Shown here: positions 1 to 64,000 of the stretch, piece by piece
Numbering within the stretch: position 1 is the stretch's first letter
How the letters are laid out: every line of letters begins with the position of its first letter
DNA from: Cadophora sp. MPI-SDFR-AT-0126
Lineage: Eukaryota; Ascomycota; Leotiomycetes; Helotiales; Ploettnerulaceae
NCBI GenBank assembly: GCA_020747065.1
Contig: JAGMVK010000013.1
Coordinates: forward strand, 744,001-808,000
Direction: 5' to 3'
DNA: 64,000 nucleotides
Notes under the pieces: model-generated
Databases searched by the model: none
Told to the model about the DNA's origin: nothing
Seen by the model: the letters and a program-made list of their open reading frames with translations, nothing else
Program-made: the position numbers and the translations under genes

Positions 1-1
1 A

Positions 2-1415
2 TCCCAATTCCCACAGGACACCATTTTTGCTGAACTTGGTGTCTCGTTACAGAAGGTGCAATTGGGAGAAGAAGTCCATGGTGTGGCGTATCACCCAACA
101 TCAGAGTGCTACGTTGCTGCGACAAGCACTCTGGTCGACTTTGAACTGCCGAAAGAAGAAGATCACCATCATCCAAACTGGGCGAAAGAAGAAATAACTT
201 TCAAACCGACAATGGAGCAAAGTCACCTCAAGCTGATAAATCCCGTCAACTGGTCGGTCATCCACGAGATCGAGCTAGACCCGTTCGAGATTATCATGTG
301 CACCAAAACCCTCAACCTCGAAGTATCAGAAATCACCAATGAACGGAAACAGTGTGTTGTAGTTGGAACGGGGATTTCAAAGGGCGAGGATCTTGCAATC
401 AAAGGCCGCATACATGTTTTTGACATCGTCAGCGTTGTCCCGGAGCCAGATCGACCGGAGACCAACAAGCGCCTCAAGCTAATAGCAAGGGAAGAGATCG
501 CTCGAGGAGCCATAACATGCATCTCAGAGATTGGAACCCAAGGATTTATGCTCGTCTCGCAAGGTCAGAAATGCATGGTACGCGGTCTGAAGGAAGATGG
601 CACGCTTCTTCCTGTTGCATTCATGGATATGAACTGCTATGTCACATCCATTAAGGAGCTCCGAGGCTCAGGAATCTGCGTCTTTGCTGATGCGATCAAA
701 GGCGTGTGGGTTGCTGGTTATACAGAGGAGCCTTATAAAATGATGCTCTTCGGCAAATCGGCGAAAAACATGGAGATTATGGAGGCGGATCTCCTACCAG
801 ATGGAAAAGAGCTCTACGTCGTGGCTGCGGATTCGGATTGTAATTTACACATCATGCAATTCGACCCTGAGCGTAAGTCAGGCCCTGTAAAAGAAGGCGA
901 TTACTTGCTGATTATTCACAGACCCCAAGTCACTCCAAGGCCATCTCCTGCTGCACCGCTCAACCTTCGCTCTAGGCGGACACCTCCCTACAAGTATGAC
1001 AGTCCTCCCTCGCACCAAAGCCGCAACTCTACTTCCTCCTACTCCAGAGGCTACGGAGATCGCTGCCGAGGACACGATCCCAGAGCACGAGATCCTCATG
1101 ACCTCCAGCACAGGCTGCATCTCTCTCCTCTCGCCCTTATCAGAAGAACAGTATCGTCGTCTCAGCACACTCTCCAGTCATCTCATCAACACGCTCTACC
1201 ACGCCTGTGGACTGAATCCGAGAGCGTACAGAATTGATAAGGATGCGCCTGAGGGAATGGTTGGAAGTAGGACGATTATTGATGGAACGATCCTGATGCG
1301 TTGGATGGAGTTGGGAAGTCAGAGGAGAGCGGAAGTTGCGGGACGGGTCGGCGTGGATGTTGAGGAGGTGAGGGATGATTTGGCTGCCTTGATGGGTGGG
1401 CTTGGGTATCTTTGA
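2..1415 (+). CDS. CFT1: Cleavage/polyadenylation factor subunit CFT1 (CPSF160), C-terminal part
   Basis: This is the 3' end of the gene for the large WD-repeat-like scaffold of the nuclear cleavage and polyadenylation factor, which helps recognise pre-mRNA poly(A) signals. The 5' part lies outside the window; the frame is open from base 2. Exons are 2-872 and 922-1415. The 49-nt intron has donor GTAAGT, acceptor CACAG and phase 1, and splicing rebuilds a DPEHPKSLQG stretch that is characteristic of CFT1/CPSF-A proteins. Other family-typical stretches are GEEVHGVAYHP near the start, IKGRIHVFDIVSVVPEP, and a C-terminus ending in LAALMGGLGYL, which matches the DNA-damage-binding/CPSF-A C-terminal fold. 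About 455 residues are visible, against roughly 1400 for full-length fungal homologues. The family is clear; the boundary on the left is artificial. Confidence 0.93.
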
Positions 1416-3035
1416 GGTGTTGATGATGGGAGGGACATATTTTGCTTGTATTTATAGGGTGGTTAGAGAGTGGAGAATTAGGAATGAAGTGATTGCGAAA
1501 GGTAGCCCCTGGCACAACACATTTGAGAATGATGGTTTACCATAGACAGACTTAGCTGCGACGAAGTACTCAATTTCCGGTCTTTTCTTTGGAATCCTGG
1601 CCTCGATCACATTGGCTTGTGCCGTTCTAAAGTCAGGATTTGTTGACTTGTCCGATCTCTGGTTCTCAGACAGCCTCGGATACCACCCACCCCTTCACCT
1701 TATGGGATCGCAATCTGGTAACTTCCAGGACCTGGCTACTTCACGTGAGGCTGTGGCCTAGTCATATCTCTTAACGAGGCCAGTTGTTCCAATGCCTTCG
1801 TCACTCTGCACATCCGTCAATCTTCAGATTAACTGCAGAGCCTGACCTCGCCCTTGCTCCCCATCCCCAGCATAGAAACCCCTGCCTAGTTCACAGGTGT
1901 GGTTGCGAGATTGGAGACAGTCCTCTTCAGATGAGGAGCATTGCGGACCATGATAATGTTTACAAATGCTGCGGTAGAATTCGCCTTTAAGCTTGCTTCG
2001 GTATATCTCGCCTTTAAGCTTGCCACGGTTAAACTCGCTTTAGTCGGCCGAGAGGTCTGCTTGTACTGAAGCAGTGAAGTGGAGTACGATCACCAAAGCT
2101 TCGCCAGTAACCTTACCTATAGGATACACTTGGGCGACATCAGCAGGGGTATACCGGGAGACGACGGCGTGGGTTAATTTTACACGCCCAATCCAAGCAA
2201 CGGAATTCTCGATCACGATCGTTGGAGAGCTCCTTGATATGCAAAGTCAGCCTGACTGGCCAGGCCTGCATCACATCGCACTGGCTGCAAGCTATAACCG
2301 CTGCAATATTGCTTGCCATATCCAGATGTGACCCTGTGACAATCGACATTGGTACTTTTCCTCGCCTTTCCCACCCTCAGTACCTGTGAGCATGTACCTA
2401 AGGACCGACCATTTCGAATGGAACATTTCTCGCTCCCAGCTATGACGAAGGTTGACGCAGAGACGGGAAGCCAAGCAGCTATCATCCTATCAAGAGCGTT
2501 GCTCTGGCTGCAGCTTCAAGAAGGCTGCATCTTCGGACCGGAAAGGCCTTGTCGAGAGAAGACAACAAGACAACAGAACAACAATATTGGCTTTTCTTGG
2601 CTGACTTTGGGGCCAAAACTAAGCCTCCCCGAGATTTCTTGGCTGGCTTGTGGGAGCGTGTGCCGGGGGATTGGCACGTGCGAATATGCGCAAGTTGCAT
2701 AAAGTGCGATCGTGTCGTGTCGAGCGGTCCAACCCGAGCTGAACCATCAATTAAATGTCAAGGCAAGAAAATGGATATAATCCACCGCTTTTCCTTCCTT
2801 TTCCAAATTTTCGAGAAACATTGCCACGAAGTCTATCAAAGACCAAACCCTACCACTTCTCTTTTGTAGCCTCGGAATAAAAAAGACAATTGTTATGAGT
2901 ACATACCTGACACACCTCGGGGGTACCCTCCCCTCCCCAGCAGTTTTATGGTACATTCAGTAGTGTTGACTAACAGCCCATTGAGGTTTCTCTCAGCGAG
3001 ACTCACACACATCCACCCATCTAATACCCCGAGCC
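1416..3035. other. Intergenic, 1.6 kb
   Basis: Between CFT1 and the small membrane-protein gene. Short overlapping open frames occur on both strands but none shows a recognisable domain or a consistent splice model. The last 130 bases before the next start are pyrimidine- and ACAC-rich, as in fungal promoters. A short direct repeat at 1981-2023 is listed separately. Confidence 0.5.
1981..2023. repeat. Direct repeat, two 16-bp copies
   Basis: TCGCCTTTAAGCTTGC occurs at 1981-1996 and again at 2008-2023, with 11 bases between the copies. No function is apparent; it may be a local duplication in intergenic DNA. Confidence 0.7.
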
Positions 3036-3403
3036 ATGTCGACCGACAATAGAACAAACATCATCATCGGCGTCATGACAATTGTTATTAGTTTTCTAAG
3101 TGTGGTTCTTGCATGGGCCACATGGAGGCTCACACATGAACGAAGGTCTAGAAGTCGATCGGTTCATATGAGTACGCTTCATTTCCCACTCTCTTTTCAT
3201 ATGTACATATTTCATTGAGACACATCACCGGCTTGGATTCTCTCCAGTACTGAAGCATCATGAATGTCTTCATCCAATCCAACAAAACTGACACCCTCAC
3301 TTCAGGTCCAGCAGAGGACCGTGTGCCACTGGTGAACCTTCCTCCGGCAAGACCAGGACTCGGCTACGAATTGGCGTTCCGGTTTGGAAGGACGCTTCAT
3401 TAA
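3036..3403 (+). CDS. Small single-pass membrane protein, 77 aa
   Basis: Exons are 3036-3171 and 3306-3403; the 134-nt intron has donor GTACGC, acceptor TTCAG and phase 1. The product is 77 residues. Residues about 9-29 form one hydrophobic helix (NIIIGVMTIVISFLSVVLAW), followed by an Arg/Ser-rich stretch and a C-terminal tail containing VPLVNLPPARPGLGYELAFR. The positive charge after the helix suggests an N-out, C-in orientation, but this is inference. I do not recognise a named family. The exon junction, the even codon sum and the Pro/Gly-rich tail make a real gene likely. It could be a regulatory microprotein of a membrane complex, but nothing in the sequence shows which. Confidence 0.65.
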
Positions 3404-4384
3404 TTGATGGGGAGGTCGCTTTGATTTGGTCGTAATGTATGTTCGAATAAGGGATGGAATAGATGGAGTTGGATGCTCGGTTCTGCGGAATGGCGCGAGG
3501 AGTTGCACCAGGGACGAGATCAATTGGTGGAGTCCGGACGTTGGGATATAAGAGGTCCTCATTTATGTTTGAGGTGTAGCGCTATACCATTTCTTGTATT
3601 TATCACACATCACAGATGCCAGATGCCATTGTCATGTCAAACCAAGTATCAAGCCACTTCACCTTGGCCGCCGTCATCTGCCCCAGCACTCCCTACTTTC
3701 CCAATGACTTCTCACTCTAGATTATCTGTATCCAACCCATCCGTCAAGATTCGAAGGGCAATGCTCTCAACATCAAAATGAGCAGCTTCAGCTCCACTCT
3801 CGTAGGGCAATATGGCGACTTGAGATATCATTGACAGTAGACAAAGGCAACATGAAGCACGTTGTTTATTCTAGTGATGTTGTGTGGTAAGCGAGCGAGC
3901 CCCTTTCCCCACTATTTTCGGACACTAAATCACCCATGGCCAGGTAGGCACACTTGCTCGGGAGAAAGGCAGGGATATGAAATTGCTGTGAGATTTGGGA
4001 GAAGGCGGTGGTGTTTATGACTAGGTGTAAATGTTGAATTAATTGTGTAATGGCTTCGCAGCCTAGCTCAGAGAAAGCAAATCTTGAGGAAGTTTGTGCA
4101 TTGGACTTCATCCAGGGGTTACTTGGCGATCGTTGAGTGGAAAGGGAGTTACTCAATGTGCATCAAATGACAGAGAGAGCGAGTGTGCAGTTGGTCATGT
4201 CAAAACATTCATTTCATGTGTTTCATTCCCCATATTATACATTTGGTGCCATGTCCGATCCGTTGTTTCCGTCCATTACCCATCCCAGGTCTAAAGTCAT
4301 TGATGTTGAAATTGATATTCTTGTGAATTCGGGTTCCTACTTCCAAATACGTTGTTTCTGTTGCGTCCAGATTTATTACGTTCC
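3404..4384. other. Intergenic, 1.0 kb
   Basis: This lies between two convergent genes, so it probably holds the 3' untranslated regions of the small membrane gene and of PAL1. No domain-bearing or splice-consistent frame was found. Confidence 0.5.
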
Positions 4385-5731
4385 TTATGGCTCCGTGGCA
4401 TTCTTATTTCTTCTCAAACTTCCAAAGCGTCGCTTCAATCCCTCACCGATGCGTCGTCCCGTGGTGTTGGATCGTCGCATTCCATCCCCATTATCAACGT
4501 CCAGGAAAGCACCTGCAGATGGTCTGCTAGATCCCCTGAAATCTTCGTGGTTTCCGCTGATGCTTCGTTGACGACCAGTCCCTGGACGCTGTGGTTGCAT
4601 CTCATAGGAACGACTGTCGGGAGACAAGCCGTTACGGGCACTGCTCTCCTTGTGGTCCTTCAAAGCCTTCTCAATTGAGTAAGATGGCTCTCCCTTGCCT
4701 TTCAGATCGTCTGGCAGGTATTTCTGGTTGTTGTCAGTTGTGATATTTTGAATGTGTCATATCTACGTACGACATGATCCCATCTTTTGTACGCTCCACC
4801 TGGTGCGTCTGGCTCGCGCATCAAATCAGCACCTTCCTCGTAGTCCATTTTCCGGCCAGAGAAATCTTCGAATCCTGGCGGAATAACGGACGTTCCCTGA
4901 AGTGGTACATGTTTGGTCAACGAGTCTTTGATATATTCTTTCGGTGTGGCGCGGAGAGCCTCTTCATTGGTACTCTTGACAGCTTCAACTGGCGGATATT
5001 TGACATTTGCGTTCCGGGAAATCAGTGTTGCGTCGTATGGTCCTTCGTGATGGTATAGACCTCCAATCATGGATTTGTCCAGCTTGTCAATGCTATCAGC
5101 TCCGGGAATATGCTTCTTCCTCAGATGTGGTGCCCGATTGGCAGCTTTTGACTCCTTCCGCAATTGGTCAAGTGGTCGATGAGACATGTCTCCGGGGAAT
5201 CGTTCGCCTAGAGAACCTGGACCAGGTTAGACCGGATCTCACGAGAATTTAATTTGAAAAAGACCACTCACTTCCTCTTCTACGACCGTGTCCACTGTTT
5301 GATTGTTCACCAGAGCTTTTCCGGCTTGACCCGCCTTCGTTGAAATCTCCAAAAGCTAGCTGTCTGTGTGACGGAGAATATGGGTTTGATGGATGGAAAG
5401 AGGATTTAGTCGGGCTTGCGGACGTTGGTGGGGTCGGATATGATGATACAGAGGCCTGCTTGGAAGATCTGCCAAATGCAGGGGATTTTGAGGTCGAGCT
5501 GGATCTGTTGACTGATGATGTGAAGTGTGTACCAGGTCCGGTCTCCTGGCTAGGCTCGGGGGCATTTAAAGGATCAAGGAGATACTTGGCAGCCTGGAAA
5601 TTGTCAGTAAAACATGGCAGATTAAATGTTGATCGTTGCTGCTAGCAGATATCAAGCTGAGATGCCTGTCTGACTCTGCCCGGATTTATCCAGTGAGGAC
5701 TTACCCAGTGTTTGTCTTCGTGAGACTCCAT
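4385..5731 (-). CDS. PAL1: Pal1 cell-morphology protein
   Basis: Pal1 proteins localise to endocytic and growth sites and help keep cell shape and polarity. The coding exons, in transcript order, are 5731-5705, 5593-5272, 5216-4771 and 4723-4385. The introns have GT-AG ends and phases 0, 1 and 0, and the spliced frame encodes 377 residues. The first exon gives only nine residues (MESHEDKHW). The N-terminal third is Ser/Pro-rich and probably disordered. The middle carries the conserved Pal1 core with SMIGGLYHHEGPYDATL and a KYPPVEAVKSTNEEAL stretch. The C-terminus is basic and ends in GEGLKRRFGSLRRNKNATEP, which resembles the conserved tail of fungal homologues. The length fits the family. Transcription is convergent with the gene at 3036-3403 and divergent from USB1. 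Confidence 0.92.
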
Positions 5732-6610
5732 GTTGATAGTGGCGTGATGAGTTCGATTAATTGTGTTGTTTCTCTGGGGGGACAGTTGTCGTTGTGAAAA
5801 GATGAGAAGAGAGAGACGAATAGTTGAAGCGGGAGAAAAGGAGCTTATCTATCTTGCATCAACAGCCGACAGCTCACCTCGTCTCTCGTCCCCGTCGTAG
5901 TCATCCCATCTCACCTTGTACAGTACAGTACTGTACTGTGCCTGGGTGCGTACGAATCGGGCAGGGGTCCCCCCTCTAGGCGCGGCTACGTCATTCGCTG
6001 GGCTGGTGTTAACCCTGCAGCTTCCAGACCCATCAGTCGATGGTCGATGGAGCGAAGCGGATGCGCGGAGGGAGGGAGGGAGGGACAAGAAGAAAAAAGA
6101 GGAGACACGAATGCTGATGATGGATGAATACTTAATTGGCTCAGCAGCATTTGATATGATATGACGAAGATTCGTAGAATAACACTCACTATTCGTTGTC
6201 AGCTAGGAAGCTAGGAAGCTCCTTGTGCCATCCCATCGTAGTTTCATCTGACTTTTGTGTTGTCGACCCGCTCGCTGCTGACGTTCAGTTGCACTGCACT
6301 GTAGCTCATTCATTGCACATTTCGTCTTAAGGTTAGGACGAGCTGAACGGCAGTCGGCTTTGGCGTGCAAGCAAGTGATGCCAAGGCCCCTTGAAATAGC
6401 AAGCGAGCATTTAAATAAAGTTCCTGCGACCGCATTTGTGCCTAGCCTGGCAACATGCGATGAACACTGAACAGCCCAGCCCAGCCCCGCCCCGCCCCAA
6501 TCCCCAACATCTCGACCTTCGTTCCTGAAAGCTATTCGTCACCACGTGTCTAAAAGAGCCTCCGGCACTATTGCTACTCCTGCGCTCACACGGAGGTGCA
6601 AGCAGTGTTC
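5732..6610. other. Divergent promoter region of PAL1 and USB1
   Basis: 879 bases between two divergently transcribed genes, so it should hold both promoters. It contains a perfect 20-bp palindrome (5920-5939, separate entry), a GGGA-repeat purine tract near 6067-6085, and CCCCGCCC-type C-rich sequence near 6485-6500. No coding frame is supported. Confidence 0.5.
5920..5939. repeat. 20-bp perfect palindrome in the PAL1/USB1 promoter region
   Basis: The sequence has dyad symmetry centred between 5929 and 5930 and contains the core GTACAGTACTGTAC, which recurs at 54032-54045. It could be a dimeric binding site or a simple TAC/GTA microsatellite that happens to be symmetric. Confidence 0.75.
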
Positions 6611-7692
6611 ATGGCTCTGGTTGATTACTCTTCCTCTGATGGAGAGGACAATGAACAGAGCTCCAAGCTTGAGAGCGGCAAGGAGACGTCTAGCCTCAAA
6701 AGAAAACACGAAGAACCATCAGGGCTACCTCCACTGCCTTCCAGGTTTCACGATCTCTACGCCTCAACGACCAGAGTGAGCACGAGAGATGACCCAAGCT
6801 TGCACGAGGGGAAAAAGAGAGTGATCCCGCACATCGAAGGCAATTGGCCAACCCATATCTACATTGAGTGTATGTGCTTCTTACCCATGTCTATCCATAG
6901 TGATCTTTTGGCTGACTCGATCGAGGGTATCCGTCGACAACAGAAGATGCTTCATTATCGAAGCTGATCTCAGCACTACAGAAAGAAATCTCCTTCGATG
7001 CCACTTCGAAAGTCCATTCCCTCGTGACTAGCGACGTGGGTGTTCCATTACCACTTCATGTCAGCCTTTCTCGGTCACTTGGATTTCTAGCGCCACAGAA
7101 GGACGAATTCGTCGACTCACTGGGTCGAATTCTGAAAGTGTCTGGCATTCGACCGTGAGTTTCTCTCAAAGCACCCACATTTGGGCCACATGACTGACAA
7201 TTAAGCTTTAATATCACACTTACTGGTTTGAAATGGGTTTCCAATTTCGAGAAAACTCGCTGGTTCCTTGTTCTGAGCATTCCCAAACCCGAGTCTGACG
7301 GGCTGAACAAGCTGCTCTATGTCTGTAATTCGGTTGTCAAGCAGTACGGACAACCACCTCTTTACCCCAAGCCACCAACCGGGCCAGCCTTCACTCCTCG
7401 GCAGAAGCAACAAAAGCGAAAATCTCAAGAACAGAGGAGAACATCCTATGACAAGAGCCACAGTAACATGGACTGGACAGACATGCAAGATGCTACCGAT
7501 GCCCTACACATCAGTCTGGCATGGACACTGCAAAGCCCAAGCAAGGAACTTCTTGAGCTGACCAATGCTGTCGCCCAAAACCATCTCAACCTACTTCAAC
7601 AGATAGCAGTCAAAGTCGACGAGATCAAGTGCAAGGTGGGAAATGTTGTGACAAGCCTGCCTCTGCCACGAATTGCATCAGAGCGCGGATGA
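6611..7692 (+). CDS. USB1: U6 snRNA 3'-5' phosphodiesterase Usb1
   Basis: Usb1 trims the oligo(U) tail of U6 snRNA in the nucleus and leaves a protected 3' end, which stabilises spliceosomal U6. Exons are 6611-6869, 6926-7154 and 7206-7692, with GT-AG introns of 56 and 51 nt in phases 1 and 2. The product is 324 residues. Both HxS signature motifs of the 2H phosphoesterase fold are present: HVS at residues 131-133 (in PLHVSLSR) and HIS at 264-266 (in LHISLAWT). The N-terminus is acidic and Ser-rich, and a basic Gln/Lys/Arg stretch sits at about residues 229-243. The ATG at 6611 was chosen because it gives MALVDYSSSDGED, a start common in fungal homologues. The gene converges on the C6 regulator, with only 277 bases between the two stops. 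Confidence 0.93.
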
Positions 7693-7969
7693 GCACACGT
7701 CCTCAAATCTTTCTCAACCCCTTCTTCGACGTAACAAAATCAGTCCAAGACTTAAGCAATTACTGGGCCAGTAGGACAAATTATTTCCTACACCGACCGC
7801 CCAAAAGACGTGATTCGACGTCCCGAGTAGTTCTAGCAAGCGGTAGGAGACGACGATCACGCTGCGTTGTCACAACATCCAGACGTGAACAGACAAATAT
7901 GTCTCCGCGAATCTCGGCAAGCAGTTTCCTCGTGCGCTAGTCTCGCATTGGCTCTCGCATTAGCTGGGA

Positions 7970-9599
7970 TTAATGGCAGATACTGAGTATCATGGAACCA
8001 AAACTATCTACATTGCTTGCCCAAGTCGCAAGATCTGACACCATATTCTCGTCCAAGTCCTTCACATCAAGGTGACTCCATTTTCGCAGATTGCCAAATC
8101 TCAGCATTCCCGTTCCTTTCCTGCCCGACAAATATTGCGTATACTCAGATTTCCATGAATCGGCGGTATCTGCTTCCCACATTTCTTTACTGCATATCAA
8201 TGGAAGCATATCAAAGTGGCGACAGGAGGTGATATTAGGTTTGCCAACATTGAAATCCAATACTCGATCCATAAGATGCATCAGGAGCAGTGTCCTGATG
8301 ACCCAAGTATACTATATCAGCCCGATCACAGTCTGTCTGATGGCGGAACATACCTTCTACTGCTCTCTGCAAATTTCCACTCTTCCCAAGTCGGGAAGCT
8401 TCCCAATTCATCGTACGATGAGAAATCACCGTTCTCAAGGACAAGCTTACGCCCAATCTCCTAAAGTTGCGAATTAGTAAATTTCGTCGACATTTTCGAT
8501 GCACGGCCCTTTACCCCCATTGTCACTCTCGTCAAGATGCTCAACAGGTTGCAGCGTTCCTGATCGGAAGCTAAAACAAGCACATACATTGACAGAGCTT
8601 GAAGAGCCTCAAGTCGGGTATTGTTGTCGCAGCCGCCGACCTATTCAAATGTCAGAAGTATGCAGACAATAGTGACCGAGACATTTTCCCAGACTGCTTT
8701 ACCTCATCGCTCAAGGCATTCACTTCACGGAACATGGCATTTAAAACAAGGCTATTGGTCGTTGGAGTTTTTCGGAAGTACATGCCAGCGACGCTTTCGA
8801 AATTTGCAAGTGCTCCTTGACCCGCTGACCCGAGTTTATGTATAAATGGAGGGAGGTTACATTTACAGAACTCTGTCGGGTAATTTCTGATCTCAGACCA
8901 GATGTTGTTTGTCGCCGTCAATTCCCAGACTTTACAGACTTCCTTGCGATTGAGAATGTTTGGGAGCATCTCGAAGACACTGTTTCTTGTCCACCAGTGC
9001 TTCGTATGGAATGCAGTCTTCATCGCCGAATGTTCCGCTTCAGACCTTGCAGTGCCAGCTATCTCCGCATCCTCCTGCAATTCTTTGTCTAGTAAGGCGT
9101 TCTGAGTGTTCAATTCTTCAAACAGCTCTTCACTGGTGCAGCCTGGGATAGGGCCAAATGTACAGGCATCATGTAGGTCGATTGCAGACCGACGTGGTTC
9201 CGGAACTTCATTCAGAGCCTGTTCGTTCCTATCATGGGTAGCTGCAAGTGGTATCAGAACATCTCCTCCAATAGGGTTCTGAAGAAGATCCATGTTGGTG
9301 TGTGTCCCTAGAGGTAATGAAGTCTCTCGAAGCGGGTGGTCGGGATCTGCCATCGTACCTGCTGCCTCCTGGCCATGGCATGCTGTGGCGGGTACATCGG
9401 ATCTTGTTGTTTTGGTCTCCACCAGCCAAGTCCGATAGGGCACATTTGAGGTATGAGCGGCTGGACTTGAAGCCCAGTTCGATTGCTCGTACCTGCAAGC
9501 GAAACCCTTCTTCACGCATCGAGCACAGCGTGTCCTGAGGTCACATCTGGTTTTGGCATACCTGCATTCTTTACAGGACTTCTTCCGTGAGTATTCCAT
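7970..9599 (-). CDS. Zn2Cys6 transcription factor
   Basis: A fungal zinc-cluster regulator of 484 residues. Exons in transcript order are 9599-8703, 8640-8515, 8460-8354 and 8294-7970. The three introns are GT-AG in phases 0, 0 and 2. The DNA-binding motif is at the extreme N-terminus, CKECRYAKTRCDLRTRCARC followed by VKKGFAC, with spacing C-x2-C-x6-C-x5-C-x2-C-x6-C. The middle part (residues about 170-300) is helical and acidic. The last exon carries LPLICSKEMWEADTADSW, a motif I associate with the C-terminal region of one subfamily of fungal C6 proteins. The linker after the zinc cluster is short and lacks an obvious long coiled coil. The target genes are unknown, and the neighbours (USB1, a Gal80-like protein) do not define a pathway. 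Confidence 0.85.
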
Positions 9600-10037
9600 G
9601 GTATTGAGAGTTGTGGTGATGAATTGCGAAAGATTTGTCTCTTTTCAAATATGAATTGAGTACTTGAGGTTCATCTCGCTGACTAGAGCGCGAGTTGAAT
9701 ATCGCTGCTGTTTGGGTTCCTGTCTGACAAATTGGCGGGGTACGGAGTTCGACCCACAATTCTCCAAGTACAGTCAAGCGTTAATTCATGCACATCTCGC
9801 TTGCTTGTTTTTATCAACAGCTTCCCACATCGGGGTTAGTGCCAGGACTTTGTCCTATATCAAATATGTTCTTGATTGTGAATGATATGATTCGGAGTCC
9901 GAGAGCCTTCTTCCTCGGTCATATATTAAGGGCGCAAATCCGCAACGCTGTTCTTATCCTTTACCTCTCACTACTTCTGAAATCTGGTGCCTGTCTTCTT
10001 CGTCCAAAGCCAGTACTTTTAGCATATTCATCCCATC
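9600..10037. other. Divergent promoter region
   Basis: 438 bases between the C6 regulator (minus) and the Gal80-like gene (plus). A TATATTAAG sequence near 9922 could serve as a TATA element for the plus-strand gene. Nothing else was recognised. Confidence 0.4.
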
Positions 10038-11435
10038 ATGCCCTCACCAATACGAGTCGGCCTCGTTGGCCTTGGGAAAGGTTCTCTTAAACTGGGACCC
10101 GGCGTCTGGGGCGCCTCAGTCCACCTCCCATACCTCCTCGCCTCTCCCAAATACACTCTGGTCGCCGTGCAAAACTCAACCGTTGAATCAGCTCTCGCAT
10201 CAATCAAATACCACAACTTAGGACCTGACGTCAAAGCATATGGCACACCAGAGGACCTCGCTCAAGACCCCGATGTCGACCTAGTCGTCGTATCCATCGT
10301 CGTCACTCACCATTACGCCGTCGCTAAACCTGCTCTACTAGCAGGCAAAGACGTTTTCGTCGAGTGGCCGCTAGCGGCTACGACTGCTGAGGCTGAGGAA
10401 TTGACAAAGATCGCTGATGGAAAAGGCTGTCGGACCATCGTGGGATTGCAAGCGAGGGCTAGTCCTCTGGTACACAAGATTAAGGAGATCGTGCAGAGCG
10501 GCAAGCTTGGCAAGATTCTATCGTCGACTACCGTGGGGCAAATTTCGAGCTTGAAGCCATTTGGGACATGGCAGGAGGGCGCAAAGTATTATGTTGATAT
10601 GGATAGCGGCGCGAATGGGTTCTATGTTTCTTTTGGACATTGTGAGTTCCCACACTTCAAAAGCTAGGCGGGTTTGAAGATGCCCAAGCTTACACTCTAC
10701 TAGTCCTGGATTCATTTACTCAGATCCTCGGCCCCTTCGCGTCTCTTTCGTCAATTCTACACACGCACTATCCAACCATTGTGAGTACCTTGAGCTTCAT
10801 CCCATTTTCCGTGTTATCTCTTGAAAAAACTCCTGTTCCCTACTTTCCCTCCTAACAAGCCCTCTTATCTCCCAAATCACTTCCTCCTCCTACAAAGCAA
10901 CAACCACTAACCCTCTTATTTCGCCCCCTCCCAGTCCCTCACCAACACCCATGGTACCATCACCACCCCCTCCCACCCAAAGTCCTCCCCCGACGTCATC
11001 TCCGTCTCCGGCACCCTCAAATCCGGCGCCATCGTATCACTCTCGCACATCGCAGCGCCTATCGATCCGGTCGATGATACCGGACTCCGCTGGATCATCA
11101 CCGGCTCAGAGGGAGCGCTGGAAGTCACGATTCCGAAGAATATGTCTTGGCAGATGGGTCCGCCTGCTAGTTTGAAGGGGAGGTTTGGGAGGGATGAGAG
11201 TACTGATGTGGAGATTGTAGATTGGGAGGGAGAGGGAGAGGGGAGGGCCGAAGGAAGTGAGATTGGGGAGTTTCCTGCGGCGAACACAAGGAGGCTTTAT
11301 GAGGCTTTTGCAGATGTGAGGGGTAGGATGGATGGAGATGGGGACGGGGAGAGGAGAGGGGAGTATGCGAGTTTTGGGGAGAGCGTTGAGACGAGTCAGC
11401 TGTTGGATTGGATTAGAAGGGCGGCGGGGAAGTAA
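10038..11435 (+). CDS. Gfo/Idh/MocA-family protein, Gal80-like
   Basis: Predicted NAD(P)-binding oxidoreductase-fold protein of 393 residues. Exons are 10038-10641, 10704-10780 and 10935-11435, with GT-AG introns in phases 1 and 0. The N-terminus has a Rossmann nucleotide motif (IRVGLVGLGKGSLKLGPGVW) and later VVVSIVVTHHY, DVFVEWPLAATTAEAEEL and TIVGLQARASPLVHKIKEIV. These match the arrangement in yeast Gal80, where FVEWALA and IISLQGRKSP occupy the same positions. Yeast Gal80 is a co-repressor that uses the fold as an NADP sensor, but many filamentous fungi have several Gal80-like proteins that are probably enzymes or sensors of other sugars. The glycine-rich loop contains a three-to-four residue extension (KGSLKLGPG). 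Substrate and role are not determined. The C-terminal 50 residues are Glu/Gly/Arg-rich. Confidence 0.85.
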
Positions 11436-11728
11436 GAAATGATAATAGCGCTACAGAGTTAGCTATCAGACGAAGGCTTACCTCGATAGACGATTTCGGG
11501 AAAGAGCAAGAACCACACTTGAAGAGTCTCATCGAATCGACTAAAAGCAGAGTTTTGTATTGACTAGCTCGCAAAATGCATGCAAGTTCCACCCACCATT
11601 GCTTCCCGAACTCATCCAGCAATCACGCCATTGTAAGAAGTACAAGCTTGATCTAACACCTGGAACGTTGAAGAATGATCACTACATAGCTCCGAAAGAA
11701 CCAATATCTTCTCAAACCATAGGAAAGC

Positions 11729-13990
11729 TTAGCGCAGAAACTCCAAGTTCTTGCTGTTGATGAAAGCACAAACACTTTGATCAACAGCGAATCTCTCAAC
11801 AGCTGCTGGAGTACTTCCACGCTCAAACACGAGGTTACGTTGAGTGGAGGAGTCGAATGTCTCCCAAGTATCCGAGGCAGAAATGCCGTTGGGATCAAGC
11901 TTGTTAATGAAGCTGATGATAGAGCGTTGGAACTTGGCCATCAAAGTCAGATCTACTGGGCTTTGCTTGGACATATCGACACCACTGAAACATTGTGTTA
12001 GATGGATTCCGTGGTATGGAATAGGGAGCTTACCCGATGGGAAACAAGTATCGAAGATCACTGCCTTGTGGAACGCCTTCCCATGATTTGACAGGAGCAG
12101 ATTGAAGGACGGCGTTGAAACGGTATTTGAAGACGTTGTCTACGTTGGAGGCTTGCAGTGCCATGGAATTTGTTGGGCAAAACATCTGCAAATCGTTCAT
12201 GATGGCGACGACGCGGCTCCATTGAGCACCGGAGAGAGGTGGGCCAATGTTTCTGAATCGAGAGACTATTGGAGTGTTAGTGTTGGTACAAATGTGCCTG
12301 AACAGCCGACAGTGACATGTAGACAGTACGCTCCAAAATTCCACAAGATCCAACTCGAAAAGCAGCGAAAAGTAGAAAGGATAAATGCATACCGGGGTAA
12401 TACGACAGAAGGGTCTGGAGAGTTGCATCACTGGCATATGGGAAAAGCGACTTCAAGTAGGCGATGATGCTCTCGTCGGTTCCGAAACCATTGTAAATTG
12501 GTACAGAATTAACAACTAGAGAAGAAGTGAGTCAGCATTGCAGGATCAAGTACAGCCACAAAACAACAAGAGCTCTCCAGATCATATCTAGAGAAGCCTA
12601 AAATACCCTAGAGACTCGATGAGGGATCGGAATTTAGAAACTCACGTTCTGTTGTAGTTGTTCCAATGAGGATCGGTACTTGTGCAAACTTTCCTTGCTC
12701 CATAAGAGTGGATGGGAAGTCGGTCAAGAATGTGCCGTCAACGACTGGAGAGAATCTGCAATACTTATAAGCTACGACATTCTAACAGATTTACTGGGCA
12801 TCAAATCCCTATTTCCTTCCCTTGAACTGATATGGCACTTACACGGAAGCTGGATTGGCAAGTTTGGTATCAGCGAAGACTTTGCTGGATGCCTTGACAA
12901 GTGGATCAATCGGAGCATTCTGAAGGCAGGACCAAGTGTCAGGAGAATTGTTACAACTATAGCTGTCAGTGCTGTTCTCATTCGTCCCAGAAGTACATAC
13001 CCAGTAGCTGAGACTATAGCATCGTAATGGCTTTGCCATTCGGTGCGGTTAGGATAAGGAATTGGCGAACGACCAGTGGCAGAACCGCTGTGAAGGATGG
13101 CACCGCGGAAGAGGCCATCAGTCTTAGCTCCATAACCAAGCAAATGATAGGCGACCATATCAGCTCCACTGCCTTGTCCACCGATAATGACCTGCATGAA
13201 TTGACACATTAGCAAATGCAGCTCTAATGCTTTGAGTGAGGGTGGCGAGGAGGATTTGTATAGTCGCTGATACGAACTTAAGAGGGACATTAGGATAGAC
13301 TTGCCTTCTTTGGATCTCCACCGAAGTATGCAATGAATTGTTGCAACCAAATCAGGGACCATCTCGAATCGAGCATACCAAGGTTCATAGCAGTATGTGA
13401 CTCTGCCTCTCTGCCACTTGGAAAGCCAAGGAAACCAAGTCTGTAGTTAACAGCGACGTAGATGATAGGATTTCCGAGAGCAACGCTGGTCTTGACGAGG
13501 TTCCGACCATCGTAGTCAGACTTGTCACCAGAGTTGAAGTCACCACTGTCAAAATAAGACTTAGTCATTGTCGGAGGGATGAAAGGATGGAGTTGAGAAC
13601 TTACCCATGGAAGAACACATAGACAGGGAGCGGCTTCTTTGGTGGAGGTGACATTGGATTAGCAAGAACAACGACAGGGTTGCCTTTACCACCAGGGCCA
13701 GTTGATGGACGGATGAGGTCAAGAGTCAGACAGTCCTCAGAGTCAGCGATGGATGAGGCACCTGGGCCAAGCTCGAAGCATCGGTTGCTAGTAGGTTTGT
13801 TGGCTATGACAACACCTTGGTCGCCAGACAATGGTATGGGAGCATGGAGACGAGTTGGACGAGAGGCGTACGGGACTCCAATAAAGACATCAGTGCCATA
13901 GTCAGGGTCCTGGACGCCCACAAAGGAGTCTGCGATGCTCGAGCCTGCAAGCAGCAGAGCAAAGACGAACGACAACGTGAGCTTGATCAT
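11729..13990 (-). CDS. Secreted type-B carboxylesterase-like protein, likely inactive
   Basis: An alpha/beta-hydrolase of the carboxylesterase/cholinesterase family, 552 residues, with an N-terminal signal peptide (hydrophobic residues about 5-20). Exons in transcript order are 13990-13605, 13545-13305, 13191-13001, 12962-12843, 12755-12646, 12515-12393, 12265-12034 and 11984-11729. All phases agree. The second intron begins with GC (GCAAGT) rather than GT. Family landmarks are SEDCLTLDLIRP, the oxyanion loop FFHGGDFNSG (126-135), and IYVAVNYRLGFLGFPSG. The nucleophile elbow reads GGQGSGAD at 213-220: in an ungapped alignment to the usual GESAG, the catalytic Ser position is Gly216. The usual catalytic His motif (GVPHGSE-like) reads GVPQGSDLRYLF, with Gln457. 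Two triad residues are therefore replaced while the scaffold is intact. It may be a non-enzymatic secreted relative. Confidence 0.87.
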
Positions 13991-14637
13991 GGTGGAGATT
14001 GAAGGTGTCTGATCAAGTTGGAAGTAGAGAAAGTTTGTATTTCGAAAGGTGAAGGTCGGACGAAAGGTTGACCCCGACGAACTTAAGTACCACTCACCTC
14101 AACCTTCTAAGCGAGCTTCGGGGAGCTAGAAGCCCAGCTCGACCTGATTCGGATGGGTAGGTACTCAATCGAGCCTGGGACATGCAAGTGCCTTCTGCTC
14201 TTGGACTCATTACAGCTCTTCAGGCCCTCATGAAGGCTGGTGAGGCCGGTCTCGCCGGTCACTTCACATTAAAGAGACCAGAGCACTTGGCCCGACAGAA
14301 GAAGAAAGAACGTTTCTCTCCAGGGCCACCCTCTGTACGAAATCCCAGTCCACCAGGAACAGAAACGACAGCAGCATTGTTGGACCTCCCGGGATCTTGC
14401 ATATAGCCAACAGCCTGTTGGAAATATCAATGGTACCGGATCTCTAGGTGGGCAATTTGAAGCACGAAATAGACCAGGGCAAAGCACGGAACTCCACAAA
14501 AGTCTTCAAACTGGATGTAATCAAGTGAAGTGCCCGAAGTTGCATTCAATACGAAGGGCCCCCAAATCAAAATTTATAACTCCTTACGCTGATGCCTATG
14601 CAATCAAAGAACGCCAAACCTATGTATTGCTAAGTTT
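13991..14637. other. Intergenic, 0.65 kb
   Basis: Between the start of the esterase-like gene and the stop of ERO1, both on the minus strand. It should hold the esterase promoter and the ERO1 3' end. No supported coding frame. Confidence 0.45.
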
Positions 14638-16553
14638 TCACAGCTCATCTACCGTAGGCCGCCGAATTTTCCATGCTCTGGGTCGTATTGGTAGACCAAT
14701 ATAGTTATTCCAAGCCCTCGATGCTTCCAGGGTGAAGATCTCCCAGCTAAATGTCTGTTAGCAACAACTCTTCTGTGTAGTGAGTAGAAACATACGCTCG
14801 GAATGGGAAATTGATCCAGCTTTTGACCACAAATTTGGACGCTCTCCAGATGAGATCCAATTCGGCATAGAATGCTTCAGAGACAGTGGCGTTCGGAGAT
14901 AGCCTCTGACGCTTGAATGATTCTTTCTCATGAGCGACGTAATCAGCCTCAGTTGGATCTTTGTACTCTCTTCCAGGCACAACGTGATGGGGTTTTTTGA
15001 CTCGGTCTGACAAGATCTTCTCTGCTTCGAGAGACTCTTCAGCTTCGACCATACTCCTGAATTCAGCGATCGCCTCGAGTGAGTCGGAAATGCGAGCAAG
15101 TGTGTTGAAAAGAGCGACGAGCTCCGTTCTCTTGAGCATTGGGATATCATCGGAATTATTATCGAACTCGAAGAGGACCTTCAAAGCTGCTCCGTAGCCA
15201 GCGGTCTGCAACTTGCCCCATAGTCGACATTTGTCACATCCAACACAGTCCATGATTCGGCTGACATTTCTGAATCTATTACGGAAGTCTTCCTTCAAGC
15301 TTGGACCTTCACCGTTGACGAACATCAGACTCTCATCAAAGATCTGTGGTACGGTGCCGGCTTTTGATGTGAGAGCTTGTACTTTGGCCTTGGTTTCGCG
15401 ATCTTGGACTGGGTCGCCAGAGCAGAAGGTGTAGTCCTTCAAATAAGGACCAAGTTTGGTAACCGCTCGGAGAACGAGAGCGTAGTTGAAATAGAGATTG
15501 GATACTCTGTCCGGGAACCCATGCAACCTTTCTTTGTAGCATTGCAAATTTGGTCCCCAAGCTCCAGTTGTCTGGTTGAGATACTCCCAGCAGAGATGTG
15601 TACTGATAGACGTATGCATACCAGAAACCACGCGGTAGAAAACTCGCTTCTCCAAACACTGATCTTCATGCTCAAGACCAGACTCTGTGACGAAAGGCGT
15701 GTTTGGCGTATGCTTTTGGTGCTCCTCAAGAGCTTGCTGCAATCCACGTTCCCTCATAACGGATTGCAGCTCGCTAATTGCTGGTCCTTTCTCGGGGAAC
15801 GGGGACGATCCTAGAGCTGCTGACTTGGGGAATGATGACTTCGAAAAGCAGTTCTCTCTGTAAATGGCATCCCAGATCTGCTTGGTACCCTCTCCCGCAT
15901 ATCCCGTGAACCTCTCCGGGTTGTCTACCAAGCTCACATAGTCTCCCTTTGATCCAGCACTTTCATCCTCTGGAACACAATAGTCTCGCTCGTCGCATTC
16001 GTCGTCGTATTCCACAACACAACTTTCTCCAACATCCTCACCCAGCATGCCCTGAAGTGGTCTCACTGGCCCGCGTTCTTGCTGTAACTTTTTTCCGGGA
16101 TGCCCGGCTTTAGGGCCTTCCAGCTTGCCCAATTCCTCCGCCCTCCATATTTCTGGGATATCCTCTTCATTGTCTAAAGTGTTTACCGCGCAAGCAATGT
16201 TCCCACACATGCCATTATCATCATTCCAAAATGGACACTCCTTGCCAAACAAATTGAGCCTGTAGTATGCGAAGAAGTCCGTCGTTTGCGTGATATCATT
16301 GAGCGATGGCTTAAGCTCTTTGTTGAGGGTATCGAGAGTAGAGTAGGAAGCGCATGCATCTGATACAATTGCTTTGGGGGAAATCTGAGTAAGACTATTA
16401 GACAAGCATGTCTGAAAAAACAATAAAAGTGCGTACCGCGCAAACATCGGGACTGGGAGTTTTGGCCTTCGATGCTGTCTTGGAGTCTGCGCCGTGCGAA
16501 GTCCCAAGTAGAGAGAAGACGGCAAGATAAAAGACCTGGGCAGCAGTCATCAT
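14638..16553 (-). CDS. ERO1: ER oxidoreductin Ero1
   Basis: Ero1 is the FAD-dependent thiol oxidase of the ER lumen that re-oxidises protein disulfide isomerase and passes electrons to oxygen. Exons in transcript order are 16553-16437, 16384-14796 and 14746-14638 (GT-AG, phases 0 and 2), giving 604 residues. The first exon supplies a cleavable signal peptide (residues about 1-21). The shuttle cysteine pair is in CGNIAC (about residues 99-104), and the active-site pair is in CVGCDKCRLWGKLQ (cysteines at about 419, 422 and 425), the family hallmark. CVVEYDDECDERDYC is a Cys-rich stretch in the position of the regulatory disulfides. The third exon completes the helical C-terminus (AWEIFTLEASRAWNNYIG). 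Length and order match fungal Ero1. Two adjacent ATGs are possible starts; I took the first. Confidence 0.95.
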
Positions 16554-17756
16554 GATTAATTGTCATAAGACACTTGGCCTTTATCCCAGGGTGTTTTAGG
16601 CAAGAAATTCAAATATATGGCTGAATTGGGTGGAGCGTAAGGTGGTTGTGGTGGGGTAGTTGACCTGTTCTTGGAGGTTCATAAAGAATCGCTGGCTATT
16701 GATGTACAAAATCGTCCATAGGCCGTTCAAAGAAATTTACAAGAAAAATTGAATCGATCCCAAGTCTGTCGAGTGAACAAGGCCGGAGAATGTGTGAGTA
16801 AAAGCGGGCAAGAGGGCGACATTTGTACGGTGTTGATTGTAAAGCAGCTCTGGTTTCGGTATATCTGTCTGTTCGGCAGGTGGTTCGATGACAATTCCAT
16901 CAGCCTACTCCGTACCACTAAAACCCCAGGGACCCTGCGCTGACGCCACGCTTGGCAACATCCAGCCAGCCGTCCTGTTCCTGGGCTTTCCCGGATTAGA
17001 AATTTTGGCTTTGCTTCATCTGATAATCTGGTGTTTTTGGTCCTCCGCGTGACGAAAATCTGCCACTTTGCAAACGTCGGTGACATGTCCTTTTCAACAG
17101 GCTGCCAAAGACTATATCTGCCTCACAGCTCTCTGTCGAAAGACAAACAATTCAAATTACATGGGAGCGGTAATTACAAGACCTTGGCAGTGGTTTAAGG
17201 GGTGCAAAATCCGAACTTTAAGTAATTGTACCCTGCCCGTGGCCATGTATTCAAGTAAAGAGGAGTGCAGATATGGACGCTAAAGCAAAGCCCTATCGAA
17301 TATCACTGAGAATCTTGCGTCTCCAGAATCAAGTGCCATTTTCTTCCGCTAATCCGCTTGAGCTTCAAAAGTCTAAGCTCATGAATAAGAAGCCCTAGGC
17401 ACACCACAGACACGCTTCAAGAAATACAAGCCCAAGGGCACAGAAGAAACCAATATTGTGGCCAAAATTCTGGTCGTTCATATTTTCTGTATCCACGAGG
17501 ACGCCCTATTCGATATCATACATTCGGGATGCCCATTCACCGACCAGACGGACCTAAGGGAAGCTGAAAAAAAAAGGCGAATGTCCATTGGCCTTAGTCT
17601 ATTACATCGAAGAGGAAGGCATGAGGTGTGGGTGTATCGAGAGAGACATGAGACGTAACATCGTCAAAAGCATAGGTACGCCATTGTTTGCAAAGTCTTG
17701 CGCTCTAGAAAAATCACCAAATTCGAATCGAGGCCGTGAGCAAGAAATCGTTGTGT
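16554..17756. other. Intergenic, 1.2 kb
   Basis: This lies between the ERO1 start and the CKS1 stop, both on the minus strand. It presumably holds the ERO1 promoter, where unfolded-protein-response elements might be expected; I did not find a convincing one. The small frames seen here lack domain similarity. Confidence 0.45.
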
Positions 17757-18367
17757 TTATTGGCTTGGAGGGACATAGTTAATCGGTCTCCTATTCTTGA
17801 GTCAGTATGCGGCACTTTGCTCGCGGGTCTCGGGATTCTACTTAAATAGAAGTATGTGTGGCTCGGGCTCGTGGACTTCATAATGCTCCCATCCAAGACT
17901 CTGCGGACCGTCAGTATGGGAACGAACAAGAAAGCGGCAGTCAAAGGCTCAGCACACCTGTGTAATACCCAAAGCTCTCCACTCCTCTTCCCACAATAAC
18001 TTTAATGTACCTTTTGAGGAATCGTGGTACTCCTTGGGGATGGCCTTCAGCATGTTCTTTGGAAGCTGGACATGTCGGTATTCGAATTCATTGTCCGAGT
18101 ACCTGCGTTGACAAGTTAGCAATGCATGAAAAACCTGCCACCACAGTCCAAGGAATCCATCAACACCGTTTAAGCGTTTTTCCAGTACGATTCAGTAAAA
18201 GCGTTGAGATACACGCTCCAATAATTTGATCGTACAAGAAGATTTTGTTACTCTACTTACCTCGCAGAGTAGTGAATCGAATCGATGAACTCCTCCAGAC
18301 GCGCCTTCTCCGACTCTGTGAGTGGTCTGGGGATTTTGTTTCTTCTGTTATAATCCATTTCCGACAT
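17757..18367 (-). CDS. CKS1: Cyclin-dependent kinase regulatory subunit Cks1
   Basis: Cks1/Suc1 proteins bind Cdc28/Cdk1 and phospho-sites to promote multisite phosphorylation in the cell cycle. Exons in transcript order are 18367-18261, 18102-17958, 17900-17842 and 17790-17757, with GT-AG introns in phases 2, 0 and 2; the product is 114 residues. The sequence is highly conserved: [59 protein letters not shown] and [18 protein letters not shown]. HxPEPH is the hinge that mediates strand exchange, and the Arg/Ser/Trp residues form the anion-binding pocket. The C-terminal extension after the fold is only five residues. Four exons for 114 codons is notably intron-dense. The gene diverges from the RSC4-like gene. 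Confidence 0.96.
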
Positions 18368-19249
18368 GCTGGCTTCGCTTTCTGTTCCTCCTCAACGTCG
18401 AAAGGGCTCTGCAGCTAATGGTGGGGCACGCGACAGGAGCTTCTGAGAGACCAAACTTGAGATGGGAACCTTAGAACGGTATGCAAGGCAAGCAGCGAAT
18501 TTATGATCGGATGCTGGTCTGCCGGCCTTTGCGACGGGCGAGGAGAGTGTGCTAAAAAGGAATTCGAGGAAAGGTGAGTCGGGCGAAGGGTAGTAGAGAG
18601 GACGTTGTACTTGTCCAAACCAAGTCGAGTACTTTGGCGCAAGCGAAGGAATAGAAACAATGGCGAAGGAGAAGTGGAAGCAATCCGAGGCCGGGCGCGC
18701 GGGGGAGACAATCAGGAAAAGTAGTGAATCTACGTTGTCGCGATCAAGGAAGTGAAGTTATTGATTTCTTAAAGTAAACAATCCTCCTCTCCACAGCCTT
18801 GCCGACGCTATCTGTAAGTTGCCTAGCGTTAGGTCACATGACACTACTTGTACATTCAAATGGATGAAGCCCTTGGTCCACTCATCACAAAGGTTCAGTG
18901 ATGAGCGAAGAACATTGAATTGCACAACAAGTGGATTTAATTTCCTAGCATATTAACAAGTTTTCGGCGTTACGACGCACATCATAAGCACAAAGACGGA
19001 TTTCGTTTTTCGTTTTTCGTGAACCTTCACTCCTATCCTATTTCGGCAAACCCAGCCCAGGCCATCCAACAGCAAGCAAGGATCTTCTCATCCTCACTCC
19101 ACGACGGACGCGCTGCCACTGAGTGATCGCGTCGCCCAGCAGTCTGCGCCAACACCACAGCAATTGTAGCTACGATACAATCCACGAGAGTCACCGGGGC
19201 GCATCAATAATCTGCACCGGTTCGGCGACGCTTGATCGAAAAGGACAGC
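18368..19249. other. Divergent promoter region of CKS1 and the RSC4-like gene
   Basis: 882 bases between divergent starts. It contains a repeated TTTCGTTTTTCG sequence near 19005-19019 and pyrimidine-rich stretches. No coding frame is supported. Confidence 0.45.
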
Positions 19250-21825
19250 ATGGACAAGCGCAAGGTCAATGGCGGAGGCCATGCGAGCGAGGAGTTGGAT
19301 GATCGCGCTGCGAAAAGAAGAAAGATGCCGAATAGTGTAAGTGTTCGTCGCTTCGCCTTCTTCTGCTGCGCGGGGTGAAAGAATGATGGAGTGCCGCGAT
19401 GTGGGTTGTGCTTTGTATTGGCGATGCGGTCGACGGTCGCAGGGACTCGAAGCCGCGCACCGAAGGTTCATGACCTGCACCATCATTCGTGCCTCCGTAT
19501 TACTTATTTTTTTCGAACATACCGGGCAAGGCAGGCAAGGCTGACAAGATGGCAGGACATCGACCTCATGCAAGGAGAAACCGCGGAAACCACCACCCAA
19601 ATGGGCCTGAAATTGTTGGACACTTTCCGGCAAACTGCTGACAAGAGGTATGTTCTACCCACAACATATTGCGACAGGCGCATTCCCTCCAGCCTCGTGC
19701 CGGTAGATGGTTCCCATATGCATTGCAGACCTACATACTTCTGCGTTTGCATGACACAATCACCTGGGCAGCAGGTTTCAATTACACCACACTCCCATAT
19801 CATTCCTCCGCAAAATGCACATTAAATTGACATTGATCACAGTGGACGCCTCATTGCTACACCTTTTCTCACCCTTCCGAACAAAAGACAATTCCCTGAC
19901 TACTACAAGATGATTCGGATGCCCATTGCCTTGGATACCATTGAAGCCAAGCTCAAGCGCCGTGAGTTTCCGACTCTCACTACCCTCGAAAGCTACTTCA
20001 AGCGGATGATTGCGAACGCAAAGGAATACAACCAGCGTGGATCCGAGATATTTGATGACTCTGAGCGCTTGAGAAAAGCTTTGAGTAATTTTATGACGAG
20101 GTGGAATCCAGCATATAAGTTGATTCCTGGCTATACTGCATTTCCAACACCATTCCCTGCCACTCCTGAACCAATACCTCAGACGGACGGTGGCGACAGC
20201 GACGAGGATGCTCCGGGAGAACCTGAATATGAAGTTCCAGCGACGACCACGAAGAAAGGTCGCGGACGACCACCCAAAAACCCTCAACCCCAGAGAACGA
20301 GTGTCACTCCTGCTTTGTCCGAATTTACATACTCGGGAAGCGGTTTCCAAGGGCTTTCGTTTCAGGAAGCCCAAGAGAGATTCGTTGATGACTGTATCGC
20401 TCAAAAGGAATACCCTGAGTAAGTCAAACCCCTTCTAAATTGGGAGGACGCAGTGTGCTAATACCTCATTAAGAGACGATTTCCCAGCTTTCCAACCATT
20501 TGTTGATCTTCCCTCAAAGGTTGATTATGAAGATTATTACCGTGTAATTGACCACCCTGTCAGCCTAAAAACTCTCAAGAAAGGCGTCAAAGGTGTCAAA
20601 GGCAAGTATGCAGCAACTGGGCAGTCGTTCTATACTACTTGGGCAGCATTCGAGGCCGAGGCGAGCTTCATTTGGAAGAATGCTTTCAAGTACAACGAGG
20701 ATGGCAGTGACATCTTCGTACTCGCGCTCGAATTTAAGGTGAGTCAGGAACTCTTGTACCAATGCGCACGCGTGGCTAATAGACTGGAGACTTTCTTCAC
20801 AAAGCTGATAGCCGAAGCTAAAAAAGTTGCACCCGATGGAGCCGCTCCTCCTACCGATGCACCAGCTGCTCCTCGGATCAGCTTGAAGATTAAGCAGCCT
20901 CCTCAGCCCAAGTTTACTCTGAAATTTCCGGGCAGACCTACGCCTGTCGATTCTCCTACTCCCCCAGCTGCGGTTCGTGCAAACGGTTCTGCTGGACTTG
21001 CTACTGCCAATGGCCGAAACCCATTTGCTTCTGCAACGCCTGCTCCCAGTTTGGTTCCACTTGAGCGGGCAAGAAGTGCATCCGGATCTGTTCCTTCACC
21101 AACCCCCTCGAGTGTGGCTCTTGTCAAGAACGAGGAAGCTGGCCGTAACTCACCGGCTGTTCAAGCCCCTTTCAACAATCTTCGCGGGTCAAGCCAAGCC
21201 GTATCATCACCTGGAGGGGCTGTGAATGGTATGTTGCCACCAACGACTCCTGGAAACACCTACAACGCTGGTGGCTACGCTCAGTCGTTCAACCACCAAG
21301 CTCAATACAATCCCCCAAATCCGAGCTTCGATTCCAAATGGCGTCAACCTGGTAAAAGTAAGTTTTAATGTTTCTAGCGTCATCTTCTGGCTAACAATGC
21401 TAGATGCTTCCGATGCAATGATCACAAATCTGAGTCTTGCAACTCACCCAGGACTCAACATCTCTCGCCATTTTCGGATGGATCTGCCACCATCGGCAAC
21501 GATGGCCCAGCAGTCCATTACTATAAATCTCCCATCGACTCACTACTACCTTCAAATCAAACCAACGATCGCCCAATCTCTGCTTGATCGCCAACACAAG
21601 CTATTCGTAACTTCAGGCACTCAAAGACTGCACGCCATGCCTCTGATTCCGGGGCACCCTGTCGATCACCGACATCCCCTCTTCGAGGCTCGCCTTCTTC
21701 CCGGTGTGAACAGAATTGATATTGAACTGATTGCAGCGTTGCCAAAGGGTGCTGCCAAACCTTCCAGTGGTCAGGAGGTTGAACTGGAAAAGATCACCGT
21801 TTTTGCGAATCTTCTGAAGGCATGA
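19250..21825 (+). CDS. RSC4: RSC4-like tandem bromodomain protein
   Basis: Predicted subunit of the RSC-type chromatin remodeller that reads acetylated histone tails. Exons are 19250-19336, 19556-19647, 19843-20418, 20474-20738, 20790-21357 and 21404-21825; the product is 669 residues. The N-terminus has a basic nuclear signal (AAKRRK). Bromodomain 1 lies at about residues 40-145 (LPNKRQFPDYYKMIRMPIAL, NAKEYNQ). An AT-hook-like KKGRGRPPKNP follows, then bromodomain 2 at about 235-345 (DYEDYYRVIDHPVSLKTL, NAFKYNEDGSDI). A Pro/Ala/Ser-rich linker leads to a C-terminal beta-rich domain (residues about 530-669) that includes LPSTHYYLQIKPTIAQSLL. RSC1/RSC2 would also carry a BAH domain, which is absent, so RSC4 fits better. 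The fourth intron (20739-20789) is 51 nt with no in-frame stop, so retention would simply add 17 residues. Confidence 0.87.
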
Positions 21826-22803
21826 GGAGGCGGATATGTATGATCTCCTCAGCAAGGAAGGACTCATTTATTTGGAAGGCGTTATTGCAAACAGACAATG
21901 GGAACGGTCATAGGAATGGCGTATTGTGGCCTTTGCCTATCATAGGGCGTTTGTATAGTAACATACCTGCTCGAGTCAAAATTCACTTATGGGGATTTCG
22001 AGAATTCTGGTCTGGAGCTGGTATTTTTGTTAAATTAGCTCACAATAGAATAGCATAGCGTTGTGCCATTTCAGAGTCTGTTAACAGTTGATCAAAGAAC
22101 CCTTCCCTTCTTGCCATAAGTCTTAAATGTCTTTGAAGCTTTCATGATACAAATGGGTAGAACAAATCCGACAAATTTCACGTAAAATTATTTCCATTCG
22201 AGGCGGTGAGCTGTAAATGTTTCAAGCGGCTCTTGTTGATATTGAGCAGGGTAGTCAGAGGCCCGAGTCCTCAAAACTACTCCAATCACGGCGAAAAACC
22301 CATGCTTGATGTTGAGCATTGCTTGGAATTCTCCTGATTGCAGAAACAATTCAAAAGCCTCGGTGGATGTTTCTATCTGATTGTAGAACAGTCAATTTTG
22401 AACTCCGTAACATAAGTGGATATTTAGACTGTGGTCTATTTCATCACTTGCCATATGCAACGGTATGGTTCAGGTCCGACGCCACAATGCAAATGTCGTA
22501 AAATACACCGTATACATACAACGACTGTCCCGGTGGATCAATGTATTGCCGCAATTTTGTAAATATTTTTACAACGGAGTATTTTATGATAGTTCGAGCG
22601 GCTTGATTTGCTGGTCTGGCTATTGAGCGCCACTTATCAGGCTACGTTTAATTGGTCGCCTCTTAGCGTCGCCATAACCGAACGGCAGCTAATCCACCCT
22701 GCACACCTCTTTTTGAACTTTTTCTCGAGGTTCCATTTTCACCCTCCCCGCCATACCTTCAACTCCCATTCTCCCAACTCCGAACACCACAAGCACAATC
22801 ATC
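21826..22803. other. Intergenic between the RSC4-like gene and SSB1
   Basis: 978 bases holding the 3' region of the bromodomain gene and the SSB1 promoter. The last 150 bases before the SSB1 start are C/T-rich with ACACCACAAGCACAATC, as in highly expressed fungal genes. I saw no clear heat-shock element. Confidence 0.45.
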
Positions 22804-25800
22804 ATGGCTGACGAGATCTACGACGGTGCGATCGGTATCGATCTTGGTACGTTCTCTGCATATTACCGGAGGCTGCGCGCTGTCTTTTGAAGATCAATTA
22901 TGCTGACCGTTATCCGATCAACAGGCACCACCTACTCTTGCGGTATGTTATTCGACATTGAGTCCTAACAATGAATCTACAGACGCCCTATCTACCGGAT
23001 ACTGATTGATGATAGTTGCCAACTATGAGGGAACCAACGTTGAGATCATTGCCAACGAGCAAGGTAAGCTTTTTCCGCCTTCGCATATAAGGCTCTCGAT
23101 ATAGGCTTCTGCTCCATGAAGACTTCCCAATGGGTCAGGACTAATTAGTCTGCAGGATCTTTCACCACACCTTCATTCGTCAGTTTCACAGACAAGGAGC
23201 GTTTGATCGGAGAGTCCGCAAAGAACCAGGCCGCTATGAACCCAAGAAATACTATCTTCGATATCAAGTCCGTCCGTCCGCCACTTTTGCTTGGAGAGAT
23301 GTACTAATATAGAGTGAAGGCGTCTGATCGGTCGCCGCTTCGACGATCCCACCGTGAAGAAGGAGTAGGAATAATCTAACATTATAGACAAACAAAGGCT
23401 GATGAATTGTAGCATTGAGTCTTGGCCATTTAAGGTGGTTGATCAGGATGGCTCCCCTTTCGTGGAAGTTGGTATGTCGTACTTTTCTCATATCGGTTAC
23501 CCAATATTCTCCCCACCTGCCTCATAACGTACCTTCATTGCCCGGGGTTCTATCAGAAGGCATCCAGCTTTCCGGTTTCAAACTAGTACAACTGGAGAGT
23601 TTGGCGGAAAAGACTACAGAAAACCGCAAGGTTTACAGTAAGACCTACCAGGCCACCTGGTGACGGGATTCCAAGAGCAAAGAGCCCGATTTCCACACCA
23701 AGCGGGCCAAGCACGGTGCGAACTTCAAGAAGAAATGCCTCGACAAGGTCGAGGCCAACAAGAAGTATTACCATGCGACCTGCGACGTCACCACTCGCAA
23801 TCTCAACATGTTCAACAAACACAAAGCTACTCCGCGTCACTTGCAAAAGGTGGCTGCAATTGAGTCGGTATCTGGCTCGGCTTGGGTCGCCTCGGAGATA
23901 TTCTTTTGGTCGCTTTCTTGGTCGTCTTTTAACCGACTTTCAATAAACCAGCAGCCCAAATTTGCTAATGCATCATAATAGAGTATTTGGGTGAGAATAA
24001 GGTTTTCTCGCCGCAGGAGATCTCCTCCATGGTTTTGACCAAGGTAAATTGAGTCTTCTCACACCGCGCTATTCGATGATGAGCTAACACACTACTCCCA
24101 CAGATGAAGGAGGTCGCCGAAGTCAAGTTGGGTAAGAAGGTCGCTAAGGCCGTCATCACCGTCCCCGCCTACTTCAACGACAACCAGCGTCAAGCTACTA
24201 AGGATGCTGGTGCCATTGCTGGTCTCAACGTCCTCCGTATCATCAACGAGCCTACCGCCGCCGCTATCGCATACGGCCTTGGTGCTGGAAAGTCCAACAA
24301 GGAGCGCAACGTCCTGATCTACGATCTCGGTGGTGGAACTTTCGATGTCTCCCTTCTCAACATCCAGGGTGGTGTTTTCACCGTTAAGGCCACCGCTGGA
24401 GACACACACTTGGGCGGGCAAGATTTTGATACCAACTTGCTTGATCACTTCAAAAAGGAATTCCAAAGAAAGACCAAGAAGGACTTGTCTGGCGACCCAC
24501 GTGCCTTGAGACGTCTCCGTACCGCATGTGAGCGTGCCAAGAGAACACTCTCCAATGGTGCCCAAACCACTGTCGAAATCGACTCCCTCTTCGACGGTGA
24601 GGACTTCAACGCCCAGATTACTCGTGCCCGTTTCGAGGATCTTAACTCCAAGGCATTCAATGGTACTTTGGACCCAGTTGCCCAGGTTCTCAAGGATGCC
24701 AACATCGACAAGAGCAAGGTTGATGAGATCGTTCTTGTTGGTGGTTCTACTCGTATCCCAAAGATCCAGAAGCTTTTGAGCGATTTCTTTGACGGAAAGA
24801 AGCTTGAGAAGAGCATCAACCCCGATGAGGCTGTTGCATACGGTGCAGCCGTACAAGCAGGAATTTTGTCAGGCAAGGCAACTTCAGCAGACACTGCTGA
24901 TTTGCTTTTGTTGGACGTGGTTCCTCTTTCGCTCGGTGTTGCCATGGAGGGCAATATCTTTGGTATGTACCACAACATCTCCAATGTCACAAAATATTTC
25001 AACGTCACAAAAGACGTCAATGTCACAAAAGACATCAATGTCACAAAAGATTTAGCTAACTTTGAACAGCTCCTGTTGTACCACGTGGCCAGACTGGTTA
25101 GTCCAACCGCTATATCCTATTGACATGTTACTAAATTTTGAAAGTCCCAACCATCAAGAAGAGAACCTTCACCACTGTTGCCGGTATGACGATACATCAA
25201 CATTCTCTTTTATACACTACTGACCTTCAATAGACAATCAGCAGACCGTACAATTTCCGGTCTTTCAAGCAAGATTTTTCCTGTTCCCCTGTTTTACAAG
25301 CCTCATATGCTAACAAATTTCCAGGGAGAGCGCGTCAACTGCGAGGATAACACTTCTCTTGGAGAGTTTACCTTGGCTCCGTGAGTTTCTACCCTCCTCA
25401 GAACTCAGTTCAATTGCTGATACATGCCAGAATCCCCCCAATGAAAGCTGGAGATGCTGTTCTTGAGGTCGTTTTCGAAGTCGACGTCAATGGTATCCTG
25501 AAGGTTACTGCCACTGAGAAGACTTCAGGACGTAGTGCCAACATCACCATCTCTAACTCTGTTGGCAAGCTTTCCTCGGGTGAAATCGAGAGCATGATTA
25601 ACGGTAAGTAATTTTGGTATTTGTGCTAAGATCTTTACTAATTTCGACTAGATGCCGAGAAGTTCAAGAACAGTGATGAGGCATTCAGCAAGAAATTCGA
25701 GGCAAGACAACAACTTGAGTCATACATCTCAAGAGTTGAAGAGATCGTTTCCGACCCAACTATGTCCCTCAAGCTCAAGCGTGGAACCAAGGACAAGATT

Positions 25801-25920
25801 GAGTCCGCTCTCAGCGACGCCATGGCCCAGCTTGAGATTGAGGACTCTACCTCTGATGACCTGAAGAAGAAGGAGTTGGCCCTGAAGCGCGTTGTCACGA
25901 AGGCTATGTCTACCCGCTAG
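22804..25920 (+). CDS. SSB1: Ribosome-associated Hsp70 Ssb1
   Basis: Cytosolic Hsp70 that binds nascent chains at the ribosome with the RAC co-chaperones. The spliced product is 614 residues, the usual Ssb length. There are fourteen exons: 22804-22846, 22925-22942, 23016-23063, 23156-23267, 23320-23364, 23413-23471, 23982-24043, 24104-24962, 25070-25096, 25145-25183, 25234-25268, 25325-25380, 25431-25603 and 25652-25920. Every phase agrees. Landmarks are [59 protein letters not shown], and the Ssb-type lid ending [16 protein letters not shown] with no EEVD. The eleventh intron (25269-25324) starts GCAAGA, a GC-AG intron. The sixth intron is 510 nt and encloses a decayed zinc-finger fragment. 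The eighth holds four 18-bp repeats. Thirteen introns is high for an Hsp70 gene. Confidence 0.95.
23598..23864 (+). pseudogene. Decayed two-finger C2H2 zinc-finger fragment inside an SSB1 intron
   Basis: Within the 510-nt sixth intron of SSB1, one frame reads through with a single stop (TGA at 23661-23663) and shows two zinc-finger skeletons. In the second, HATC then 12 residues, then H-x5-H (NKHKATPRH) matches C-x2-C-x12-H-x5-H with the first Cys changed to His (CAT at 23772). In the first, both Cys positions are lost: Ser (AGT at 23637) and Tyr (TAC at 23646), while H-x5-H (FHTKRAKH) remains. Keeping the histidines and the spacing while losing the cysteines and gaining a stop points to a dead gene fragment carried in the intron. 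The parent gene is not in this window. Confidence 0.6.
24983..25054 (+). repeat. Four tandem 18-bp repeats in the eighth SSB1 intron
   Basis: The unit is close to AATGTCACAAAAGACATC and is repeated four times head to tail with a few substitutions. It fills most of the 107-nt intron 24963-25069. In the frame of the upstream exon it would spell repeats of NVTKD plus a hydrophobic residue, with no stop, but the intron length is not a multiple of three. Confidence 0.85.
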
Positions 25921-26376
25921 ATTACGAATTTGCTACACGGCACACGGAGCAATGGTCGGTGGTTGATGCATGGTTTTTCGGCATGGATTGGCTAATCTGG
26001 TTTCTGGCTCTTCCCATGGGTTCATAAAAAGTCATTTGCGAGTTTCTGATCTGGCTGCTTTGTGATCAAGGAATGTTTTTCTTCCTTTCCTACGGGCATA
26101 AAGCGCGCTTGTAGAATAGGAAGGGAGAAAGTTAATCAAATTGAACAAAAACATGAAAATAATCCCTCGATACCAACCCTCGGTCATGATGTGATGCTTC
26201 ATGAAGAGCGAATGCTCGGTTGGACTGAAATAGTCGGGTAGTACCTTTGCTAAGAGATAACACTGCTGACATTCAAGCACTGTAAGTACTCCAAGTCTTT
26301 CAGTGAAATTGCTTGCTGTAGAACAACTTTCGTAGGCTCAAAAATTCTACATACTTCAAGATCCACCCTCAGCTTA
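25921..26376. other. Convergent 3' region
   Basis: 456 bases between the stops of SSB1 (plus) and the F-box-like gene (minus); presumably both 3' untranslated regions. Nothing else was seen. Confidence 0.45.
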
Positions 26377-26994
26377 TTACGACGATGCTGGATTCTCGTC
26401 CATCTTGAGAAGTTCAGAAACATCTTTAGTGCGCTCCAATATCCCCTCCCCATGATCTTCCTCAAAAGTGCCAGCCAATAGTTTGAACCTTTCCAAATAC
26501 GGATCCTTCAATAAGCTAGACAGCTTCTTCCAATTCTCGAACCACTCTCCCTTTCCCAAAGTCTTCAAGAACCCCTCTTTAACCACAACCTCCACATCCC
26601 TCAACCTACCATTCAGCACACAATCCTCAAGTACAGGTATCAAACTCTTGCAGAAGAAATCCTTCCTTCCCCACCTCAAGACTATAATTCTCAGCGCGTA
26701 AATCTGCCGTCTATTATCGAGGAATTGAAGGGACAGGAAGTATGACCAGTCGTCGTTGCGCCGCCGGATCGTTAAAGAGAAGGTGTTACATGTGAAGTAG
26801 ATAGGTCGTAGTTCGTGGTATAGCTGTGTGTTGGCTAGGAGGAGGTTGTGGGGGTATGAAGGATGGATTGGTTCAGAGAAAGGAGATGAAATTGATGAGA
26901 GGGAGACGTAGGATGTTGGTGAGGTGCAGAGGAGGATGTATATTTTAGTGCGGATCTCTGGTGGGAGGTCGAGGATTCGGAAGGGTTTGGACAT
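26377..26994 (-). CDS. F-box-like / 2EXR-type protein, 205 aa
   Basis: A single-exon gene. The product begins MSKPFRILDLPPEIRTKIYI. LPPEIRxxIY is the core of the F-box-like and 2EXR motifs that are very common in filamentous ascomycetes, often in lineage-specific proteins. Further on, LLLANTQLYHELRPIYFTCN matches the usual second block of such proteins (a decision about chair-shaped residues around RPIYF), followed by a less conserved C-terminal half with acidic and Lys-rich helices. If it is an F-box it would bind Skp1 in an SCF ubiquitin ligase, but no substrate domain is recognisable. The frame is open upstream to 27228, but the ATG at 26994 places the motif at the N-terminus, as is typical. 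Divergent from RRF1 with 259 bases between starts. Confidence 0.7.
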   Translation of the reverse strand: MSKPFRILDLPPEIRTKIYILLCTSPTSYVSLSSISSPFSEPIHPSYPHNLLLANTQLYHELRPIYFTCNTFSLTIRRRNDDWSYFLSLQFLDNRRQIYALRIIVLRWGRKDFFCKSLIPVLEDCVLNGRLRDVEVVVKEGFLKTLGKGEWFENWKKLSSLLKDPYLERFKLLAGTFEEDHGEGILERTKDVSELLKMDENPASS

Positions 26995-27253
26995 TGTAAT
27001 TTGTTGTAAGTATTGCTTACAGGTGCAAGAAATGTGAGAGGAGGAGCAGACCAAACAACAGAGTAGGCACAAAGATACGTAAATTAGAAGTAGTGGTTGG
27101 TGTCTTGGAAAGAGCTTCAAGCTGTTGTCGCCACAAGGTTGACGAACTCGGAAGAAGGCTGAGATTCGAGACGAGGCGCTGTCGACGCCTTGTCGAGTCG
27201 CCAAACTTTTTGGGACATCTGACTGCATCCGATGATCAACAACTTTGACAACA

Positions 27254-28213
27254 ATGCCTCCAATACTACCTGTACGGGTATATGTGCTCAGACAACTTTT
27301 GCCAAAATATACGGCTCGTACAGAATGTCAATTGATGTCAGTACTCCAAATCAAGCTCAATTGACAACATCTAACAATCTCCAGCCTCAAAACAATCACC
27401 CTCTCCCAGAAAGTCCCAGCAATCTCCCCACCACGCGTCACATCCCGACGGCACTTTTCACAGACCCCGCTCCTCCTCAAGAAAAAAGGACGAGCCGATC
27501 GAGAAGAGGCCGCATCCTCACAAACCACTGAAGTGGAAGACCCATACGATTTCTCAACCTTGGAGAGTAGTATTGAGAAAGTCCTCGAGAAGCTGAAAAA
27601 TGATCTGTCGAAGCTACGGACGGGAGGCAGATTCAATCCAGAGGTATTGGAGAATCTGAGGGTGCATTTGGTGAAGGATAGTAAGGCTACTGAGAAGCTG
27701 GGCGATTTGGCGCAGGTGCTGCCGAAGGGGGGAAGGAGCCTCATGATCTTGGTGGGAGAGAAGGATGTGAGTTTTCTGCACATTTCTCTCTAGAAAGCCT
27801 TTTGGCTGTGGGCGGGGTCTGGTAAGAGACATTTGGCTATATCGTTACTAATAAGAAAATAGCATGTTAAGCCTATCATATCAGCGATTCAGGGCTCGAA
27901 AGATCTCAACCTGCAGCCGGTACAAGATGCCAAGAATGCCGCTCAATTAAACGTCCCCATACCACCGCCTACGAAGGAATCTCGGGACCTGGCATTAGGA
28001 GCGGCTAGCAAGACCGGAGAAACTGCCAATGTGGGAATCAGAAATGCGAGAGGGGCAATGCAGAAACGTCTTAGAGCTATGGAGATTAAGAAGACAATAC
28101 GGCCGGATGACCTGAAGAAGGCGTCGAAGGAGATGGAAAAGATCGTAGAAAAGGCTGTTGCTGATGTAAAGAAGACTGTTGATGCTGCGAGGAAAGGTAT
28201 GGAACAGGCTTAA
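27254..28213 (+). CDS. RRF1: Mitochondrial ribosome recycling factor
   Basis: RRF splits post-termination mitochondrial ribosomes together with a mitochondrial EF-G. Exons are 27254-27336, 27385-27766 and 27863-28213, giving 271 residues. The first intron (48 nt, donor GTCAGT, branch CTAAC, acceptor CCAG) is phase 2 and the second is phase 0. The N-terminus is an Arg-rich presequence; RRHFSQTPLLLKKKGR is a typical matrix-targeting and cleavage region. The RRF core starts at about residue 95: DLSKLRTGGRFNPEVLENLR, then ILVGEKDHVKPIISAIQGSK, NVPIPPPTKESRDLAL and a long C-terminal helix (IRNARGAMQKRLRAMEIKK). The first exon is inferred from splice signals and presequence character, so the exact start is less certain than the core. 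It is tail to tail with the RGG gene (68 bases apart). Confidence 0.9.
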
Positions 28214-28281
28214 TTGGATGGCTATGTATTCTACAGAATTTGGTACAGTGTAGTAGAACAGTTGTAAAGTAAGAGTCTAAT

Positions 28282-29403
28282 CTAGGCCCGGCGTTTCGCG
28301 GTCTGTGGCTTGGAATCCCTCATGCTAGCTGGCAACAGTGCCCTTAATGTCTCCTCCAATTTTCTCGCATCAGCAGGCAGGTAAGTCTCATTTCTCCTGG
28401 TGTACGCAGCGACCTGTGCCAGCACATCTCCTGGCCCAGTGGCACTTTGGGGCGGCACATACTGTCCTGAAACCCACTGCGTCATCATAGCTTCTTTATC
28501 CTCCTTAGAGAGCTTCTCGGCCTTCTTGAACACCGTCTTCGACCTCTTGCTCTCAGTAGCATTTTCAAACAGCGTGCCCGCCCCAGACATCATCTTCTCA
28601 TGATGAGCAGCAGCGCTCTTGAACTCGGGGTTCACATTATCCGTGGCAACAGCCATCTTGTACACCAGCGATTCCACCACACCCCTCGGACTCGAAATGA
28701 CAGGCGGTCCCCAACGAGCTAAATCCTCTGCACTGGTGACTGGCTTGTACGGTGCTTGGAATCCTCCAACCCTGTCGTCGAGATACTCCAACTCCTCAGG
28801 CTTAAGCGGTACAGGCTCGGTGTCATCTTCTTCCCTTTCTCTCTGCTGCTTATCCCTTGCACTTGAGCTTCCTCCTCGTCCTCTTGCCTTTCCTCTAGCG
28901 GCTCCTCGCTTTCCTCTACCTCCGCGAGCACCGCCTCGCACCCCTCCGCCCCTATTGAATCCGCCTGGTCTAGGAAGTCCCCTGAATTCTCCCCGTGGCA
29001 CGAAACTGGAGCCGACACGGCGTGATCTTGGAGTAGGACTATCAACCATCTCTCTAGTGATCTTCAATTGTTGCGGAGGTTTGGCGGCGAGAGAACGGGC
29101 GTCGATGCCGCGTGATGAATTGGGTGTTAAGGAGGAGACTTCTCGGAGAGCATCTGAGGATCGAGAGGGCTTGGTTCTGAGGGCATCTGTATGGCAATTA
29201 GTTTTCTGACCAATTGGCATATTTAGAGCATAAATGAATAGCATGGCGCTTGACTTACCTCCATTGCTATCCTCTTCAGCATATCGAGAAGCAGAAATCG
29301 AGAATTGCCTCAGTGAAGCTGCGACTCCATCTGCGACTCTTGCGAAATCATGAGTTGCAGGTCTGCCGCGACCAATGGCCGAGTGAACGTGCCATTTAAA
29401 CAT
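28282..29403 (-). CDS. RGG-rich presumptive mitochondrial protein, 349 aa
   Basis: Exons in transcript order are 29403-29259 and 29186-28282 (GT-AG, phase 1). The N-terminus (MFKWHVHSAIGRGRPATHDF, then ASLRQFSISASRYAEED) has the Arg/Ser pattern and RxFSxSA cleavage style of mitochondrial presequences. Residues about 115-165 form a Gly/Arg-rich region with many RGG and RG repeats, a hallmark of RNA-binding or methylated proteins. The C-terminal half is conserved in style: EELEYLDDRVGGFQAPYKPV, then WGPPVISSPRGVVESLVYKM and a long helical stretch. I do not recognise a named family. A role with mitochondrial RNA or ribosomes is a reasonable inference from presequence plus RGG, but it is not shown. 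The ATG at 29403 was chosen; the frame stays open slightly upstream but without an ATG. Confidence 0.75.
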   Translation of the reverse strand: MFKWHVHSAIGRGRPATHDFARVADGVAASLRQFSISASRYAEEDSNGGKSSAMLFIYALNMPIGQKTNCHTDALRTKPSRSSDALREVSSLTPNSSRGIDARSLAAKPPQQLKITREMVDSPTPRSRRVGSSFVPRGEFRGLPRPGGFNRGGGVRGGARGGRGKRGAARGKARGRGGSSSARDKQQREREEDDTEPVPLKPEELEYLDDRVGGFQAPYKPVTSAEDLARWGPPVISSPRGVVESLVYKMAVATDNVNPEFKSAAAHHEKMMSGAGTLFENATESKRSKTVFKKAEKLSKEDKEAMMTQWVSGQYVPPQSATGPGDVLAQVAAYTRRNETYLPADARKLEETLRALLPASMRDSKPQTAKRRA

Positions 29404-29719
29404 GTCGTGTGGATTGAGAGTCACGGCTTCAACAGTTGCAAGATCAAGACTAAATCGTGGTTGAAAATTGTTGATGCCTCGTTCGAAGTTGCTGCCTCAC
29501 AGCCTTCTCCAGACTACATCTCCATAATTACTCGTAGATGCGTCTAGACCAAGACCACTTTATACTCAAGTGAACCACACTCGAACACACAATTATCTCG
29601 CACTTCAATCAAAAACGCCAGAAGACAAAGAGGGAAGGACATCGAATTGTACCAACGCAATCGCACCTTCTAATCAAATCAATACTTCCTAAGCTACACC
29701 ACACATCACAATCGCAAAC

Positions 29720-30004
29720 ATGCTCCGTCGCAAACCCACAGCCATTACTCTCACCACCGAAGACATAGCCACGTACGAAGATAGGCGCGCGCACGAAGCT
29801 CAACAGCAACAGCAAGCAGCCATGGAAGCCGAGATGCGCGCTCAGCACGGTATACCATTCCAGCAGCAGAAGTCCCAGAACTTGCGCGATCCAAATGATG
29901 AGTTGCGGCCGCTGCCAGGTGATAGGGCGAGGACGCAGCAGGTTAAGACGAGAGAAGAGAGGCTAGGACTCGGGTTAGGACATGCGGGTGGTTCGAGAGG
30001 TTGA
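29720..30004 (+). CDS. CDC26: Anaphase-promoting complex subunit Cdc26
   Basis: A single-exon gene for 94 residues. The N-terminus MLRRKPTAITLTTEDIATYE is the signature of Cdc26/Apc12: in human and yeast the extended N-terminal MLRRxPTxIxL segment threads into the TPR superhelix of Apc6/Cdc16 and stabilises it. The rest is a Gln-rich helix (HEAQQQQQAAMEAEMRAQHG) and a disordered tail ending in a Gly-rich GLGLGHAGGSRG. The short length is normal for the family. It is divergent from the RGG gene with 316 bases between the two ATGs. No splice sites are needed. Confidence 0.88.
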   Translation: MLRRKPTAITLTTEDIATYEDRRAHEAQQQQQAAMEAEMRAQHGIPFQQQKSQNLRDPNDELRPLPGDRARTQQVKTREERLGLGLGHAGGSRG

Positions 30005-30448
30005 GGGGTTGAGGAGAGCATACTTTAGGCTGCCGCGTATGGGAATGGGAGACGGGGGAAATTGAGGGAGAAGTATGGAGGACAGAAAAGAGATGTCACG
30101 ACGAAGCTTGAGAGAGGCACTTGGGGAGTTCTGGAACTCTGTCCATTCTCCTCCACTGAATGCTTTCAACTGTACAAGATCGCTTTCAAGCGTCTATCTC
30201 TCGGTGGAGCCACCATGCCATGCCATACACACAGGCTATGCGACGCCACATCGGTTTCCACCTTCCCGGATCGAAAGACCTCTCTTTATCGTTCTCCGCC
30301 AATACGGACAGACAGCTATCCACGAATCAAAAAAATCAAATAGAATTCACCGTCCTCGTCCATGATTCGTGCCCACGTACGCCTTTTCGCTAAATGCATA
30401 TGTAAAGTTTCCTTTTCCCGCCGAATATTGTAACAAAAACCAACGCCA
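30005..30448. other. Convergent 3' region of CDC26 and TAF2
   Basis: 444 bases. Frames up to about 96 codons are present but have no domain features. Presumed 3' untranslated sequence. Confidence 0.45.
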
Positions 30449-33400
30449 TTAACCAAGTCTCCGCAAAAAGTCCTTTGGTACCGGTAACCTAACGATCTTG
30501 GACGGCCTTCCAGCTGGAGTAGTAGTGGGATTAGAGGTAGAGGTATTCACTGGGTGGACTGTGTGAGTAGATGGACGTGGCACCGCGTCCGGAAGAGGCT
30601 TACGGATTTTCAAAATCGTTCGATTTTGAACGGAAGAGGGTTGAGGTGCCGGGGATGTGGAGTGATTACTTGATGGTGCGGGACTAGGAGGAAGTGGGTG
30701 TCGTTGAAGAGGAACAGCTTGTGGAAGTGCGGTTCTAGGAGCCGGAGAAGCTGCTGGGAGTGAAGTTCTGCCATTGACTGAACTCTGGGGGAGGGGAGTT
30801 CTGCCAGCTGAACTTACTGGTAGAGGAGTCCTGTTGGCCGAAGGAGTACTTGGCAGACTTGTTCGCTGGCCTGTATTGCCGGAAGGGAGTGCATGTCGTT
30901 GTCCAGAAGTTGCCTTCGGCCCTGGGGATGGTCTTGGGGAGGGTCGGGGACCGGGAGATTCGCTCTTTGTGGATGACTTGGCACGAATTGGTGCAGGATT
31001 TGGTGGCTGTCGTTGTATTTCCAGAGCCTTTTGGAAGCCTGATTGTGTAAAAGGTAATGCAACTATCTTGACTCTCTTTCTTGGCCGGTCGTCCGCACTT
31101 GGCGTACGTTCCGGCGCCGGTCTCTTTGGTGCAGATTTTGGTGGCGGGGGTGCCATAGATTCGACTGAAGGTGTTGGTGGCTTAGGAGCCTGTGTGTAAA
31201 CTACTCCCCCACCAGCACCAGTGGCTTTGTTGTTGAAAGTGAGTTTGAAATTCTGTGTTGGATTCGTCTGAGCCGGCTGAGCTGGTTTTGGCGTGGCCAT
31301 TGGTACCATGACAGGAGTTGGTGTTGGTGGTGGTAATGGCGCCTTAGGGGGTTCGACCACCAACGTGGCATTAGGAGGCTGCGTAAATGGTTTTGTGCGG
31401 ATTCTATCTGTCTGGTTGAAGACAAGTTTGCCCTAGATCAAGCTAATTAGCACGATAATAAACGAACAGCAAATAATAACACATACCTTGCCCAAGTGAG
31501 TGACCCTCCAGTACTTGGGATATGCCAACTTGACTGTCAGGGATTCGACTGCAGTGTAGATGACCTGGCAGATATCCAGGATATCTAACTGCTCGGCGAA
31601 GCCTATGACAGGTGACTTAACAGCCTTCCAAATTGCTTGCTTCAACTCCTCGTTGTCCTTGAGCTCGACCTTCAGTGCTGCCAAGGCACCGTCAAGAGTC
31701 TTGGTTCGGGCAATGTGAGCTGCACGAGCCTCCGCGTCACGAGTCGCATCTTCCTCGATGATCAATCCGCCATCTCCAGCTTCTGCTCCGGCTAGTGCAG
31801 CTCCAGTACCACTCATCACGATATCGTCGTCCCCATTCATAGTCGCAACACCATTGGTCTTGGGCTTAGCAGGTTCAGCTTTCTTGTCGTGCCCAAAGGC
31901 AATTGCAGCAATTCCCACACAGAAGATCTCAAAGAGATGTCTTCGGACATATGGCGAAGGGTCTGTGCTAGCGCAGTTGAGGAGCAGACAGGCGACCGAG
32001 TTATTTGTCAGGAAGCCCAGTTCGATCAGAGCAGCGAATGCTTTGATCCGTACATATTCTGAACTGCCATCATGGAGATATTGCGCAAATTCCACTGCAT
32101 CCGTAGGTATAACTTTGGCCTTCATAAGACGTTGCTTGCTTTCCAAGACCGTAACTGTGAATGAGTTGTGGTAAGAATCGATCCACTCATCGTTACGGCG
32201 GTAACGATCAAGTTCATCAACGACAGCCTTTCGATACTCCATAGGCTCAGGATCCTCCTCATCATCTCCCATGTCAAGAACATTACTCGCATCCTTCTTA
32301 GGGATGAGGCAATCAGCCAGTGCAGACAATAAAGTTGTGATCTTGAAATTGTCTGAGAATTGATTGCTCGAATTCTCATTGAATCGTAGAATGTCAAGGA
32401 GAATGGTTCGAGCTTTCTTGGGGCAATTGCCGTGGTTATCTCGAATCATGGAGAATGACTTAATGATGGCCATCTCGACTTTGTAGGCTCTCTTGTCGCT
32501 GAAGTCGTTCGGCCTGGGCGTCATGCTGTCGGGATAGCAGAAGAATTGTGAGTAGGCTTTCTCAAGCTGCTTCATTCCGATGAATTGAGTCGATGGCCCG
32601 GCGTGAGTTTTGAGAGCCAGAGCTGCCATGGTACGAATGCCATGGAAGTAGCGAGTATCCATCATTGTTCGAGTCAAGAATGTTGACACAAGGGGATGGG
32701 GCGGTACGGTTTGGAGATACAGCATTGATTCTTGCTGAGCAACGACGTCTTTATCCTGTTGGAGCTGGGACACGTACATGTAAGAAGCCATGCTCGGGAA
32801 GTGCTTCTCACAAAGCCATTCGAAATCAGCATCGACACGAATCCACTCGTAAGATTCCATATCCATCTTGGCCTCGGTATCTGCATCCCAGTCTCTCAGT
32901 CCCCACTCTTCCTTATCCTCGTCTCTTTGCAAAACATCACCTAGACAGTACAGAAGAGAGTCGTCTCCACCTTCGACATTTGGGTCTGCCGCTCCGGCAT
33001 TGAGACGCTCTTTCTGCTTTCGACTTCGCTTCAGTCGCTTGTACTTGGTGTTGTAGGGAATATCAATCTTCTGTGAGGCCTCTCGGATCTCGACAATGTG
33101 TTCGTAAGGGGTTCCATCAGCTTCATGGATCCGAATAGTCATCGGTCCAGTGAAGAGGGGTTGAACATCAGGTGCGTAGATATTATGAACTTCTTCCTTC
33201 ACTTCTCGGAGAAAAGATTCTTTTTGAAGAGGCCTCTGGGTTGGCATTGTGTCTTGCTTCTGAGAGATCAACAGCTCAACGCACAGTCTCTTCTTGTTGA
33301 ACTTCTGGTTGATGGTGAATCTTGGGCATCCAGAACCCAGAACCCATTGATTCCAGAAGGTGTCAAGTGCTCGATATTTTGTGATCTTTTCGCACAGCCT

Positions 33401-35134
33401 GCGGAAACCCTCTGTAGAAACCGTATTTTCGGAGGCAGTGTTAGCAAGAACGACAAGTTTCTGGATGACTCGATTGAGACCACCCGAGCCCGTGGCTTTA
33501 AGCAGTCGTCTGTCCAGAATGAACATGACAAGTGGAGCCTTCAAGCTCATGAAGTCGTATTCGAAAGATCCGAGGTTCAGAACCTCACCTAAAGCGTAGA
33601 GAGAAGGTCTTTGGAAGTCCAATTCCACCAGCTTGTCCGATAATGACTTTTGACGAAAAGCATATTCGTTGTTGCCACAAAGAGTCTTCATGAAAACGCC
33701 AGTGATGTAGTGAGACAAGCCGATTGTAATCCATCGATCGTGAGGCTGAGCAGGAGTGATACCAACACCAATCCACTGGCTTGCAATCCCATGGACCAGT
33801 GTTCTGACATTCTCGACTTCCGGGTCAATGATCTTTTCAGGAAACAGCAGTCGATTACTGCAGATGGTAAGCGATGCCGCATGCTCGGTGTCATGAACTT
33901 GGTCATCAACGAAGACCAGCCGACAGTCTGAGAATGGGAATGCTCCAAAGGCAAGTAGAAAGTAGTCTATCGTGTGAGCCAGTGGAGCACAAAGATGCCG
34001 AACCTCGGCAGAGCGATTTGGTAGACAGTATGCCCATATTGGGATGACCTGACTTTGCCCAAGCTTCTCATCATCTTCCACTTCGCGGAATTCCGATAGA
34101 TCGACTTGCTCGAAGGGGCCAATGGAAAAGCCAATGTGCTGAGGGGCAACCGGCTTCTCTATGTAGAAGGACACGATTTTCTTTGAGCTATCCTGAAGGT
34201 CTGTGATATCGTTCGTCAACTCACCAGAGCAAACGACTGTCATCTCTAACAGCTTATCGTCTTCGCTGAGAAGCTCTTCTTGCTCCTCATGCTCTTCGTG
34301 ATGCCCACTCTTAGGAACTCCGTTAGGCTTGCGAGATGTGGGAGGTGAACGACGCTTCAGCGCATCTCCAAGAGTTCTTGAGCATCTGATAGAAATATCC
34401 CAAGAACATCTCATACTCGAATCATCGACACAAGGGAAAATGCATGATGCAATGCCGCGGTCGATACTGTGTCTCGTGTAAACATGTGGATAGCGCTGGT
34501 CACTCTCGCTCACACCAACCCAATGCAGGCCCTCTCTGAAGCTATTGACAGAGAAGGATATGCTGACGACGAGAGGTTTGTAATTTGCAAGTCCACCAAC
34601 AGCTGTCTTCGGAGCCGCCGAAACCGCCGAAGAAGGTGCGTCGAGAGCCACCGACGGAGTTCGCATACCTGGCAAGCCCACTGCTCGAAATGCGGCCAGA
34701 GGGACAGCACTTTCAGACAGGGGATCTGCTTCCGTGATCTTGACACTCGGTGGTAGAGTAATAACCAGCGACCCATTCGATCTCATGTCCTCAGTCATGG
34801 CCACCGGCTTCAATCTGGATTTCTGCTGGGGCGCCTGGTGAACTCCCAACAGCCAGTCCTCAGGAATATTAAGCATCTCCATAGGGTCCTCGTAGGAGAA
34901 CTCCGCAGCAGCTCCTTCCACCTTGACCTGACCTGAATTTATAACACACTGACGGGCATCCAAAGTGATCTCCTTCAGCTCATTGTGATTTGGCAGGATG
35001 GTGATCTCGCACCGCCCGGTCAGGCTTTGGGTCGAGAAATCGACGTCCAATTCCACCTTCTGGCTCACTACAACGAAGCCATACTCGGGTTCGAGCTTGG
35101 GCTTCTCACCCACAGGCAGACCGTTGGCGTCCAT
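30449..35134 (-). CDS. TAF2: TFIID subunit TAF2
   Basis: TAF2 is the large TFIID subunit that contacts initiator DNA and has an M1-aminopeptidase-like fold without protease function. Exons in transcript order are 35134-31487 and 31432-30449; one 54-nt intron, phase 0. The product is 1543 residues. The N-terminal beta domain has EYGFVVVSQKVELDVDFSTQ. The aminopeptidase-like region includes GLHWVGVSESDQRYPHVYTR and CIFPCVDDSSMRCSWDIS. The position where M1 enzymes carry HExxH reads VHGIASQWIGVGI, so the zinc site is absent, as expected for TAF2. A HEAT-repeat-like C-terminal half follows. The last 330 residues are a Pro/Ser/Thr-rich tail with a basic RPRKRVKI cluster. Upstream in-frame codons lack an ATG, so the start at 35134 is used. 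Confidence 0.94.
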
Positions 35135-36090
35135 GTCGTTCGGCTTGTCGGCGCAAGATCTCAGAGTCTGTGGTGTCGCGCAGGTGCGCTCGTTCGAGGT
35201 CCAGCTGCCCTGGCGCGACAAAAATCTCCTACGAACCTCTCATCCGTCCACAGTGTCCCAGACTCGATCTGGTAGTGTACAAGTACGTATGCGCGCGGAG
35301 TTCGTGGGCGAAAAGGAGGTACCGGGGATGTGGAACGGCTTGTCAAGATCGCGATGTGCTTGCTTGTCGTTACAAGGTCGATGAGGTTTGCAGAATTGCC
35401 TGGCGGTAGACAAACGAAAGCCGTTGCTTGGTGTGTGTGCTATTCTAGGTCTGGATTTGTGCGATTGCAGTTGAAAGGATTGTCGCGGATTATTGAATCC
35501 AAGAGCAAAGGTGAGGGAGTGACTAGAAGGTGAAATGCAGAAATGCGATTTGGAACGAATAGCTTGAGGTACCAAAACTTTTTTGGAAATTTATTCTGCA
35601 CAGAATCTCTGCTGCTGTTGTTACAATAGGCACCGGGTACTTTGAAGCCCTTCAGAGGTCGTTGGCAAGCTCCAAGATGCTCCGAGGCCAATTGCCTAGA
35701 TACACTGAGGTTGACGCGACCTTTCAGCGCACCCCTGCAGCCGATTACATCACGTGTTACAGCCTCGCCCTCTCATGCAGCCTTGCCCCTCGAAAGGCCA
35801 ATGGGACCAATTTCAGCCTTGGTTCTGAGTCTTCTGGAAAGTCACAGATTGCATTTTGTCAAAAGATGCCATACTACTTAACATACTGCTTCTTTTGAGA
35901 GTCTTTTCTTGCCCCGTATTAAAGTCCTATCATACAACCCTGAAAAATCATCCACCTCAACGCCTTCCATGATAACGGCTCCTTGATCCTGACCCAGACC
36001 CCAATACACCAAACAAGCAATGCCGAAGGAAGCACTTTCGATTCGGCCCTCATTTATCTTCCCATATTTTCAACCCCGGTATTTGTGCCT
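35135..36090. other. Intergenic between SAS4 and TAF2
   Basis: 956 bases between the TAF2 start and the SAS4 stop (both minus), so it should contain the TAF2 promoter. Open frames on both strands lack any domain feature. Confidence 0.45.
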
Positions 36091-37652
36091 TCAAGGTTTG
36101 CTGACCCTCCTGTCTCTACGTTTTCTCCTAGCGTGGATCTTCAAGGTCTCCTCATCTCGATATTCCTCCGGTAGATCGAAGTCCATCTCTGCGACCTCTG
36201 GAACAGGATGACCCCATGCTACAGAAGTTCTTCCGCTCCGCCTATGCTTTCCCAGAGCTGCTTCCCGAAGATGTGGCTTGTTGTAGAAAGATTTAAACTC
36301 CCTTTCGACCATTTTGTACTCTGGGATCAGTTCGACCTTTGCCTTCTTCTCGGAGTGCCTTGCAGAAGGTGCCGATCGAGCCACTGCCTCTTCGTGTAGT
36401 TGTCTTGCTGCAGATGCATCGACATCACTGTAATCAGGAGGGTCACCATCACTAATGTAGCCTTCTTCCTCCGCCTCAGCCTCCTCAGCGTCCTCCTCTG
36501 GTTCTTCTTCCTCTTCCTCTTGATCTTCCTCCTCCGCCTCGGCCATTGCAGCCTCCCTTTCAAGCCTTTTTTGCTTCTCTAATTCCTTCCATATCCGAAA
36601 CTTCTCTATGATTGCTTCGCAACCTCGCAGGAAGTATTCTCGTGCCGGTTCGTACTCTTTTTTCTTGCCCTCCGTGATGCCACTGACACCCATAAGCTTC
36701 AGCCAATCATGACCTTGTAGTCCCTCTAGCAACCGTATGACTTGATCTTTTTCATGTTGGGCACGACCCTTGTCGCTGTTTCTGATTGCCTTTTCCTGTC
36801 GTTCGGGTTTTCGGTGTATCGATTCGAAATACTCCTCGGACAAAGGATCTTCTCCGCCATCCTCCTTATAATTCTTATCCATCCACGAAAAATCTACTCG
36901 TTTTGCATCGTGTAGGTCGGTAAAGAGGTAATCGGAGAATTCTTTCAAGGGGTAGTCGTGTGCGTTCTGTTTTCGTGGAGGATGTTTTGAGGTCTTGGCA
37001 CTATCGAGGATGATTATGGGGGTATCAAGGTTTAGAATATCTGTACAAGTTAGCAGTCAATTAAATGTGTGTAGAAGTGAAATCTGTGAAGCTTACGTTC
37101 TTCCTTGGATTCATTGCCAATTATCTCGTCGTATTCCGGAAAGTACGCGGACAACTCGCTCTTGAACCGCGTGCCTTCCTGGGATCGTAATTTGCGCTTT
37201 TCGTCCTTGAGATCTGCAGAATTAGGCTGCAGACGATCAAGCTCGTGCTTGATTCCATTGACAACCTTATCATGATGATTTGTGGGTTTGCGCGTGGGTA
37301 ATGAAAGGGTTTCGGTCTGCGTGGCTGTCTCCTCTTGTTTTGGTGGTGATGCTGATGGCGATGCGGCACGCTGCTGGAGTGGAGTGACGTCCAAATTCGC
37401 GTTGATGACGAGAGATCGGGTTTTGGGTTGAGGCTTTGGACGAGAATGAATCTCAATAGCAATGCGAGCCTTCTTTTTCGCGATCGAGGGGTCTTCTTCG
37501 TGATCGACTGAATCTCTGCGGCGCTTCTTCTTCCCAATGTTCGATTGCTGGTGCTTGTGGTTGCCTGGAATAGTCGCGACGTTGTTTCTCGTGCCAGATC
37601 TCGTCGTGAGGCCCTCAGCTCTCTTGGAAGACCGGGTAAGATGAGAAGCCAT
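36091..37652 (-). CDS. SAS4: SAS4-domain chromatin protein
   Basis: Exons in transcript order are 37652-37097 and 37040-36091 (GT-AG, phase 1), encoding 501 residues. The N-terminal third is basic and disordered with several Lys/Arg nuclear signals (IGKKKRRRDS, IAKKKARIAI). The conserved core, at about residues 210-310, includes KEFSDYLFTDLHDAKRVDFS, GHDWLKLMGVSGITEGKKKE and REYFLRGCEAIIEKFRIWKE. This is the pattern I associate with the Sas4 domain, the scaffold subunit of the yeast SAS-I (Sas2) histone H4-K16 acetyltransferase complex. A strongly acidic Glu-rich block and a C-terminal Arg/Lys-rich end follow. In filamentous fungi this subunit may sit in a related acetyltransferase complex; the partner is not visible here. 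Confidence 0.8.
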
Positions 37653-38372
37653 TGATCTGGAGCGACGTGCAGAGCATTCTTCTGCGAGGAAGAATCGGTG
37701 AGTTCACTGCCTTCCGATAAAGAATGTAGTTTGTAGTCACGACTACAGCGCTGTAGACGGGCTTTTCGTTAGCGATGTCCCAAGGGGGAGCACTGATGAG
37801 GCAGGCAGGGGCAGGGCGTTCAATAGCAATTCACGCGTAGCTCATTTTCGCAATTCAATCAATTCAATTAATTGAGACGTAAGCTTCAGGGTAAGTGTGA
37901 GCCAGCAAATAATTGTTTAGATGCTAGTGGCAATGATTTCTCCACAGGCAAGCAAGCAAACAATGTTTTGGAGGAAACTTCGATCACTGCACCTGCCGCC
38001 AGAGGGGTGTCTGACAAATATCAACATTGGAAAAGTGAACAATGTCCTCCTCAATCAATTTCCGAACTTTGGAAAAATCGCCAAATCATAGACTTATTAT
38101 TTTGATTCTACATCAATGTATCCTAATATGTCTATACCTGCTCTCCACGGTACCAGCTGCACGATATTACCTTGGAAGTCACAAGCCAAAAGGAAAGACT
38201 ACCTGTTTCAAGCAAACAACAGCGCTTGCTATTACAACTTTCAATTCTTCGATCAATTCCAACCGCCCTCGCCCGCTGATTCTAAGGTATGCACAACTAC
38301 CAGAAACACTATCTACATGGGGTATCAAACTCATCTATCATCCATCATCAAGCATTTTCTATGAATGCCAAA
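37653..38372. other. Intergenic between the IQM-like gene and SAS4
   Basis: 720 bases with the SAS4 promoter on the right. There is a run of TTCAATCAATTCAATTAATTG near 37853-37875. No supported gene. Confidence 0.4.
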
Positions 38373-40358
38373 CTATTCGCTCCTCCTGCCTTCAGGCGCA
38401 ATAGCGTTTTCAGGTCCGGTTCCAGACACCTGCACATCAGCATCTGTCTCTCTTTGCATGTTCTCTTCAGACTCATGCCTAGGAGCATGGGACCTTGTGA
38501 GATGCAACTTCTCCAGAATTCTTGCATTATGATTCTCCTTATCCCTTTCCTCCGCCTCTCGTTTCAGTTCTAGAAATCGTGCTTCTTTTGCTGCGCTCTC
38601 GCTCTTGTCTCGCGCAGCCTCTTCTTTCTTGGCCAACTCTTCGGGTGACAGAATCTTTTCTTTGCCATGAACCAGCTTCCTCATGAACCTCTTGCCTCGC
38701 CGCCTAGTTTTGACATAGGCTTCGAGTCCTAAGAGAACCGTGTAAGAGCGAGATATTGAAACATGGCTCATATCTACGCCAGCATCTTTCAATGAGTGGA
38801 TGAATGCTCTAAAATTGGATACTGGTGGTCTGTAATGTCCACTCAAGGGGCTCAGCTTCGCAATCCGTCCGTTCTTGACTTTAATCAACCCAGCTGCGGA
38901 AATTCGAGACCCATGGAGAAACGAGGAGTGTTGGAAGGCGCCGGATTGTTTTATTCCAACATATAGTCGAAAGGAAGTATCAGCCACAAATATCCATGTG
39001 TTCTTCTTGACAGAGCCTCGTAATAGTTTGTTGAAGATCGTAGCAGCGGAAACGTGAGATATTTTCTTGACTCCTTTGGCTTTGTCAAATTCTGGAGTTG
39101 CATATTTGTCGGCTCGGGCTGAAGTATCGTCCGTGTCTTCTTCGGAGTCAGAAGAGGACTCTGAATGGTCCTGGAGTCCAGTGGCAGCTTCTGCTTCTGG
39201 TTGTCGGTAAGCTGGCGTTGTATCGTCTGCTGGTACCTACATTAAAGTCAATTTTGTTACCAAACATTAAGCCTGAGATGTCAAATCCGAGCTGAATATA
39301 CATACGATGCCATGGATCGAATCTTTGTACTTCTCCGTAGTATCGATTCGAGCTCCATTCTTCGCCCAGCACAATCTCCCTTCTTTGTCGATCTTGACCA
39401 GATAATCCAACCTCTCTTCCTTCGAAAGATACCTGACTTGCTCCTTGTCCAATCTTTCCCTCGGGCAGCCTTGACAATCAATAAACCTCCCTTCTCCATA
39501 ATCCAACCAATAGAAGAAATTTTCCTTGGTGTCAGACTTTTTCCATTCCTCGTGATAAGTGCGTAAATTGCTCCCATATCGATGCTTGACATCTACCATC
39601 TCCAAGAAATACTGCAAGTCCATAATCTTGGCAGCCTTCTGCCGTTGCATTTTGGCCTCCAGTTTTCGCTTCCGCCGCTCCTCTCGTTCCTGTTCCGGCG
39701 TGTTCTCATCATCGTCGCTGCTATAACTATCGGAATCCTCATCACCTCCCGCTCTCCTGGTAATAAGGCCAATCTTCTTCCAATTCTGTCTCGCAACATT
39801 CACAGTGCCCGGACTATGCACATTGCTCGCCGGAATATCCTTCCCAACCTTACTATGCTCCATGTCCCCTCTCGCCCTCGGCGTCGTCAAATTGCGATAC
39901 TGAGCTTCCCTAATAGCCTCTATCCACCGCGTACTCGGATCCAAACTCAGCCCGTTCAACATCCTGCGTTCCCGATGCCCTCTATAATTTCTCTGGATCA
40001 AATTCGCGGCTTTCTCCCTCTCATCATGATCCAGATCTCCCGATGACCGCTGCATAGCCTGCTCTTCTTTTCTTTCCTGAATTTTCCTAATCCGCTGCAC
40101 CGTGTTTGGGCTTGGCACCTCCAGGCTGTCTAGGTATTCCTGGTGATTGTTACTTCGGGTCGAATTTCCTGTCGAAACCGAGATCTTCGAGTCGCGCTTC
40201 TTCCGGTGTAAAGAACTCGACCGTCTTGGCTTGTGAGCTAGAGAAGGCTGTTTATTTACAGTGTTGTTGTTTTGGATGTTCTGGTTGTTGCAGTTTTGGT
40301 GAAGCTTATCCGGAACGGCGGGGCATGAATTCGTGGTGGGGGAAGGATGGAGCGTCAT
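38373..40358 (-). CDS. IQ-motif calmodulin-binding protein (plant IQM-like)
   Basis: Exons in transcript order are 40358-39306 and 39236-38373 (GT-AG, phase 0), giving 638 residues. An IQ motif is at residues 117-132 (AANLIQRNYRGHRERR). A conserved region follows (FLEMVDVKHRYGSNLRTYHE, ENFFYWLDYGEGRFIDCQGC, ERLDYLVKIDKEGRLCWAKN). The second exon carries NTWIFVADTSFRLYVGIKQS and FQHSSFLHGSRISAAG, then LSPLSGHYRPPVSNFRAFIH. This block closely resembles plant IQM1-6 proteins, which bind calmodulin and in some cases act on catalase. The C-terminus is a long charged helix. A calcium-dependent role is likely; the partner and location are not known from sequence. Length and order fit a family conserved across filamentous ascomycetes. 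Confidence 0.85.
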
Positions 40359-41611
40359 AATTCAATTAATGTTGGCAATTGCCTGCCAAGGCAAGGGATT
40401 CTTTGGAGGGGCAATTCTGGGCAAGCTGCAGATGCACGCGTCTGATGTGGCTGGCTGGCTTGCGGGGTAAAAGTTGTGGCTCGAGTCCACCCCATGCTCT
40501 CCATCCGCCAAAAGAGAACAAACAATTCTGGAAGAGCAGGTCAAGCTGAAATATTCTCGTTGAATGGGAGACTAAGTTCAAGGATTCGTAATTGCGGGGA
40601 TTAGACGTAAGATCCGAATACTGCAGCAGCAACAGCAAATTTCCAAGACCATCGTAACTCGTTCGTCCGGTTCTCGCTGGCTGACTTGCAGAACTCTCTT
40701 CGTTGTAGCTCCTTGATTTGGTGGCTCGTTCCGTGAGATGCGTAGACAAGCGTGGCTGAAGTAACACAATCGAACCACCGACCACCTCTCATAGCAAAGT
40801 GCCGATACCCATGGTCTTTAATAGTTTCTCCAGCTCAAGACAGCCCAGGGGCCAAGCTCTGGCAAGGCTCTGCAAAGTACCTCCATGGTACGCGTATGAC
40901 GTTCATTTGCCCGGCTGTCTCTTGGAGGGGTTCTCGGGGTTGCCTTGCCCATCCGAGAGCCACAAGTGGCATACACGAGAGAGACGCTATAGCTGTGTTA
41001 AGATCTGAACTTATGGGTCTAACGGCACTGTCAGCGAGTTAGCAGCCGCTGTTGATGATTCTTTATGTAGGGCCAAAGCTTCTCCTAGCAAAAAAACTGG
41101 GCCTGAATTGACTTCTCGGCACTGTTGTACGGTGCGTGCCGTACGAGATACGAATCTGGTGTGCTACAGAGGATCCTTTCCCAAGCCTATTTATGAAAGT
41201 GGTTTTCACTCTCACAGCTTGACAGGGTATTTCGAAGCACCAGTAAGGGTGTTCTCCTGGTGTATGGTAACATTTGTTATTAGTGATATTGTGAAGACAA
41301 AAGCATGAATTAATCATGCCACCTGTCGATATGCGTCCAGTCCGCTCGTCTTAACAACGCCTATCCAATGCTTGAGTTTGACACCTCGCTCTCTTTTTCT
41401 GCATCCTGTCCTTCCTCCACCCAACACCACTGAATGAACAAGTCTATTAATGTTTATGTTAAATGATATAGTGCTGTAAAGAATAGACCTCCCCGAGTCA
41501 TGATCTTCGTAATAGTCACAGCAAAACGACTGAAACACCTTCTTCGCCCCATGAGGTAGTGTTGAACTAGGCTTCTGGGCCAGCCCGCAGCTAGACTGCC
41601 GTCCTACCCGT
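40359..41611. other. Intergenic, 1.25 kb
   Basis: Between the IQM-like start and the phosphotransferase stop, both minus. A frame of 139 codons on the minus strand (40366-40785) lacks domain features, and I do not call it. No tRNA-like or repeat structure was seen. Confidence 0.4.
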
Positions 41612-43066
41612 CTAGTCCGCTCTTTTGCCATGTCCATTTGTCGTCTTGGCATTCCCGTTTGCAGCCTTGGCTTTCTCCTGATTGGCAACCAATTTGTTTG
41701 TTGGAATTGTCAAGCAGTTGATGCCCAAGTAATCGCAAATGCTGTTGATGACCAAGAAGGCCCAGCGGAAATAGACGATCAATGCAAAGACAAAGTAGCC
41801 CCGTAGGTACCACAACTCAACAAAAGCACTGACTTGAGGTAGACCAATTCGAGGGAGGTTGCCCAGAACAGCTCCGCCGACCAACGGAGTGAGCATGACC
41901 GTCCAGTAGGGGAACGGTTGGCGAGTAAGGTGGGCCAGAATGATCTTGGTGGTCATTCTCCCGAAAACGAAAGACATGGTCAAGCAGAAGAGAACCAAGT
42001 GGTTGTCCGGCATCAGTGTCGAGTATGGAGAGAATAGCCAGGCACCGATGGAGAATGTGAACACAGCCATGGGGGTCCACTCCAGAAATACCGGCATAAC
42101 TGGGAGGTTGTCTCTCCGACGAGCTTTGACAACGTTGATAACACAAAATGGAACATGGGCTCCAAACAAAGACACAACAAGGATAGGGACCCAGAGATCT
42201 CTGACGGAGTATGTACCGAAAAATTCGTGGTATCCAAGGAAGTAGTGATGTCCAACTAGATCCGTGATTCGATGGGTCCAAATTTCGGGACCGTAGTATC
42301 CTGAAAGGATCATAAGAGTGCAAGCAAGAATAAGACCTTCGGTAGGTCCGTTGAAAACACCTAAATACAAGGTGTGCGTGTGATATGTCTCCCAGGTAGA
42401 GAAGAACATTGGCAGACATGGGATTAGCGCCGTAAATATTCCAGCTTTCGAAGTCCCAAGACCCATCGCTGCGGTTTCGCATAAGCTGGCCAGAGTGCAA
42501 TTGAGCGAGTCGATACCGTGGTCAAAGAGTTCTCCCAGGCCACTAGATGTGCCAGTCCTTCGCGCTTGTTTCCCATCCACATTGTCCATTGTCGAATACA
42601 TCCAGAGGCCGAAGGCGAAGCTGTAGTAGAGCCATGATGGTCCCTAGATCGAGGAAGTCAGTACTTGATCTTCCCACGGGAGTCGCAGTAAACATACAGG
42701 TCCCACCAAATCTGGCATCCATATCACAAGGCAGATCACATTGGAGAGAATGAAGAAGAATCCCAGCAATGTCACCATGTTCGGTGCAAGCCATAATGGT
42801 AAAAGTTCCACGAATGCATTCCACTATGATTGTCTCAGCATATTTCTTCCGCGTGTTTTGGAGGCCGTCATTCGTACATAATGTTTGAGGATGTAATTCG
42901 AAATCAGAGACTTGTCCACACTCGAATACTTGTAGGACTTCAAATGGACCAGGGCTTCTTCAGAGACGCACTCGTGCGCTGCCTCCTCTATCAAGTTGTA
43001 TTCGTTAGCAAAGATGCTACCCGGACGTGTCTGAAATTTTTGATACGTACTTTTGCTCGGCGCCAT
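41612..43066 (-). CDS. EPT1: CDP-choline/ethanolamine:diacylglycerol phosphotransferase
   Basis: Makes phosphatidylcholine or phosphatidylethanolamine from CDP-alcohols and diacylglycerol in the ER/Golgi membrane (Kennedy pathway). Exons in transcript order are 43066-43051, 42987-42878, 42823-42698 and 42643-41612; introns in phases 1, 0 and 0; product 427 residues. The CDP-alcohol phosphotransferase signature D-G-x2-A-R-x8-G-x3-D-x3-D is complete at residues 107-129 (DGKQARRTGTSSGLGELFDH then GID). PLWLAPNMVTLLGFFFIL and about eight later hydrophobic helices agree with the family. The sequence alone does not separate choline from ethanolamine preference, so the symbol is provisional. The first intron (42988-43050) is 63 nt without a stop; its canonical donor, TGCTAAC branch and TAG acceptor argue that it is spliced. 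Confidence 0.92.
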
Positions 43067-44121
43067 TGGAGTCTTGGGAGTTGTGACAGGTTGAGGCAAG
43101 AGAGCATGCGGCTCTGTCTTGACCGCGAGTAAATTTAGGGGCCGAATTCTGGATAGGGTCTGTCGGATCACGCTCCGACGTCGGCGACAATGGTGAAATA
43201 TACGAAGGTTTGTTTGAAGAGGCAGCTGGTCATCGAGGCATTGTTTTTTGGCAAAAGGGGAGAAGTCGCGGATGGGCCGGTTAATAAATGTTGAAATTGG
43301 GATTTCGTGAACCCTGCAACATTGATTCGTGGAGTCCTCGGTCAGTGGTCGTCATCCATCCGCCGCACGTGAAGGAAGGGAGAGAGGCTTGAACCCAATT
43401 GATCAGCTCTTGAAATCACTAAGATGAGTAAAGAGAGTGCAGCTGTTTATTTATTATTCACAGCAACTCGGCTTCTTTCAACATCTGGTGTAACTGCAAA
43501 TGTGCTGGTTTGGTACAACATGGCATGTGCCTGCCTTACGTTCGTTATCAGTTCCTCGGCTTGTTCCAGCGTTTCTGGTGCGTTAGGAAACCAAGTCACA
43601 CCAACAGCTGAAAGAGACTGAATCATGAGCCGGGTCTTAGTCTTGTCTTTCTGTTGCGACTTTCATTCGCCCAATTCGAACATGGTTTTCTTATATTAGT
43701 TCAGACCGCTTTTCATTTCAAAGAGACCAGGTCTCAAGACTGCACCTGTTTTCGGGCAACACCAAGACTAGTCGACGATCAGGTTGTGCAATTCCTATCA
43801 GACGGACATCTCGAGAAGGGTATCACATTCAACAATTGCCAGTTATCAGAGTGAAACAGACAATTGGATGCATCCGAGTACTGATTATTCCATTCAAACT
43901 CTCCGGCACAGCTTCTCCGACCGCTGCTTCATTACCAATTATGATAGAGGCTGATTCCCTCTGCTCTGTGGCAAATGCAAGAACACGCTGAAAATGCTAA
44001 GACCAAACATTTTAAATCCATCGCTAAACCAACGCAGGTGTGTCGTCGAGACGTGTGGCCCCCAGAATCAGGCCATTCGATACAGCAAATCGAATCGCAA
44101 ACAGCAGAAGACGAAGTCGTC
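43067..44121. other. Intergenic, 1.05 kb
   Basis: Contains the promoter of the phosphotransferase gene (right end of that gene) and the 3' region of the GPI-protein gene. No supported coding frame. Confidence 0.4.
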
Positions 44122-44815
44122 CTACATGACCAGAGCGAAGCCAGCGAATAGGCCAGCGAACACGACAGCAAAGCTGTAGCTGCGCCCAATGTCCAATGCC
44201 ATCTGGGCGCCATTCTTCTTCGTGCCATCTGTGCCGGTGCTTTGGGCACCCGAGGCAGCTGTGGTAGTTCCGGCATCTCCTCCAAGTCCATTGTACACAA
44301 CCCCTCCTGCGCCAGTTGCACCCGCTGGGGCGTTGGTGCTTGAGGCAACGCTGCTTGTGGTGTTGACTCTGGTAGGGTTCTGAGCGCCGCATGGATGGTC
44401 GTCTCTGCAAGCACTCTGGCATGGACTGTTGCCATTACATGCCTTCACGCACTGGTTTCCGTATTCTTGACATTCGAAGTATGGGAGTGTTTGGGAATAT
44501 TCGCTTGCGTTCGGGCTCAATCCGTTTCCGCAGATGCACTCGTACGAAAGAGCTTCCTGATTTGAATTAGCATTGGGACTTTCACTGCTTTAACAAATCT
44601 CTTACAGGGTCACAATCATTTGCAGCCGTAGTCGAAGATTCGCCAGAAAGTTGAAGGCAGAGTAAGGGACATGCAGCAGTCTGCGAGGAGCACCATCCTT
44701 GACGGGTGGCTAGCGAGACAGTGTCCGGGTCGATTGTGTAGATGGCCTGGGAGCTGACACTGATCGAGAAGAGTGTGGCGGCCAGAACGGCAGCGGAGGT
44801 CTTGAACGAAGGCAT
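44122..44815 (-). CDS. GPI-anchored Cys-rich cell-surface protein
   Basis: Exons in transcript order are 44815-44606 and 44556-44122 (GT-AG, phase 0), giving 214 residues. There is a clear signal peptide (MPSFKTSAAVLAATLFSISV, then SSQA). The mature domain has about twelve cysteines (WCSSQTAACPLLCLQ, ALSYECICGNG, YFECQEYGNQCVKACNGNSP, CQSACRDDHPCG) and resembles a widespread family of short fungal surface proteins annotated with a domain of unknown function (DUF7707-like, from memory). A Ser/Thr/Gly/Ala-rich spacer leads to a hydrophobic tail (SFAVVFAGLFAGFALVM) with no charged residue after it, which fits a GPI-attachment signal. It is likely on the plasma membrane or wall. The function is unknown. 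Confidence 0.82.
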
Positions 44816-46217
44816 AGCGAAGGACGAGTGGACTGGAGGTATGAAGAATAGAATGGATCTAGGATCAAAAATATAATCTGAATACCACTGTCAGTTACTG
44901 GTTACTGAATGAGAATATTGCCTCTGATATCGATTTCTCTCTATCACTGGTGCAAGTACTATTGAACAATTCTTTCTCCTTTTCACACTGTCAATTGCAC
45001 ATTGATGATACTTATCAAGCAATGCGAGGTGGGCAGTACACGACAACAGGTTGGTGAAGCAATGACAGGAATGTGGTTCGAGTATCATACCTTTTTATAC
45101 GGATACGAGGATCGTCGAGATCGAGCGAGTTAGATCTCAAAAGCAAGCAGAAGATTAAAAAGGTTAGTTAGTATCACAAAGACACAAGCGAGTGTTGAAT
45201 TCAGTCAGCGAGAGCAACGGATGATGAAGTGAGGAGAAGGAGCAGACATCAGATCTTATGAAATCCCCAACCCAAGCCCCGACCACCCCAAATCAAACAA
45301 AATCGGCCGAATCAAGATGTCGCGGCTTAACTAGGGCCGCTACTGAAAGCTGCAAGAGGGGACTGATGTAACTCAGTGCGGTTAGTAGACACGGCCACCA
45401 GCCAACCGGAAGTTTGATAGTAACTTGACCCCAGCCAAAATAATTGATAGCGCAGGTAGGGTCTCACTTGACTGCACAGTTCTTGACCAGCTCCCCCTAG
45501 GACGTTCCATGATTAGAACGCTTCACATGCACCAGACTTCGTGTTGAAGACATGTGCATACATCGTATGCATCACGACTAAAGAAACCCCACCCTACTCG
45601 CCACCTTTCTTTCCAAGGCAAGACTGAGGGAGGGTGGGAGGCCGAAGGAAAAGAAGAGTTGTGGAGAGAGAGAGAGAGGGGGCAAATGTTTCGCTACGGA
45701 GGAACTGGCGCACAGGCGAGATTGGAGACCGCCCGTGGTTCCCGAATCTTAATATGTAATCCTTGTCGAACAATGAATTTAAAGCTTTTGACTGGGAAAG
45801 GGGCGCGATATCTCCACCATTTGAAAAGAGTCTAAATCCAAGTGGCCAAGCTCACCCCAACCATTACCGAGAGAGTCAAAGTAAAATGCGTTTCAGACAA
45901 AAAGAAATCAATTCAAGCCGCAGATGACAAGATATATCTCGAGGGTGCAATCTGGAGACAAGGTTGGAGACCCCTTTTTTTTCTTTTGTTTCTTTCAGGG
46001 GGGAGGTCAGCCAATAACACTTGACGGGGGTTCAGCGAGGAGGCTGAACGATCTGGTCAGAGGAGCAGGGATAAACACGGCAGTACTTTCGTAGTCGGTA
46101 GTCGGCGTAGTGCTTGTCCAGCATCCCCAACACCCTCATCAACACCAAACTCGACTCGATTTCAGCCTAGACTTAACCCCAGACACTTCAGGCTTCTCCA
46201 GCCTGCCGTTGGCATGG
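44816..46217. other. Intergenic, 1.4 kb
   Basis: Divergent promoters of the GPI-protein gene (minus) and YPT35 (plus). A GA-rich tract lies near 45661-45685. Frames seen here lack domain features. Confidence 0.4.
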
Positions 46218-46941
46218 ATGGAGGCCATCCTCAGTCAACAATCGAATCATAGCCGTGCAAATGGCGCGCCTGCCGACACGCGCAAAAATGGGCTCAGCAC
46301 AACGACTACGTCACACGATGGGCACAAAGCAGGCGACGTCGATTCTCCTGTGACATCTCCAGTGAGCTCGCCGCCGTATTGGGTTCAATCCCACACGAGG
46401 TCCTTTTCGAATATATCTGTTGAATCGATACCAGCGGGTGCGATCACGCTCCAGGACAATACCGACGAGGGCGACTCGAAGAACAAAGCATGCTGGGCGA
46501 GGAGTGTATACATCGAGGATCATGTAATAATTAATGGAAGTAGGACGGGCATAGGCGCATTTGTGGTCTGGAATATTACCGTGGAAACTCTGCGGGTAGG
46601 TTCTCGAGGCGCAGGAGCAGTAATTGGGCTTGTGCTGACAATGCCTTGTAGGGTGGTTCCATGCGGATTCGCAAACGATACTCCGAGTTTGACGACCTGC
46701 GAGACAAGTTGCTACAAACCTTTCCCAATTCCAAAGCTGCGATGCCTCCCTTACCTCCAAAGAGCGTCATTTCCAAGTTCCGGCCAAAGTTTCTAGAGAG
46801 CCGGAGGGCTGGCTTACAGTATTTCCTCAAGTGAGTTTCCTGATCTGTCTCCATTGGAAGGTGACTAATTGGCACAGTTGCATCCTGCTTAACCCTGAGT
46901 TTTCTGGATCTCCTGTTCTCAAAGACTTCCTATTTTCCTGA
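46218..46941 (+). CDS. YPT35: PX-domain protein Ypt35
   Basis: Ypt35 is an endosome/vacuole adaptor whose PX domain binds PI3P and, in yeast, recruits Vps13 to membranes. Exons are 46218-46595, 46652-46830 and 46878-46941, with GT-AG introns in phases 0 and 2; the product is 206 residues. After a disordered Ser/Thr-rich N-terminus, the PX domain spans about residues 95-205. SMRIRKRYSEFDDLRDKLLQ holds the RY(S/K)EF lipid-contact motif, and AAMPPLPPKSVISKFRPKFL holds the Pro-rich loop and the Arg site. The C-terminus ends in PEFSGSPVLKDFLFS, which is characteristic of this family. The yeast PxP-type Vps13-binding motif in the N-terminal tail is not obvious to me. The ATG at 46218 was chosen; the frame is open upstream but lacks an ATG. 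Confidence 0.9.
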
Positions 46942-47464
46942 ACATACTTAATACTTGTACTGTATTTATGTACATTGAATACGGCGTTCATGGTGGGCTA
47001 TGAATATGGACTTGAGCATTTGGCGGGCGTTGTTCATGGGGCCGTCGTAAGTACATAATGATAAGGCTTATACACGTACCCCGAAACTCTTCGATTGAGT
47101 AATCTTGGGGAGGAAAAGGAAAGTTTGGTTGAAGTGATTGGGCAGCAAGCTTGAACTGGAAATGCTATTTGAGCCATTGGAGGCAGCTTCACATGCTCGG
47201 CACAATTCGCTCGGATGGCAACAAATCTGCTGCGTGATTGACTGCTCTACCATATGCTTGACTGTAAAGAACAGAGCTCGATGTCCAACATAACAATTAA
47301 AGTTCCGTCAATGACACAAAGATCATCGACATCAAAACATCATGTCATATCACGTGATCATCAACGTCATCAGCCTTTAAGCACATTCTTGCTGCCTTTT
47401 CTTCAAAAGTCAACATCATCAACCCCACGAACGGAAATCCCCGAATTCAGAAACGCTACTCAAG
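46942..47464. other. Intergenic between YPT35 and the DsbA-like gene
   Basis: 523 bases, tandem genes. The end contains CATCATCAAC-like repeats, usual in fungal leaders. Nothing else was recognised. Confidence 0.4.
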
Positions 47465-48150
47465 ATGGCGCTCGCACCAAAGTTCGCCGGTCAAAAGTTT
47501 GCCGCAACAAATGCACCCACACTTCATACATTAGAACTTTACCTCGATTACGTTTGTCCTTTCTCGGCCAAGATGTTCAACACAGTCTATAGCTCAGTCT
47601 TTCCACTGATCAAGCAGAAGTATGCCTCCAAAGTTCAGATCTTGTTCAGACAGCAAATTCAGCCATGGCATCCATCGTCAACTTTGGTCCATGAAGCCGG
47701 GGTTGCCGTACTCAAGCTGCAACCTAACAAGTTCTTTGACTTCAGCAAAGTCAGTATATGCATTCTCATATGTTTTGTCAGGGAATTAGATGTTTACGAA
47801 TTTACATGCAGGCACTCTTCGATGACGCCAAATCGTTCTACGATGTGAATGTCGTAAATGAGACTCGCAACAAGACATACGAGCGTCTTGCCAAGATCGG
47901 AGGAACGGTTGGTGTCAATGAGCAGGAGATGTACAAGCTCTTGCACATCTCAGACAAGCCTGCTGAAGATGGTTCTCTGAACAGTGGGAACGGTGTCACC
48001 AATGAGTTGAAGGTGTTGGTCAAGATGAATCGAATGCAAGGCGTGCATGTCACTCCTACTGTCGTTTTTGATGGTGTGGTTGAGAATGGTATCAGCTCGA
48101 GCTTCTCGGCTGAGCAATGGGAGGAATGGCTGGAGAAGAATGTCGTTTGA
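47465..48150 (+). CDS. DsbA-like thioredoxin-fold protein
   Basis: Exons are 47465-47749 and 47812-48150; the 62-nt intron has donor GTCAGT, acceptor TGCAG and phase 0. The product is 207 residues with no signal peptide. LELYLDYVCPFSAKMFNTVY shows a thioredoxin fold with a C-x-x-S motif (C31, S34): the second redox cysteine is Ser. GVHVTPTVVFDG carries the cis-Pro loop, and an all-helical insert (KTYERLAKIGGTVGVNEQEM) separates the halves as in DsbA and glutathione-S-transferase kappa proteins. A one-cysteine site suggests a glutathione-dependent or peroxidase-type activity rather than a dithiol oxidase; this is inference. The length is normal for fungal members of this group. Cytosolic location is presumed. 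Confidence 0.85.
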
Positions 48151-48782
48151 CTCGATGGAGATGACATTGATCGGTTTGATGGTCTGAAGTGGAGATTATG
48201 AGTGCATGGAATTCACGCCCTTTGCAACGCTTCCTTCCCAGTTGTCTTTCCGCTGTCGACGGAGTGCTTTCGACGAAAGCCTGCAGTGAATTATAGTTGC
48301 TCAACTTCCCCCCTGTTTTTCAATTTGCCTGCTAACGGCTTACTTCCATTTCTATTCTCCTAGTGGTACTGAAGTCGTTCTATGGTCAGACAGGTATCTC
48401 CATACAGCTGTAAACCACCGCCGAGCCCTTTAACTTGTTATTGCAAAAGGTCCTTTCTGTATCTCTATATAACAGGCTGTTTATCAGGTGCCTGCTTTAA
48501 TATGTTCTGTACTCTATTCTAGTGCTATCACCTCCAATTCCTCTTACTATTTTGAATATATCATATGAACGGATGACATCACTATACTTCCATAGAATGC
48601 AATCCTCCCTTGCCTACCGCTACGCAAACTAAAGCATGATAAAGCTAAAATACATCACCGCCAACTCACATATCAACCCAAGCATCAACCACCCAATACA
48701 TCGACACCAAATAGTGCCCAAACGTTACGCTTTCTTCTGGCAAGAGGTTGGGCCGCACACAAGACTCTGAGGACCAGCGTGT
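48151..48782. other. Intergenic, 0.63 kb
   Basis: Convergent 3' regions of the DsbA-like gene and the small minus-strand gene. AT-richer than its surroundings. Nothing recognised. Confidence 0.4.
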
Positions 48783-49205
48783 TCAATCTGACGACCTAAT
48801 CGTATTGAAAGCCCCTCTCGGAGGCAAAGATCTCCGGAGAATCGAGAGAATGCCACGCGAAGTAGAGTGGCTCTTCGAAAGCGGACAAGTTGGACACTCA
48901 ATACCTCTGCGAAGACCTGAAGCCCAGAGTCATGAGGCTCTTTACGAGATTGCAAGACCAAAGATGAGGTCGAGGTATCTACCTTGCGCTTCTTCGAAGT
49001 TGAACAGGGGCCGTGGGACATCTTTTGAAGGCTTGACCTCATCACGCGGCTTCAAGTGTTTCTTCAGGATCAGTGAAAGATCGGAATCTCTTCAAACACA
49101 TGAAGTCAGGTATCATGTCCCTATTCATTCAAGATGAATACGTTTGGAGTAATCGAGGTATCCATCTTCTTCCTCTTGTTGGCTTCTGGTGTTTGCCATT
49201 TCCAT
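48783..49205 (-). CDS. Possible small three-exon gene, 100 aa
   Basis: This gene is visible only after splicing. Exons in transcript order are 49205-49142, 49087-48983 and 48916-48783. The introns are GT-AG with donors GTATTC and GTAGAT, and the first contains a CCTGAC branch sequence; both are phase 1 and the exons sum to 101 codons. The product starts MEMANTRSQQEEEDGYLDYS and continues with HSDLSLILKKHLKPRDEVKP, PRPLFNFEEAQ, then RRGIECPTCPLSKS and a basic C-terminus. A CPTC pair is present. I recognise no family. The protein-like composition and consistent phases support it, but an additional upstream exon or an alternative 3' end is possible. Confidence 0.4.
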
Positions 49206-49935
49206 CTTCTTCTGTAGATCTTGCAAAGTCCCAAATATCCGCGATGTCTTTCTTGATCGCCGAAAGGCAGTGACTTGAAGTGAGCAATAAGTTTTTTAGT
49301 CTCTAACTTCAAATGTCTGATGTATGCATGAAATACTGTTGCGTTCTGGCCTGGCTGGTTGGATGTGGGTACCGTTGATCATGATGTGCTTCATGTTCGC
49401 GGCGTGTCGAGGAGAGCTTGCTCTTTTAGATGTGTTACCGGTGCCACAGACGTGATGCCAGTTCCTGGATGCATGGATCACAACGGATGGTCGGGCGATT
49501 GTTCAAAAGCTCTGAGCATGAAGTCCATATAAGAATAGCGAACGTCGAGCATTTTAAGGTTTGAAGCTGAACATATGACGATCAAGTCACGCAAGCTAAA
49601 GATATTGGCTGAGCTCTAGTCAGGAACTAGCGTCAGGAACCCGTTAAGCGAGCACCTCGATGTCAACCTCAAACTTCACTTGACCAACGCGGAATATTGG
49701 AGGGTGTCAGGCCTTTCAAAATTTGTAGAATAACGATGAACAGAGTTTTGGCTATCTAATGGTCCAACTTACATACATTCTGGACGTGGTGCGGTGAAGA
49801 TATTACGCGTCGAGTCAAGCCTCCTGCATCGTGACCTGACCTTGGAGCCATGTCCAGACGGGTTAGTGCCCGTGCTGCCCACATGAGAAATATGTCTTGT
49901 ATTTCCCTTCTCTTCCCTTCTTTTCCTTCATCGAC
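49206..49935. other. Intergenic, 0.73 kb
   Basis: Divergent region between the small minus-strand gene and the coiled-coil gene. No supported frame; upstream exons of the small gene could lie in the first 150 bases. Confidence 0.35.
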
Positions 49936-51871
49936 ATGCGTACCATCGAGAAGTTCGAGAAGAAAGCCGCCGAGAGTAAGTTCCCAGTGCCAAATCCACA
50001 CTCTCATGCCCGCAAAGACGTACTGACTCGATGCTACTTGTAGTGGATCCCCGCAACAACCGTCGTTGTAAGTTTAATGTTTCTTCTTCGCGCCCTGTCA
50101 TGCCTTTTCCCCTTACCTTCACGACAACAGATGCCTTCCCCCAACACCTCCAATAGTGCCAGAAGCGGCCCCCCAATCTCTACATCTCTGCCATCATCCT
50201 CACTGTCCATTCGCTGTCGTCTCCCAATGCGATGCGATAGACCTTCTTGCGATACATCCCTTCTGCCATATCCCAGATGTTCAAGCTCCCCTTCCAATTT
50301 ACGAACGCGTTCTCCTTTCCATCTTTCTATCACACTAGTCGCGTTCAGCAGCCCCAAAATACCTTTCCTTCGCGTTCCTGACATTCGCCGCCAGCAAGGC
50401 TCGCCGCCGCAGTTATCATACACCTCTCCCACATCTACTATTGTTCTCGCAGTCGCTATACTAGAGGGCCACTGCTCCTGTTTCTACACTTCGGTCCTCA
50501 CCCACTTGTCGTTATTTCTCAGTACAATCACGCACTGCCTGTATTTCTCACAGCTCGATCGCGGGCTTTACAATCTTCTGTCTTCCTCCCCTCCTCACCA
50601 CAAGCTTATTCTGCTTTATCACACTACTTCGAGCTACACTTCACAGTCACGACTACTCTCCCTAGCAAGCTTCTTCTGCTATATTATATATCCTTTGAGC
50701 TACTTTTGACAATCATAAGTACGGTTACTTCTGTATTGCAAGCTTCTTCTGCTTCATCACGTCCCCTTCGAGCTGCTCTTCACGGTCACAAGTACCTCTC
50801 CATCACAAGATTCTTCTTCAACGTATCTCCTGCAAGCTACAGCCCCTTCACCATCGCCAGTACTGCCTGATATGAGTATACTCTGGTCCTCATTGATTGA
50901 AACCTCATTGGTCATGTCAGTTGTTACATTCTACTCCGAGTCTGTCAGTCAAGGGCAGTTTGCAGTTGGTCAAGTTGACCAAGCTCACTGCTTCGTTGGC
51001 CACACCCTTCTGCTTGCTCGCTTGACTTTGCAATACAGTGTACTGCACATTAGCCCCGCTCAAATCTTAGAGATATATTCCTTTTTCTCTTTTTTTCCCT
51101 GCTCATCTGCTTGATGACGACATGTACAAAGCTGTGCGTATTGACCGTGATGCCTTGGTGATACTTTCATGTGTGACGCTCGCCTGAGATATGCTTCACC
51201 AATGACCGGTTGACATTGACATAACATTCTTTTGAACCCCGCTTGATGTCCACCACTTCATAGCTCATTTTTTATGGTCTTTATCTACACAATAGTGAGG
51301 TTTTCTGCTACCCAGCGAATACCAACTGTTGTGTAAGCCGTGAAAAACAGCTATTGCAGTATCATTGACTAACAATCAATAGACATGCCATACCCAGAGG
51401 TTAAAAAAGATCTCTCAATCGAATTAAGCGAACTGAAGAATGTCTTTCAACAGTCGCCAATGCAAGCCTACCAGACCAACAGAGAACGTCAAGCAGTCCA
51501 GGCCCAGAAGGCAGCTGACAAGCGAGAGAAGAAGGAATTTGAACAAGGAAGAATCCCCCCCCCCTTAATTTTATGAACTTCACTGACCAATTTTCACAGC
51601 TTCAGGCTCAAGAAGCAGAAGAAAAACTTCTCGAAACGCCAGATACACTCTTCATAGAACCAATGGTAAGTGTACTATCTGACATTTCTGACAGCTCACT
51701 GATAATGCACAGACTGAAAGAATGGCTGCGCTCGCTGCTCAGAAAGCAACATTGTTGGAGGAGCTTGCACAACTCAAGGAGACGAAGAAAAGGACTGCTG
51801 ATAGGTTGGGGCTCGTTGCACTTGAACTTCAGACCTTAGACAAGAGAATTGCTTTCGAGGCGAAGTACTAA
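49936..51871 (+). CDS. Short coiled-coil protein with a 1.3-kb intron and a non-standard splice donor
   Basis: Proposed exons are 49936-49975, 50044-50067, 51383-51546, 51600-51665 and 51713-51871, for 150 residues. Introns 1, 2 and 4 are GT-AG in phases 1, 1 and 0. Intron 2 is 1315 nt, far longer than any other here. Intron 3 (51547-51599) looks normal at its 3' end (CACTGAC branch, TTTTCACAG acceptor) but starts GGAAGA where GTAAGA is expected. Without that splice the frame ends at once; adding one base to its run of ten C would also restore the frame. The product is charged and helical: MPYPEVKKDLSIELSELKNV, RQAVQAQKAADKREKKEFEQ, and MAALAAQKATLLEELAQLKE with heptad-like hydrophobics. I recognise no family. 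The donor may be mutated, may be non-canonical, or may be a sequencing error. Confidence 0.5.
50601..50870 (+). repeat. Degenerate tandem repeats, period about 65-73 bp, in an intron
   Basis: Four imperfect copies begin at about 50601, 50666, 50739 and 50805. Each starts with CAAGCTTCTTCTGCT or a close variant, followed by a CTTCGAGCTAC-like element and a CTTCAC-GTCAC-like element. They lie in a C/T-rich part of the 1.3-kb intron of the coiled-coil gene. A long open frame across them (50077-50709) is low-complexity and not protein-like. Confidence 0.7.
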
Positions 51872-52004
51872 AGTCATATTCATTCACAAGCCATTTGTAT
51901 TTAGCTATCTACTTCGCAACATCACAGCTCAAATCACTAGCCGTATCTTCAATCAAAGTTTTGACTGCTAAGCCATTAATTAATTCTCACATCACCTATT
52001 GCAG

Positions 52005-53417
52005 TGCAACCTGTAAGTGGCACTCATATTCTAGGCGATTGTGCGAAATTAACATTTTTAGGTTGCCGTGGTTCAACGGGCTCTGAAGATGTTCGAAGGA
52101 GAGCTGGATACTAATGACATCGCTATGGAATTTATGATGGAGAAGTCTTACCTTAATTTGGATATCGACTGGGTTAAATTGGACCCTTCCCGCTTGCTAC
52201 AAGTTCTGATCAACTTGACTACGAATGCCATCAAGTTTACCCACGGTCAGGACAAGCGAACCATCATTGTGAGTGTTGGTGCTAGCAAGGAACGCCCAGG
52301 TGGCGAGATCTCAGACGTGTCCTATTTCCCAAGTCGGTCAAAGCGAAAAGATCTGACTACAGAGGATCCGGAATGGGGAACTGGCGATGAGATATACCTT
52401 CATTTTGCTGTTCAGGATACAGGACGAGGATTGGATGAGAAGGAAAAGACGCTTTTGTTCCAGCGCTTCAGTCAAGCATCTCCTCGTACCCACGTACAAT
52501 ATGGAGGCTCCGGTCTAGGGCTCTTCATTTCGAGAGAATTGACGGAACTACAAGGAGGCGAGATTGGCGTATCGTCTGAACGGGGCGTTGGCAGTACGTT
52601 TGCTTTTTACATCAAAGCACGTAAAGTGGATGGCTTTGCAGAAGATACACCGATAGCCACCACCATCAGTGCCCTCCGAAGAAATTCCTCCAATTCCGCT
52701 GTCACGATCGAGAGTAGGAAGAATTCTTCTGGTAAAGCAATCCACCGATCGCATACCACAGGTCATCGGCGTCGTTCGACAATTACTCCGCCAACCTCAT
52801 CACCGCCACCACTACCAGTGCCTGGCATTACAATAGATCACTCTAAACTGAAGATTCTCATTGTTGAAGACAACCTTGCCAATCAGAAGGTCTTGCAGAA
52901 ATCGCTCAAAAACCAAGGTTTCATGACCGAGCTCGCTAATCATGGTGGCGAAGCACTTGAGGTTCTCAAGACATCTAATTTCTGGACTGGCCGAGAAAAG
53001 GATGGGATAGAATTGGCAGTCATCTTGATGGACTTAGAGGTTCGTAACTTATCATGAAGGGTTAATAGTGCTTGCTGACACGGAAAGATGCCGGTAATGG
53101 ATGGCCTCACATGTACTCGAAAAATCAGAGAATATGAGGCAGACGGAACCATAGTGAACCATGTGCCGACTATAGCAGTGACAGCAAATGCTCGTCTGGA
53201 GCAAATCGACACAGCGCTTGCTGCTGGAATGGTATGTAGCTCTGTTCTCGTCGATTCCCGAAGTCTAACACGCCGTTAGGACAATGTTGTTTCGAAACCA
53301 TTTCAAATACCACAATTGATTCCTAAAATCTACGAACTCGTCGCCAGAAGCAAACCAACATCGACAGAAGCGCCACCTCAAACGGCTCATAGAGAAACAG
53401 AGGCAGGGCCATCATAG
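52005..53417 (+). pseudogene. 5'-truncated hybrid histidine kinase (ATPase plus receiver)
   Basis: Only the C-terminal half of a hybrid sensor kinase is present. A mini-exon 52005-52012 (VQP) joins 52062-53039, 53088-53231 and 53280-53417 in phase. The ATPase domain is intact: N box in LLQVLINLTTNAIKFTHG, G1 in AVQDTGRGLDEKEKTLLF, and G2 in GGSGLGLFISRELTELQGGE. A Ser/Pro-rich linker leads to a receiver domain (LKILIVEDNLANQKVLQKSL, ILMDLEMPVMDGL with the phospho-acceptor Asp, IAVTANA, SKPFQIP). Upstream, where the sensor and the HisKA phospho-His region should be, a stop-ridden stretch at about 51930-51985 and then the stop of the coiled-coil gene leave no room for them. From the ATG at 52089 a 410-residue protein could still be made. 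It is either a decayed gene or a functional fragment. Confidence 0.75.
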
Positions 53418-55918
53418 AAGGGGTTAGGATGGGACAGGCTGTACAGTAAATGGGGATTAAATGCAAGCGAACTTGTTGGGGCCTGCATGGCGTTGGAGGC
53501 GTTGCATTTGAAAAGTTAAGGATATACCATTGAGGGGGCGAATTTGGGTGCACTGCATAGGCATGGACATGCTGCGGAATAGAGAACAAGCTTTTAGGCT
53601 CTGATGAGGTAACATGAGATGACTGGATGAGATTTTGTATATATCAAACATCGTGATGAATAAGATAGAGACGATGGCATCTCACAGTCTCAGCTACGAA
53701 GGGAAGCGAGGCGACGCTGGGCAGCTTTTTCAGCTGCTTGAAGGGATGGAGTGGAATCAAAAGACCTGAGCTGCGTTAAAATCCTAGTCTGAATCCCACA
53801 GTTTTAGATCTATAGTACGATACGAGCAAGTGCTCTTGTCGATCCATGGGGGCTGTGACCTCTTTGGAATCAATCACTCGACGCATTGCATGAAGTGTGA
53901 AGTACAAGTACAATTTCGCTTCCAATCACTTCCATTGCCGTCCTCATTGGTCTTTCTTTACGAAGCGGTTCCATGTGCTTGTCAGCGTGGTCACGAACAG
54001 TGATAAATCTGCTGCAGTATCCAGATCTCCAGTACAGTACTGTACAGTCCAATCCAGCAATATCAGAGGATTGCACCAGATACTGACAGTACCAGTACCG
54101 AAAGTAGTACCCCTCCGATGTCACGGTACAAAGACAAGAATAGTATTGTAGGTAGATGGTGTGTACACTAGCGATGCGATGCGCTGCGCTGTTTGTAGGT
54201 ACAAGTCCGATGCCATATTCCCAAGCGATGGAGGGGTGGAGAGGAGGGGGAGGGGGAGTGGCGATTTACAACGAGATGCTGGCTCTCGCTTCGCCCCAGC
54301 ACAGCTTGATTTCATGTGAAGTAGGTAGATATGCCTTTATGCATGTCAGATTGGCTTCCACAGGAAGGGGAAGGAAAAGGAAAAGAAGGAGTTAGGAGAC
54401 GAAGGCGGGAATCACTTTGTCTCGTCTCGCCTTCAAGATGATACCCGGAGGGGCAAACGCTGACTGAGAGGGATGATTGAGGAAGGGAGTTACAGACAAG
54501 ACAGACAGCCACGCGCCGAGCTGGCTGACTGCCGAAAAAGTTTATCAAACCGCTCTGGCGGTTCTGGGTTTGATTATATTGCGTCTCTGTTCTGTTTTGT
54601 CGGGATATGCCACAGTGGCATGCATGCGATGCCACATAGGCTGAAGTCAGCGCGATACGAAGCTTTTCATCCTTTCCGCCTGCCGCTGCTCGCTTCGTAC
54701 TCAAGGCTACGCTACCTGGGAAGAGACGAGCCGAATCGTATTAAAATCGGTGAGAATCAAGTGGAATTAAGTCAAGTCAAGCCAGAGTCCAGAGGAAATG
54801 AGACGAGATGAAATCGATATGAAATGCCGCTAGTACTTGGCGCTGTGATCTGTATGTGATTCTGTTCCTGGCGCTGGCGCCATTGAATTCGTCCCAATTC
54901 GACTCGATCCGGATCCAGGGGAGGGAGGGAGGGAGACATGCAATATTCAAAATGGAAAGGTTGTTCGATTCTCGGCATGATCTTGAGGGGAAAGTGAGGT
55001 GATAGCACTAGAGGTGGTACGGAACATGTTGGGGCAGGCGCCCGGCATGCGGCCAGGTGCATGGAGATGCACATACATCGCAGGATACAGTAGGACAGAA
55101 CGGGGGTTCTTGTGCGACGAGTTGGGAGAGCGAGAGGTATGAGGTTCCAATCGAGGGGGGCCAAATCATGAGTTGAGGTAGTAAGTGAGTGCCGGGAGTG
55201 TCTTGGAGGGAGGGGTCCATGGCTTGGGCGCTGCTCTTGGTCGCATTCAGCCTAGAGCATGCCAGCGGACACAGCGGACACAGCGGACGGACCTGAGAGG
55301 AGACCTGACTGGCCAGACTGGACGACTGATTGATGGCTCTTTCAGTGGGTGCATTGCTGAGGGTCATTGATTGGGCTAAGTATGAGAGCTAGAGAGCGCT
55401 GATTGGAGTGATATCTTCTTCCCCTGTACGCCTCTGCCTCTGCAGCCAGCATGCTTCCGGCGCCTCATTGGACCCCTCTGCTGCCCGCTACTACTGCTGC
55501 ATGTAAGCGCTGAACTTCCCATAACCACGACCACTGGCGGCTGCATCCTCATCCCGCACTATTGCACCAATTGCTGACCACACCGACCAACCACCACAAA
55601 GAAAGGGCAAGGCCCATGGCATTCATAATGGCGGTGCCGGCCCTCCAAGAAGCCTCTTTCTTTCTTCTTGCTCCTCGGATCTGGACTGGCTGCTTTTTCT
55701 TGCTATTGCTGTTTAATGTCAATGTGAAGCTTCAACATCACGACGACGTCGATAAGCTGTCGATTGCGTCTGCACTGGATCTCGCTCGCTCGCTCGCTCT
55801 CAATCACCCGGTCGCCTGTTGCATTGTTCCCCTCCCCAGCCTCGAAGAAACAAGCTCGGTTGATTAACCTTGTCCGAGTCCCTCCATTCTCCGTCCGCAC
55901 CAAAATCCCCACGACACA
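53418..55918. other. Intergenic, 2.5 kb, and long leader of the membrane-protein gene
   Basis: The longest gene-free stretch. It contains a 14-bp palindrome (54032-54045), G-rich tracts (near 54228-54255 and 54919-54935), an A/G tract near 54365-54390, three 9-bp ACAGCGGAC-type repeats near 55264-55289, and CT-rich promoter sequence towards 55900. A 101-codon frame at 55562-55867 ends just before the next start and is more likely leader sequence than a gene. Confidence 0.45.
54032..54045. repeat. 14-bp palindrome GTACAGTACTGTAC
   Basis: Perfect dyad symmetry. The same 14 bases form the core of the 20-bp palindrome at 5920-5939. Related GTAC/AGTAC strings surround it (for example around 54085-54110). 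Confidence 0.75.
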
Positions 55919-56906
55919 ATGTTCAAATTCCCTCGCATCGTGATCTCCAGGCGGTGGAAGTGGCCGCGAGTGCTCATCGCCTTGATGGTGATCGAGCTCG
56001 CCGGCACCGTGGCAGCACTGGCTCTCTTCGGCATCGCCCAGCCGGATCTCTTTCGCACCAAGCTCTGGCAGGTTGGTGCCGATAATGGATGGAATTCGAG
56101 CCCCAAGGCGAAGTTGTATGCGTATGCGAATTATAGACCGATTCCGAAGACACCGTTCATTTGGTCGAAAACGTATGTCTTTTTTTTTGGTTTGCTTGCT
56201 CTAGTTTTTTTTGCATGTTTGGATGGGTAGGATATGTCCAGCAAAGGATAGTGGCTGATTATCATTCCAGAATCACCGACTTCAATGTTGCTATCTCAGT
56301 ACTTAGCACGTTCATCCTACTCGTCAAGGCCGTCATGTTCGTATTACATGTCTGGTATCCCTTATTGAGCACGATCACCAATGCCGTCATCGTTGCTCTG
56401 TGGTGCGTGAGCATATATGGCCAAATGGGACCGGATCACTCGGATCCAAAACATTCGTCGAATGTCGCTTGGTATATCTCCAAGAGCTGTGATGTGGCGA
56501 AACCGTCTGGCAATCACCATAATTGTGTGCTGGCCAAGTCGACGTTTGCGGTGACTGTCATCATGATGTAAGCTTCTCCTCTTCACATCTCTCCTCGCTT
56601 CTTCTCGACAATCGAAGCAGGAGATGATAGGATTGAGTGAAATGTAGACTGACACAATCCAGGGCCGTCTTCTTCTTCAACTTCCTCCTCGGCGTCTGGT
56701 CCATGATCCCCTCAGCCATGGAGCGTGCCGCCGACAGCGTAGAAGTCGACGACATGCAGATGACCAAAGGCTCACCCGTATCCGACAACGCCTCTGCGGA
56801 GTGGGAGATGAAGAATGTACCCAAGCAGCCTACTGTGCCTTATACACCGAGGACGTTAGCCTTCAATACCTTGGACAGACAATTACCGTTACGGTCACAG
56901 CAGTAG
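55919..56906 (+). CDS. Four-helix (MARVEL-like) membrane protein
   Basis: Exons are 55919-56172, 56271-56567 and 56663-56906, with GT-AG introns in phases 2 and 2; the product is 264 residues. Four hydrophobic segments are visible: about residues 18-42 (RVLIALMVIELAGTVAALAL), 88-112 (VAISVLSTFILLVKAVMFVL), 118-137 (LLSTITNAVIVALWCVSIYG), and 173-205, spanning the last intron (STFAVTVIMMAVFFFNFLLG). A short first loop with polar residues and a long second loop containing two Cys (KSCDVAKPSGNHHNCVLA) resemble the tetraspanning layout of fungal MARVEL-domain proteins, which are often at the plasma membrane. The C-terminal tail (about 60 residues) is acidic then Pro-rich and presumably cytosolic. 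No catalytic motif was seen. Confidence 0.78.
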
Positions 56907-58048
56907 GGTCCGACGTAGGCGTGATCAATCAGTCATCTTTGGGTTGGATATTTGGGTTCGGAGCTGAGGAGTTGGGGATACCTTTACATTTATTTACACC
57001 TCGTTGAGGAAAGACGAGGTGAGGGAAGAAGAGGAGGGGCTTTATGGGCCATGTTACGATATGATACGATGACACTGGACACAAATGGATAGGATGCGAA
57101 TGGGTACAGAGAACCCATCTATCTATATCCTCCAGAAGTCTCTACAGCAGACAGACCAAAAGATGTCTGACCTACTTCCCTACTTACTTAATATTTGCCC
57201 TCCTGTACGCTGACTAGCCTGGGACTGTTTGGGGTCTAAGGTCTGGTGACTATCTCTTTAGATATTTTCTTGTGCATATAGTACATACATAACTCCCAGA
57301 CAATACAAGAATCAGACAAATCTGAAGACATCAAGACAAGTTCGTGAATTCTAAAAGTCCCTTTCGGTACATCATAATTGACTCTAGACACCTGGAAGAC
57401 GCGGAATCGGAAAGATGAAATTGGAAAGTGCCGTCTCATATCAGCTTACATCCGTACGGCTTGTTGTCTTGTAAGAGCTTGTCTTGCCTGCTTAACGATC
57501 AAGCAATCATTTGCACCACTCTCGTCTGCTCGCTCCCTCACGTCAGATTCATACGTACGTACTGTACCTTCCTCGCCACACCCTCTCATCTCTTCGCTAC
57601 AGCCGTGGGACGTGCGAATGTCTGATCAAACTTCGCCCGATCGTGCCTCGCTGGATTTCCCTTTGAAACAACGTGATGTCCTAGTGGGTTGTACCTTTGC
57701 TACTACCTGCGGAAGTAGTCGGCTCTTACGACGTACCGTCGCACAGGCGGGGGATGGGCAACATGAGTTTCTTCTTTTATAGAACCGAGAGAGAGACTCT
57801 CACGTGCTGTACCGCTTCTCGAGTGCTATGTGTGGCGTTCGAATGCGTAATGAGAGGCGAAGGAGGGTATAGACGAAATCATGGACTTTGAGGCATACCT
57901 GGTTGTTAAGTTTTGACCGGTCTCATTCCAGCTCGTGCGATGAACTCTGGACCTTCTCTCCTTCCCAAAGACCCGTCGACTTGTCTCAGGCGTGCAATAC
58001 CTTACTTCCTAGAATTGTACCACCAGCGCCTCTCAGCGACGTTCCATC
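56907..58048. other. Convergent 3' region, 1.1 kb
   Basis: Between the stop of the membrane-protein gene (plus) and the stop of the caspase-like/Zn2Cys6 gene (minus). A few frames up to 134 codons occur but lack domain features. Nothing is called. Confidence 0.4.
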
Positions 58049-61000
58049 TCACCAATTGAGTGTCGTCTCTCTCGCCCTCTCATCCGGTTCCCCCTCCGTC
58101 ACACCACGCGTCCCACACCTGCACTTTGCAGTTCTGCGCTGCAAATCAAACAATACCTCTTTCACTACGACTCGTTTGTCTTCAGCTACTAATCTTAGAT
58201 CTGCCGCTTCATTCTCCGCCTGACTGGAATCCCAAGCTGCAAGTCCTTCCTCCTCGATCTTCATTACCCACTGAGCGACATGCCCGGTTAGAAGACTGTC
58301 CCAAAGACCCTCGCGTCGAGGTGCAGAGAGTAGCAGCCGAATAGCCTCACGGCGAAGTCCGCGGTCCCGGCATTTGGTCGCTACCATGTAGAGAGGGTGA
58401 ATGATCCCGAGACTTGTTGAGAAAGATGCTCTTACGTGAACAAAGCTATTTGGATAACTCGTCGGGGTTGCAGCCGTTGTTTCCAGTCTCGGTTGTGGAG
58501 TTCCCGTATGAATGTATTTCTCTTGTTGACTGACTTGGCCGTGAGAAGTCGGACTAAGGACACTTGATTGTTGCATGCTCGTCTTAGAACTCGTCTTAGA
58601 TCCTTGATCCGTATCGCTGCGATATATCTTACGACCTATGGATGTCTTTCCGTCAAACAAGATCTCTTTAGCAAGATCCACGATTGTTTTGAAGATGATG
58701 TAAGAAGTATCGAACACCGTCTCGCTTATTGACAAGGAGTCGATCAGAACTGCGATACAGAATTTGTTCATCTTGAGGATGTCGCGTCTTATCGTCTCAA
58801 AACTTGAGACTCCAGGTTTCTGGCGGGTCTCCAAGAGTTCTTCGAAAGTATATGACTTATCAAAAACTTGTCCCTTGATCTTGAAGTCATGTACAGAATG
58901 ACGGAGACCTTCGGAGACCTCAGAGCCGGGGTTGATAGCCTCGTTGAATTGTGCCATAAGTGTTAGCAGACGATCCAAAAGATGCTCCGTCTCTTTTGTA
59001 ATGGTGGTCTCCTCAGGAAGCAACGTATCCAATGCTGCTGTATCAAATGATGACTGTGGACGGAACGGGTTCGTAGTCGACCCGTCAATCCAGAGAGACA
59101 GTATGTCAGGCAAGCAGAAAGCATCCACGCAGGACTGTATATGGACGAAAAGCCTGAAAAATATCTGTATAATGTCAATCTCAATCTCATTGTCAGTAAT
59201 ATGATCAAGTCGTGGTTGGCGGATGATACGAAGACCATGATTGAGTTGAATAAGGGCCGCCTTGTGGTCGCCAATGAAACACTGGAAACAAACAAACAAT
59301 GCGATGGACATGAGAGTTTTCCGATGCGACCAGGGTTTTTGGCTTCCAAGGCTTTGTCGCAATACTTCGAGAGCCTTTCCGTTATGTTTTAATGCAAAGT
59401 CATAATGTGGAGCGTGTTGTCCTCCTCCCAAGGTCTCATACAAGCCTCCCATGGCCAGAACAGCATGTCGTAGCGAGGGGTTCTGGTGACATTCTTCTAG
59501 GATGTTACCAGTCCAGACTTCCGATTCCGCAAATCCGAAAATGTCTCTGGATGTGAAGGTCTGAAAGCTCCCAAAATATCGCCATTCCTGCGAGTCAAAT
59601 GGAAGTCGAGAGAGGTCATGTATTCCAGGAACAAGTGGAATTATTGTTCCATATGTCTTCTTTCCTGAAAGGGCACCAATTGAAGCGTCCAATGCTGATC
59701 TACTTTGCGGATATCCATCACATAGTCGACCTGACCGTTCACACTTGGTGCATTGTGGTCTCGTCTCATCACATTTTACTCGCCGCGTTCTGTAGAAGTA
59801 AGTATCGCGGCAATGCAACAAGATTTGTTGAAGACATGGCACTTACTTGCAGTTTAGACACCCCGTTTTTATTTTGACTTTGTTGGTGGATTTCCCGCGT
59901 TTTGTGGCATTCGAGGTGTTGTTGACTCTGGCTCGCTTGAGGTCGCTTGCTGGGGAGGTTGTCTCATAACTGGAGAGCGGGTCGCTATCTTGTCGTATCT
60001 CGTTAAGGAGTTCGGTCCCGGAGGGTTCTTTATCTGGGGCTACCCAGTTCCTTGGGTCGGATATGAATTGAAGGGGTGTCCCTTCGTCTGGATTGCTCTG
60101 AGCCTCTTCATCACAACTTTCAGTCTCAGAAGAGCGAAAGTCTTTCTTAGGTGAGATTTGCATGAACAGTAGGTTGCTTTTATCGGTTACTGGCTCATCT
60201 TTCAAATATTCCGACTTCCAACTTGGCACTTCCTGGAACTCTTCTTTGATGGCAACGTTCTCTGTCTTTCCAATGCACAGTGAAACATCGAAATTCATGT
60301 GCTCGTCTTGGGCAGTATCTCTAGTTGCATGGCTCAAATTTGTTCCACTTATGGAATCATGTACTGAAAGTATATCAGTGCTTCTGATATTCGGGCCAGT
60401 GGCATATCCAATAAAAGAGCAAGCAGGGTGATCCGGTAACATGTCCCATATCGGCATCGGAACGGACAGAATCATCAGAGTAGAGTAGCTTGGGAAAACA
60501 GCTTCGACTTTTACCCATTTCGCCAATAAGGGAAATTTGTCAAGCCAACGAGCGCATTGCCGAGCGTCCAGCTGTTGGTCTTCTTCCAATTGAAGCGTTA
60601 TCAAGACGTGCGGAATTTTGTAAGATCCATCGGAAGACAAGGAGGACAGAGAAGTCGAGCTTGAGCTATTGTCATCCAAATCTAGGTCCATCGCGTCAAC
60701 ATAAGTCGAGGTATCATCCTCGTCGGATGTTGCAGCAGAGGGTGTATCAGGTAGTGATATCAACGGATTCCTTCTACACAACTCAATTCCGGGTGCCTTG
60801 CAGTCTTTCGTATTGATCCAATGTATAGGTGTGACGCACCATTCCATTGGTATGCCTTCACGGCCCTTTTTTGCCTCTTTGAGCTTCAATCGAAACAAGA
60901 TCTCGGTATGCAAAGATGCGGCCGAGAATGATGGTTTCCTCATCCAATCGCGAAGTACATCGACGAGAGTATTCGTTAAGGAATGTTCGCCAGGTGGGGG

Positions 61001-61501
61001 AGCTCTTCTCTCAAAGCCGCAAGCCGCAATGGTCTCCATCACTGCGAATTGAGACGTTGTTGCTGAGCTCGCTGCTGCACATGTATCCAGCAGAATAAGC
61101 ACATCCGACTTTGCTGTTCCGAAAAGACCTTGGATAGCAGACCAGTCCACGAATGGAGAGGCTGGATTTTGTCCAAAAACCCATTCGGCCTGCCGAGCGC
61201 TGTTCATTCTCCCATGTCCAGCATAATACAGGACAAAGAGGTTTTTATCATTGCCGTATGCTTGAATGAAATCAAGTGTCTTCCTCATCAAGTCCCAATG
61301 TGAGTTCACGCCCGGAATAAGGAAAACATTGGTTTGGAAGCCGTAACCTTGCAGGATATTGTTGAGAGCACCGAGTTCTTCTTGAACGCTAAGTCCATCA
61401 TCTTCCCAACGTATAAGACAGGCATTGACCGTTTCATAACGGGACTTTCCACGATTCGGGAAAGCTCTCTTCGCAGCCTGACCGCAGTTAGGACCTGGCA
61501 T
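58049..61501 (-). CDS. Caspase-like peptidase fused to a Zn2Cys6 transcription factor
   Basis: Exons in transcript order are 61501-59847 and 59789-58049; one 57-nt GT-AG intron (donor GTAAGT, acceptor CTACAG), phase 2; product 1131 residues. Residues about 20-245 are a caspase-like (peptidase C14 fold) domain: VNACLIRWEDDGLSVQEELG, LFVLYYAGHG with His96, and DVLILLDTCAAASSAT with Cys141. Residues about 295-370 are a beta-rich region (HVLITLQLEEDQQLDARQCA, DMLPDHPACSFIGYATG) that I know as a follower of fungal caspase-like domains. After an acidic linker comes the zinc cluster, cysteines 548, 551, 558, 565, 568 and 575 (GCLNCKTRRVKCDETRPQCT, KCERSGRLCDGY), then a fungal-specific transcription-factor region to the end. 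The intron splits the zinc cluster, so the DNA-binding domain needs the same frame as the peptidase. Cleavage-regulated transcription is an inference. An internal start (Met402 or Met447) could make the regulator alone. Confidence 0.88.
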
Positions 61502-63450
61502 GCCTTGAAACTGGGGGACGGATCATTACATTGTTTACATCTTCTGAGAAAGCAGCTAGATCCTGGTGATGAAAGCCGGCCCGAGATGTGTCATGAGAGC
61601 AGAACTGAGTCTTTTGGCCTTCAGAGAGGACATAGAAGGGGGGTTGCGACATGACTGAGGGTAGCTGTGACACTTACAGCCTCGTGAGGTTGACTTTCAC
61701 GACTGCCAGTAAAGAAAAGCGATCCTGACGGAGCCAGCAAGGATGGTCGAATGCTCGCAATATGAATTACTTTGCAAATTCCAACGGCGATGGGATCCGT
61801 GTATTTTGATCGAAAATTGCATTGTGTCATGCTGTAGCTGGGCGGTATATGGGCTGGGTTGTGCAGCCTGCATGATGCATCCCCCGGGCTCCCTTCTGGT
61901 CACCGATGTGGCTGCTCAGCCGCCTTGTTCTGGGTCCGAGGGGGAAGCATTGGCGAATCGTGCCCCAATTAAAGGAAGGGTTCTAAAAAAAGTTCGATCA
62001 GGAAGAATCGTATGCGGAGGAAGATTTGTTGACTGATAGAAGTTTAATCCCGTTACTGAGAGGTGGCTGCCCGCCTAAGTGTCTTGGCGGATCTCTGTAG
62101 GTACTGAACAGATGTGACTTCCTATTCAAGTCAGACTTCACACCCACACTCAAACTCAAATTACGCATCTCCTTCATCAAGAACCCTCCAACCTTCAAAG
62201 ATGAACGCCTCAATGTTATTGAATCTGTCTGTCTGGTCTATGTGCATTGTCTAACCATCCCGATCGATTAATCCAAGCAATCATCCACCTATCTATCCGT
62301 CATTCCTCTCACACACTCAGTAACCGAAGCACTGAAGCCCACGATAATATGCTATGCTTGTGAGAAGTAGGATATTGCGATTACATGCTTGCCCTTTCGA
62401 TCTGATTTTGGTTGGTCTGCAATCTGAGACCCAATTGTGAGAAATGAGCATGGAAATGAAAATGAAAATATATGATGTGTGCAAATTTACAGTTCCCAGT
62501 CCCCGCCTCAATTGCAGGCCCCAGGCCAGCCTCTGTCCCAAGTCGAGATACCAGGGCCAATATGGAAAGTGTGGTCATGAGCCTCGTTTTATGTTGTCGA
62601 TGATACCCAAGCAATTAAGCTCACGATATTGAGAGGGACGGACGTTCGTTGTCGGCTTGTTGGTGACTTGGCTTAAAGATATGGAATCTGAGATGCAGTG
62701 GACTGTGCTTGTTTGCTGATCGTGTGTTTGCTGATCGTGTAAGTATTGTTCAAAATAGAAGGGCGCTCTTTCGATTTGATGTGAAAGAAAAGTCGTTATC
62801 GTCGTGAAATATGCACTTTTGAATGGATGCAGATATACCACTCAAATATTAGGCATGATGCATTGCACTTCCTTTCGTCCTAGCCATTGAGCACTGCTAA
62901 ATTCAATCTCGAACTAGTGCTTGTGATGAATGTAGTTGTACGGCATTGTGAGCTAGATGAAGAGAAGTGGGATGAACCGACACTCAGTGAGTCGATTCCA
63001 AGACAATGCAGTCCATGTCGAGGTTGAAATTTGTGAATTTCGAATTCTTCAGACAAGGACTGAACTGTCATATGGGAATCATGTCTGTCTGGTTTGCCGT
63101 ATTCCAGATAAATGGATGATAAGCTAGGAATTAGACTGATCTCAAGTTGTTCGTTCCTGTTCCCTCTTGGGAGAAAATGCTGAGGCATTGGTATATGATA
63201 TGTGCCTGGATATTGATACAGTTGAAACCAAAAATCCCAAAGGGAAAGCAACGTAACGTGGAGGGAGATCTGTACTTCGGGAGGACGTGAGATAGTGTGC
63301 TGGGGGTGTTTTTGTGCGTTGGGTTGATGGAGTTGTGTCGGGCTAGAGTAGTCGCAGAATGCTGTACAGTACACACGAAATCGAAGTCGAAATCGAAGTC
63401 CTTCAGACCGTCAATCTCTCGAAACTGAGAGATAACCAAGGTCCTCCGCC
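61502..63450. other. Intergenic, 1.95 kb
   Basis: Promoter region of the caspase-like/Zn2Cys6 gene on the left and the 3' region of the partial gene on the right. Frames up to 164 codons (62880-63374, minus) have no domain features and low-complexity composition. A 15-bp tandem duplication lies at 62711-62740. Confidence 0.4.
62711..62740. repeat. Perfect tandem duplication of 15 bp
   Basis: GTTTGCTGATCGTGT occurs twice head to tail (62711-62725 and 62726-62740). Probably a recent replication-slippage event in intergenic DNA. Confidence 0.8.
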
Positions 63451-64000
63451 CTAACATCTAAAATGTGCATTGCGATTATCCATATTATGGCGACTCCACT
63501 GGCTCGGCTGAGTATCCTCAGGCACATTTGCTGTTGGACTACGCTTCTGGAAACCGTGCTTGCCGTATGCTTCCCAGGGGATAGGCTTCTGTCGACAGTC
63601 ATATTCGGCGTCGTAGTTATTGTTCGGGTCGGTGTGGTTCATGGCTAGCATTCGCTTCTCGTCCAGGGCGTCGGCCTTCAGGATGATGCGTCGGGTGTGG
63701 AAGTCACTGAGAGTGAGCTATTAGCTTGTATGTATGTCAGGAAATTGAAGGGTGACCTACCTCAGAGCTTTGCTCAAATCCGCAGTATTCCAGCCATCAT
63801 CCACATTATGTAACCAAGCCTTCATAAGTCTACGCTTCGATGCCTTATAATGATCCTTCTCATACTGACAGGCAAGCTTGAGCTTGCATCCAAGACAAGT
63901 CAAGTTCGCCACGCGGGCGCTGTTACCATGGAAGCTCTGGAGCTCGAAGATATCGTGATATTGGTAGAAGATTCCTAGAACTTGCAGCTTGCAATAGTTG
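63451..64000 (-). CDS. Unrecognised gene, C-terminal part (5' end outside window)
   Basis: Visible exons in transcript order are 64000-63761 (open at the window edge) and 63706-63451, with a 54-nt GT-AG intron in phase 2. About 164 residues are seen. A CxxC...C pattern, NLTCLGCKLKLACQYEKDHY, suggests a small zinc-binding site, followed by KASKRRLMKAWLHNVDDGWN and RRIILKADALDEKRMLAMNH. The end is polar and Pro/Asn-rich (QWSRHNMDNRNAHFRC). I do not recognise the family. The even phases, the conserved-looking Trp and Cys residues, and the matching intron signals make a real gene likely. Confidence 0.65.

Follow-up and report, generated by a model that had tools for sequence, protein, structure and literature searches.

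Protease domains fused to WD40, TPR or ankyrin repeats control fungal gasdermins, according to the available portions of two reports (PMC12881547, PMC10197012), and for fungal NLRs the accessible part of a third (PMC12258605) describes C-terminal zinc fingers and proposed integrated decoys. Among bacteria, Craspase cuts Csx30, which is in complex with the sigma factor RpoE, again as stated in an excerpt of the original report (PMC9729208). A review of fungal transcription factors (PMC5415576) nowhere mentions caspase, peptidase or protease. Here we describe a gene of Cadophora sp. MPI-SDFR-AT-0126 that joins a caspase-type head to a Zn2Cys6 regulator. It lies in the 64,000-nt stretch of contig JAGMVK010000013.1 that was analysed (the window), whose numbering is used throughout. 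The initial annotation of this DNA knew of no description of such an architecture, and we likewise found none in open-licence PMC full text, among the matches listed.

The gene consists of three exons on the minus strand and 1164 codons, as a gene model with one predicted protein, in which a caspase fold with an intact catalytic dyad is followed by a small alpha/beta domain, a linker, a Zn2Cys6 cluster and a regulator domain:

61530..61652, minus strand: exon 1, residues 1-41 (MSQPPFYVLSEGQKTQFCSHDTSRAGFHHQDLAAFSEDVNN), based on the homologous N-termini of P0001 and P0002
61478..61529, minus strand: intron 1, 52 nt, GTAATG...CTAAC...CAG, with the Met codon at 61501 inside it
59847..61477, minus strand: exon 2, caspase domain, acidic segment, alpha/beta domain, linker and zinc cysteines 1-2
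60767..61450, minus strand: caspase-like domain, residues 51-278
61214..61216, minus strand: predicted catalytic His129 (YYAGHG), invariant in the 47-row and 9-row alignments
61079..61081, minus strand: Cys174 of LLDTC, predicted to be catalytic; it and the Asp two positions before it are invariant in the 47-row and 9-row alignments
60620..60766, minus strand: acidic segment, residues 279-327, probably disordered (pLDDT <50 at model residues 241-273)
60389..60619, minus strand: small alpha/beta domain, residues 328-404, 71/77 identical to Cadophora gregata
59867..60388, minus strand: linker of about 175 residues, residues 405-578
59790..59846, minus strand: intron 2, 57 nt, GTAAGT...CTACAG, phase 2, inside the zinc cluster
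58049..59789, minus strand: exon 3, last four zinc cysteines, regulator domain and stop
59696..59866, minus strand: Zn2Cys6 cluster, residues 579-616, broken by intron 2 (Zn_clus, E 2.7e-8)
59096..59572, minus strand: Fungal_trans_2 match, residues 658-816 (E 1.9e-6)

The initial annotation had placed the start at the Met codon at 61501. The N-termini of the homologues P0001 and P0002 (MSQPPF/MSEPSF...HDTSRAG.HHQDLAAFS) put it in exon 1 instead, and the intron 1 junction DVNN/AAKRAFPN of the window gene matches DVNN/AARRAFPN of P0001. With exon 1 and intron 1 at 61529-61478, the Met codon at 61501 is therefore intronic and the protein measures 1164 aa; the residues formerly numbered His96 and Cys141 become His129 and Cys174. 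The remainder of the earlier model held: the open minus-strand exon with YYAGHG and LLDTCAAAS is present in the sequence, and a 57-nt phase-2 intron (59846-59790), which splits a Lys codon directly after the second zinc cysteine, joins it to the next exon (59789-58049). Three Pfam families scored above their cut-offs in one spliced protein (1131-aa model), namely Peptidase_C14 with 23.0 bits (cut-off 21.4), Zn_clus with 34.2 bits (cut-off 21) and Fungal_trans_2 with 27.5 bits (cut-off 21). The six-cysteine cluster and the regulator domain thus place the C-terminal half in the Zn2Cys6 regulator class, and basic stretches adjoin the cluster. In the two linker pieces, codon usage favoured the frame of the gene itself (scores 0.14 and 0.12, versus at most 0.01 in any of the other five frames); for the acidic plus alpha/beta piece, the own-frame score (-0.00) was barely above that of the next frame (-0.02).

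The head has a caspase-type fold with conserved catalytic residues. Once trimmed, the window head matched Peptidase_C14 with 27.3 bits; all nine of the heads that were trimmed match this profile (E up to 0.01). The predicted structure of the head has the caspase-hemoglobinase fold, its best Foldseek match being MALT1 at 15% identity. PDB sequence searches gave no strong match to the head, none to MALT1 at E up to 1 and weak ones to Metacaspase-4 (E 0.7-0.9), and no metacaspase-type Pro-rich or zinc-finger prodomain was apparent by eye at the N-terminus. MALT1 carries YYAGHG and an Asp two residues before its catalytic Cys. The corresponding G-H, D and C are invariant in the 47 rows of the head alignment, and the position of the Asp suggests, by analogy with what is generally known of MALT1 and the metacaspases, that cleavage would occur after Arg or Lys rather than after Asp. 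What had been described as a beta-rich region behind the caspase domain is, in the model, the small alpha/beta domain, with the order b-a-a-b-b-a-b. We rejected membership among the CHAT proteases or the NLRs, since the window protein matched neither the CHAT profile nor NACHT or NB-ARC (Pfam, E up to 1, where only three families matched, none of them nucleotide-binding). The full model of P0001 is poor (pLDDT 55, which a shallow alignment may have lowered) and serves only for domain order and likely disorder; the linker is a low-confidence stretch in it.

The fusion recurs in a second species. P0001 from C. gregata has the same arrangement end to end, with 58% identity to the window protein over the alignment, and the first part of this arrangement is present in the metagenome protein P0002. 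Of the first linker piece, 36/76 residues are identical between the two Cadophora species, compared to 27/90 aligned residues of the poorly conserved second piece, and the motif D-x-[KE]-R-x-R (residues 553-558) is common to the window gene, P0001 and P0002 in the alignment. Recurrence of the whole arrangement, first linker piece included, is more than chance would give. The fusion is real as a gene model, and its transcripts and activity are predictions.

The two halves have diverged at different rates. The heads of the two Cadophora species are identical at 345/404 positions (85%), the fused regulators at 270/576 (47%) and the standalone regulators at 600/665 (90%, with 38/38 in the zinc cluster). 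Within the window regulator, conservation is highest in the zinc cluster (28/38 versus 154/403 for the middle region, both compared to the C. gregata standalone regulator). The fused C. gregata cluster is only 21/38 identical to that of the window, and its Zn_clus (18.3) and Fungal_trans_2 (16.0) scores are both below the Pfam cut-off of 21. In the regulator tree the window and C. gregata tails form one clade, with end branches of 1.75 and 1.94; the end branches of the standalone regulators in both species measure 0.00-0.06. On contig C19 there is a standalone paralogue whose zinc cluster is interrupted at the same codon by a phase-2 intron, and the junction agrees with the published protein P0017. 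The initial annotation had seen in this intron a lock created by the fusion; as a feature inherited from the standalone regulator, it is ruled out as a fusion-specific device. At the level of sequence, the fused regulator is a capture from a duplicated helotialean regulator, the standalone original of which is still in the genome as the C19 paralogue, as expected of an integrated decoy, and the captured half has diverged fast. This fast divergence could also reflect relaxed constraint after duplication.

Related heads bear many other tails. Caspase-like loci number about 26 in this genome. One of them is a second caspase-Zn2Cys6 gene, which has a fused relative, P0118, in Mollisiaceae; heads with GMC oxidoreductase or HET tails also occur in this genome. 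Pfam identified WD40, HET, dynamin and beta-lactamase-like tails on related heads, and precomputed Pfam accessions point to others that we take to be TPR, ankyrin and C2. DNA-binding tails include homeodomain with rhodanese, HMG with Zn2Cys6, Myb and C2H2. The head nearest to the group of the window protein, P0001 and P0002 (support 84) is that of the WD40 protein P0003 (89 for all four together), which is 81% identical to the window's (257/316). Zn2Cys6 tails occur at four places of the head tree, one of which (L005) is below the Pfam cut-off. P0081 joins a caspase head to HMG and Zn2Cys6; its 1298 codons form a single frame without interruption on a contig of 3978 nt, as a cDNA would. Caspase fusions to several kinds of DNA-binding domain seem, from these comparisons, to have arisen repeatedly in fungi, and so suggest an unstudied connection of cell-death-type proteases with gene regulators.

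The head tree (87 rows, 32 with a DNA-binding label) is a quick one with SH-aLRT support only and long branches. Its rows are query-anchored BLAST joins, those at CZT2 and L037 being unsure, and 13 were left out before the tree was built (L015, L022, L023, L026, L027, L030, L039, L040, L041, P0107, P0112, P0114 and P0115). Neurospora CZT-1 is, from the part of its description available (PMC4065252), a different protein despite the similar label CZT. Several tail examples are metagenome gene calls that start inside the head (P0003), and P0057 is without the His part. The Pfam caspase model stayed below its cut-off for P0081 (20.7), P0048 (17.7) and P0007 (20.8) and gave no match at E up to 0.01 for P0073 and the homeodomain proteins P0091, P0094, P0096 and P0101, nor at E up to 0.1 for P0124. 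Where this match was weak or absent, the head was recognized by its His/Cys motifs together with its identity to the window head (38-54%, across most of the latter), and in P0124 by these motifs plus 49% identity to the second fusion. Tail labels vary likewise in their basis: the L005 zinc cluster scored 15.7 bits (cut-off 21), L012 C2H2 and L007 Myb are below cut-off, the C2H2 labels of P0007, P0117, P0037 and P0042 come from a match below cut-off, the name given by the source or an accession judged by eye, and the Myb label of P0049 from its likeness to P0048. Four of the 16 homeobox-labelled rows passed the Pfam scan, P0098 and P0100 fell below cut-off, P0090 matched rhodanese only, and the rest were labelled by precomputed accessions or clade membership. 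In L006 the C2H2 domain is encoded 3′ of the caspase part and in a different frame, hence L006 is a candidate fusion only, and the basic, bZIP-like stretch that follows the L005 frame (L044) had no Pfam match.

We tentatively favour, over a protease-gated factor, the view that the head is a protease unit on which regulatory tails can be exchanged, the tail in this case being a captured regulator that serves as sensor or bait. One gene would give one protein with a caspase-type cysteine protease half and a Zn2Cys6 transcription factor half. The head would be a common output module acting on a substrate in trans, as modelled on the protease heads of fungal WD40/TPR/ANK receptors that act on gasdermins, and the tail an interchangeable input. 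Carried on its linker of about 175 residues, the regulator domain could be an integrated decoy of the regulator or a sensor of chromatin or a ligand, the disturbance of which would switch the protease on. In favour of this view are the conserved arrangement, the caspase fold with its preserved dyad, the variety of tails on one head family, the WD40 tail on the nearest head, the captured regulator with its original retained, the unequal divergence of head, fused and standalone regulator, and the precedents of the gasdermin-controlling proteases and of fungal NLRs. Several observations count against this view. The window protein is without an NLR-type nucleotide-binding domain (Pfam, E up to 1), and recurrent DNA-binding tails of several classes are not required by a pure bait model. 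The high conservation of the zinc cluster relative to the remaining window regulator would be expected if DNA binding still matters, and tails of the HET, dynamin and oxidoreductase kinds seem better suited as payloads than as sensors. The incomplete metagenome gene calls among the tail examples and a possible relaxed constraint on the captured half weigh against it as well.

A serious though doubtful alternative, in line with the suggestion of the initial annotation, is that the head cuts the linker in cis or across a dimer and frees the zinc-cluster regulator. The D-x-[KE]-R-x-R motif would then be the candidate cleavage site. The better preservation of the zinc cluster relative to the remaining regulator fits this alternative, as do the long linker with its low model confidence in P0001, the several DNA-binding classes found on one head family (Zn2Cys6, homeodomain, Myb, C2H2, HMG) and the Craspase precedent. 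The dyad points the same way: 24 of the 32 rows labelled as DNA-binding were checked, and 23 of these have both His and Cys (the exception, L012, is without the His; head and tail were compared on the first 12 pairs per group). However, a head as similar as that of P0003 carries a WD40 tail, the fused regulator evolves far faster between the Cadophora species than either the head or the standalone regulator, the second linker piece is poorly conserved, and the C. gregata cluster has drifted from that of the window to sub-cut-off Pfam scores. It is conceivable, though somewhat less likely, that the idea extends further, to fungi having repeatedly and independently built self-contained protease-gated transcription factors, in which the same caspase-type head before unrelated DNA-binding domains (Zn2Cys6, homeodomain, Myb, HMG and C2H2, including Crz1-like) would cut its own tether and, in a single step, translate a signal of cell death or non-self into gene expression.

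Published annotations bear on both views. P0132 (848 aa), as published for the second fusion of this strain, covers the regulator alone: it begins within the linker, at residue 481, and is identical to the present model beyond this point. No protein of the window locus occurs among the matches listed (622-1979 aa, best 8000 candidates scored), so that the published annotation seems to be without the full fusion and a separate regulator transcript is possible. Both facts count against the sensor and the protease-gated readings alike. It nevertheless appears improbable that the locus makes two products, with an internal start at Met435 (60298) or Met480 (60163) yielding a regulator-only protein and the fusion being rare or absent. 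Models starting there (730 and 685 aa, respectively) fall in the same length range and are equally absent among the matches listed, the linker is partly conserved with in-frame coding bias, and the P0081 frame looks cDNA-like. P0001 and P0118, moreover, were annotated by others as single fused proteins, which also answers the earlier proviso that homologues might always be two separate genes.

Still less probable is a regulator half that steers the protease, bringing an active head to chromatin or the nucleus to cut putative DNA-bound substrates: it would suit the recurrent DNA-binding tails of unrelated folds and the basic stretches beside the zinc cluster, but leaves WD40, C2, HET and dynamin tails unexplained. 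Chance read-through or a decaying fusion without function, for which the long end branches of the fused regulators could speak, is disfavoured and the least credible, as the regulator half (about 580 codons) is open in two species and the six cysteines, the dyad and an 85% identical head are kept.

If either leading mechanism is true, each of these genes would encode a complete circuit in one protein, with mutual control between a caspase-type protease and a gene regulator. The class lends itself to comparison as it occurs in nature, since one head is found on various tails and one regulator both alone and behind a head. It would also place fungal caspase-like proteins in a setting that can be tested, be it the nucleus or the recognition of non-self.

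Set beside known systems, the regulator half shares its zinc cluster and regulator domain with a helotialean Zn2Cys6/Fungal_trans_2 group (P0008, P0010-P0015, P0017, P0020 and others), of which the C19 copy also shares the zinc-cluster intron. Unlike the window protein, the standalone members (about 620-730 aa, the two Cadophora copies being 90% identical) are without a caspase head. The head resembles MALT1 and the metacaspases in its caspase fold, YYAGHG and the Asp two before the Cys, but is only 15% identical to MALT1, and no Ig or death domain was found in the window protein (Pfam). Craspase (gRAMP with TPR-CHAT), with Csx30 and RpoE, similarly links a caspase-like protease to a transcription regulator; its parts, as far as the available text describes them (PMC9729208), are however separate, RNA-activated bacterial proteins, and the substrate is the regulator's partner. 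Integrated decoys of NLRs, known in plants and proposed for fungi in the accessible part of one study (PMC12258605), likewise have a tail that duplicates a host gene with the original kept and that diverges fast while the rest is conserved, whereas the window gene has a protease in place of the nucleotide-binding domain and no NLR backbone. The fungal gasdermin-controlling receptors (CHAT or S8 with WD40, TPR or ankyrin), as outlined in the portions available (PMC12881547, PMC10197012), share with the window protein an N-terminal protease head and a variable C-terminal tail, and relatives of its head carry WD40, TPR and ankyrin tails as these receptors do; the window protein differs in having a Peptidase_C14 rather than a CHAT head, no nucleotide-binding domain and, as its tail, a transcription factor.

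The initial annotation placed a caspase-like peptidase and a Zn2Cys6 regulator in one reading frame at 61501-58049 on the minus strand. This content reads as described, and translation across the 57-nt intron matched Peptidase_C14, Zn_clus and Fungal_trans_2 above the Pfam cut-offs, but the proposed Met1 lies within an intron. That start is wrong because two close homologues, the annotated Cadophora gregata protein P0001 (1169 aa) and the partial P0002 (JGI metagenome, 641 aa), open with about 40 residues missing from the model.

Features at the 5' end of the window gene
61652-61530, minus strand: exon 1, the ~40 N-terminal residues, found in the window by homology to P0001 and P0002
61529-61478, minus strand: intron 1, 52 nt, with GT, CTAAC and CAG signals

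The revised model comprises 1164 codons in three exons, and its catalytic residues are His129 and Cys174. P0002 ends with GCNNCK, exactly where intron 2 would start, and seems to have intron 1 translated through, like the output of a gene caller without introns. Elsewhere in the window we noted, by eye, a frame opening with another Zn2Cys6-like cluster (CKECRYAKTRCDLRTRCARCVKKGFAC; 8655-9644, minus strand), a frame resembling the ATPase part of a histidine kinase (52062-53054, plus strand) and an Hsp70-like frame (24083-25120, plus strand), antisense to which run two long open frames.

The reading frame of exon 2 runs without interruption through the caspase domain and on into the zinc cluster. 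Of the six possible frames, the gene's own is the one best supported by codon usage in both linker pieces; for the acidic plus alpha/beta piece it is also best, but only marginally. P0001 has the same domain order end to end, with 210/237 identical residues in the caspase segment, 71/77 in the alpha/beta segment, 36/76 and 27/90 (aligned) in the first and second linker pieces, 21/38 in the zinc cluster, 179/424 in the regulator middle and 70/114 at the C-terminus. Its C14 match is above the Pfam cut-off, Zn_clus and Fungal_trans_2 are below, and all six zinc-cluster cysteines are in place.

Searching the own genome with the window head gave 42 matches, grouped by eye into about 26 loci. A second caspase-Zn2Cys6 gene, L043 on contig C38 (3 exons, 1328 codons), has C14 and Zn_clus above cut-off; Pfam gave no Fungal_trans match. 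Its published model, P0132, is identical to ours from residue 481 onward, thereby confirming the last splice. For P0118, a relative from Mollisiaceae, the annotation gives a single protein in which C14, Zn_clus and Fungal_trans_2 each exceed the cut-off, and Hyaloscypha P0124 combines Zn_clus with a head 49% identical to that of L043. P0081 is a 1298-codon uninterrupted frame on a 3978-nt contig, which would fit a cDNA and, with it, an authentic fused mRNA in that relative. Further tails came from head searches of protein databases and Pfam scans; many of these relatives fall below the C14 cut-off, their heads being assigned by identity to the window head.

Tail classes on related heads (by Pfam unless stated)
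Homeodomain plus rhodanese, both above cut-off: P0091, P0094, P0096, P0101
HMG plus Zn2Cys6 plus Fungal_trans: P0081
Myb: P0048
C2H2: P0073
HET: P0051, L040
WD40: P0003
Dynamin: P0057
Beta-lactamase-like: P0072
GMC oxidoreductase: L038
TPR, ankyrin, C2: related heads, precomputed accessions

In a quickly built tree covering 87 heads, Zn2Cys6 tails occupy four places: the window clade, L043, P0081 and L005, counted with a zinc cluster below the Pfam cut-off. The branch next to L043 in this tree is L018, on which no Zn2Cys6 tail was seen. At least 10 changes between DNA-binding and non-DNA-binding tails are required, with labels partly by eye. Judged by these architectures, the window gene is a member of a class of caspase-head fusions and no singleton.

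Several heads deserve separate mention. At L006 (C12:812746-816135, minus strand), a caspase-like frame is followed on the same strand, in another frame, by C2H2 fingers 89% identical to a copy at C23:2198068 that resembles Crz1; a second Crz1-like DNA-binding domain in the genome seems to adjoin a caspase head. At L005 and L044 (C33:1370012-1375800), the caspase-like frame leads into a possible Zn2Cys6 cluster below cut-off and, further along, a basic stretch that looks bZIP-like by eye. At L038 (C4:1657900-1667890, frame 1715-4963, 1083 codons), a GMC oxidoreductase shares one frame with the second part of a caspase-like head whose catalytic positions are altered (YYAGAS, LLDCAHTS). L015 (C27:10607-13816, on a 32.7-kb contig) is a near-copy, broken by several stops, of L004 (C37), the caspase gene with a TPR tail. 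Caspase-homeodomain-rhodanese proteins (P0091, P0093, P0094, P0096, P0101 and relatives) occur in Trichoderma, Metarhizium, Claviceps, Daldinia and other genera, some under the source name tyrosine phosphatase; none of the papers listed by targeted literature searches dealt with them.

A standalone regulator retained on contig C19 is 38% identical to the window tail over the main match. Since it has the same phase-2 intron in its zinc cluster, the intron is probably older than the fusion. A tree of 39 regulators pairs the window tail with that of C. gregata as sisters (support 100). Their end branches are very long (1.75 and 1.94), to be read with long-branch caution; those of the standalone copies measure 0.00 for P0017 (the published C19 protein), 0.026 for our translation of the C19 frame left unspliced and 0.064 for P0020 of C. 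gregata. Direct alignment of the two Cadophora gave 600/665 identities for the standalone regulator (zinc cluster 38/38), 270/576 for the fused regulator and 345/404 for the head. In other families (first 12 pairs per group), head identity also exceeds tail identity, less sharply than in the window pair (86 versus 45%, same cut): 72-81 versus 33-52% for homeobox, 70-90 versus 53-76% for C2, 92 versus 80% for TPR and 78 versus 75% for Myb. L018-type proteins are 84% identical in the first 450 residues and 60% in the rest.

The analysis shows a fusion at the level of gene models, an intact dyad, a captured regulator and a conserved head with a fast tail; we infer the direction of control between the two. 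Tentatively, we favour a common output with variable input, in which the head would cut some target in trans and the tail would sense. This reading fits because a similar head sits on a WD40 protein, because related heads share WD40, TPR and ANK company, and because the standalone original was retained while the tail evolves fast. Close to it in weight, if a shade less probable, is a common trigger with variable output, the head cutting the linker to release the regulator; unrelated DNA-binding domains recurring on heads, the long tether, the window gene's preserved zinc cluster and the basic motif D-x-[KE]-R-x-R common to three orthologues speak for it. A regulator-only transcript from the fusion locus is improbable; in its favour, P0132 starts inside the linker, so that the annotators' version of L043 is regulator-only, and the full window fusion seems missing from the strain's published annotation because no window-locus protein was among the matches listed in head searches (one covering 622-1979 aa, best 8000 candidates scored), which counts against a single gene.

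The window protein can be set beside known systems. In excerpts of PMC12881547 and PMC10197012, gasdermins are controlled by WD40, TPR and ANK receptors whose protease heads are of the CHAT or S8 type; the window head is not CHAT by Pfam. An excerpt of PMC12258605 covers C-terminal zinc fingers and proposed decoys in fungal NLRs, and by Pfam the window protein is not an NLR. The excerpts of these three articles describe no caspase-transcription-factor fusion, and none appeared among the papers listed by targeted searches of open-licence PMC text. We rate the window protein as a modular fungal protease whose kind of tail has no description in the literature searched.
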